30,298 nt of DNA from a virus. Below the pieces are notes generated by a model, which was given only the letters and a program-made list of their open reading frames with translations, did no database searches and was not told the origin of the DNA. This document shows positions 1-30,298 of the stretch, piece by piece. Position 1 is the first letter of the stretch; each line of letters opens with the position of its first letter. Both the position numbers and the translations under genes were made by a program. The stretch is from IMG/VR virus record IMGVR_UViG_3300031759_000109, positions 1 through 30,298 of that record, one strand, 5' to 3'.

Positions 1-11
1 GTTGTATCCAT

Positions 12-584
12 CTAGTCTACTTCCTTAATAAAATGCCCTGCAAAAACACTTCGCGTTGGAAGTTTTCCTTGAGACATTCGTTTAATAGTGTTATATACAT
101 TGGTAATACTAACATTAAATTCTCTGGCGATTTCTTTTAACCCAGCTATCTTTTTTGTTTCTCCGTTAGGATATGTTATTATATAATATTTTGTATAAGG
201 AAGTAAAGAAGGATCTATACCTTTTATCCAATCGTTTTTACAATTACTTCGTAATTTCTGTTTAGTTTCTTCACTGTGATTTTTACCATAAAATGGATTT
301 TTATCACCTTTTCTTAGTTTAGCTAAATCACTAAGTTTTTGTTTTCCTTCTTTAGTCCATTTTTTCGGACCCAATAATTTTAAGTAGGTTGCTTCTGCAT
401 TACTAATCTGATTAGATAATGCCATGTATGCGATATGATCAAATTTATTACCATGTTGCTCATATAATAATTTGTGAGCTTCTGCATGTTCTTCTATAGT
501 AAGTTCTACTAAATTATCTGCATTATTAGTGCCCCCCATATGCTTTGGTATAATATGGTGTATGTGAGTTATCTTTTTAGTCAT
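12..584 (-). CDS. HNH homing endonuclease with NUMOD-type DNA-binding modules
   Basis: A free-standing homing endonuclease of 190 aa. The HNH nuclease lies at residues 7-45, with paired His in 'THIHHIIPKH', the Asn-rich 'TNNADNLVEL' segment and His33/His37. A NUMOD3-like repeat follows (92-112, 'GDKNPFYGKNHSEETKQ'), then an IENR1/NUMOD1-like helix-turn-helix (about 132-168, 'GLKEIAREFNVSITNVYN'). Such modules normally give sequence-specific DNA binding to a selfish nuclease. It lies directly downstream of thyA and a late promoter (619-626) precedes it. No clear Shine-Dalgarno sequence stands before the ATG. It is more AT-rich than thyA, consistent with independent acquisition. The family is certain; its target site is unknown. 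Confidence 0.9.
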   Translation of the reverse strand: MTKKITHIHHIIPKHMGGTNNADNLVELTIEEHAEAHKLLYEQHGNKFDHIAYMALSNQISNAEATYLKLLGPKKWTKEGKQKLSDLAKLRKGDKNPFYGKNHSEETKQKLRSNCKNDWIKGIDPSLLPYTKYYIITYPNGETKKIAGLKEIAREFNVSITNVYNTIKRMSQGKLPTRSVFAGHFIKEVD

Positions 585-618
585 ATATTAATCAGCGTCT
601 TAGCACTGCCTTTTAATA

Positions 619-626
619 TATTTATA
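619..626 (-). promoter_or_regulatory. T4-type late promoter TATAAATA before the HNH gene
   Basis: An exact TATAAATA octamer is read on the minus strand and overlaps the thyA stop codon (622-624). In T4 late promoters transcription begins about 6 bp downstream, which here gives a leader of about 29 nt before the HNH ATG at 584. It would allow the endonuclease to be expressed late, independently of thyA. Confidence 0.6.
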
Positions 627-1452
627 CAGCCATTGGTGCTTTTATGGCAGAATGTGATTGATAATTTAACAATTTAACATCTTCCATAGTAAATTTAGTA
701 ATATCTTTTACTTCTGGATTAAGCCAAAGAGTTGGTGCAGGCAACGGATCTCTTGTAAGTTGTTCTTTAACTTGTTCTACATGATTAAGATAGATGTGTG
801 CATCACCCAATACATGAACAAATTCTCCAACTTTTAAGTCACAAACTTGAGCAATCATATGCGTTAAAATCGAATAGCTTGCAATATTGAATGGGACACC
901 TAAAAAATAATCCGCCGAACGCTGGTACATCTGACAACTTAGTTTACCGTCTGCTGAGACATAGAACTGCGCAAAACAGTGACAGGGAGGTAAGGCCATT
1001 TGATCTAACTGCCCTGGGTTCCACGCTGTTATGATATGTCTACGGCCATACGGGTCTTTCTTGATGCCGTTGATGAGTCCTACGACTTGATCAACGCCAC
1101 CAAAATCTCTCCATTGGACTCCATATACACGACCTAAGTCACCTTGATACTTGGCTTTGGGTATCCAATAAGGTGCTAGAGCATTTGGTGTCCAGATAGT
1201 AGTCTTACCTTCTGGATCACCATAGGTAATTTCTGCCAATCTACGCTCATCACCTGATCCTTCAATGAACCATAGTAGTTCACCTAAGCAGGCTTTAAAC
1301 GCTAGTTTCTTAGTAGTAACTGCTGGAAAGCCCTCGGATAAATCGTAGCGTTGTTGCATGCCAAATACGCCAATGGTACCGACACCTGTGCGATCATCTT
1401 GCACAGTGCCATTATCTAAAACAAATTTTAATGCGTCAAGGTAAGTTTTCAT
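622..1452 (-). CDS. thyA: thymidylate synthase ThyA
   Basis: Converts dUMP to dTMP with methylene-tetrahydrofolate as methyl donor. It is a full-length 276-aa protein: N-terminal 'DRTGVGT' (20-26), the phosphate-binding Arg pair 'GRRH' (136-139), catalytic Cys157 in 'LPPCHCFAQFYV', the 'RSADYFLGVPFNIASY' stretch (178-193) and 'HVLGDAHIYLNH' (213-224). The start matches the usual MK-Y-L N-terminus of the family. DHFR lies immediately upstream on the same strand, so the pair forms a dTMP/folate cycle. A consensus promoter lies between the two genes, with its predicted start on the ATG itself. The gene is intact: no intron splits it, unlike T4 td. Confidence 0.98.
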   Translation of the reverse strand: MKTYLDALKFVLDNGTVQDDRTGVGTIGVFGMQQRYDLSEGFPAVTTKKLAFKACLGELLWFIEGSGDERRLAEITYGDPEGKTTIWTPNALAPYWIPKAKYQGDLGRVYGVQWRDFGGVDQVVGLINGIKKDPYGRRHIITAWNPGQLDQMALPPCHCFAQFYVSADGKLSCQMYQRSADYFLGVPFNIASYSILTHMIAQVCDLKVGEFVHVLGDAHIYLNHVEQVKEQLTRDPLPAPTLWLNPEVKDITKFTMEDVKLLNYQSHSAIKAPMAV

Positions 1453-1458
1453 ATTACT

Positions 1459-1487
1459 ATTATACTACCTTTATGGATAGAAGTCAA
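1459..1487 (-). promoter_or_regulatory. sigma70-type promoter of thyA, predicted leaderless
   Basis: The -35 TTGACT is at 1482-1487 and the -10 TATAAT at 1459-1464, with a 17-bp spacer. Six bases separate the -10 box from the thyA ATG (A at 1452), so the expected transcription start is the ATG itself. No usable Shine-Dalgarno sequence is present before this ATG. Confidence 0.75.
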
Positions 1488-1489
1488 AT

Positions 1490-1987
1490 TTAGAACAGCA
1501 CACGGTCCCAAATTTCATAGGTGCAGTTTGTGCCTGGGCGCACTGTTTTGATACGGAAACAAGCCAAATAGCGTTCTAGCTCAATACGAGTATCAGTGAA
1601 CCAAGCACCTTTCATACGTGTTAGATATACACGTTCAACAATAGGTTCTGTAGCATCATATAGCTGTTTACCGCCTATGACAAACACATTCTGCTTTGGA
1701 TTATTTTTTTGAATTTCTTTAATGCTGTCTACAGGACTGCTGGGAATCCAACGTACCAGATGTTGATATTCTTTGGCTACGTGTTGACTGCTGACTACAT
1801 AGTTAGTGCGATTTGGTAAAGGTTTGGGCATCATTGGATCATCCCAGGTATTACGGCCCATAACTACAATTTGATCTGTAGTATGTTCTTTAAACCAAGC
1901 AAGATCCTCTTTATGCTTAGGCCAAGGCAAGGTACCTCTATTGCCTATGCCGCCTAGATTAGTTGAGGCTAAAATAGAACAAATCAT
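1490..1987 (-). CDS. folA: dihydrofolate reductase
   Basis: Reduces dihydrofolate to tetrahydrofolate with NADPH, regenerating the cofactor that thymidylate synthase oxidises. The 165-aa length is normal for bacterial and phage DHFR. Visible family features are 'GGIGNRGTLPWP' (12-23), the substrate-binding acid Asp28 in 'EDLAWFKEHT' (27-36), 'VVMGRNTWDD' (41-50) for NADPH binding, and 'VFVIGGKQLY' near residue 105. The start codon overlaps the stop of the upstream 108-codon gene (ATGA), so translation is probably coupled. The gene is placed directly before thyA, as in many phages that carry both. Confidence 0.96.
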   Translation of the reverse strand: MICSILASTNLGGIGNRGTLPWPKHKEDLAWFKEHTTDQIVVMGRNTWDDPMMPKPLPNRTNYVVSSQHVAKEYQHLVRWIPSSPVDSIKEIQKNNPKQNVFVIGGKQLYDATEPIVERVYLTRMKGAWFTDTRIELERYLACFRIKTVRPGTNCTYEIWDRVLF

Positions 1988-2328
1988 AGACCTTTTAATA
2001 CCTTGTCTGTTTCTGGCTGTACGGTTTTTACCACTTTGTCAATATCAATTAGAAAATCCACATTAGCAATATAAGCATCAAGTTCGTTAAATTTTAAATC
2101 CAGCATTTCTTCTATGTCACTAGGATCCATGCCTTCAACAATTAACTTTTTAACATCGATTGAGATGTTGGTACCATCAACTAGTTTAACCACAATTTCT
2201 TGCAGTATGTCAATGGGTACCTCTCTCTTATCTACATCTTCAACAATGTCTTTCCAACGCTTGGCGTGATTGAGTGTAATTTTCTTACTGAACTTTTTAC
2301 GCTGTGGCTTTTTTGGTTGCTCTGACAT
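1984..2328 (-). CDS. small acidic hypothetical protein, T4-like phage type
   Basis: Function not recognised. The protein is 114 aa from the chosen start 'MSEQPKKP'. A start 30 bases further upstream is open but would lengthen the overlap with the preceding gene. The N-terminus is Lys/Arg-rich ('KKPQRKKFSKK'). The rest is acidic and probably helical: 'IDVKKLIVEGMDPSDIEEML', then 'NVDFLIDIDKVVKTVQPETD'. It overlaps the upstream gene out of frame by about 32 bases and the downstream DHFR gene by 4. The overall look recalls small conserved proteins of T4-like aquatic phages, from memory only. It is transcribed together with the nucleotide-metabolism genes. Confidence 0.75.
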   Translation of the reverse strand: MSEQPKKPQRKKFSKKITLNHAKRWKDIVEDVDKREVPIDILQEIVVKLVDGTNISIDVKKLIVEGMDPSDIEEMLDLKFNELDAYIANVDFLIDIDKVVKTVQPETDKVLKGL

Positions 2329-3031
2329 TCTTGGCCTTTGCTGGTGCAGTAGTTTCAATTTTAGCTGTAGCCTTTGGTTTAGCAGCTGGTGCTTTCTTAG
2401 CTGGTGCTGGTTTAAGAGCGTCGGCTTCTGCTTTCAAACGTTTAGCTTCTGCTAATAATGTCTTAGCCTGAGCTTCCATTTGTTGAGCTTGTGTCAAATG
2501 CATGTCAGCAATGTCAGCATCACTTAATACACCTGCTGATGGAGCAATGTCACCCATCATGTCAGCTGATGAAGTTTTTAGTGATGGAGGTTGACCAACT
2601 TCACGGCCTTCTGTAACACTTGGATTAGCACCGCGAATACCGCGATTCTTATCAATGTTAGCTAGTTCTTCTGCAGCTTCACCACCTGCGTCAATCTTGT
2701 CAATTAGTGCGTTTAATTGATCTAGTCGGCATGTGCTGTTTTTACTAGCAGTAACAATAACTTGGTTACATGGAACTTTTTTCAAGTATCCTTTTTTATG
2801 CAATGTACCTAGACAGTTTTCTCCGTCGGCCATTGTAGTGCGGAATAGTGCATCAGCTAGTTCTTTAGCCTGTTGACCTACTGCGCTTTCTAGGCATTTC
2901 ATTGTTTCGTCATGGATCATTGATGGTAATGTATCTGGATATGCTACTAGACACATGTGATCATCACCAGGAACTTTTCTGTATACAATCGCAACTCTAC
3001 GTTGATTGTGTTTACCTACGTGTTTAATCAT
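2297..3031 (-). CDS. conserved T4-like phage protein with Ala/Lys-rich tail
   Basis: Function unknown. The protein is 244 aa. The N-terminal part (1-115, beginning 'MIKHVGKHNQRRVAIVYRKV') is globular and strongly resembles, from memory, a protein conserved in T4-like cyanophages. A linker with 'GREVGQPPSL' follows. Residues about 175-210 form an Ala/Glu/Lys coiled-coil-like helix, and the last 35 residues are an Ala/Lys/Pro tail like that of histone H1-type DNA-binding proteins. The ribosome-binding site AAGGAA lies in the end of the preceding gene. Conservation in T4-like phages suggests a core rather than a cargo role. The basic tail hints at nucleic-acid contact, which is inference only. 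Confidence 0.85.
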   Translation of the reverse strand: MIKHVGKHNQRRVAIVYRKVPGDDHMCLVAYPDTLPSMIHDETMKCLESAVGQQAKELADALFRTTMADGENCLGTLHKKGYLKKVPCNQVIVTASKNSTCRLDQLNALIDKIDAGGEAAEELANIDKNRGIRGANPSVTEGREVGQPPSLKTSSADMMGDIAPSAGVLSDADIADMHLTQAQQMEAQAKTLLAEAKRLKAEADALKPAPAKKAPAAKPKATAKIETTAPAKAKNVRATKKATA

Positions 3032-3036
3032 TTTAG

Positions 3037-3288
3037 TTAGTTTCCTTCAGTTGGTGCTGCTGGTGGAGGTGTTAATGCTCCAGTTGATTGCAAAAATGCA
3101 ATTAATTTGTTATACAAGCCACCAACGTCAGCTAGTTCTTCTGCTTTGAAAGCGCCACGTTGTGAGGTTAATTGTATGATTTGTGCAACTAGTACTAGGT
3201 CTTGTAGTGTTAGACTAGGTGCTGGTTGTTGCGGCTCTTGAGCTGGTACTTCAGGTGCCGCTGTTTGTTCTGCTTGTTTCTTAGCCAT
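3037..3288 (-). CDS. small conserved phage protein, Pro/Gln-rich N-terminus
   Basis: An 83-aa protein of unknown function. The first 25 residues are a Pro/Glu/Gln-rich, probably disordered segment. The core 'SLTLQDLVLVAQIIQLTSQR' followed by 'GAFKAEELADVGGLYNKLI' looks like a compact helical domain, and a Pro/Ala tail ends it. The core pattern resembles a protein that accompanies the downstream 'MIKHVGKHNQ' gene in T4-like cyanophages (recalled, not searched). A strong Shine-Dalgarno sequence (AAGGAG) lies about 10 bases before the ATG. The downstream gene starts 5 bases after its stop, so the two are co-translated. Confidence 0.8.
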   Translation of the reverse strand: MAKKQAEQTAAPEVPAQEPQQPAPSLTLQDLVLVAQIIQLTSQRGAFKAEELADVGGLYNKLIAFLQSTGALTPPPAAPTEGN

Positions 3289-3350
3289 TTGTCAAATTCT
3301 CCTTAGGGGACAATTCTATTTAACAGCTACGCGAGGGATGGAAAAATTTC

Positions 3351-3614
3351 TTAGAATGTGTTTATTTGTGGCAGTAGCAGGCTGAAATAGCTGGCTTCAC
3401 TGGCCAGCTCAAACGCCACAAGAGCCAGGCGGTGTTGTGGAGTATCTATGTTACCTATGTAGAATCTACCTTGTAGATTTTCGTAGATCCAATCTGACAA
3501 ACGTTTACCTGTAGCAATAGACACAAATTCCACACGTTCAAAGTGAGGCGGGCAGTGGGTTAACTGCCTTAGGCCATGTACATTTAAGGGATTAACTTCG
3601 CCATACTTAAGCAT
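3351..3614 (-). CDS. hypothetical protein, 87 aa
   Basis: Not recognised. It is a small soluble protein with no signal peptide or membrane segment. It carries a central 'FVSIATGKRLSDWIYENLQG' stretch and a C-terminal 'LALVAFELASEASYFSLLLP' helix. It overlaps the preceding gene by 8 bases, typical of the tight operon here. The 62 bases downstream (3289-3350) hold the ribosome-binding site of the next gene and a weak TTAAATA box, but no clear terminator. Confidence 0.7.
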   Translation of the reverse strand: MLKYGEVNPLNVHGLRQLTHCPPHFERVEFVSIATGKRLSDWIYENLQGRFYIGNIDTPQHRLALVAFELASEASYFSLLLPQINTF

Positions 3615-3843
3615 TGGTTAGAGCAAACCAAGTATATTCTTCTTCAGTGAGCCATTTTTCTAACTTAACTGGACTTTCACCTGCTGGGCCATCAATAAGT
3701 CTCTGACCGTAGTAAAACTGCTTAAGCCAAATAAGCTGATTAGATTCACTGCTACGATAAGGTAGCCAAGCAAAACGTAGACGCCATGCAAAACGACTGT
3801 CTAAATAGCGTTGAAACCAAGGAGGAGTCCAGGTAGCAGCCAT
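3607..3843 (-). CDS. hypothetical Trp/Arg-rich protein, 78 aa
   Basis: Not recognised. The protein is small and rich in Trp, Tyr, Phe and Arg ('WTPPWFQRYLDSRFAWRL' near the N-terminus) and ends in 'KWLTEEEYTWFALTNA'. It has no hydrophobic segment long enough to span a membrane. Its ATG overlaps the TAA stop of the upstream gene (TAATG) and its end overlaps the next gene, so it sits inside one polycistronic unit. Aromatic-rich small proteins of this kind are common in T4-like phages and mostly uncharacterised. Confidence 0.7.
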   Translation of the reverse strand: MAATWTPPWFQRYLDSRFAWRLRFAWLPYRSSESNQLIWLKQFYYGQRLIDGPAGESPVKLEKWLTEEEYTWFALTNA

Positions 3844-4301
3844 TATTCTAAATCCTTTTTAAGCAACTCACGGATACTGTCGATGCTGCTAGAACTGCCG
3901 CTCCACGTAGATGGTGGATTGCTCCATGTGGTAGTAGGATAGCCACTGCCTCCTCCCCATGGATTAGTTGGATTGTTTGGGAACGAATCACCCCATCTTG
4001 GGCTAGCTCCGCCACCACCGCCTCTATAAGTGTTATTAATAGTATTTTCTAATCTACGTATTTGTTCTTCCAGTTGACTAATACGTCGACTTTGACTGGT
4101 CTGTTGATTGAATAAATCATTCAAAGGTCCTACACGTATCATATCCGCTGGATTCTCTCCAGTGATAAGAATAGTAGTGACTAATAGTTGACGTAGCATG
4201 TCTTTAAGACGTTGATCGTCTGAAGTTAATACTGTGTCTAGTAGATTAATGATCTGCTGTAGATCTAAATCTGCTTGCGTTGGCGCTTGACCTGTGCTCA
4301 T
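3843..4301 (-). CDS. hypothetical protein: helical N-terminus, coiled coil, Gly/Ser tail
   Basis: A 152-aa protein of unknown function in three parts. Residues 8-70 are helical and Leu-rich ('LQQIINLLDTVLTSDDQRLK'). Residues 72-92 are a short coiled coil ('SRRISQLEEQIRRLENTINN'). From about residue 93 there is a low-complexity Gly/Ser/Pro/Trp/Asn tail, ending in a charged helix 'IRELLKKDLE'. The arrangement suggests an oligomer with a flexible arm, possibly a scaffold or adaptor (inference). The start overlaps the stop of the 46-aa membrane protein gene (ATGA), with an AGGA ribosome site just upstream. Confidence 0.75.
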   Translation of the reverse strand: MSTGQAPTQADLDLQQIINLLDTVLTSDDQRLKDMLRQLLVTTILITGENPADMIRVGPLNDLFNQQTSQSRRISQLEEQIRRLENTINNTYRGGGGGASPRWGDSFPNNPTNPWGGGSGYPTTTWSNPPSTWSGSSSSIDSIRELLKKDLE

Positions 4302-4438
4302 TCCTGTTCCCCGTGATTAATCATACGCCAACTACGCCGTGCTTCTGCCCAAACTTTCTTTGGATGACGCACCCACATGTAAACTACCACAAATGGAATA
4401 GCAATAATAGCCAGTGTAAAAAAAAGATATTTATTCAT
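4298..4438 (-). CDS. 46-aa single-span membrane protein
   Basis: A very short gene. The product is 46 aa: a hydrophobic helix at residues 4-23 ('YLFFTLAIIAIPFVVVYMWV') followed by a basic, amphipathic tail ('RHPKKVWAEARRSWRMI'). By the positive-inside rule the tail should face the cytoplasm. A good ribosome site (AAGGA, 5 bases before ATG) overlaps the stop of the gene upstream, and the stop overlaps the next start (ATGA). The position in the operon and the ribosome site make it a convincing real gene. The function is unknown; small phage membrane proteins often act on the host envelope, but nothing here shows that. Confidence 0.7.
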   Translation of the reverse strand: MNKYLFFTLAIIAIPFVVVYMWVRHPKKVWAEARRSWRMINHGEQE

Positions 4439-4440
4439 AT

Positions 4441-4605
4441 CTATCCTTTGTATAAGTTAAAACGTTTGGGCATGCCACATCTAGTACACCGACAGAAACT
4501 AGCATAACCAATTACTATGCCGTCATGGTCTTGAACACCGTTGCGGTCTGTTTCTTCCCACTGATGCCAACAACCACTAACTAAAAACTCAATCAGTTTT
4601 TTCAT
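4441..4605 (-). CDS. 54-aa protein with CxC-x2-C zinc-binding motif
   Basis: A short gene with a 54-aa product, MKKLIEFLVSG followed by 'CWHQWEETDRNG'. Further on is a Cys cluster 'FCRCTRCGMPK' (residues 38-47) that could bind a metal together with Cys12 and His14. The layout, in which a Cys/His pair near residue 13 is followed by a CxxC-type knuckle and a short basic end, is that of small zinc-ribbon proteins often seen in T4-like phages. It overlaps the upstream gene by 17 bases and is followed 2 bases later by the 46-aa membrane-protein gene. Metal binding is inferred from the Cys spacing. Confidence 0.7.
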   Translation of the reverse strand: MKKLIEFLVSGCWHQWEETDRNGVQDHDGIVIGYASFCRCTRCGMPKRFNLYKG

Positions 4606-4930
4606 TGTCCACAACCTCTAGCTTAGGTTTAAGTTTGGTTACATTCTTTGGGTTATTGGTATTGGTATTTGAATAATGTGTGCCTACTTCTACAATAGGA
4701 AATACCCAAATGTTTTCGTCATCTTTAGTACCAAAGAAACGTTCTAGCAATCGTTTGCCAAACCCTTTCTTATTAGGAATAGCCATAACAACCAATTGGT
4801 TAGTTAGTTCCTCATAGTCCTCTTTAGTAATATATTCATGACGCCATAACCAACTAAGTGTATCGTGTGTGGCACCTGTTAGTTGTTCTGCCATGTCTGT
4901 TGGTGTATAACTAAAACTTTGATATTGCAT
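4589..4930 (-). CDS. hypothetical protein, 113 aa
   Basis: Not recognised. Residues 10-60 look like a helical domain ('EQLTGATHDTLSWLWRHEYI', 'TKEDYEELTNQLVVMAIPNK'). A basic turn 'KKGFGKRLLERFFG' and a beta-rich 'DENIWVFPIVEV' follow. The C-terminal 30 residues are Asn/Thr/Lys-rich and likely disordered. The combination of a helical pair with a basic 'G.GKRL..RFFG' loop occurs in small conserved phage proteins, but no function can be assigned. It follows the upstream gene with a 1-base overlap. Confidence 0.7.
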   Translation of the reverse strand: MQYQSFSYTPTDMAEQLTGATHDTLSWLWRHEYITKEDYEELTNQLVVMAIPNKKGFGKRLLERFFGTKDDENIWVFPIVEVGTHYSNTNTNNPKNVTKLKPKLEVVDNEKTD

Positions 4931-5124
4931 TACTTAATCTCCCAATCTTTATAACCTGTATGCCAAATGGTTTTTAGCTTACGATCAAAAATACCCCACC
5001 ATGTCCAGCGGTAGTAAATTTCTGTACCACGCTGTGTTCGTAACACAGGCATAAACTTGTCTGGCACATTAACAAGTTTATTCCTAACTACAGTACGTCT
5101 ATAAATGCCTACGCCATTCTTCAT
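4930..5124 (-). CDS. hypothetical basic protein, 64 aa
   Basis: Not recognised. It is a small basic, beta-rich protein ('GIYRRTVVRNKLVNVPDKFM', then 'EIYYRWTWWGIFDRKLKTIW'). Its stop overlaps the next start by one base, and it begins one base after the stop of the gene upstream. There is no Cys cluster, signal peptide or membrane span. Operon position and clean boundaries are the main support that it is real. Confidence 0.65.
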   Translation of the reverse strand: MKNGVGIYRRTVVRNKLVNVPDKFMPVLRTQRGTEIYYRWTWWGIFDRKLKTIWHTGYKDWEIK

Positions 5125-5125
5125 A

Positions 5126-5536
5126 TTAGTCCTCCCATGGCACAGGGTGCCATCCTAAGCTAGCTAAGTCAGCAAGTATTTCATCTGTTACAACACTTTC
5201 TGGTACATATCCTGCGGCTATCTGCTCATCATATAAATCAACACCACCACTTATACCGCTACAGTACCAACTTAGGTAATCGCCTTCACCTCTGAGTTCT
5301 GCTACAATGCCACCCGCGGTACGCCAAGTAACTGACCATAGTTCATCTTTAAGCACAGGCCACATTTCCAACTTTTGCCACTGCATATTACACATAGCCG
5401 CATATAAGTTCTGCGCATACTGATCGTTTTTGACTTTTTCAAGAATCATGCGACTATTCTGCATATCCTCTCTGAGATCATGTTCAATCTTCACGGTGGG
5501 GATGTTTACTTTTACGATTGTATTTTGTGCGGTCAC
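5126..5536 (-). CDS. hypothetical protein, 136 aa, GTG start inside the preceding gene
   Basis: Not recognised. The protein begins with GTG at 5536, preceded by AAGG at 6-base spacing. That start lies within the 46-aa gene 5484-5624, giving a 53-base out-of-frame overlap. An ATG at 5464 (residue 25) is an alternative that would remove the overlap but has a cramped ribosome site. The middle is helical ('DQYAQNLYAAMCNMQWQKLE'). The second half is a compact mixed domain ('WRTAGGIVAELRGEGDYLSW') with an acidic end and a final 'LGWHPVPWED'. No catalytic motif is visible. Confidence 0.75.
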   Translation of the reverse strand: MTAQNTIVKVNIPTVKIEHDLREDMQNSRMILEKVKNDQYAQNLYAAMCNMQWQKLEMWPVLKDELWSVTWRTAGGIVAELRGEGDYLSWYCSGISGGVDLYDEQIAAGYVPESVVTDEILADLASLGWHPVPWED

Positions 5537-5624
5537 GTTCTACCTTGGCTTTAAACGGTAAATCCTTGTTAAACAATGCTTGATGTCTACGTATATTCAT
5601 TTTAATTTTCTTGGTATTTTTCAT
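5484..5624 (-). CDS. 46-aa very basic protein under its own promoter
   Basis: A short gene with a 46-aa product rich in Lys, Arg and His ('MKNTKKIKMNIRRHQALFNK', then 'DLPFKAKVERDRTKYNRKSK'). A near-perfect promoter ends 7 bases before the ATG, so the mRNA is expected to begin at or one base before the start codon. The high positive charge suggests nucleic-acid or ribosome contact (inference). Its 3' end overlaps the start of the 136-aa gene by 53 bases in another frame. The Lys/Arg pattern resembles a class of tiny conserved T4-like phage proteins, recalled from memory. Confidence 0.7.
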   Translation of the reverse strand: MKNTKKIKMNIRRHQALFNKDLPFKAKVERDRTKYNRKSKHPHRED

Positions 5625-5631
5625 TGTAGTA

Positions 5632-5660
5632 ATTATACAGTCAATGAATCAAAATGTCAA
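5632..5660 (-). promoter_or_regulatory. sigma70-type promoter with the upstream stop codon inside the -35 box
   Basis: The -35 TTGACA is at 5655-5660 and the -10 TATAAT at 5632-5637, with a 17-bp spacer. The TGA stop of the 152-aa gene (5657-5659) is embedded in the TTGACA. Seven bases separate the -10 box from the ATG at 5624, so the transcript should be leaderless or nearly so. Confidence 0.8.
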
Positions 5661-6115
5661 GCGTAAGCGCCAGAACCACCGTCATCGGCATAGCCGTAAC
5701 TGTGATCCATTTCATCGTCCTCTTCATCTTCTTCAATGGTTTCTATTCCACCTAACTTACCTGTGACTAACTTACCAGTCTTGAGAGTTTTCATTAGATG
5801 CTTTTTACGTTCAAGATCTTCTTTGGCTGTGCGCTTTTTATCATTGGTAAGTTTAAGTGTCTCATCATACTTGCGAGCCCACTCAATACCTTGTAGCCAA
5901 TAGTCAATAGCTTCAATAGTACCACTGAAGAAATAAGTGTCACGGCTATAGTGCGGTAAACAGTCATCTTTGGGCTTTACGTAAATATCACTGTTAACTC
6001 CAATGCTGATCCATGCGCTGGTATTGTAGGGAGTGTCTGCTAACTTAAAGCCAAGCTCATCAGCTTTGGCTTCTACTTTCTTCATACGCTGCATGTCATT
6101 CCAAGTTAATGCCAT
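5657..6115 (-). CDS. hypothetical protein with acidic C-terminal tail, 152 aa
   Basis: Not recognised. The first 85 residues form a mixed domain ('MALTWNDMQRMKKVEAKADE', then 'DTYFFSGTIEAIDYWLQGIE'). A Lys-rich helix follows (about 90-118), and then a tail of Glu/Asp, Tyr and Gly ('EEDEEDDEMDHSYGYADDGG'). Acidic tails of this sort can mimic nucleic acid or bind basic partners, which is speculative here. The ribosome site AAGGAG lies in the end of the preceding gene. The stop codon doubles as part of the next promoter. Confidence 0.75.
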   Translation of the reverse strand: MALTWNDMQRMKKVEAKADELGFKLADTPYNTSAWISIGVNSDIYVKPKDDCLPHYSRDTYFFSGTIEAIDYWLQGIEWARKYDETLKLTNDKKRTAKEDLERKKHLMKTLKTGKLVTGKLGGIETIEEDEEDDEMDHSYGYADDGGSGAYA

Positions 6116-6120
6116 AATTC

Positions 6121-6387
6121 TTACTCCTTGAAAGGGTATTTAATAAACCCGTCGTCATCAACCCCATACATGTCTGTTAGCTCTATCATTTGATCAGCAG
6201 TCGACTCATCAGTAGATCCATTGTGAACAATAGTGCGTTCAATATCCGCCAATTCGCCTGATTCTACTTTTTCTTCTAAGATCTGCGTAACCTGCGCAAT
6301 TAACTCATCAAGTTCCTCTTGAGTCCCGTCAAAGTTTTCAAAAAAGCTAGGTGCAAAGGTAATTTTAGGTTTTTTATCGTCAGACAT
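6121..6387 (-). CDS. hypothetical acidic protein, 88 aa
   Basis: Not recognised. The protein is strongly acidic, with helical 'GTQEELDELIAQVTQILEEK' in the first half and a short Gly/Asp segment 'DMYGVDDDGFIKYPF' at the end. It starts at the last base of the upstream stop (TAATG), so it is translationally coupled to the VWA-protein operon. A small acidic partner next to a VWA protein is common in MoxR-type clusters, but nothing in the sequence shows an interaction. Confidence 0.7.
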   Translation of the reverse strand: MSDDKKPKITFAPSFFENFDGTQEELDELIAQVTQILEEKVESGELADIERTIVHNGSTDESTADQMIELTDMYGVDDDGFIKYPFKE

Positions 6388-6617
6388 TATACTACCTTTC
6401 CTAATACTGTGCTGATTAATTCATCTACCAGATGATCATATGGTTGCCCACGAACGTGTTTGGCCATGTAGATATCTCGAACTAACTCATTGCCACTGGC
6501 ACCAGTCCAAGTAGCACTGGTAGTGCCTTTTCGTCGTGTAAGTTCTTCAACCAGATCTTCAGTTTCAAAGTCATCTAAGTCAACCCAAACTTCTTCTTCA
6601 ACAGTTACATAAGGCAT
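6387..6617 (-). CDS. hypothetical protein, 76 aa
   Basis: Not recognised. The N-terminus is a beta-strand-like acidic segment 'MPYVTVEEEVWVDLDDFETE'. A helix 'DLVEELTRRKGT' and a C-terminal helical part 'DHLVDELISTVLGKVV' follow. Its ATG overlaps the TAA stop of the VWA protein gene upstream, so it is the first small gene behind it and probably translated by coupling. Similar short acidic proteins with a 'V.V..E..VDLDDF...DL..EL' pattern occur in phages and are usually annotated as hypothetical. Confidence 0.7.
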   Translation of the reverse strand: MPYVTVEEEVWVDLDDFETEDLVEELTRRKGTTSATWTGASGNELVRDIYMAKHVRGQPYDHLVDELISTVLGKVV

Positions 6618-7903
6618 TATCGTTTAGTTCCTTTGTCTAAGTCATAATACGCAGTTAACCCATATGGTGCAGTAATACTTGTGCTACCGTGAATAATAAA
6701 CAAGGTATCACAGTAGTTTTCATCACCCCAACCATCACCTGGGTATCCATCTGTAAACATCACAAACTTCTTAGGTACTATGTCATTATCTACCATGTAC
6801 TGCCAATTGGCTTCAAACAGTGTACCACCACCTCCACCAACTTCCCAATCCATAATTTCATCAATGTTTTCAGCTGTAAATACTGTGGCATTGTATACTT
6901 CAGTATCAAAACTCCAAAGGTGTAGTTTGAAACTGTTGTAACTTTCCATAATGCCTTTGACTTCACTTAGAATGTCTTTGAGCATTTCGTCGCTCATTGA
7001 GCCTGATGCGTCAACTGCTACACAGATATCAATTTCTTTTTCTAAATCGTTACCTGGAAGTATAGCATCCATGTCCCAACCTTTACGACTTGGGCGTGCC
7101 CAACTGTAGTCTGCACGGATAGTGCTTTGGATTTGTTGTTGCAACAACTCTCTCCAGTTAAGTTGTGGCTCTGTTAGGTCTTTGATTAAGCGACGAACAC
7201 CTGCTGGTAGTTGTCCTGCACCTACAGTCTGTGCTGCTGAGATAACAGCTTCTTTGATCTCGTCGCGGATTTCTTTCTTTTCAGCTTCTGAAAGTTTAGG
7301 ACGACCCTTGCCTTTACCGTCACCTTCTGGGCCTTCACCATTGGCACTGCTGTTACCGTCGCCATCTTCATCGCCGTCTAAGTGTTCGTCAAGCAACATT
7401 TCTTCTAGGTCTTCAATGCTAATTTTATCAGCTTTAGCATATAAGTCATCGTAGACTTCTTCAGCACTCCACCCACGATATTTTGGATCGTACAACCCAA
7501 CTGGAATCTTTTCACCAATCTTTTGATCTAACAAGTCTTGGTTAACGCAGTAGTCTGCCGCACAGTTAAACAAACGACGATCACGGTCGCCGTTACGTCC
7601 CATATGGTCGTAAACTAAGTGCATTACCTCATGCCCAATTAAAAATTCCAACTGTTTAGCTGGCATTTTTTTAAGGAATTCTGTGTTGTAGTATAGTTTA
7701 CGTCCATCAGTTGCCGCAGTTGGACACCACTCGTCTGCGTTTTCTAAACGTAAGCGTGTAGCCAAGTTACCAAAAAATGGTGCTTTCAACAGTAAGGCAA
7801 TACGAGCACCAATAATTTTTTCGCGTACTTGTGCGTCTACTTGCGCATCTGTTTTAATGCCAATGCGTTTTTTCTTTTCTGAATTTGTAGTAGCTGTTGT
7901 CAT
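6617..7903 (-). CDS. VWA-domain protein with HExxH metallopeptidase-like N-terminus
   Basis: A 428-aa protein of the DUF2201 type. The N-terminal half is a putative zinc metallopeptidase with 'LIGHEVMHLVYDH' (HExxH at residues 91-95, a further His at 100). An acidic, Gly-rich linker follows (about 165-205). The C-terminal VWA domain has an intact metal-ion-dependent adhesion site: 'DASGS' at 298-302, Thr361 after a Gly run, and Asp385 in 'MFTDGYPGD'. VWA proteins of this family normally work with a MoxR-type AAA+ ATPase to remodel or load metal into a target. A matching ATPase is at 11147-12241 under an almost identical promoter. The substrate is unknown. It leads an operon with several small genes. 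Confidence 0.88.
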   Translation of the reverse strand: MTTATTNSEKKKRIGIKTDAQVDAQVREKIIGARIALLLKAPFFGNLATRLRLENADEWCPTAATDGRKLYYNTEFLKKMPAKQLEFLIGHEVMHLVYDHMGRNGDRDRRLFNCAADYCVNQDLLDQKIGEKIPVGLYDPKYRGWSAEEVYDDLYAKADKISIEDLEEMLLDEHLDGDEDGDGNSSANGEGPEGDGKGKGRPKLSEAEKKEIRDEIKEAVISAAQTVGAGQLPAGVRRLIKDLTEPQLNWRELLQQQIQSTIRADYSWARPSRKGWDMDAILPGNDLEKEIDICVAVDASGSMSDEMLKDILSEVKGIMESYNSFKLHLWSFDTEVYNATVFTAENIDEIMDWEVGGGGGTLFEANWQYMVDNDIVPKKFVMFTDGYPGDGWGDENYCDTLFIIHGSTSITAPYGLTAYYDLDKGTKR

Positions 7904-7931
7904 CGTCTAACTTTCTTAATTGTATGTAACT

Positions 7932-7960
7932 ATTATACACTCAAACTAGGTATTTGTCAA
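7932..7960 (-). promoter_or_regulatory. consensus sigma70-type promoter of the VWA operon
   Basis: The -35 TTGACA is at 7955-7960 and the -10 TATAAT at 7932-7937, with a 17-bp spacer that ends in AGTTTGAGTG. The 14 bases AGTTTGAGTGTATA are identical in the promoter of the AAA+ ATPase gene. The leader is about 22 nt and contains an AAGAAAG-like weak ribosome site. Confidence 0.85.
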
Positions 7961-7975
7961 GCTCAAAATTGGGCT

Positions 7976-7983
7976 TATAAATA
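7976..7983 (+). promoter_or_regulatory. T4-type late promoter of the radical SAM gene, predicted leaderless
   Basis: An exact TATAAATA octamer on the plus strand, 5 bases before the ATG at 7989. With T4 spacing the transcript would begin at the ATG. No Shine-Dalgarno sequence is present. The divergent sigma70-type promoter of the VWA operon lies in the same 85-bp intergenic space. Confidence 0.6.
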
Positions 7984-7988
7984 CCTTT

Positions 7989-8987
7989 ATGCCTAAATTT
8001 TGTTCTGCTTCGTTTGATACTATTAATATACACCCAAATGGCAATGTAGCATCTTGTTTGTGTGCAGGATGGCATACCTTTGGCGCCAACATGGGTAACC
8101 TAAATCAAAATAGCCTACTGGAAATATTTGCCAATCAAAACTTTGAAAAGTTCAGAGGATCAATCGTAGACCAATCTTTTCAATACTGTCGTAAAGATGA
8201 ATGTGCTAAACTTTGGAATTTGGACCAAGTGGATAATTTGGACCAAGTCATCAAAAGACCAAGTTTACCAACAATGATGAATCTACAGATTGATCGTAAC
8301 TGCAATCTTAAATGCGGTAGTTGCAGAACCAGTGTTGATTGGTCAAAAGATGTAAACCCTCAGGCTGCAAAGATCTTAGATACACTAATCAATGACTATC
8401 AGGATTTTCAACTGCCTGTTTGGTTTCAATGTGATGGGCTAGGTGATATTTTTGCCAGCTCAGCATATCAAAATTTCTTTAGAAGCGAACGTTTACCAAA
8501 ATGTTTTCAATTTAATCTGACTACCAATGGTAATCTAGTTACTAAAAATTTAGATCTATTAGAGAAACTTAAAAGCCAGATATTCAGTGTATGCGTTAGT
8601 TTTGATGCTGGCAATGAAGTTACCTATAAAGAAGTGCGTGGCGGCAAGTACAGTTTAATTGTAGATGGTGTATTAGCTATGATTAAAATGGGTATTCTAA
8701 GAGTCAACACTTCATTTGTTGTACAGAAAAAGAACTATCTTGAAGTACTAGATCACTACAATTTCTGCAAACAAGTAGGTATTAATCACACTGGATTTAG
8801 TAAGATTGATCGTTGGGGACATATGAGTGATGCTTGGTGGCAGGATAATCAAATTGACAACAATCCTGATGTAGACTATGATTTCTTAATTAATGCCCTA
8901 CAAACCATTAAAAAAGATCCAAAATTTAATATCTGTGGCGGGTTAGAAAATCTTATTTCAAGTGTTGTACATGATAAACGCACTTAG
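7989..8987 (+). CDS. radical SAM enzyme with N-terminal twitch/SPASM-like domain
   Basis: A 332-aa SAM-radical enzyme. The Fe-S/SAM motif CxxxCxxC is Cys105-Cys109-Cys112 ('CNLKCGSC'). Before it lies a twitch/SPASM-like segment (about 5-75): Cys5, 'HPNGNVASCLC' (Cys23, Cys25), 'GNLNQNSLLEIF', then 'CRKDEC' (Cys67, Cys72), able to bind an auxiliary cluster. The order twitch-then-core is that of the 'twitch domain-containing radical SAM' proteins. The core continues with 'NLTTNGNLV'. The substrate is unknown; relatives act on peptides or sugars. It is one of only two plus-strand genes, sits between minus-strand operons and overlaps the convergent 94-aa gene by 30 bases. MetK, encoded further along, can supply SAM. 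Confidence 0.88.
   Translation: MPKFCSASFDTINIHPNGNVASCLCAGWHTFGANMGNLNQNSLLEIFANQNFEKFRGSIVDQSFQYCRKDECAKLWNLDQVDNLDQVIKRPSLPTMMNLQIDRNCNLKCGSCRTSVDWSKDVNPQAAKILDTLINDYQDFQLPVWFQCDGLGDIFASSAYQNFFRSERLPKCFQFNLTTNGNLVTKNLDLLEKLKSQIFSVCVSFDAGNEVTYKEVRGGKYSLIVDGVLAMIKMGILRVNTSFVVQKKNYLEVLDHYNFCKQVGINHTGFSKIDRWGHMSDAWWQDNQIDNNPDVDYDFLINALQTIKKDPKFNICGGLENLISSVVHDKRT
8217..8248 (+). repeat. 18-bp-period direct repeat inside the radical SAM gene
   Basis: AATTTGGACCAAGT occurs at 8217-8230 and again at 8235-8248. The 18-base period keeps the frame and gives 'NLDQVDNLDQVI' in the protein, in the linker between twitch segment and core. It looks like a small in-frame duplication. Confidence 0.8.
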
Positions 8988-9242
8988 TTGAGCATCGTTT
9001 AAGTACAATTCTCTGCGAAAATCGTTAGTCTGCCAGGCCCAAGTGTACCCTAATTCCAAGTGCTGATTTATTTCAAACAGTTCCAACTCACAGCCCAGAC
9101 CAAAAGATTCAAAACACCAATGACGTATCTTTAGGAATTCTTCGTTCCAATATACTTTGACACGATGTGAAAACAGCCCGTGGCCATTGTAGCGACGATC
9201 CATCTTTTGTATTTTATAACGACTTGCTGCTGTTAGACCCAT
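8958..9242 (-). CDS. hypothetical protein, 94 aa
   Basis: Not recognised. It is a basic N-terminal segment ('GLTAASRYKIQKMDRRYNGH') followed by 'VKVYWNEEFLKIRHWCFESF', ending in an acidic/aromatic part with 'LGYTWAWQTNDFRRELYL'. The look is of a compact alpha/beta protein without catalytic signature. Its 3' end overlaps the plus-strand radical SAM gene tail to tail by 30 bases. A perfect 8-bp stem-loop ends 8 bases before its ATG and holds the only ribosome-site-like bases. Confidence 0.65.
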   Translation of the reverse strand: MGLTAASRYKIQKMDRRYNGHGLFSHRVKVYWNEEFLKIRHWCFESFGLGCELELFEINQHLELGYTWAWQTNDFRRELYLNDAQLSAFIMYNT

Positions 9243-9250
9243 ACTATGTT

Positions 9251-9272
9251 CTAAGCCCCTTGCAGGGCTTAG
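9251..9272. promoter_or_regulatory. 8-bp perfect stem-loop between the FkbM gene and the 94-aa gene
   Basis: CTAAGCCC (9251-9258) pairs with GGGCTTAG (9265-9272) around a 6-base loop. Neither strand has a T-run after it, so it is not a canonical terminator. On the minus strand it ends 8 bases before the ATG at 9242 and its 3' arm carries GGGGCTTAG, where the ribosome would bind. A role in translation control or partial termination is possible. Confidence 0.55.
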
Positions 9273-9277
9273 TCCTA

Positions 9278-10306
9278 TTAGGCTTCTTGGATTAGGTCTG
9301 GATTGGCGTAGGTAACTTTCTTTTTCTTACCAAAGCCCTTGGCTCCCATACCTGGGTGTTTAGTATTGCTAGTATCTGCTTCTACAGGCACTTCTAAAGG
9401 CACAAAGAAACGATCCATTACACCTTTGATACGCAACCATTCGTCTGGTAATCTTTGCCCTTTGAAGTCATAGACACCATAGTTACCAATCTTGTTAATG
9501 AAGAAATCCCACATGTCGTCTGGAGTATAACCAAAGTGACGGCATTGTGCTTCTACAATTTCTAACTGCACAATAGGACGGCAACGACGAATAGTCTGTT
9601 CTGCACCCTGTAGGATTGGATATTCATATCCTTCACAGTCAATTTTAATAATGTCCACATTGTCAAAAGCATAGCTGTCTAAGGTGTTGACATTAACTTT
9701 GTGTAGGTCACGTTTGGTTTTAGCACGACGATCTTCTGTGAGTATACAATTATGACCTGCATTGTTTGGGTGATGTTCCATTTCCATAATACCAGGAATA
9801 TTACCAAGTCCTTCATTGTGTGCAACAATATTAGCAGTCAACGCTAAACTAGCAAATGAACCATCTGGTTGTTTAAACCAACCATCTGCATGATTTGGAT
9901 CATGTATGGTACTAATAGTCTTGGTATCCCAATAGCGTCCTTTTAACTCAACGTGTTGGTTAAGTGTAATGTTTTCTACTGCTAGGTTATATGTTTCTGG
10001 AAATGGCTCAAATCCATGTACTTCCTGTGCCCAAGTGGCATATTCCATGGTGTTGTTAGCAACATTCATGCCTACGTCTACAATAGTCTGTGCATTGGGT
10101 TTTAATTTGCGTAGAAATTTAAGATTACGTCCTTGATATGGACCATTTTCACGAGCAAAACGTTGAACATACAATGCATCACCTTTCCATACCCAATAGA
10201 GACGACCCATGCGATTATGGATCAGTTCTTTAGTTGGATCTTGATTTAGTGTACTAAGTGTTTTAAAATGCTGTACGTCCCACTCATGCCATTGATAGTT
10301 CTTCAT
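9278..10306 (-). CDS. FkbM-family SAM-dependent methyltransferase
   Basis: A 342-aa protein. The methyltransferase fold is seen in 'IVDVGMNVANNTMEYA' (SAM-binding glycine region, about 75-90), 'VHGFEPFPETYNLAVEN' (acidic loop and motif II) and 'VDIIKIDCEGYEYPILQGAE', the FkbM-type hallmark. FkbM enzymes usually O-methylate sugars or small molecules. The N-terminal 70 residues are an extra domain ('LYWVWKGDALYVQRFAREN'). The last 26 residues are a basic Gly/Lys tail 'HPGMGAKGFGKKKK' at 317-330, which echoes the upstream 287-aa protein. A ribosome site AAGGAA is near. It follows the 287-aa gene with a 23-base overlap in the MoxR operon. The substrate is unknown; phage or host glycan is the likeliest guess. 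Confidence 0.85.
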   Translation of the reverse strand: MKNYQWHEWDVQHFKTLSTLNQDPTKELIHNRMGRLYWVWKGDALYVQRFARENGPYQGRNLKFLRKLKPNAQTIVDVGMNVANNTMEYATWAQEVHGFEPFPETYNLAVENITLNQHVELKGRYWDTKTISTIHDPNHADGWFKQPDGSFASLALTANIVAHNEGLGNIPGIMEMEHHPNNAGHNCILTEDRRAKTKRDLHKVNVNTLDSYAFDNVDIIKIDCEGYEYPILQGAEQTIRRCRPIVQLEIVEAQCRHFGYTPDDMWDFFINKIGNYGVYDFKGQRLPDEWLRIKGVMDRFFVPLEVPVEADTSNTKHPGMGAKGFGKKKKVTYANPDLIQEA

Positions 10307-11147
10307 TCCATTCCTTGTATAGTTTAGCTACTGCTTCGTTATAATATAACATGTTTTCAGTTGGATCAGTTATTTGTCTTAACTGATAGTGATAATAATA
10401 TTTAAGCAAAGAAAACGCATCATCATAATATTTTACAGCAATTTCCATAGAAGGTAAACTGTGATGACCACCACTATTGATCAAATTCTGTTCTTGCTCT
10501 TTAACTTTTTCACTCCAATCGTAAGTAGCTACTTCTGCTAGAATATCAGCATACTGTTCAGCAGTAATAGCCTGTAGTTCTAACTTAGTTAGAGCACTGA
10601 CATCTTGCCCTTCGTAGAACACAGGATTGGTATATTTGCTAAAAGGAACAGTTGGATCATATGTGCCTTTTTTCTTTTGTTCTTTTTGTTCTATTAGACA
10701 TACTAGAGTACGCTCTAAAACAAATTTAGCTAGGTCATTTGGGGTAAATGGTTGGTTGGCAACAATGTAGTCTTGTTCAAACTCAAGGAATAGATCAATC
10801 AGTTCTTCAGTATGTTCTATACGATGATCGTTTCTGTTGCGTTCTGTTAGGCTAATACAACTGTTAGTTCTAAACTTAATCTTTTCAATAGTTCTAAATG
10901 TAAGATCTAAACTGTCAGTAATACCTCTAAAACGTTCTTTAGCACAGTCGTTATTACCAGTACCACCTAAACGTTTTTTAGGTTTGCCTAGGCCTTTAAA
11001 CCCAAATCCACCTGTACCTGGACCATGTTGTAGTCTAATTGGACTTGTATAATAACTGTCACTACCTACGTGACTGCAAAGCTCTTGAAGATACTTTGCA
11101 ATCACATAAGCAGTAGCAGTGGCAGTGATTAATTTCTTTGGTAACAT
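10284..11147 (-). CDS. hypothetical protein, 287 aa, between AAA+ ATPase and FkbM genes
   Basis: Function not recognised. Residues 1-30 are hydrophobic-helical ('LITATATAYVIAKYLQELCS'). A basic Gly-rich motif 'GGFGFKGLGKPKKRLGG' (46-62) follows, then a long, mostly helical body of acidic and aromatic stretches ('ELIDLFLEFEQDYIVANQPF', 'FSLLKYYYHYQLRQITDPTE'). The start overlaps the TAA of the AAA+ ATPase gene (TAATG), so the two are translationally coupled, and it could be the client or adaptor of the ATPase (inference from position). There is no known catalytic motif. The Gly/Lys motif resembles the tail of the downstream FkbM protein. Confidence 0.75.
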   Translation of the reverse strand: MLPKKLITATATAYVIAKYLQELCSHVGSDSYYTSPIRLQHGPGTGGFGFKGLGKPKKRLGGTGNNDCAKERFRGITDSLDLTFRTIEKIKFRTNSCISLTERNRNDHRIEHTEELIDLFLEFEQDYIVANQPFTPNDLAKFVLERTLVCLIEQKEQKKKGTYDPTVPFSKYTNPVFYEGQDVSALTKLELQAITAEQYADILAEVATYDWSEKVKEQEQNLINSGGHHSLPSMEIAVKYYDDAFSLLKYYYHYQLRQITDPTENMLYYNEAVAKLYKEWNEELSMA

Positions 11148-12241
11148 TAAGCTACAGCTTGTACAATGTACTTGCCAAAGCGTTTGTGGAACTCATCAAA
11201 TGTTTTCAATTTGTTTGGAACAAATGGTAAGTTGTACACAGTTAACGCTACACGAGCACCCATAACAGTAAGCTCTGTAGTAAAATTAGCCATCATAAAG
11301 CCAAAGAAGTTATCTACCATTTCATGCCATTTTTCTGTAGTAACTTTGTCTTTTTGACTGTTAAGATCTTTCAACTCATAACACATACTAACTGTTAATG
11401 AATACATAGCTGAAATTTCTTTAACTTTCAACTCTTTAACTTTACCCTCTAAAATTTCACGTGGGTTAGGCATTTGTCCTGCTACCTTACGGTGTGCCAT
11501 AAACTTAACTGCGGTACCATCACCAATTGTACCTGCTACCAAGTCAGTTTCAATGTTAGTAGGTAAGTTACCTTCTAGCAATTGACTAACAAAAGTCCAG
11601 CTACGTGGTGTAGCAAAAGCACGGCTTGAACCTTTTGGATCAAAGTCAAACAAGTCTTGTTTAGCAAAACTTACATAACCCACAACGTCTTTGTGAATGT
11701 TATGTTGCACTGCCCAACGTTGCCACGCATCAAAATCTGGACGCATTTCCAAATGGATAAAACGGTTAGCTAGTGGACTTGGCATACGGAATGTAACGCC
11801 TTTGTCACCTTCTCTGTTACCTGCGGCAACTAATACTACATTGTCTGGCAACACATACTTACCAATGCGACGGTTAAGAATCAACTGATAAGCTGCAGCC
11901 TGTACGCTAGGAGCCGCACTGTTCATTTCATCTAAAAACAACACCACAGTTGGATACTGTGCAGCTAGTTCTGCACTTGGCAAGTCAATTGGAGGTGCCC
12001 AATCCATCAAGTTGTTTTCTTTGTTGTAAAATGGAATACCACGAATATCAGTTGGATCCATTTGTCCTAAACGCAAGTCAATCATATGACCTTGCATTTC
12101 TTCTGCAATGCTTTCTACTAGTTCACTTTTGCCAATGCCTGGAGGACCCCAAAGGAACACTGGGCGTTTAGTTTTAAAACATTGTTGTAAAGCAATTCTT
12201 GCTTCTTCACTAGTTACGGTACGATTTTCTGAGACTGCCAT
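11147..12241 (-). CDS. MoxR-type AAA+ ATPase
   Basis: A 364-aa AAA+ ATPase of the MoxR/CobS-like class. Walker A 'GPPGIGKS' is at 32-39, Walker B 'VVLFLDEMN' at 99-107, sensor-1 Asn142 in 'AAGNREGD' and the arginine-finger region 'PSPLANRF' at 154-161. The insert 'RLGQMDPTDIRGIP' (57-70) before Walker B is typical of MoxR. These ATPases form rings that, with a VWA partner, remodel or metallate a target protein. The partner is encoded at 6617-7903, away from it but under the same promoter type. T4-like cyanophages carry CobS-like ATPases of related sequence (known in general). It leads the operon with the 287-aa, FkbM and 94-aa genes. Confidence 0.92.
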   Translation of the reverse strand: MAVSENRTVTSEEARIALQQCFKTKRPVFLWGPPGIGKSELVESIAEEMQGHMIDLRLGQMDPTDIRGIPFYNKENNLMDWAPPIDLPSAELAAQYPTVVLFLDEMNSAAPSVQAAAYQLILNRRIGKYVLPDNVVLVAAGNREGDKGVTFRMPSPLANRFIHLEMRPDFDAWQRWAVQHNIHKDVVGYVSFAKQDLFDFDPKGSSRAFATPRSWTFVSQLLEGNLPTNIETDLVAGTIGDGTAVKFMAHRKVAGQMPNPREILEGKVKELKVKEISAMYSLTVSMCYELKDLNSQKDKVTTEKWHEMVDNFFGFMMANFTTELTVMGARVALTVYNLPFVPNKLKTFDEFHKRFGKYIVQAVA

Positions 12242-12293
12242 TTGTCTAGCCTTTCTATAAATTAACTACGGAATTTTTAACTTCTAAGCATAC

Positions 12294-12322
12294 AGTATAC
12301 ACTCAAACTGAACAGATGTCAA
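12294..12322 (-). promoter_or_regulatory. sigma70-type promoter of the AAA+ ATPase operon
   Basis: The -35 TTGACA is at 12317-12322 and the -10 TATACT at 12294-12299, with a 17-bp spacer ending CAGTTTGAGTG. It shares AGTTTGAGTGTATA with the VWA-operon promoter. The leader is about 46 nt with AGAAAGG some 10 bases before the ATG. Confidence 0.82.
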
Positions 12323-12326
12323 GTAC

Positions 12327-12494
12327 TTAATGCAGTGTGTCTGAATCTGGAATAACCACACACTTGCCTGCGTTAAATCTAGCCACAGCTAATTCTGCCA
12401 TGGCCACAATAGATTCAACTGCTTCACGGTCCTCTCTAGTCAGTCCCTCTGAACCCCAAATTTGGTCTACGATTGCTTGATCTTCTAGAGTCAT
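12327..12494 (-). CDS. small hypothetical protein, 55 aa
   Basis: A short gene with a 55-aa, mainly helical acidic product ('MTLEDQAIVDQIWGSEGLTR' then 'EDREAVESIVAMAELAVARF') ending 'VVIPDSDTLH'. The ATG overlaps the TAA of the 142-aa gene (TAATG) and a GAGGAAG ribosome site lies in the end of that gene. The stop falls 5 bases before the -35 box of the next promoter. The frame is open with clean coupling on both sides, which is the main support. The function is unknown. Confidence 0.68.
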   Translation of the reverse strand: MTLEDQAIVDQIWGSEGLTREDREAVESIVAMAELAVARFNAGKCVVIPDSDTLH

Positions 12495-12922
12495 TACGCT
12501 TCTTCCTCATCAAATTCATCTTCTTCGTCACCATATTCTGGGTCAGTATCAATTTCAATAACAACATTGCTATCTACTGTGACAAACTTAATAACGCCAT
12601 CGGTATTCACTAATTCAAATGGTCTGTCAAACTCAACTGTCTGCACACCTTCTAACCACCACTCTGGGTCATAGACATCTTCTACACGAATACACCCAAT
12701 TAGGCCTGCGTCTACTGGATACTCTCGACCTTGTTGATCTTGGTATGTACCATCACCGTAGGCAGTTGAACTAACTGCAAAACGTACACCATTGGCTAGG
12801 TTAAATTCTCCATTTAGGACACCTGGACCATCTATAGCAAACATTAGGTTACAGACTTCTCGCCACTGTGGGTGCATGACATAACACAAATCACCAACAT
12901 AGTATGTACCTGGACGCATCAT
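12494..12922 (-). CDS. hypothetical phage protein with acidic tail, 142 aa
   Basis: Not recognised. It is a beta-rich domain starting 'MMRPGTYYVGDLCYVMHPQW'. It continues with 'NLANGVRFAVSSTAYGDGTY', 'YPVDAGLIGCIRVEDVYD' and 'VQTVEFDRPFELVNTDGVIK', and ends in a strongly acidic tail (about 125-142). The pattern 'G.Y..GD.CYV....W' followed by a GDG turn is seen in several phage and bacterial hypothetical proteins that look like small beta-barrels. It lies second in the operon after the 85-aa gene. No enzyme motif is visible. Confidence 0.75.
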   Translation of the reverse strand: MMRPGTYYVGDLCYVMHPQWREVCNLMFAIDGPGVLNGEFNLANGVRFAVSSTAYGDGTYQDQQGREYPVDAGLIGCIRVEDVYDPEWWLEGVQTVEFDRPFELVNTDGVIKFVTVDSNVVIEIDTDPEYGDEEDEFDEEEA

Positions 12923-12924
12923 AA

Positions 12925-13185
12925 TTAAGCAGCCTCTCTTTCGTCTTTCATTAAGTTAAACATGATGTACTTGGCAATGTTGATATATTGACGAGCGCGG
13001 TTAGCTGTTTCTGGACTTACCCAACCATCTGTATTAAACTCTGGATCTAAGATCTGTTGTGCATCACTTAACATACCTGCGGCAAACATCATTTCTTGAC
13101 CTGGAAACGCTTGTTCTTTTACCATACGATCTACTGCCGCTTTTGGCATACCGTATGCTTGTAATTCCCATTGTAGATCTGACAT
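12925..13185 (-). CDS. hypothetical helical protein, 86 aa
   Basis: Not recognised. The start is taken at ATG 13185 ('MSDLQWELQAYG'), where AGGAG sits 7 bases upstream. The frame is open 42 bases further, but that would run into the promoter's transcribed leader and -10 box. The protein is helical ('PKAAVDRMVKEQAFPGQEMM', 'ANRARQYINIAKYIMFNLMK') without recognisable motifs. It is the first gene of the unit that includes the 142-aa and 55-aa genes. Confidence 0.75.
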   Translation of the reverse strand: MSDLQWELQAYGMPKAAVDRMVKEQAFPGQEMMFAAGMLSDAQQILDPEFNTDGWVSPETANRARQYINIAKYIMFNLMKDEREAA

Positions 13186-13218
13186 AGTTTGCTCCTGTTT
13201 TGTTATTGTATGTGTAAC

Positions 13219-13247
13219 ATTATACACTCAAAACAACCAAAAGTCAA
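13219..13247 (-). promoter_or_regulatory. sigma70-type promoter with upstream stop codon in the -35 box
   Basis: The -35 TTGACT is at 13242-13247 and the -10 TATAAT at 13219-13224, with a 17-bp spacer ending TTTTGAGTG. The TGA stop of the membrane-protein gene (13244-13246) forms part of the -35. The bases after the -10 (GTTACACATACAATAA) also resemble those after the VWA promoter. Confidence 0.82.
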
Positions 13248-13489
13248 CCAAAAAATGCGTTATAGATGCCAATTGATCCAATGGTTAAACTAATAATATT
13301 AACCAGAGTTTGTGGCTTGTTACGAGTACGAATTGCCCAAGTTAGAAAGCAGGCTGTACCAAAAAAGAATACTATAATGTTCCAAGGATACACACTTGGA
13401 CCAATAGCATTCAGAGTGTGCCCTGCTACAACTAGTGGAGCACCCGTCCACTGTAATACATCGTTGGTTTCTAATTTAGTTATTTTCAT
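13244..13489 (-). CDS. small inner-membrane protein, 81 aa, two spans
   Basis: Not recognised by function. There are two hydrophobic segments: about 37-54 ('NIIVFFFGTACFLTWAI') and 62-80 ('LVNIISLTIGSIGIYNAFFG'), joined by a basic loop 'RTRNKPQ', which should lie in the cytoplasm. The conserved-looking 'GHTLNAIGPSVYPWN' before the first span is the kind of motif seen in a family of phage two-span proteins (recalled, not searched). The start overlaps the end of the 101-aa Cys-rich gene by 14 bases. It may modify the host membrane, which is inference only. Confidence 0.75.
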   Translation of the reverse strand: MKITKLETNDVLQWTGAPLVVAGHTLNAIGPSVYPWNIIVFFFGTACFLTWAIRTRNKPQTLVNIISLTIGSIGIYNAFFG

Positions 13490-13781
13490 TCTTTAAAGCC
13501 TCCCACATTACTTCTTTTTCAATTATCTCACGTACTTCTGGGTCGTTGACATAGTTTAGGATATGACCACTTTCTTGATCCACATCAATTTCAACTGGCG
13601 ACCCTTGAGTGTATCGTGGGCATTCGTTAGCAAACTCTGCTTCTGGGCTGTGACCCCAACGGTGGTCTGCTGGAAATTTAGGATTCAAGTTCAACACACA
13701 GCGAGCATCGGAACCCTCAACTGTCCAGTTGGAGTATCCATAGTCTTCTAACACACAAAATTTACATTCATCGCATCTCAT
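13476..13781 (-). CDS. Cys-rich putative metal-binding protein, 101 aa
   Basis: Function unknown. The start at ATG 13781 gives 'MRCDECKFCVLEDYGYSNWT' with Cys3, Cys6 and Cys9. Further Cys are in 'ARCVLNLNP' and 'NECPRY', so a zinc or Fe-S site made of CxxCxxC plus two later Cys is likely. The Trp/Tyr/Pro context ('FPADHRWGHSPEAEFANECP') recalls short bacterial proteins with 'C..C.......W.....C..NPP' zinc sites. The C-terminus is an acidic helix. The frame is open 42 bases upstream, but that would cover the promoter. The transcript is expected to begin about 3 nt before the ATG. Confidence 0.75.
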   Translation of the reverse strand: MRCDECKFCVLEDYGYSNWTVEGSDARCVLNLNPKFPADHRWGHSPEAEFANECPRYTQGSPVEIDVDQESGHILNYVNDPEVREIIEKEVMWEALKNENN

Positions 13782-13790
13782 AGTTTCATA

Positions 13791-13819
13791 AGTATACAGC
13801 CTTTTAATCAAAAAGTCAA
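13791..13819 (-). promoter_or_regulatory. sigma70-type promoter of the Cys-rich protein gene, nearly leaderless
   Basis: The -35 TTGACT is at 13814-13819 and the -10 TATACT at 13791-13796, with a 17-bp spacer. Nine bases lie between the -10 and the ATG at 13781, giving a leader of about 3 nt and no ribosome site. It lies directly behind the terminator of the exported-protein gene. Confidence 0.75.
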
Positions 13820-13821
13820 CC

Positions 13822-13846
13822 AAAATAAAAGCCCCTTTCGGGGCTT
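13822..13846 (-). terminator. Rho-independent terminator of the exported-protein gene
   Basis: Minus-strand reading: AAGCCCC (13846-13840), loop GAAA (13839-13836), GGGGCTT (13835-13829), then TTATTTTG. The GC-rich 7-bp stem with a stable GAAA tetraloop and U-rich end is a classic terminator, 3 bases after the gene's stop. Confidence 0.85.
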
Positions 13847-13848
13847 GT

Positions 13849-14211
13849 TTAGTTAGCTACTAATGCCAGCTTTTGGCAATTACAGTTAGGATCAGTTATG
13901 GTTATATAGTGATATCCTTCTGGTGCTTGTGGCACACCTGGAGTTTGTTGGATATATGTTACCTGTGGCTGTGTGTAAATAACCTGAGGTTGTGTATATA
14001 CTACTGTTGGTGGAGGAGTGTAATATGGACGAGATAATTCGTAGCCAATTAAACCACCAATGGCTAAAGGAGCGACCCAACCATATCCGCCACCATGATA
14101 TCCACCACGATACCCGCCACGGAACCCTTCATGTGCTTGTGCTGGTGAAATTGAAGCTGCAATCAATGTAGTTGAAACACCTAATACTAAAAACATTTTC
14201 TTTAAAAGCAT
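13849..14211 (-). CDS. exported Gly/Tyr/Pro-rich protein (probable moron)
   Basis: A 120-aa secreted or outer-envelope protein. A clear Sec signal peptide (1-26) has Lys residues at 4-5, a hydrophobic core and 'SPAQA' cleavage before His27. A Gly/Tyr/His segment follows ('GFRGGYRGGYHGGGYGW'), then a glycine-zipper-like hydrophobic stretch ('APLAIGGLIGYELSRPYY'), a repeat of 'YTQPQV' and a C-terminal 'ITDPNCNCQKLAL' with paired Cys. It looks like a bacterial envelope protein rather than a phage core protein. It stands alone, with early and late promoters in front and a terminator behind. Function unknown: surface change of the host or lysis/envelope effect are possibilities. Confidence 0.85.
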   Translation of the reverse strand: MLLKKMFLVLGVSTTLIAASISPAQAHEGFRGGYRGGYHGGGYGWVAPLAIGGLIGYELSRPYYTPPPTVVYTQPQVIYTQPQVTYIQQTPGVPQAPEGYHYITITDPNCNCQKLALVAN

Positions 14212-14236
14212 GATGTACTCCTTGTTTTGTTAATAT

Positions 14237-14244
14237 TATTTATA
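14237..14244 (-). promoter_or_regulatory. T4-type late promoter TATAAATA before the exported-protein gene
   Basis: An exact TATAAATA octamer, with the start expected near 14231 and an AAGGAG ribosome site 6 bases before the ATG at 14211. It lies just downstream of the sigma70-type -10 box, making a tandem early/late pair. Confidence 0.7.
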
Positions 14245-14247
14245 GTC

Positions 14248-14276
14248 ATATTAGCACAAAAACACCAAAAAGTCAA
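14248..14276 (-). promoter_or_regulatory. sigma70-type promoter before the exported-protein gene
   Basis: The -35 TTGACT is at 14271-14276 and the -10 TAATAT at 14248-14253, with a 17-bp spacer. The -35 and spacer start are like those of other promoters here, while the -10 is weaker than TATAAT. Confidence 0.65.
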
Positions 14277-14292
14277 TGGGTTTTACAATTTG

Positions 14293-14688
14293 TTACAAAC
14301 TTTGATTATCTAGATATTGGCGTAGATTATTGTCGTGTAAGGCAATCATCATGGCTTCACGATCATCAAACACATATATGGTCTTAAGATTTTGAATATA
14401 GTAAGGGCTTTTAAAATACTTTTCTAACTGTAGCATAGTACGTGGAATAATATCTTCACGACAGTCAAATTTCCATGTTTGGATTTCTTTGTTCTGTTTT
14501 AGCATATTAAACGCAGGTCTGGTCAGTCTAAGACTGTTTGGATTCATTGGATTGTGCCACCAACTTGCTGGACTGTCAAATCGTTGATAACGTAGACTAA
14601 GTTTGGTGTCTGTGGTAAACGGGTTCAGTTTGTATTCTTGGAACTTATTCTGCCATACATTCTGCAATGATTCAGCAGTGCGTGCCAT
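14293..14688 (-). CDS. hypothetical protein, 131 aa
   Basis: Not recognised. It is basic and aromatic in its first half ('LSLRYQRFDSPASWWHNPMN', 'LRLTRPAFNMLKQ'). The second half looks like a small alpha/beta domain with 'TWKFDCREDIIPRTMLQLEK' and 'LKTIYVFDDREAMMIALHDN'. The 'K..Y.FD..EA....L..N' ending is a pattern found in phage hypothetical proteins that lie next to the 95-aa gene upstream, from memory. It starts 2 bases after the upstream stop and no catalytic motif is visible. Confidence 0.7.
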   Translation of the reverse strand: MARTAESLQNVWQNKFQEYKLNPFTTDTKLSLRYQRFDSPASWWHNPMNPNSLRLTRPAFNMLKQNKEIQTWKFDCREDIIPRTMLQLEKYFKSPYYIQNLKTIYVFDDREAMMIALHDNNLRQYLDNQSL

Positions 14689-14690
14689 GA

Positions 14691-14978
14691 TTAGGGATAG
14701 ATTTGATCACCAGCTTTTAACAACACCACACTGAACTTGTCACTCTTAAACAAGGTGTTGAGTTTTTTAGCTAGATTAATTGCGTGACCTGGATTACTAA
14801 ATGAAACTTTCTTGTATTTAGGTCCTGGATATGCTACAAGAATATTCTGTGTTTTTAAGTTGATAGGTTGATTGTCGTAAAACACCGCCCAGATACCTTC
14901 ACTATTGAGAATCTGATCGCTCTTGTAAGTTGTTTTATTGACGTGCTCTAATAGCACCGTTGGTTTAGGGCGACTCAC
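14691..14978 (-). CDS. conserved phage hypothetical protein, 95 aa, GTG start
   Basis: Function unknown. It begins with GTG at 14978 ('SRPKPTVLLEHVNKTTYKS') overlapping the TGA of the GIY-YIG gene as GTGA. The core reads 'GIWAVFYDNQPINLKTQNIL' and 'YPGPKYKKVSFSNPGHAINL', which closely recalls a protein widespread in T4-like cyanophages (memory only). It is a compact alpha/beta protein without signal or membrane segment. The upstream endonuclease gene appears inserted before it without harming its reading frame. Confidence 0.8.
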   Translation of the reverse strand: MSRPKPTVLLEHVNKTTYKSDQILNSEGIWAVFYDNQPINLKTQNILVAYPGPKYKKVSFSNPGHAINLAKKLNTLFKSDKFSVVLLKAGDQIYP

Positions 14979-15466
14979 TTGTACACTCCTTGAGCATGAC
15001 GTTTCTTAACAGATTCCGCAATTTTTCTTTTAGTTTCATCGCTCTGCTTTTTACCTAACATTGTAGGTATTTGTTTTTGTCTTGCTTCTCTTATTCTTTG
15101 TTTTGATTCATCGGAATGTTTAAATAATTTAGATTTTTCGCTGATAACACTGCGACCTTTTTCAGTGATGCCTGTATCGCCGCCCATTAGTCCATCTTCA
15201 GGTTTAAGATTTGCGTATTCTGCTGATTCTACAATATTATTATCTTGTGAATATTTTAAAGCAAACTGTGTTAGTTCTTCTTTGTCTGTGAATAGTTGTT
15301 TCCATATAGTAGAAACATCAGTTCCGTGTTTAGCTAAATGTCGTGTCCAATGAATTCCGGACCCATTATAGGTATCTGGATTTCTTATAGTTTTTCCAAA
15401 ATATTTTAATCCTGTTATATTATGTTGTTTTAGATATAACCAGGTTGGTTTGAATTCTCTTATCAT
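14975..15466 (-). CDS. GIY-YIG homing endonuclease (Seg-like)
   Basis: A 163-aa free-standing homing nuclease. The N-terminal GIY-YIG fold has 'WLYLKQHNITGLKYFGKT' (residues 9-26, YLK and YFG in the places of GIY and YIG) and 'YNGSGIHWTRHLAKHG' (33-48), as in T4 Seg proteins. Towards the C-terminus are two NUMOD3-like DNA-binding repeats ('HSDESKQRIREARQK' and 'KQSDETKRKIAESVKK'). It sits in the small-gene operon, overlapping the next gene by 4 bases. A late-promoter-like CATAAATA lies 8 bases before the ATG. As with T4 Seg enzymes, it likely drives spread of its own locus. Confidence 0.9.
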   Translation of the reverse strand: MIREFKPTWLYLKQHNITGLKYFGKTIRNPDTYNGSGIHWTRHLAKHGTDVSTIWKQLFTDKEELTQFALKYSQDNNIVESAEYANLKPEDGLMGGDTGITEKGRSVISEKSKLFKHSDESKQRIREARQKQIPTMLGKKQSDETKRKIAESVKKRHAQGVYK

Positions 15467-15474
15467 AGTACATT

Positions 15475-15482
15475 TATTTATG
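15475..15482 (-). promoter_or_regulatory. late-promoter-like CATAAATA before the GIY-YIG gene
   Basis: Seven of eight bases match TATAAATA. The expected start is about 2-3 nt before the ATG at 15466, so it would also give a nearly leaderless mRNA. It is weaker evidence than the exact octamers elsewhere. Confidence 0.4.
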
Positions 15483-15502
15483 CCAATTATCTGAGTATAT
15501 AA

Positions 15503-15667
15503 TTAGAATTTTCCACCATTAAGGTGTACAGTGACAACTTCGTTGGCAGTGTCTTTTTTAGCGTCAGTGAGGTCAACAATATGAGCCAGTAATTCAAACA
15601 GTTCTGCTTGAATATTACGTGCTTCTAATGCTGTTAAGACTAACTCTTTACTGTTAGTTTGATTCAT
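15503..15667 (-). CDS. small hypothetical protein, 54 aa
   Basis: Not recognised. The start at ATG 15667 ('MNQTNSKELVLTALEARNIQ') is preferred; the frame stays open to 15733, but that would overlap the preceding gene by 50 bases. The protein is mainly one or two helices ('AELFELLAHIVDLTDAKKDT') with a short end 'VVTVHLNGGKF'. No ribosome site is clear at either start. An 8-bp stem-loop (15672-15693) stands just before the chosen ATG. Confidence in the exact start is low. Confidence 0.55.
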   Translation of the reverse strand: MNQTNSKELVLTALEARNIQAELFELLAHIVDLTDAKKDTANEVVTVHLNGGKF

Positions 15668-15671
15668 TACT

Positions 15672-15693
15672 AGAACTTTTTTATTAAAGTTCT
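15672..15693. promoter_or_regulatory. 8-bp stem-loop at the gene junction
   Basis: AGAACTTT (15672-15679) pairs exactly with AAAGTTCT (15686-15693) around TTTATT. The loop holds the stop codon of the 168-aa gene, and the 54-aa gene's ATG follows 5 bases after the stem on the minus strand. It is AT-rich with no T-run, so more likely an RNA stability or translation signal than a terminator, if functional. Confidence 0.4.
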
Positions 15694-16190
15694 TCAGATG
15701 CAGGCTTAATTGTTGTTCCAAAGAGTGCTCCATTTGCGATACGTAAGCGTTCTTGCATTTCCTCTAAGGTGTCATATGGACCAGCATAGGGATAGCGATT
15801 AAGTGTGATTAGTTTAGGACAATAACTCTTGACCCAACCATTGTTAAATTTGACAATATAGTATCCAGCGCAGAAGAAACTTTTACTTTTACTGCCCTTG
15901 GTGTAGATAGGTAGTTTGTGTTTGACATCCCATAAGATGTTGTTGGGTTTGTGTTCACAAGGAAAACCATAGACACTGTTACTTTCTGTGATCACACGCT
16001 TGGGTGGTGTTTTATCTACAATAATATTGTACTTGTCACTGCACAGTTTTAAACTGGCAAACTGTTCACGTTTATTTTCATGCGAGTAAACTACTCCTTT
16101 TGGATTAGTCATGATAGTACCAACTTTGGTGCCATCGAGTTCGACCACCCAGCATTTATTTTTAACAATGATTTTAGCGAGTAGCGACAT
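15684..16190 (-). CDS. conserved T4-like phage hypothetical protein, 168 aa
   Basis: Function unknown. From ATG 16190 ('MSLLAKIIVKNKCWVVELDG') the protein has a beta-rich N-terminus, a middle with 'SVYGFPCEHKPNNILWDVKH', then 'IYTKGSKSKSFFCAGYYIVK' and 'SYCPKLITLNRYPYAGP'. These blocks strongly recall a protein found across T4-like cyanophages (memory only), where it has no assigned role. The conserved 'KSFFCAGYY' and 'YCPKL' Cys could be a metal or active site. The frame is open 12 bases further upstream, giving more overlap with the DUF3307 gene. Confidence 0.82.
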   Translation of the reverse strand: MSLLAKIIVKNKCWVVELDGTKVGTIMTNPKGVVYSHENKREQFASLKLCSDKYNIIVDKTPPKRVITESNSVYGFPCEHKPNNILWDVKHKLPIYTKGSKSKSFFCAGYYIVKFNNGWVKSYCPKLITLNRYPYAGPYDTLEEMQERLRIANGALFGTTIKPASEEL

Positions 16191-16539
16191 AGATAATTCC
16201 AATATAAGTTAGATAATGCAATGCTTGATCTAACCCCAACAATACCCAAAACATTCTATCTGCTGTGGTTAGATTTTTATTTAGCTGTTGTTTATAGAAG
16301 TCTACGTGGTAATGTACAGCAAAGTCTAAGGCCGCTAGGGCAATCATTACATTGGCATTAGTAGCTACAAACACCAGAATAAAGAATGTAAAGCTAGCAT
16401 GTACTAGCGCATGATGAAGGCCACCTTCAGCACCATAGATACCTTTCTCTCTCAGCATGTAATCATACTGCATTAAGAAGTCTGCGATAAAGTGTTTAAT
16501 GCCAAATAATGCTAGTAAGCTGAATACTGTTAAGGTCAT
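16174..16539 (-). CDS. DUF3307-type membrane protein
   Basis: A 121-aa integral membrane protein. Hydrophobic segments are at about 3-12, 46-70 and 96-119. The DUF3307 signature is visible: 'KHFIADFLMQYDYMLREKG' (15-33), 'GGLHHALVHASFTF' (39-52) and 'DFAVHYHVDFYKQ' (72-84), with several conserved His/Asp residues in or near the membrane. Bacterial DUF3307 proteins are uncharacterised. The fold is polytopic, and the clustered His/Asp could bind metal (inference). It lies in the small-gene operon, overlapping the next gene by about 17 bases. Confidence 0.82.
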   Translation of the reverse strand: MTLTVFSLLALFGIKHFIADFLMQYDYMLREKGIYGAEGGLHHALVHASFTFFILVFVATNANVMIALAALDFAVHYHVDFYKQQLNKNLTTADRMFWVLLGLDQALHYLTYIGIIYVATR

Positions 16540-16781
16540 TCGTTAATCTCCAATTCTTTATAAGTTACTTCGCGTGTTTCTGTGCGTTCTACAATAGTAC
16601 AAGAACATTCTGCCCAGATCAGTTCTGTTTCTAACTCTTTCTCTAATGCTGTCTTAAACTCATCACTGGCGTATACACAGTTATCGTAGGCCGAGAGTAA
16701 ACCGCGAATAGTTTCGCCCCATTCATCGTTAGACAAATCACAGCACTCACGCAAGAATTCTAAACGTTTAGCGTCAATCAT
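16536..16781 (-). CDS. hypothetical acidic protein, 81 aa
   Basis: Not recognised. The start at ATG 16781 ('MIDAKRLEFLRECCDLSNDE') overlaps the upstream TAA (TAATG); a GTG 9 bases further is less likely. The protein is acidic and helical with four Cys (a CC pair near residue 13 and 'AECSCTIVER' near 57-66), which might form a metal site. It is coupled to the DUF3307 gene by a 4-base overlap. Confidence 0.68.
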   Translation of the reverse strand: MIDAKRLEFLRECCDLSNDEWGETIRGLLSAYDNCVYASDEFKTALEKELETELIWAECSCTIVERTETREVTYKELEINE

Positions 16782-16975
16782 TACATCCACCTATGTGCTG
16801 TGTAAGTATTAACAAAATTTGGACTACCGTTATCTGGCAGGTGATGGGCATGAAATCTATCATACGCACGTTTCCAACGTAGACGAACCACATCGTTATC
16901 GTGGCAGGCTCGATGATGTAGATACATAAAGATCTTACCCAATATCCGTTGGTTCAATGGTATTTTGCGTTTCAT
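16781..16975 (-). CDS. hypothetical basic His-rich protein, 64 aa
   Basis: Not recognised. The protein is strongly basic, with many His and Arg residues ('FMYLHHRACHDNDVVRLRWK', 'RAYDRFHAHHLPDNG') and 'NTYTAHRWM' at the end. It has no hydrophobic span. It starts on the last base of the stop of the gene upstream, so it is coupled in the operon. A nucleic-acid-binding role would fit the charge, but nothing else supports it. Confidence 0.65.
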   Translation of the reverse strand: MKRKIPLNQRILGKIFMYLHHRACHDNDVVRLRWKRAYDRFHAHHLPDNGSPNFVNTYTAHRWM

Positions 16976-17199
16976 TATTTAACTCCAAAATGTTCTAACA
17001 AGTCGCCCGGTTGCATCCACGGTTCCATCTCGTCGTAATGTTCGGCAACATACTGATCACATTCTTTCACAATCAACTCAGCAAACTTGTCGCGATATAA
17101 TTGGTTAAATCTTGGAATTCCACCTTGCCCAGACACAGCTAACTCCATAGCCGCATAGTCTTTAGCCTGTAGATCAAATTCTACAATCTGTTTATTCAC
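16975..17199 (-). CDS. hypothetical protein, 74 aa, GTG start
   Basis: Not recognised. It begins with GTG at 17199, preceded by GAGG at 7 bases, inside the end of the 26-aa gene's region. The protein carries 'RFNQLYRDKFAELIVKECDQ', a pattern of a short helix then 'KFAELIV.EC' that is very common in small T4-like phage proteins of unknown role. The rest is acidic ('HYDEMEPWMQPGDLLEHFGV'). It lies downstream of queD in the same transcript. Confidence 0.75.
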   Translation of the reverse strand: MNKQIVEFDLQAKDYAAMELAVSGQGGIPRFNQLYRDKFAELIVKECDQYVAEHYDEMEPWMQPGDLLEHFGVK

Positions 17200-17201
17200 A
17201 A

Positions 17202-17282
17202 TTAGCCTCTAATGTAAGTGCTACGTGACTTAGGAGTTTCCCACCAGTCAATACGATCTACTCTAACATTTAATGCTGACAT
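17202..17282 (-). CDS. 26-aa micro-protein between queD and the 74-aa gene
   Basis: A very short frame with good initiation context. The GAGGATTAAA ribosome site overlaps the end of queD, ATG is at 17282 and the stop lies 3 bases before the GTG of the next gene. The product begins 'MSALNVRVDRIDWWETPK' and is compact, with two Trp and a basic end. It fills the only gap between two coupled genes. Real expression is plausible but unproven; it could also serve only to carry ribosomes from queD to the next gene. Confidence 0.5.
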   Translation of the reverse strand: MSALNVRVDRIDWWETPKSRSTYIRG

Positions 17283-17283
17283 T

Positions 17284-17835
17284 TTAATCCTCGTATCTAC
17301 AATGTGATTTTTTAGTTTCCCAAAGTTCAACGGCTGTTACTGTGGCAAAATCGCCAATACGCTCTTGAGCATACAGTTTCAAATACTTACAGATGTTTTC
17401 GCTTGTAGGAACAAAGTCTACTAATACGAAGCTGTTCAGATGTAATTGTCTATCTGCGTCTACTAAACCAGGAATACCTACGCCAAATACTTCACCTAAG
17501 TTTATAAAGTTCTTAAACTCTCCAATATTATCAGTAAACTTTGGGCTAACACTTGTAATAATTTCAAAGTTGGGATCATTAATATCAATCATAAACTTAT
17601 GATCTAATACATTATCCACAAACTCTTTCATAAAGTTTAAGTTCTTAAAGTCTGTAACCATAGCACTTTGGTCTAAGGTATCTGCTCCTAAGAATACTTT
17701 AATAGAATAGGAATGACCGTGGAGGTGGCGGCACTGGCAGTCTGTTTCAATACTTAAATCTGGGCGATCTAATTTCTGTGCCCATACTCGATGCCCCATC
17801 TCGAAGTGAAATTCCTTGTCTATTGTCCATAACAT
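17284..17835 (-). CDS. queD: 6-carboxy-5,6,7,8-tetrahydropterin synthase QueD
   Basis: Second step of 7-deazaguanine synthesis: converts 7,8-dihydroneopterin triphosphate (the FolE product) to 6-carboxytetrahydropterin. The protein is 183 aa, longer than the usual about 120 because of inserts. Zinc ligands are His15 ('FEMGHRVW') and His39/His41 in 'CRHLHGHSYS'. Catalytic Cys35 is four residues before His39 (CxxxHGH). 'LDHKFMIDI' supplies the catalytic Asp-His, and 'VELWETKKSHC' the pterin-binding Glu. FolE (26529) and QueE (22265) are also in the window. It has its own promoter and an AAAGGA ribosome site. Confidence 0.94.
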   Translation of the reverse strand: MLWTIDKEFHFEMGHRVWAQKLDRPDLSIETDCQCRHLHGHSYSIKVFLGADTLDQSAMVTDFKNLNFMKEFVDNVLDHKFMIDINDPNFEIITSVSPKFTDNIGEFKNFINLGEVFGVGIPGLVDADRQLHLNSFVLVDFVPTSENICKYLKLYAQERIGDFATVTAVELWETKKSHCRYED

Positions 17836-17868
17836 ATTTGATGTCCTTTATTAGTTGATTTAACTGTT

Positions 17869-17897
17869 AGTATATACGAAAAAAAGAAGAAGAGCAA
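17869..17897 (-). promoter_or_regulatory. sigma70-type promoter of queD
   Basis: The -35 is TTGCTC at 17892-17897 (four of six matches), the -10 TATACT at 17869-17874, with a 17-bp T-rich spacer. The leader is about 27 nt with AAAGGAC before the ATG at 17835. It is weaker than the other promoters. Confidence 0.55.
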
Positions 17898-17905
17898 GTA
17901 TTTTT

Positions 17906-17913
17906 GATAAATA
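17906..17913 (+). promoter_or_regulatory. late-promoter-like GATAAATA before the plus-strand GIY-YIG gene
   Basis: Seven of eight bases match TATAAATA. The expected leader is about 53 nt, containing a strong GGGAGG ribosome site at 17961-17966 for the ATG at 17972. The 136-bp divergent space also holds the queD promoter and no other feature I can see. Confidence 0.38.
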
Positions 17914-17971
17914 ATAGTGTAGTTCGCGATACGGAAATATCCAACTACTCTAAACAACCTGGGAGGGTTAT

Positions 17972-18649
17972 ATGTTCAGCAATACTATTTATTACGTCTA
18001 CGCATACCTGCGAGATAAAGATTCCACTACAGCCAAAGCAGGCACTCCTTACTATATAGGCAAAGGTAAGAACAATAGAGCATATCAACAGCATCGTAAC
18101 GGCCCCCGAGGTGTTGCTGTGCCTGCTGATAAATCGAATATTACAATACTTGAAACTAATTTAACTGAAATCGGTGCGTTTGCTATTGAGCGTAGAATAA
18201 TTGCGTGGTATGGACGTAAGGATTTGGGCACTGGTATATTGCTTAATTTAACAGATGGAGGTGACGGAGCACCGAATGTTAAAATCACCGACAGTAAGCG
18301 AGCAAAGTTAGTGGCAGCACATCTACAGCGTCTACCGATGACAGATGTTACTAAATTAAAAATAGGACGAGCACATAAAGGTTTACAAAAGTTCACAGAA
18401 GAACAAAAAATAGAAATGGGTATACAGCGTAAGAATAATAAATGGTGGAACAACGGCGTGGAACAATGTTTTACTCCGACTGCTCCAGATAGTTCGTATA
18501 TACGAGGTAGATTAAAATTCAACAATGTGGGTGCCGCATTAGGTGCTGCCGTAAACAAAGAAAAGCGATGGTGGACTAATGGGGACATTCAAAAATTTTC
18601 TAAAGAATGTCCCGCTGACGGTTTTGTATTGGGCCGCACTAAGATTTAA
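17972..18649 (+). CDS. GIY-YIG homing endonuclease with two C-terminal WWNNG repeats
   Basis: A 225-aa free-standing homing nuclease. The nuclease domain has '[10 protein letters not shown]' (8-17) and '[17 protein letters not shown]' (25-41), with '[19 protein letters not shown]' (70-88) carrying the metal-binding Glu. A linker with a NUMOD3-like '[18 protein letters not shown]' follows. Then come two copies of a DNA-binding-type unit: 'KWWNNG' (157-162) to 'IRGRLKFNN' and 'RWWTNG' (199-204) to 'VLGRTKI'. The same W-x-N-G...GR unit occurs in phage homing nucleases. It lies opposite to the flanking minus-strand genes and overlaps the end of the exonuclease gene by 11 bases. Strong ribosome site GGGAGG. 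Confidence 0.9.
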
Positions 18650-19226
18650 TATCATGTGCGGCAGATAGTAAATTTTCCAACTTACTTTGTCGTTCTAGCA
18701 GTTTGAAAAACAGTGCTAGGGTATTTGCGGCATCTACATCTGCCCTGTGTGCTTTGCCTTTGAAATGCAGTTTAAAATAACCCATGGCTGAGCTCAACCC
18801 GCCTGAGGGTGCTTTGCCCTTGGTCAGCATCAAGTATGTGTACCAGGTCTTAACGTCTATCCAACGACGGCCAAAATGCGGAAAATCTGCATGATTTTTG
18901 CAGAATTCAGTTAGTAATTCACTTGAATCGCCACCACCCCAGGTCACTGGGTTAACAAAGACCTTGTGTTCGCGTATCAGCTCACTGAGCTCACGAGCCA
19001 CAGTTTCGTGGCTAACACAGTTAGCACGTATGTCGTGATCTGTGATACCTGTAAGATCATTGATAAATTCGCTGATTGGCTCTTGTGGATCTATATACCA
19101 TTTGCGAACTATGTAGTCATCAAACCGTGTGTGTATGTTGCCAATAGCAACACCAACCTGGATTATTTTTCCAGATGGTTGATTGAGCTCTAAATCAAGA
19201 GCTAGAAAATTACTGTCTGCTATCAT
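18639..19226 (-). CDS. DEDDh-family 3'-5' exonuclease
   Basis: A 195-aa exonuclease of the DnaQ/RNase T superfamily. Exo I is Asp11-x-Glu13 ('LALDLELNQ'), followed by the typical '[10 protein letters not shown]' block (57-66). The exo II Asp is Asp100 or nearby in '[11 protein letters not shown]', and exo III is His160-x4-Asp165 ('[12 protein letters not shown]'). All catalytic positions are present. Such enzymes trim 3' ends of DNA or RNA, and T4-like phages use a similar one (DexA) for host DNA turnover. It sits behind the zinc-ribbon gene (4-base overlap) in the exonuclease operon and ends convergently with the GIY-YIG gene. Confidence 0.9.
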
Positions 19227-19453
19227 CTATTTTTCCGTAAAATGCTTTTGAAATCTCGATCAGCTTGGCTTTCTTCCCCGTCGCTTAACGATTCAACAAA
19301 TGCGTCCCACTCATCCATGTCAATAAGGGATTTTGAACCATTGGCCGCTTGAGTTTGTTTTTCAATTGCCATAATTTGTCTGCAATGATTACAGTAAGGA
19401 CCCCATCCATTCCATAGTTGGGTACATTTAATGCAAGTTGATTGGTATGCCAT
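19223..19453 (-). CDS. zinc-ribbon protein, 76 aa
   Basis: The start at ATG 19453 ('MAYQSTCIKCTQLWNGWG') has AAGGAT 6 bases upstream; the frame is open 27 bases further into the exonuclease gene. Two CxxC knuckles, 'CIKC' and 'CNHC' about 20 residues apart, make a zinc ribbon. An acidic helix follows ('DMDEWDAFVESLSDGEESQA') with a basic end 'FKSILRKNR'. It lies between two exonuclease genes, coupled to the second by a 4-base overlap, so it may bind DNA or an exonuclease. Its exact role is unknown. Confidence 0.8.
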   Translation of the reverse strand: MAYQSTCIKCTQLWNGWGPYCNHCRQIMAIEKQTQAANGSKSLIDMDEWDAFVESLSDGEESQADRDFKSILRKNR

Positions 19454-19454
19454 T

Positions 19455-20450
19455 TTAAATCCTTTCTGGATATGCAGCACTTAGCCAATCAGCCATAGCA
19501 CTAGCATTATCGCTTAGTTTAACAAGATCATACTTACCACAAAACTTCAAAAACTGTGCACCTATCATTGGACTATTTTTAGGTGTTTGTGCAACCTTAA
19601 TAGTATCCCAAATCTTTTCTTTAATATGATCTGGTTGAGCAGTTAGATCAACTAGAGTAACATTACGATTGTAGTCATCTAAGACCTTATGCTCTTTACC
19701 GTTGTGATCAACCCAACGCTGTAACATTAGGTTATTCCAGTTATAGCCTTTGGTACCACGGTCAGCAAATGCTTCTTCTAGGCCTACTTTGTTCTTAGTG
19801 CCTTTAGTACGCACACCAGGATAAGCACTGAAGATATTATCTGTAGGGTCACCACGCATACACTTTTCAAACAAGATAAACTTAGGATCAGGAATCTTCT
19901 TAGCTTCTTTGGTTTTCTTGTCTATAACAGGTTTACCTTTTTTATCAAAGATGCCCTGTATAGTATGAAGTTCATCTGCTATGCCATTGTATTGGTTAAC
20001 ATTACTAGCCAATAGCTGATGAAAATCAGTATCACTACTAACAATAGTGTGATGATCGTTAGGGTGCGCTTGAATAAAACCCGCGATGAGGTCATCCGCT
20101 TCAAGTTCCGGATGCTGTAGAACTGTGCAGTTTGTTCGTTCTGCAATGAATGTTTTGAGCGCATCAAAAGTCTCCCAAAATAACTTATCTTCTTCTGCTT
20201 CTGATTCTGTTAATGCCTGACGTGCTACAGTACGATTTTTCTTATAAGGTTCGTAGAAGTCTTTGCGCCAACTGCGGCCTTCAAGACAAAAGATCACATG
20301 ATCAGCCTTTTGATCACGCCATGATTTGTTTACTGATGCTAGGGTTACGTGGATAGCAAAACCCAGCTTATCCCAAGTGTCGCTTTGGCGATGTGCTGAA
20401 TGTCTTGCTCTAAAGAATGTGTTTGCTGTGTCTACAAGTAAGTATCTCAT
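19455..20450 (-). CDS. 5'-3' exonuclease, FEN / T4 RNase H-like
   Basis: A 331-aa flap-endonuclease-family nuclease. In T4 the relative removes RNA primers and 5' flaps during lagging-strand synthesis. Metal-binding acids: Asp7 in 'LLVDTANTFFRA', the 'FYEPYKKNR' arch (65-73), 'ELEADDLIAGF' (115-125, Glu117, Asp119, Asp120), 'SSDTDFHQLL' (138-147, Asp140, Asp142) and 'MRGDPTDNIF', the helix-hairpin region Asp pair. Because Asp7 needs this N-terminus, the start is secure. The promoter ends 6 bases before the ATG, so the mRNA is predicted to begin with the start codon. The zinc-ribbon and 3'-5' exonuclease genes follow in the operon. Confidence 0.94.
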   Translation of the reverse strand: MRYLLVDTANTFFRARHSAHRQSDTWDKLGFAIHVTLASVNKSWRDQKADHVIFCLEGRSWRKDFYEPYKKNRTVARQALTESEAEEDKLFWETFDALKTFIAERTNCTVLQHPELEADDLIAGFIQAHPNDHHTIVSSDTDFHQLLASNVNQYNGIADELHTIQGIFDKKGKPVIDKKTKEAKKIPDPKFILFEKCMRGDPTDNIFSAYPGVRTKGTKNKVGLEEAFADRGTKGYNWNNLMLQRWVDHNGKEHKVLDDYNRNVTLVDLTAQPDHIKEKIWDTIKVAQTPKNSPMIGAQFLKFCGKYDLVKLSDNASAMADWLSAAYPERI

Positions 20451-20456
20451 GTAAAC

Positions 20457-20485
20457 ATTATACTATCTTTTAACTCAAAAGTCAA
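20457..20485 (-). promoter_or_regulatory. sigma70-type promoter of the exonuclease operon, predicted leaderless
   Basis: The -35 TTGACT is at 20480-20485 and the -10 TATAAT at 20457-20462, with a 17-bp spacer. The TGA stop of the upstream 163-aa gene (20482-20484) is part of the -35. Six bases separate the -10 from the ATG at 20450, putting the start on the A of ATG. Confidence 0.82.
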
Positions 20486-20973
20486 CTGATTTCCGTTCTA
20501 CCGTTGCCTAAATCTCTACGGTTAGTTGGGCGATTACTTGGATCAGCCATTGCTTGTTCAAAGTTTTCCATAACTACATTTGAACATACAGCACGGAACC
20601 AATTGTCTACAATGTCTTGATCAGTTTTACCTTGATAGCCAGCTTTGATCAAACGAGCTACAAAGATATCATTCCAATCTAATTCAAATGCACCATTACT
20701 TGGGTCATTTGGGTCAATTTCCATACTTAGTACAGTGACCCAAGGCTCACCAGCTTTAGTAGCTTGTTCTTTTGGGCTGTTCTTTTTGGCTTTTTCTTCT
20801 GCAGCTTTCTTGGCAGCGACCTCAGCTTTTTTAGCTTTGGCGGCTTCTGCCTTGGCCTTACGCTCTTCAGCCTTGCGTTCTTTTTCAGCTTGAGCTTCTG
20901 CTTCTGCGGCAAGTCTTAAACGTTCTTCTTCCTCACGCTTTGCTTTGCCTGTTAGTTTATCAAATAAACCCAT
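20482..20973 (-). CDS. conserved T4-like phage protein with Ala/Glu/Lys coiled coil
   Basis: A 163-aa protein. Residues 1-75 begin 'MGLFDKLTGKAKREEEERLR' and continue as a highly charged Ala/Glu/Lys helix, probably a long single helix or coiled coil. The C-terminal domain (76-150) has 'EPWVTVLSMEIDPNDPSNG', 'FELDWNDIFVARLIKAGYQG' and 'DQDIVDNWFRAVCSNVV', which recalls a protein conserved across T4-like cyanophages with no assigned role. It follows metK at 3 bases. Its stop is shared with the -35 of the exonuclease promoter. Confidence 0.82.
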   Translation of the reverse strand: MGLFDKLTGKAKREEEERLRLAAEAEAQAEKERKAEERKAKAEAAKAKKAEVAAKKAAEEKAKKNSPKEQATKAGEPWVTVLSMEIDPNDPSNGAFELDWNDIFVARLIKAGYQGKTDQDIVDNWFRAVCSNVVMENFEQAMADPSNRPTNRRDLGNGRTEIS

Positions 20974-20976
20974 AAT

Positions 20977-22104
20977 TTAATCCTTAAGTAAATCTACTAG
21001 GTCCAACTGTTCCCAAGGTAATTGTTCTTTACCAAAGTGTCCGTAGTTAGTAGTACTACTGTATATTGGACGGAACAGCGCAAATCTATTTATGATGCCA
21101 CGTGGTGTTAGATCAATATTCTTTAGAATCCAAGCAGTTAACCACGCATCATCGCTATGGTCGTTAGTATTAACGTACACACTCATTGGCTGTTCTATGC
21201 CAATAGCATAACTAATCTGTACAGTTGCTTGTTTTGCGTGTCCGCTGGCTACAATGTTCTTAGCAAGGTAGCGAGCCATGTAAGCAGCACTGCGATCGAC
21301 CTTAGTAGGATCCTTGCCACTGAAGGCGCCCCCACCATGAGGACAACTACCACCATAAGTATCAACAATAATCTTTCGCCCTGTGAGGCCAGTGTCACCA
21401 TCAGGTCCACCAATAACAAAGCGACCAGTAGGATTAATAAGGAACTCAGTATGATCATCAATTAACTCCGCAGGCACTACGCCTTCAATATATTCTTTAA
21501 CTACTCTACGTATATCTTCAATGTCGGGTGTTGCGCTGTGTTGTGTTGAACATACAATTTTAGCAATACGCTTAATAGTGCCATCATCGTTGTATTCAAC
21601 GGTTACTTGACTTTTAGCATCTGGTCCTAACCAAGTTTGTCCAAATTTGCGTTGACGTGCTAGTTCTTTGACAATTTCATGACTGTAGTAAATTGCTGGC
21701 GGCATGTAATTAGGAGTTTCATTAGTAGCATAGCCAAACATTAGGCCTTGATCACCTGCGCCAAAATTGTCAGTGCCAAGAGCAATATCAGCACTCTGGC
21801 CATGTAGTAGGTTAGTAATCTCCACTGTTTGCCAATTAAATCCATCTTGTTCGTAGCCAATATTTTTGATAACTTTGCGTACTGTACTTTCGACTTCTTC
21901 TGGGTGTAAGACGACATTTTTATACTCTCCAGCTAGAACAACACGGTTTGTTGTAACTAAGGTTTCGCAAGCACAACGCACACTAGGATCTTCGTCGCGC
22001 ATGGCTAAATCTAAAACTGCATCACTAATAGCATCTGCTACTTTATCTGGATGTCCTTCACTAACGCTTTCACTTGTAAATAGATAACTCAATTTTTCCC
22101 CCAA
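20977..22104 (-). CDS. metK: S-adenosylmethionine synthetase MetK
   Basis: Makes S-adenosylmethionine from methionine and ATP. Full length at 375 aa (bacterial MetK is about 380). Signatures: 'TSESVSEGHPDKVADAISD' near the start, 'GEYK', 'GAGDQGLMFGYA' (substrate loop), 'GGPDGDTGLTGRKIIVDTYG' and 'GGGAFSGKDPTKVDRSAAY' (the conserved GGGAFSGKD). It follows the DUF2061 gene with a 16-base overlap, in one unit with queE. Phage-encoded MetK is uncommon. Here it sits among SAM users: QueE, two further radical SAM enzymes and an FkbM methyltransferase, so it may keep SAM available during infection (inference). Confidence 0.97.
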   Translation of the reverse strand: MGEKLSYLFTSESVSEGHPDKVADAISDAVLDLAMRDEDPSVRCACETLVTTNRVVLAGEYKNVVLHPEEVESTVRKVIKNIGYEQDGFNWQTVEITNLLHGQSADIALGTDNFGAGDQGLMFGYATNETPNYMPPAIYYSHEIVKELARQRKFGQTWLGPDAKSQVTVEYNDDGTIKRIAKIVCSTQHSATPDIEDIRRVVKEYIEGVVPAELIDDHTEFLINPTGRFVIGGPDGDTGLTGRKIIVDTYGGSCPHGGGAFSGKDPTKVDRSAAYMARYLAKNIVASGHAKQATVQISYAIGIEQPMSVYVNTNDHSDDAWLTAWILKNIDLTPRGIINRFALFRPIYSSTTNYGHFGKEQLPWEQLDLVDLLKD

Positions 22105-22265
22105 TTAATTTTTAACCAAACTCTTTCTAAGGCATATTGCCAAACAGCTAATACGATATGAATAGCAATGGCATCATGTAATCCTGTCCAATAGGCAGTA
22201 ATTAATAATGCTGTAAATCTATAACTTAATGTTCTTGCCAGGGTTCTTTTGTGTGTTTCACTCAT
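22089..22265 (-). CDS. DUF2061-type small membrane protein
   Basis: A 58-aa protein from ATG 22265 ('MSETHKRTLARTLSYRFTAL'), which overlaps the queE stop (TGATG). The DUF2061 pattern is clear: 'R(T/S)LA..LSYR' at the N-terminus, a membrane helix 'ALLITAYWTGLHDAIAIHIV' and the end 'YALERVWLKINWGKN' (usual form 'Y..HERVW..I.WG'). Bacterial members are uncharacterised and often lie next to sulfate-assimilation genes. Here it is tied to queE and metK, both linked to SAM metabolism. The frame is open 12 bases further upstream. Confidence 0.85.
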   Translation of the reverse strand: MSETHKRTLARTLSYRFTALLITAYWTGLHDAIAIHIVLAVWQYALERVWLKINWGKN

Positions 22266-23116
22266 CACTTGCCCCAACTGTTACCCCATAGATCAACATG
22301 CAATCTTGGGCTATAGTAATAGCCACGACGCATAGCTTCGTCTGCTACATTAAACTTGTTGCCGTTGTAAACACTGACAACACCACCCACAGGCATGATA
22401 TAGACTACACCTTTAATGCCTGCACTACGATATTCTGCCACAGCACGATCAACTTCTTCAAAGTCTTCTGGACGTTCAACTACGAATTTAAAGAATACTG
22501 TGCCAATTTTTTCATAGCTTTTAACAATAGTTGGCTTGATAGCATCAGCCCATGACTCACCGCTAGGACTTAATTTAGCACTAACACTAAATGTCAACTC
22601 ACGACCACTACGATTCCATAACTTAAGGAATTCAGCAAACTCATCATGCAAGGGTTGAGTACCATTGGTTTCAAATGTGATGTTCTTTAGGTTATACATC
22701 TTTTCGTGTTGTAGTAGTTCTGGATACACACGTTGCCAACCTAGTAATGGTTCACCACCTGTGATTACCAAGTGAACATCGTTACCATTAGGCATTTGCC
22801 AATTCTGTGCTGGCGTCAGTAACAACATCTTTTCAACAATAATATGTGTTTCGTAGCTTGGACTGAGATTCTTAAATTTAGGATCCCAACTAGCATAGCT
22901 GTCACAGCCTGTACTTACCAATGGTAAGTCTTCATAGCGTGAGTACAGTTTAGCATTGACAGTTTCACGTTCTCGGCTCATTTCACCTCTAGGCATACCA
23001 AATCCACCACAGGTAAAGTTACAGCCAAATGTTCTTAAGAACACACTAGGAACACCTACAAAGCGTCCTTCGCCCTGTGCTGAATAGAATATCTCTGATA
23101 CTTTAATTTTACTCAT
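22265..23116 (-). CDS. queE: 7-carboxy-7-deazaguanine synthase QueE (radical SAM)
   Basis: Third step of 7-deazaguanine synthesis: SAM-dependent ring contraction of 6-carboxytetrahydropterin to 7-carboxy-7-deazaguanine. The 283-aa protein opens with the QueE hallmark 'EIFYSAQGEGRFVGVPSVFL' (8-27), then 'RTFGCNFTC' (Cys32, Cys36). The third cluster Cys is not at the usual +3 position; the next Cys is Cys71 in 'STGCDSYASW', 34 residues on, after an inserted loop. 'VITGGEPLLGW' (GGEP) and 'ITFETNGTQ' follow, as in the family. It lies between the MazG-like gene and the DUF2061/metK genes. FolE and QueD are encoded in the window; QueC is not. Confidence 0.93.
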   Translation of the reverse strand: MSKIKVSEIFYSAQGEGRFVGVPSVFLRTFGCNFTCGGFGMPRGEMSRERETVNAKLYSRYEDLPLVSTGCDSYASWDPKFKNLSPSYETHIIVEKMLLLTPAQNWQMPNGNDVHLVITGGEPLLGWQRVYPELLQHEKMYNLKNITFETNGTQPLHDEFAEFLKLWNRSGRELTFSVSAKLSPSGESWADAIKPTIVKSYEKIGTVFFKFVVERPEDFEEVDRAVAEYRSAGIKGVVYIMPVGGVVSVYNGNKFNVADEAMRRGYYYSPRLHVDLWGNSWGK

Positions 23117-23378
23117 ATAATTTTGACCATATCTTTAGTTTTTCAATTTTGTTTGCTTTGGCAATGTTTAAGTTATTTAGATCGATTACACCTTGGCTAA
23201 TTAAAATATCTACCAAAACCAGCATATCGCCAATTTCCATTTCTAAATTAGCTCGCTGTGTTGCACCTGATTTGTGCTGATTGTCTAGTCCAAAGCGATA
23301 GCATTTGCTAACTGCTTGAATAACTTCTGCACATTCTTCTTGTAAAATAACCAATGCTTCTTGAGTTTTTCCGTTCAT
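23109..23378 (-). CDS. MazG-like nucleotide pyrophosphohydrolase
   Basis: An 89-aa, all-helical protein of the MazG/dUTPase superfamily. The metal-binding ExxE is 'LQEECAEVIQAVSK' (12-25), and the second pair is in 'LEMEIGDMLVLVDIL' (45-59, ExxD). These are the expected Mg-binding acids of MazG-type NTP pyrophosphatases. It is shorter than cyanophage MazG and closer to single-domain MazG-like proteins. It heads the operon with queE, DUF2061 and metK, overlapping queE by 8 bases. It may cleanse or recycle dNTPs; the substrate is not predictable from sequence. Confidence 0.88.
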   Translation of the reverse strand: MNGKTQEALVILQEECAEVIQAVSKCYRFGLDNQHKSGATQRANLEMEIGDMLVLVDILISQGVIDLNNLNIAKANKIEKLKIWSKLYE

Positions 23379-23397
23379 CTAATCAATCTACCCTATT

Positions 23398-23426
23398 ATT
23401 TTAACATGTTTTTCTAATAATTTCAA
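23398..23426 (-). promoter_or_regulatory. sigma70-type promoter of the mazG-queE-metK operon
   Basis: The -35 TTGAAA is at 23421-23426 and the -10 TAAAAT at 23398-23403, with a 17-bp spacer. The leader is about 13 nt without a strong ribosome site before the ATG at 23378. Each box differs from consensus by one base. Confidence 0.6.
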
Positions 23427-23428
23427 GT

Positions 23429-24577
23429 TTATTTTTCTTCATTTAAGAATTGTTGTTCTTTTTCACGCATATTAGCTAATTCATCTACAGTTGCAAGTTT
23501 TGGAATTAGTGTATTAATGCTATTAACAATAATTGATTTTGATAATCCATTATCCAAACAAAGATTTTCTAAAATGTTTTCAAGATCAGCTATTTTCGAC
23601 TGCAACAGATTGAAGTTATATTCTATATCTTGTTTAATTTCTGTAGAAAACTTTGTTATAGCATCGGGGAATGCTTTAATATTTTCTGCTACTAATTCCA
23701 TTCTCTGTGTATTATCTAACACACTATCATAATATGGATGCGGCAAATAGTTTTCAAAAGTTTTATATCCTCTATCTTTCATTAATTTTACCACCCCACT
23801 TGGTCCAGTTAATATAAACGGATGTTGGTTTAGTATTGGATGATAACTTTTTTCAGATATCACTGCGGTGCTATCTGGGTGGAAAAAAGTTTCAGAAATT
23901 ATGCTGTAGTTAGTACTTTTGTATAATACGTAGGGGATATTATAAATGGGAAGATTGGGTAAATATTTTCCTGCACTATACATGATTCCAAAATCACCAT
24001 TGGCGGCAGTAAGTGTACAATAATTAAAAAATTCTTCAAAATTTTCAGGAACTTGATTAACCGCAGTACCGTAAAATTTTATAATAGATTCTTTTTGTCT
24101 AGCAGAAAACGGAAAAGTAAATTCGATGTTTTTTAAAATATCGAGATTATATAATTTTTCTAACAGTACAATACGATTGTATCTTGCTAGTTTTCCAGTT
24201 AAGAACAGCCCCCTGACCGGAGTTGGACTCCAATTAAAATTCACTATTTCATTGTTACAGGCTCTTTTTGCTATTATAAGATATGTCTCAATAAAAATAG
24301 CATTAATCTTATCTATCAAATGCTGTGGAAAATTAGAAATATAACGATCTTTGTGCCAAGTATCTAATATAGCCGTAATTTTTTTAAATTTATAATCAAC
24401 AAGTTTTTGAAATAGTTGAACAAATGATTCTATCTCGTGCTCATTCCATGCACCAATAATTATATGAGTATCAGCAAACGGGGTGGTGATAGCAGCAATT
24501 TCTTCATCAAAAAATTTATCGCATACCTTGGGATCTACAAAAAATAAATGATTAATACCTAAATACACAGTATTCAT
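23429..24577 (-). CDS. glycosyltransferase-like protein, 382 aa
   Basis: Probable glycosyltransferase. From ATG 24577 ('MNTVYLGINHLFFVDPKV'; it overlaps the upstream stop as TAATG) the N-terminal half is a weakly conserved alpha/beta domain. The C-terminal half has 'SIISETFFHPDSTAVISEKS', 'YHPILNQHPFILTGPSGVVK' and 'DRGYKTFENYLPHPYYD'. The 'SEK.Y.P.....PF...G....L...GY.TF' pattern is that of a family of phage and bacterial sugar transferases with a GT-B-like second domain. A long helical C-terminus follows. The gene is visibly more AT-rich than its neighbours, as if acquired separately. The frame is open 27 bases further upstream. The acceptor is unknown. Confidence 0.68.
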   Translation of the reverse strand: MNTVYLGINHLFFVDPKVCDKFFDEEIAAITTPFADTHIIIGAWNEHEIESFVQLFQKLVDYKFKKITAILDTWHKDRYISNFPQHLIDKINAIFIETYLIIAKRACNNEIVNFNWSPTPVRGLFLTGKLARYNRIVLLEKLYNLDILKNIEFTFPFSARQKESIIKFYGTAVNQVPENFEEFFNYCTLTAANGDFGIMYSAGKYLPNLPIYNIPYVLYKSTNYSIISETFFHPDSTAVISEKSYHPILNQHPFILTGPSGVVKLMKDRGYKTFENYLPHPYYDSVLDNTQRMELVAENIKAFPDAITKFSTEIKQDIEYNFNLLQSKIADLENILENLCLDNGLSKSIIVNSINTLIPKLATVDELANMREKEQQFLNEEK

Positions 24578-25080
24578 TATGATTCCCAGGGATATACAAT
24601 CCAAACGTCTTCCTCTGCTTTGTTAATGGTTTCAGCACAGTAGTCTACTTGACGACTGAACTTACTAGACAGATTATCAATTAGCACTGCAAAGCGTACA
24701 TTGTTGCTCCATACATCTGCCCAATGCGGGTCATCGGGCAAACAGGTACTTTGCCAATCGTTGACAATCCAATCTAAGGTAGCACCTGTGTCATTGATAT
24801 CGTCTACAATGAGAATATTTTTAGGTTCTTGTTTATAGCCAAACGCATCTTCACTCATCCATAGATTACTTTCTGGACCTTCTGCATGATCACGTAGGTT
24901 GACCTTAAGTGTGTGCATTGGGATATCTAGTGCATTGCTCATGATCACCGCGGGAACAAGTCCTCCGCGGGTAAGACCTACAATATAATCAGGACGCCAT
25001 GAGTCTTTATACATCTGTAGGCTAATTTTATTAACCATTTGATGAATATCTTCGTAACCGTAGTATTGTTTATTAGGCAT
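24577..25080 (-). CDS. type I phosphoribosyltransferase (purine salvage type)
   Basis: A 167-aa phosphoribosyltransferase. The PRPP-binding motif is 'NILIVDDINDTGAT' (88-101). Upstream is the pyrophosphate-binding 'YIVGLTRGGLVPAVIMSNAL' (32-51), and near the end 'DVWIVYPWES' with the Trp-rich base-binding tail seen in xanthine-guanine phosphoribosyltransferases. It would convert a purine base and PRPP to the nucleotide. Given the neighbouring 7-deazaguanine genes, salvage of guanine-like bases is a fair guess, but the base cannot be read from sequence. It overlaps the gene before it by 8 bases and the next start by 1. Confidence 0.88.
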   Translation of the reverse strand: MPNKQYYGYEDIHQMVNKISLQMYKDSWRPDYIVGLTRGGLVPAVIMSNALDIPMHTLKVNLRDHAEGPESNLWMSEDAFGYKQEPKNILIVDDINDTGATLDWIVNDWQSTCLPDDPHWADVWSNNVRFAVLIDNLSSKFSRQVDYCAETINKAEEDVWIVYPWES

Positions 25081-25408
25081 TGTGACTCTCTTTCATCTGT
25101 TCAACTTCTTTCATATTATGGCTAACAATAATGCTAGTCCACTTCATCAACATCATTAGGGCTACACCAGCATTCTCTGGGAGGAATCTAATCAAGTATT
25201 CGTAGTTGCCCGCGGACTTGTGGCTCCAACGCCCTTGACCATAGCGTACCACTGGACTCATAACTTCTTGCCCTTTACCATTGAAGTAAGAGTCAACTGC
25301 TACTTCACCGCCTACGTCTTTCCACCAGGCTAGAAACTCACTACCTAGTTCGTTTACCACCACAGTGACTTCGTAGTTGATAGTGCAACCTGGTGGTAGT
25401 CTAATCAA
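25073..25408 (-). CDS. hypothetical protein, 111 aa, TTG start
   Basis: Not recognised. The frame begins with TTG at 25408, overlapping the TGA of the upstream gene (TTGA); the first in-frame ATG is far inside. The N-terminus 'RLPPGCTINYEVTVVVNELG' is beta-strand-like, and the middle reads 'FLAWWKDVGGEVAVDSYFNG'. A long helix ends it ('NAGVALMMLMKWTSIIVSHN'). The fold may be a small alpha/beta sandwich. No catalytic motif is seen. Confidence 0.65.
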   Translation of the reverse strand: MIRLPPGCTINYEVTVVVNELGSEFLAWWKDVGGEVAVDSYFNGKGQEVMSPVVRYGQGRWSHKSAGNYEYLIRFLPENAGVALMMLMKWTSIIVSHNMKEVEQMKESHNA

Positions 25409-25743
25409 CGCATGTACTCTACAGTAACGATCTTGCCCAATGATTCTACCAGGTCAGCATCGTCGCTGATTACATAGCGACCAATAGCTTCAGTGTCACG
25501 CTTTTCATCGTAGCGATTAGTTTCAACAATCATACCACCATTAGCACCAAACACTTTGAAAGTGATAACACTCTTGTCGTCATAATTGTGTTCTACTCTG
25601 CGCATACCTTTACTGCTTGGTGATATGCCTAGTTTACCATTACGGCCGCGTCTTGGGCTGTCGTCTAACATAATACTATCGTTAGAATTTCTGCGGGTAT
25701 GAATACGCTCTGCCCATTTAATAATCCATTTATCAAACCACAT
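25405..25743 (-). CDS. hypothetical protein, 112 aa
   Basis: Not recognised. The start is ATG 25743 ('MWFDKWIIKWAERIHTRRN') with GGGAG 8 bases upstream; a GTG 9 bases further is possible. The N-terminal helix is amphipathic and basic. A flexible 'DDSPRRGRNGKLGISPSSKG' segment and a beta-rich end ('VEHNYDDKSVITFKVFGANG', 'IGRYVISDDADLVESLGKIV') follow. It overlaps the CDGSH gene end by 11 bases. The Arg/Gly linker and beta C-terminus recall small conserved T4-like phage proteins without function. Confidence 0.7.
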   Translation of the reverse strand: MWFDKWIIKWAERIHTRRNSNDSIMLDDSPRRGRNGKLGISPSSKGMRRVEHNYDDKSVITFKVFGANGGMIVETNRYDEKRDTEAIGRYVISDDADLVESLGKIVTVEYMR

Positions 25744-25918
25744 CTTGATCACTCCCGCGGTTGTTATCTTCGTTTAAAAATTCATCTAGAGCGATTGCTT
25801 CCTGTATCTTAGCCCACTGCTCTGGAGTATAACTGTGGCTACCATCGCAATCTCCACTACGACTGCGACCACACCCACATGTACCAATCTTACCTTCTGG
25901 ATTTACTCTTACCTGCAT
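25733..25918 (-). CDS. CDGSH-type iron-sulfur protein, 61 aa
   Basis: A small protein with a CDGSH iron-sulfur signature. 'TCGCGRSRSGDCDGSH' spans 13-28, so the ligands are Cys14, Cys16, Cys24 and His28 (3 Cys, 1 His), as for the [2Fe-2S] cluster of mitoNEET-type proteins. The spacing between the second and third Cys is 7 residues, against 8 in the usual consensus, and the Pro before the third Cys is absent. The N-terminus 'MQVRVNPEGKIG' and helical acidic tail complete it. The usual role is redox sensing or cluster transfer. Four Fe-S-dependent or SAM enzymes elsewhere in the window make cluster handling plausible, but this is inference. Confidence 0.78.
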   Translation of the reverse strand: MQVRVNPEGKIGTCGCGRSRSGDCDGSHSYTPEQWAKIQEAIALDEFLNEDNNRGSDQDVV

Positions 25919-25921
25919 AAT

Positions 25922-26299
25922 TTATCCTTTATATGCCCAAATCATTGAAATTTTATCTTCATCATTGAATGTAATTATATCAGTAACATGAAGAGTTGAA
26001 TCACCGACATGAAGAGTTGACCCACCGTCTGTTAGTTTAAATTCAATATATAATTGACAAACAACCTTATTAGGGATAGCTGGGTCTTGGTACAGGCCAA
26101 TTACTTCAACATTAATAGATATGAAACTGTCAAATATTTGTTGATTAGCATTTAACACTCTATAGATGCCATCTTCTATTCGTTCCCAATCCTGTAATCT
26201 AATATCATTAGCAAATAAGGCTGCTAGGCCGTCAATGTCTTTGCGACCCCAAGTTTCAAAATACTTGGTACAAATATCTTTTAAATTTTCTCTACTCAT
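25922..26299 (-). CDS. SnoaL/NTF2-like protein, 125 aa
   Basis: A single cone-shaped alpha+beta (NTF2-like) domain. It begins with the typical helices 'LKDICTKYFETWGRKDIDGL' and 'AALFANDIRLQDWERIEDGI', then 'INANQQIFDSF'-like 'VLNANQQIFDSF', and beta strands 'KVVCQLYIEFKL' and 'DIITFNDEDKISMIWAYKG'. Such domains bind small ligands or act as isomerases/dehydratases on polyketides and sugars; no fixed catalytic residue can be assigned. An in-frame 21-bp duplication adds 'STLHVGD' next to 'STLHVTD' before the last strand. Ribosome site AAGGAAAAG near the ATG. Confidence 0.82.
   Translation of the reverse strand: MSRENLKDICTKYFETWGRKDIDGLAALFANDIRLQDWERIEDGIYRVLNANQQIFDSFISINVEVIGLYQDPAIPNKVVCQLYIEFKLTDGGSTLHVGDSTLHVTDIITFNDEDKISMIWAYKG
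25986..26027. repeat. 21-bp tandem duplication in the SnoaL-like gene
   Basis: Two adjacent 21-base units (25986-26006 and 26007-26027) differ at two positions. They keep the frame and encode two copies of a seven-residue unit 'STLHV(G/T)D' in the protein. Confidence 0.9.
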
Positions 26300-26532
26300 T
26301 TCTTTTCCTTAATATCTCTAAGTGTATTAGCGCGATGACGCCAAAATTTAACATCTTCTAACAGACTTTCGCTTAAATTGCGATAACGAACAAGATCTTT
26401 ACGTACTTCTTCATCTATTTGTTCGTAGGCTTTTTGTCTATCCTTGGCCTTGCGATCATTATAAATGTTAAGCCCAAAGAATATTCCAAAGACCAGTCCT
26501 ACACCAAACCATACTACGTCAGCGCCTATCAT
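26296..26532 (-). CDS. membrane-anchored coiled-coil protein, 78 aa
   Basis: The N-terminal membrane helix is at residues 5-23 ('DVVWFGVGLVFGIFFGLNIY'), followed by a long charged helix ('DRKAKDRQKAYEQIDEEVRK') likely to form a coiled coil. The basic 'NDRKAKDR' directly after the span places the coiled coil in the cytoplasm by the positive-inside rule. An inner-membrane spanin has the same layout but faces the periplasm. It sits behind folE with a 4-base overlap (ATGA). The function is unknown. Confidence 0.72.
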   Translation of the reverse strand: MIGADVVWFGVGLVFGIFFGLNIYNDRKAKDRQKAYEQIDEEVRKDLVRYRNLSESLLEDVKFWRHRANTLRDIKEKK

Positions 26533-27239
26533 CTTGGAGCAAACTCCTGTTGAAGTTTAATGTTGTCAAAGAATTCTTTCTTAGTATTTGGATCATTCTT
26601 AAACGCACCCGTTAACACTGTAGTCTGCGTTAGGCTACTATGTGCCATAATGCCACGATTCTCACAACAACCATGTGTTGCTTGAATGTAGACTGCTACG
26701 TTATCTGATCCAGTCGCCTTAGCAATTTCTCTCGTGATATCATTTGCAAGCTCTTCTTGTAGAGTACCACGGCGAGCACACCATTGAGCAATTCTAGTGT
26801 ATTTAGATAAGCCGATAAGTTTGTTAGCGGCAATAATTCCAATGTAAGCGACTCCTGCGACAGGCTGATGGTGGTGTGAGCACATACTACGTAGCTCGCT
26901 ACGAACCACAAGCATACCTTCGTATCTATCTGCGCTATCATTTGGAAAAGCTGTTGCATCTGGTGCTGGGTCATATCTGCCCGCCATGATTTCGTTAAAG
27001 TACATTTTAGCTAGTCTGCGTGCTGTGCCGTGACTGTTGGGATCTGTTTCACGATCAATTAACAAAGTATCTAGTACACTTTCAAATGCTAGAGTTGCTT
27101 CGTCAATTAATAGTTGTTTGCTTTCTTCTGTAATGTATTCTGAGATGTTATCACCTGCCCAGAAACGTTTGTTGTCTTTCTTTAAGTTAGTACGAATGAT
27201 TTCGCTAACAGGTTTAATATGACTGTATTTTGTTACCAT
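26529..27239 (-). CDS. folE: GTP cyclohydrolase I FolE
   Basis: First committed step of both folate and 7-deazaguanine synthesis: GTP to 7,8-dihydroneopterin triphosphate. The protein is 236 aa. Zinc ligands are Cys120 and His123 in 'SMCSHHHQPVAG', and Cys191 in 'ATHGCCENRGI'; catalytic His122 and His189 are also present. 'ANKLIGLSKYTRIAQWCARR' (138-157) is the family's substrate-loop region. The N-terminal 40 residues are an extension. Because queD and queE are in the window, it probably feeds 7-deazaguanine; folate supply with DHFR is the alternative. It has its own promoter and GGAG ribosome site. Confidence 0.94.
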   Translation of the reverse strand: MVTKYSHIKPVSEIIRTNLKKDNKRFWAGDNISEYITEESKQLLIDEATLAFESVLDTLLIDRETDPNSHGTARRLAKMYFNEIMAGRYDPAPDATAFPNDSADRYEGMLVVRSELRSMCSHHHQPVAGVAYIGIIAANKLIGLSKYTRIAQWCARRGTLQEELANDITREIAKATGSDNVAVYIQATHGCCENRGIMAHSSLTQTTVLTGAFKNDPNTKKEFFDNIKLQQEFAPR

Positions 27240-27281
27240 TTTATCTCCGATGTTGAGCCAGTGGATTGGCGTGTTTAATTT

Positions 27282-27310
27282 AGTATACTAGATTATTTAG
27301 GCAATGTCAA
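27282..27310 (-). promoter_or_regulatory. sigma70-type promoter of folE with upstream stop codon in the -35 box
   Basis: The -35 TTGACA is at 27305-27310 and the -10 TATACT at 27282-27287, with a 17-bp spacer. The TGA stop of the radical SAM gene (27307-27309) lies inside the -35. The leader is about 36 nt with CGGAG before the ATG at 27239. Confidence 0.82.
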
Positions 27311-29100
27311 ACGATCTTGGTAAAAATATTCTTTAATGCGCCGTCTCTTCTTGCTCGGGCGAACTCGAATTTTTGATCAATTAACATTTTAGTTGATATA
27401 ATATATGATGTTGGCAAAGGATCCCATGAAGTTAAATCCCAATTTGATGTGATAGTTTTTGGTAAATTTAAATTCTCATCATATATAAAATAATGCTGTA
27501 ATAGATCTACAGCATCAGTGTTGGTGGTAAAGTTTGACACAATTTGTTTACCTAACTTAAAAATATGTTCTTTATGTTCGTAAAAATATTGAAAACTAGT
27601 GTACCCTAAAATATGTCCTGTTACCCCAGTATCTGTTATTTTGCCAGTAGTTAAAAATTCTCTGACATTATTAGCAAATTTAGTATAATGCTCTTTGAAT
27701 GGTTGATATTCTTTTATTTCTTTAAACAATAAATCATAAAATTGTCTATACGATACTCCTAATATATTTCTAGAAAATTTAGCATAAATTTGAGTATATC
27801 CGATAATATGTAATTGAATAATTAACCAACTATAAATGTAGGCTTCGATCATGTCTTCAGTTGACATAGTATTAGTCTGATTAATGATTTGTATTTCTTC
27901 TAATATATCAGTAAAATCATTTTTATTATACTGTGGGTTATAATCATATGCTGTGATAGATTTAATACCGTATTTGAGTTTTGATTCAAATGAATTTAAT
28001 TCACTATTTTCTAATAGTTGGCAAAACCAAGTTTCAATTGAATCATGCTGACCTATTTCTAAAATATTGGCCATGCCGTCTTTCCATGACTCTAATGTCT
28101 CTTCAGGCAATCCTAATATTACTTCGGTGTAAGTGTCGACCTTGTATTCATGACTTAACGACAACAATTGAGAAATATTGTTAATATCCATGTTCTTGCG
28201 TTTAATTGCGGTTAAGGTATCATCATTCATACTTTGCACACTAAATGTTAATCCTTTACTAAGATTTTTTAATACCTGTGCTATTTTGTAAATATGTTCA
28301 GTGGAGTTTTTAGCAAAGGTTAAATTTACTCTGTCAAGATATGGACTTTGATCAGCAACATCTCGCATCATCTGTGCTATTTCAAGATCGCGGTCTTTAA
28401 ACACTCCAAAATTACTATCAGCACAGAATATATATGCTACTTTATTTTTAGAGACCCAATCCAACTCAGCACGCACTCGATCAATTGAAAACTTTCTAAT
28501 TTTAGAATAGATACTGCTACCCCAATCACAGAATGTGCATTGATATGGGCACCCTCGATTGGTTTCTAATGTAATAGCCCATAACACTTCTGGATTATCC
28601 TGAATTATTTGGTCAAATACGCCAGTTAAATATGGACTTGGAATATCTAAATCAGTTAATCTAGATTTAGTATATAATCTGGCAGGAAGATTTCCTTGAT
28701 GAACTTCCTTTAGAATCTCTACAAAATTTATTTCACCTTCTGCTAATACTACACTATCAACAAAAGTATGATTAAGAGTTTTACTATTAACATTTGGCCC
28801 ACCAAACACAGTAATGCAATTAGGCCATTGTTGTTTGATTTGTTTAGCAACTTCGAGGCAATACTTTTCATTCCACAAATAACAACTGAATCCACAGATA
28901 CGAGGATTATCTAGTTGTGCTAATACTTCAATTGGATCTTGTCGTTTAAAAAATAAGTTACCTAAGGTAAAATTTTCTTTAACGAACTCAAACTGCTCAG
29001 CATAACTCCACAAGCATCCTGCACTATAAGGAATCCAATAGTTAAGTTCATTGCGAAATTCAACTGCATATTGTGGTTGAAACAAATAAACATTATGCAT
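27307..29100 (-). CDS. radical SAM enzyme with B12-binding-like N-terminal domain, 597 aa
   Basis: A large radical SAM enzyme of the B12-binding-domain type. The N-terminal Rossmann-like domain (about 1-150) has 'NPRICGFSCYLWNEKYCLEV', 'ITVFGGPNVN' (96-105) and 'SVVLAEGEINFVEIL'. It lacks the DxHxxG of base-off cobalamin binders, so cobalamin use is uncertain. The core has Cys184, Cys188 and Cys191 in 'NRGCPYQCTFCDWGSS', then 'YIFCADSNFGVFKDRDLEIA', 'GLTFSVQSMNDDTLTAIKRK' and 'YTEVILGLPEETLESW'. The C-terminal 230 residues are family-specific. Relatives modify sugars, lipids or peptides. It overlaps the oxygenase-like gene by 8 bases and is markedly AT-rich. Confidence 0.88.
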   Translation of the reverse strand: MHNVYLFQPQYAVEFRNELNYWIPYSAGCLWSYAEQFEFVKENFTLGNLFFKRQDPIEVLAQLDNPRICGFSCYLWNEKYCLEVAKQIKQQWPNCITVFGGPNVNSKTLNHTFVDSVVLAEGEINFVEILKEVHQGNLPARLYTKSRLTDLDIPSPYLTGVFDQIIQDNPEVLWAITLETNRGCPYQCTFCDWGSSIYSKIRKFSIDRVRAELDWVSKNKVAYIFCADSNFGVFKDRDLEIAQMMRDVADQSPYLDRVNLTFAKNSTEHIYKIAQVLKNLSKGLTFSVQSMNDDTLTAIKRKNMDINNISQLLSLSHEYKVDTYTEVILGLPEETLESWKDGMANILEIGQHDSIETWFCQLLENSELNSFESKLKYGIKSITAYDYNPQYNKNDFTDILEEIQIINQTNTMSTEDMIEAYIYSWLIIQLHIIGYTQIYAKFSRNILGVSYRQFYDLLFKEIKEYQPFKEHYTKFANNVREFLTTGKITDTGVTGHILGYTSFQYFYEHKEHIFKLGKQIVSNFTTNTDAVDLLQHYFIYDENLNLPKTITSNWDLTSWDPLPTSYIISTKMLIDQKFEFARARRDGALKNIFTKIV

Positions 29101-29620
29101 TTAAAAACCCAGAAACTTGTAAAGTATACTTAGGAATCATTCCTGCATTGGCTCCTAAATGTAGGACTTCGCTATCCCATAGGAATCCTTCTCCTCGACT
29201 CCAATGTGTGCTTACAGTATTGCCATATTGAATAAAATGACCTAACTGCCAGTCTTCTAAATAAATGTTTGCACGAACTTTGGTTTCCTTACGATCGGGA
29301 TACCGTTGGCTGATCTGATAAAACATATCTCTATGTAAAGGGATTACACATCCTGGTGGTTGTAGTATTGTGCTAACTGTAACAACTTCTATGCCTAACT
29401 GTTGGCCAATTGCACTATAATCAATTTGATCGCCGGTCCACCATAGTTGTTGTATCTTGGTATTTTCATAACAGTAGCTTTTAGGGAATCCACCGTATTT
29501 TTCATGTATGTCTGTTAACTCGTAGACCTGATGTTTGATACAGCTTCCTTCGTGTACTGAGTAATCTGCATCAAGGAATATGCTAAAATCATAGTCTAAT
29601 TTAACCGGTTGAAGTATCAT
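29093..29620 (-). CDS. 2OG-Fe(II) oxygenase-like protein, 175 aa
   Basis: Probable iron/2-oxoglutarate-dependent hydroxylase or a cupin-fold relative. The metal triad is seen as His96-x-Asp98 in 'VIPLHRDMFYQI' and His154 in 'DSEVLHLGANAG'. Downstream 'KYTLQVSGF' and Arg116/Lys114 in 'KVRANIYLED' could bind the 2OG carboxylate. The beta-rich order (HxD, then 'GHFIQYGN', then a distal His) fits the double-stranded beta-helix fold. It lies between an aminotransferase gene and a radical SAM gene with overlaps of 4 and 8 bases, so the three may act in one pathway. The substrate is unknown. Confidence 0.72.
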   Translation of the reverse strand: MILQPVKLDYDFSIFLDADYSVHEGSCIKHQVYELTDIHEKYGGFPKSYCYENTKIQQLWWTGDQIDYSAIGQQLGIEVVTVSTILQPPGCVIPLHRDMFYQISQRYPDRKETKVRANIYLEDWQLGHFIQYGNTVSTHWSRGEGFLWDSEVLHLGANAGMIPKYTLQVSGFLNA

Positions 29621-30213
29621 TTTATAATTATATTCCTTAAATCTGGATACTCTTTGTATTTAGGTGTAGTATCAATAGTACTTAGTTTTTCTAATCCAAT
29701 AGCTGCATCTTCCGGTGTTGGGCGGTAGTGGTAGCCAACTTCAAATACCTTTTGGTCTTGCCATGGGCTAATAGTTAAATCGCGACCATCATAGCGTTGC
29801 GCTAGAAGTGTTTTATAAGCATCTTTGTCGTCTAATAGGATAGCACCACCGTGCCCAATCTCTAAAGGTTTATTATAGCCAAAACTCAAACACTGCATCT
29901 GACCTGGGCGATACATACCTTGTTTTAATAGTCTGGCACTATCCCAAATACGTGTACCTTCAAACTTGTATTCACCTAACCATATTTGTCTGTGTGGTAG
30001 ATTATTTGAATAGTATCCGTATTGTATGCCTAGTTTATGCATGGTCATTGGAATACTTAGATAGGTATAAGGAGTAAACACACATGATTTAACTTTGTCA
30101 TACCGTAAGCATAACTCTAAGGCATGCGTACAGCAATCAGTCATAACGACAAAAGGTGCGCCCGTAAGCTCACCTAATGCTCTTTCAAAATTTGCTATTG
30201 CGTTAAATCCCAT
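29617..30213 (-). CDS. short DegT/DnrJ-type PLP aminotransferase
   Basis: A sugar-aminotransferase-like protein of the DegT/DnrJ/EryC1 family. The start is ATG 30213 (198 aa); a TTG 9 bases further is possible. Family landmarks: 'DCCTHALELCL' (the NGT-type PLP-phosphate loop), 'VFTPYTYLSIPMTMHKLGI', 'IWDSARLL' (the Asp that holds the pyridine N) and 'CLSFGYNKPLEIGHGGAILL' with the Schiff-base Lys115. At 198 aa it is about half the usual 360-400. The C-terminal domain is largely missing, and the end retains only 'RPTPEDAAIGLEKL'. It might act as a trimmed enzyme. It overlaps the next gene by 4 bases. Confidence 0.78.
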   Translation of the reverse strand: MGFNAIANFERALGELTGAPFVVMTDCCTHALELCLRYDKVKSCVFTPYTYLSIPMTMHKLGIQYGYYSNNLPHRQIWLGEYKFEGTRIWDSARLLKQGMYRPGQMQCLSFGYNKPLEIGHGGAILLDDKDAYKTLLAQRYDGRDLTISPWQDQKVFEVGYHYRPTPEDAAIGLEKLSTIDTTPKYKEYPDLRNIIIK

Positions 30214-30298
30214 TACGAACAATATTATTGGTAGAAACAGCTTGTGCTAGGACAGTTAATTCAAGTTGTTTATCCTTGGCATATTTTAACAGTGCTGA
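30203..30298 (-). CDS. C-terminal end of a further gene (partial)
   Basis: The last 31 codons of a minus-strand gene whose start lies beyond the window, reading 'SALLKYAKDKQLELTVLAQA' and ending 'NNIVRNGI'. It overlaps the start of the DegT-type aminotransferase gene by 11 bases, so it belongs to the same operon. It is too short to recognise. Confidence 0.6.
   Translation of the reverse strand, partial: SALLKYAKDKQLELTVLAQAVSTNNIVRNGI

Follow-up and report, generated by a model that had tools for sequence, protein, structure and literature searches.

Sigma70-type promoters packed against gene ends in a phage group: overlap with TGA stops and predicted leaderless genes

Promoters and genes of the window

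We analyzed the virus record IMGVR_UViG_3300031759_000109 over its entire 30,298 bases, hereafter the window. Its genes lie nearly all on the minus strand. The strict pattern TTGACW-N17-TATAMT matches the window eight times, always on the coding (minus) strand, and the reversed control has no match. The TTGACW hexamer alone is not enriched (54 copies for 47 expected) and a loose promoter scan gave little excess. Hence, the information lies in the strict pattern. The eight sites and the genes around the four that overlap a stop codon are given below in plus-strand coordinates, the promoters themselves being read on the minus strand.

5632 to 5660, minus strand: promoter TTGACA-N17-TATAAT; the TGA of gene 5657-6115 forms -35 bases 2-4; -10 end 7 nt from the ATG at 5624; predicted leaderless
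13219 to 13247, minus strand: promoter TTGACT-N17-TATAAT; the TGA of ORF 13244-13489 forms -35 bases 2-4; leadered, aggag ahead of the ATG at 13185
20457 to 20485, minus strand: promoter TTGACT-N17-TATAAT; the TGA of gene 20482-20973 forms -35 bases 2-4; -10 end 6 nt from the ATG at 20450; predicted leaderless 5'-3' exonuclease
27282 to 27310, minus strand: promoter TTGACA-N17-TATACT; the TGA of gene 27307-29100 forms -35 bases 2-4; leadered, ggag ahead of the ATG at 27239 (GTP cyclohydrolase)
1459 to 1487, minus strand: promoter TTGACT-N17-TATAAT; 2 nt past the TAA stop of the DHFR gene; -10 end 6 nt from the ATG at 1452; predicted leaderless thymidylate synthase
12294 to 12322, minus strand: promoter TTGACA-N17-TATACT; 4 nt past the TAA of gene 12327-12494; leadered ATPase gene 11147-12241
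13791 to 13819, minus strand: promoter TTGACT-N17-TATACT; downstream of a terminator-like hairpin (13829-13846); -10 end 9 nt from the ATG at 13781
7932 to 7960, minus strand: promoter TTGACA-N17-TATAAT; divergent from the plus-strand gene 7989-8987; leadered gene 6617-7903
5657 to 6115, minus strand: gene ending inside the -35; weak DUF7689 similarity, below cut-off
5484 to 5624, minus strand: DUF7230 gene, 46 aa, predicted leaderless
13244 to 13489, minus strand: 81-aa ORF ending inside the -35; no PHROGs or family match, the least certain of the four upstream genes
20482 to 20973, minus strand: virion structural protein gene (phrog_13349) ending inside the -35
27307 to 29100, minus strand: B12-binding/radical SAM protein gene ending inside the -35

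A previous sequence-only reading of this DNA had reported four places where the TGA stop of a gene is part of the -35 of the next promoter. All four are present (5660-5655, 13247-13242, 20485-20480, and 27310-27305), each with TTGACA or TTGACT and, exactly 17 nt further on, TATAAT or TATACT. The same reading counted about ten promoters; the strict sites are eight, giving an overlap ratio of 4/8. Promoters 20485 and 5660 combine the stop overlap with leaderless spacing, and the interval of 31-32 nt between TGA and ATG contains there the remainder of the promoter.

The phage carries genes of nucleotide metabolism (622-1987, 26529-27239), encoding thymidylate synthase, dihydrofolate reductase, and GTP cyclohydrolase I. 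The promoter at 13819 is closely preceded by a GC-rich hairpin (13829-13846, minus strand), which has a T-rich tail and is likely an intrinsic terminator. Comparing 12 kb of the window with cultured phages by megablast gave no match, and scanning the window for Rfam families and tRNAs gave no hit either.

A sigma70-type promoter class in related phages

Four proteins of the window served to gather related loci: the 5'-3' exonuclease, the ATPase, the radical SAM protein, and the phrog_1314 protein (6617-7903). The resulting set has 266 loci and 3.8 Mb, and it was later extended with PA5oct and with seven larger viral records, taken whole or for the most part. The relatives are mostly fragments, and their genes were called with a simple purpose-written codon-score caller rather than a standard one.

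Once near-copies were removed, we found 240 distinct sites with a spacing of 17 in the 266 loci, against around 5 for each control spacing. TTGACA-like and TATAAT-like hexamers thus occur 17±1 nt apart beyond chance. By these sequence tests, the sites are a real sigma70-type promoter class. One might have expected chance matches to the consensus in an AT-rich genome, especially since neither TTGACW alone nor the loose scan exceeds expectation in the window. This explanation is extremely improbable: the peak at exactly 17 nt, the strand bias shared with the genes, the nearly empty controls, and the non-random position of the sites relative to genes all speak against it, and the spacing control refutes it.

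The sites have the same TTGACA-like -35, 17-nt spacer, TATAAT-like -10, and predicted start around 7 nt downstream as the sigma70 promoters of bacteria, which are used by phages relying on the host RNA polymerase. They differ from generic sigma70 promoters in having nearly the full consensus, a G commonly before TATAMT, and a -35 that is often formed on the TGA of the preceding gene. Sequence recurs within the 17-nt spacer beyond what a generic promoter has, e.g., TTTTGGTTAATTGACTG ahead of TATAAT, both in promoters of the window and in relatives (for instance G005, loci L276-L292). A TGA inside the spacer is sometimes the stop of the upstream gene (offset +17).

Frequency of the stop overlap

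The overlap is found repeatedly in the phage group, as the sequence-only reading had proposed. A stop at position +1, where the TGA forms -35 bases 2-4, is the commonest stop position and was found at 48 of 206 deduplicated intergenic sites, downstream of 34 upstream gene families. Counting context-unique sites, the overlap is present at 99 of 349, in 33 of 135 gene-family pairs. When each upstream family is weighted once, its share is 22%. The window, with 4 of 7 same-strand sites, is marginally high in comparison (binomial p = 0.048). The frequency varies among the large records, from 5 of 11 promoters in G001 and 6 of 21 in G004 to 1 of 44 in G005, a relative with 49 promoters in all. In some gene pairs, all or nearly all members have the overlap (21 of 22 and 13 of 13), which could reflect constraint or shared descent. 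The same gene pair often has its stop elsewhere in related phages: in the DHFR-thyA pair, the position of the C-terminus with respect to the promoter varies by a few codons (d = -12 to +1). At the level of family pairs, stop overlap and leaderlessness were not clearly associated (9/29 vs 10/37).

Supply of half the -35 hexamer by TGA stops

If the 11 sites from -12 to +1 were used equally, position +1 would have a share of 0.09; the observed share is 0.39 (p = 5e-21). TTGACW was found at 85 TGA stops, for 36.4 expected from base composition, and 54 of these carry a strong -10. The surplus copies at TGA stops are the promoters. The sequence-only reading had also offered the motif as a rule for finding promoters, and this rule works: in gaps of 25-90 nt, 72 genes end in TTGACW, and a consensus -10 follows at 17 nt in 54 of these. 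In annotating this phage group, TTGACW at a gene end within a short gap can thus be taken as the mark of a promoter.

These numbers could suggest that the overlap itself is selected as a space-saver, the shared TGA shortening the intergenic region and being kept for that reason. The enrichment over uniform placement, the three-fold over-representation of TGA stops beside promoters in matched gaps, and the several gene pairs that hold the overlap in nearly all members fit this idea. To the contrary, once TTGACW is present, position +1 is not preferred over sites 3-12 nt downstream, a strong -10 being equally likely at both (odds ratio 0.94, p = 1.0, Fisher test). In the 25-90 nt gaps, TTGACW at +1 is followed by a strong -10 in 54 cases, a weak one in 16, and none in 2, and TTGACW at -3 to -12 by a strong -10 in 86, a weak one in 30, and none in 7. 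For these gaps, the supply of TTGACW is expected to be 12.2 at the overlap vs 5.6 at -3 to -12. It predicts an overlap share of 0.69, higher than the observed 0.39, i.e., the overlap is somewhat under-represented after correction. In addition, the saving would be about 4 nt only, the relative G005 has a single overlap among its 49 promoters, and the stop position moves between orthologous pairs. Selection for the overlap as such is therefore quite unlikely.

TGA stops account for 46% of the stops beside promoters, against a gap-matched baseline of 22% (p = 2e-7). Such over-use is expected if TGA eases the formation of promoters. Since TGA is already half of the -35, the excess is explained without selection for the exact overlap, which is not needed. 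The excess over chance in relatives, which the sequence-only reading had anticipated, hence stands against uniform placement and is gone once the supply of half the -35 by TGA is allowed for. Its proposal of a compaction under selection holds in the looser sense that strong promoters are pressed against gene ends, and finds no support in taking the overlap itself as the target of selection. A recurrent arrangement of shared bases can thus arise from the supply of sequence without special selection. TGA stops also looked strongly depleted at 3-12 nt ahead of promoters. This was set aside as mostly an artefact of the many TGA stops at overlapping ATGA junctions; with matched gaps, it amounts to 9% vs 22% (p = 0.01).

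Among genes that reach the -35, the stop is at +1 in 27 of 46 families (59%; 27 vs 19), where random frames give 33% (p = 0.0005). Promoters seem to avoid the upstream coding sequence, read-through of the promoter being seemingly avoided, as a mild constraint. The same excess could mean that the promoter came first and donated the stop, an upstream frame running into an in-frame -35 being truncated by its TGA. The sliding C-terminal ends of the DHFR-thyA pair are consistent with this. Most families nevertheless end ahead of the -35 by a stop of their own, which makes a promoter-first origin a possible but doubtful account of the overlap.

Predicted leaderless genes and leadered genes

The gap between the -10 and the start codon is bimodal, with one group at 5-8 nt, sharply peaked at 6 (42 of 206 intergenic sites), another at around 16-50 nt, and an interval of 9-15 nt that is nearly empty. 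When TATAMT is scored independently of the -35, 69 of the 4323 unique gene starts have it at a gap of 6, and around 6 have it at each neighboring position. The usual start point of sigma70 promoters is the seventh base after the -10. Since a 6-nt gap puts the A of the ATG at this base, the mRNA is predicted to start at the A of the ATG. Motifs resembling the Shine-Dalgarno (SD) sequence precede 7% of the leaderless genes, 75% of the leadered ones, and 42% of the remaining genes, and the start codon is ATG in all 59 leaderless genes. Bacteria are known to have leaderless genes with a TANNNT signal around 12 nt before the start codon (PMC3160421), and the phage class resembles these in its -10 starting 12 nt before the ATG, its lack of an SD sequence, and its ATG start. 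The sequence data hence suggest two discrete promoter classes, one leadered with an SD sequence and one predicted to be leaderless, with the -10 mostly 6 nt before the ATG.

Genes of the second class might alternatively be translated from longer read-through mRNAs, the closeness of -10 and ATG being mere compaction. The genes stand in tandem, and upstream transcripts could continue through them. Yet the interval of 9-15 nt is nearly empty, the peak at 6 nt is sharp, and the SD-like motif is almost absent at leaderless starts and present at leadered genes. We thus regard read-through as an unlikely origin of the pattern.

The predicted leaderless set includes, among promoter-bearing members, the exonuclease (49/49), thymidylate synthase (16/16), a QueE-like protein (4/9), and the DUF7230 gene (4/5). 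To avoid selecting on the promoter, we picked exonuclease orthologues with unique upstream DNA by their N-terminal motif alone and required at least 9 of 12 matches for a promoter: 89 of 117 have one at leaderless distance, 74 of them at exactly 6 nt. The exceptions listed come from loci retrieved via the more distant radical SAM search. In this family, the upstream stop is found at +1, -3, +12, +15, +18, +36, or -36. The distance between -10 and ATG is kept while the stop shifts, which suggests that the promoter is fixed to the downstream start and that the stop is the variable part. As judged from these sequences, the leaderless architecture is more conserved than the stop overlap. In around 18 relatives (L094 at 2295, and other exonuclease loci), the promoter lies within the 3' end of the upstream gene, and the stop of that gene forms ATGA together with the predicted leaderless start (offset +36).

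A phage-encoded ribosomal protein bS21 was found in 6 of the 24 records searched: PA5oct (W01, 170985-171143), G003, G004, G005, G007, and W02. One may speculate, with little confidence, that a defined gene set (the 5'-3' exonuclease, thymidylate synthase, the DUF7230 protein, and a few others) has been kept leaderless over long divergence and the others SD-led, and that the mode of initiation separates two sets that could switch during infection, e.g., via altered ribosomes, some relatives encoding bS21. We found no clear link between leaderless genes and phage bS21 in these records: bS21 was not found in G001 and G002, which both have leaderless genes.

Proposed explanation

The reading that we consider quite probable is one of strong promoters of the sigma70 type, from which the host RNA polymerase presumably transcribes, and which would be packed right against the end of the preceding gene. 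When this gene ends in TGA, the stop would be the cheapest location for the -35, since half of the hexamer is then in place; a T before and CW after complete TTGACW. When it ends in TAA or TAG, the -35 would be placed 0-9 nt further on. The counts point to the overlap as an outcome of tight packing and free sequence, and not of a function of the overlap. Downstream, the promoter would be anchored in one of two modes. In the first, it is separated from the gene by a leader of around 16-50 nt with an SD sequence. In the second, there would be no leader: the -10 ends 5-8 nt (mostly 6) from the ATG, and the RNA would start from the A of the ATG, as predicted from sigma70 geometry, with leaderless initiation.

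Comparison with known systems

In Deinococcus-Thermus, the -10 adjoins the ORF and the pattern reportedly depends little on other sequences (PMC12340547); the predicted leaderless class differs in being found in phage genomes and in having a full consensus -35. For leaderless promoters of jumbo phages, the AR9 paper was the only one found in the literature; it describes phage transcripts as often leaderless, yet the leaders of AR9 itself have 26-491 nt (PMC5312081). In the limited open-access literature searched, we found no paper on stop codons that form part of the -35 of phage promoters. If confirmed, the leaderless class would represent systematic leaderless mRNA in giant phages of environmental bacteria, and it would aid the annotation of start codons in the genes concerned.

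Judging from two core proteins of the 30-kb window, the exonuclease (52% identity) and the ATPase (51% identity), the closest cultured relatives are the Pseudomonas phage PA5oct (Arenbergviridae, NC_071039) and related giant phages. PA5oct has one annotated TGA overlap, at gp237, which ends at 165596 with the promoter at 165593 (in the GenBank annotation; our purpose-written gene caller missed it), and one gene at leaderless distance, gp244 at 158242. Unlike in the window phage, both features are rare in PA5oct, which has 14 promoters in 287 kb.
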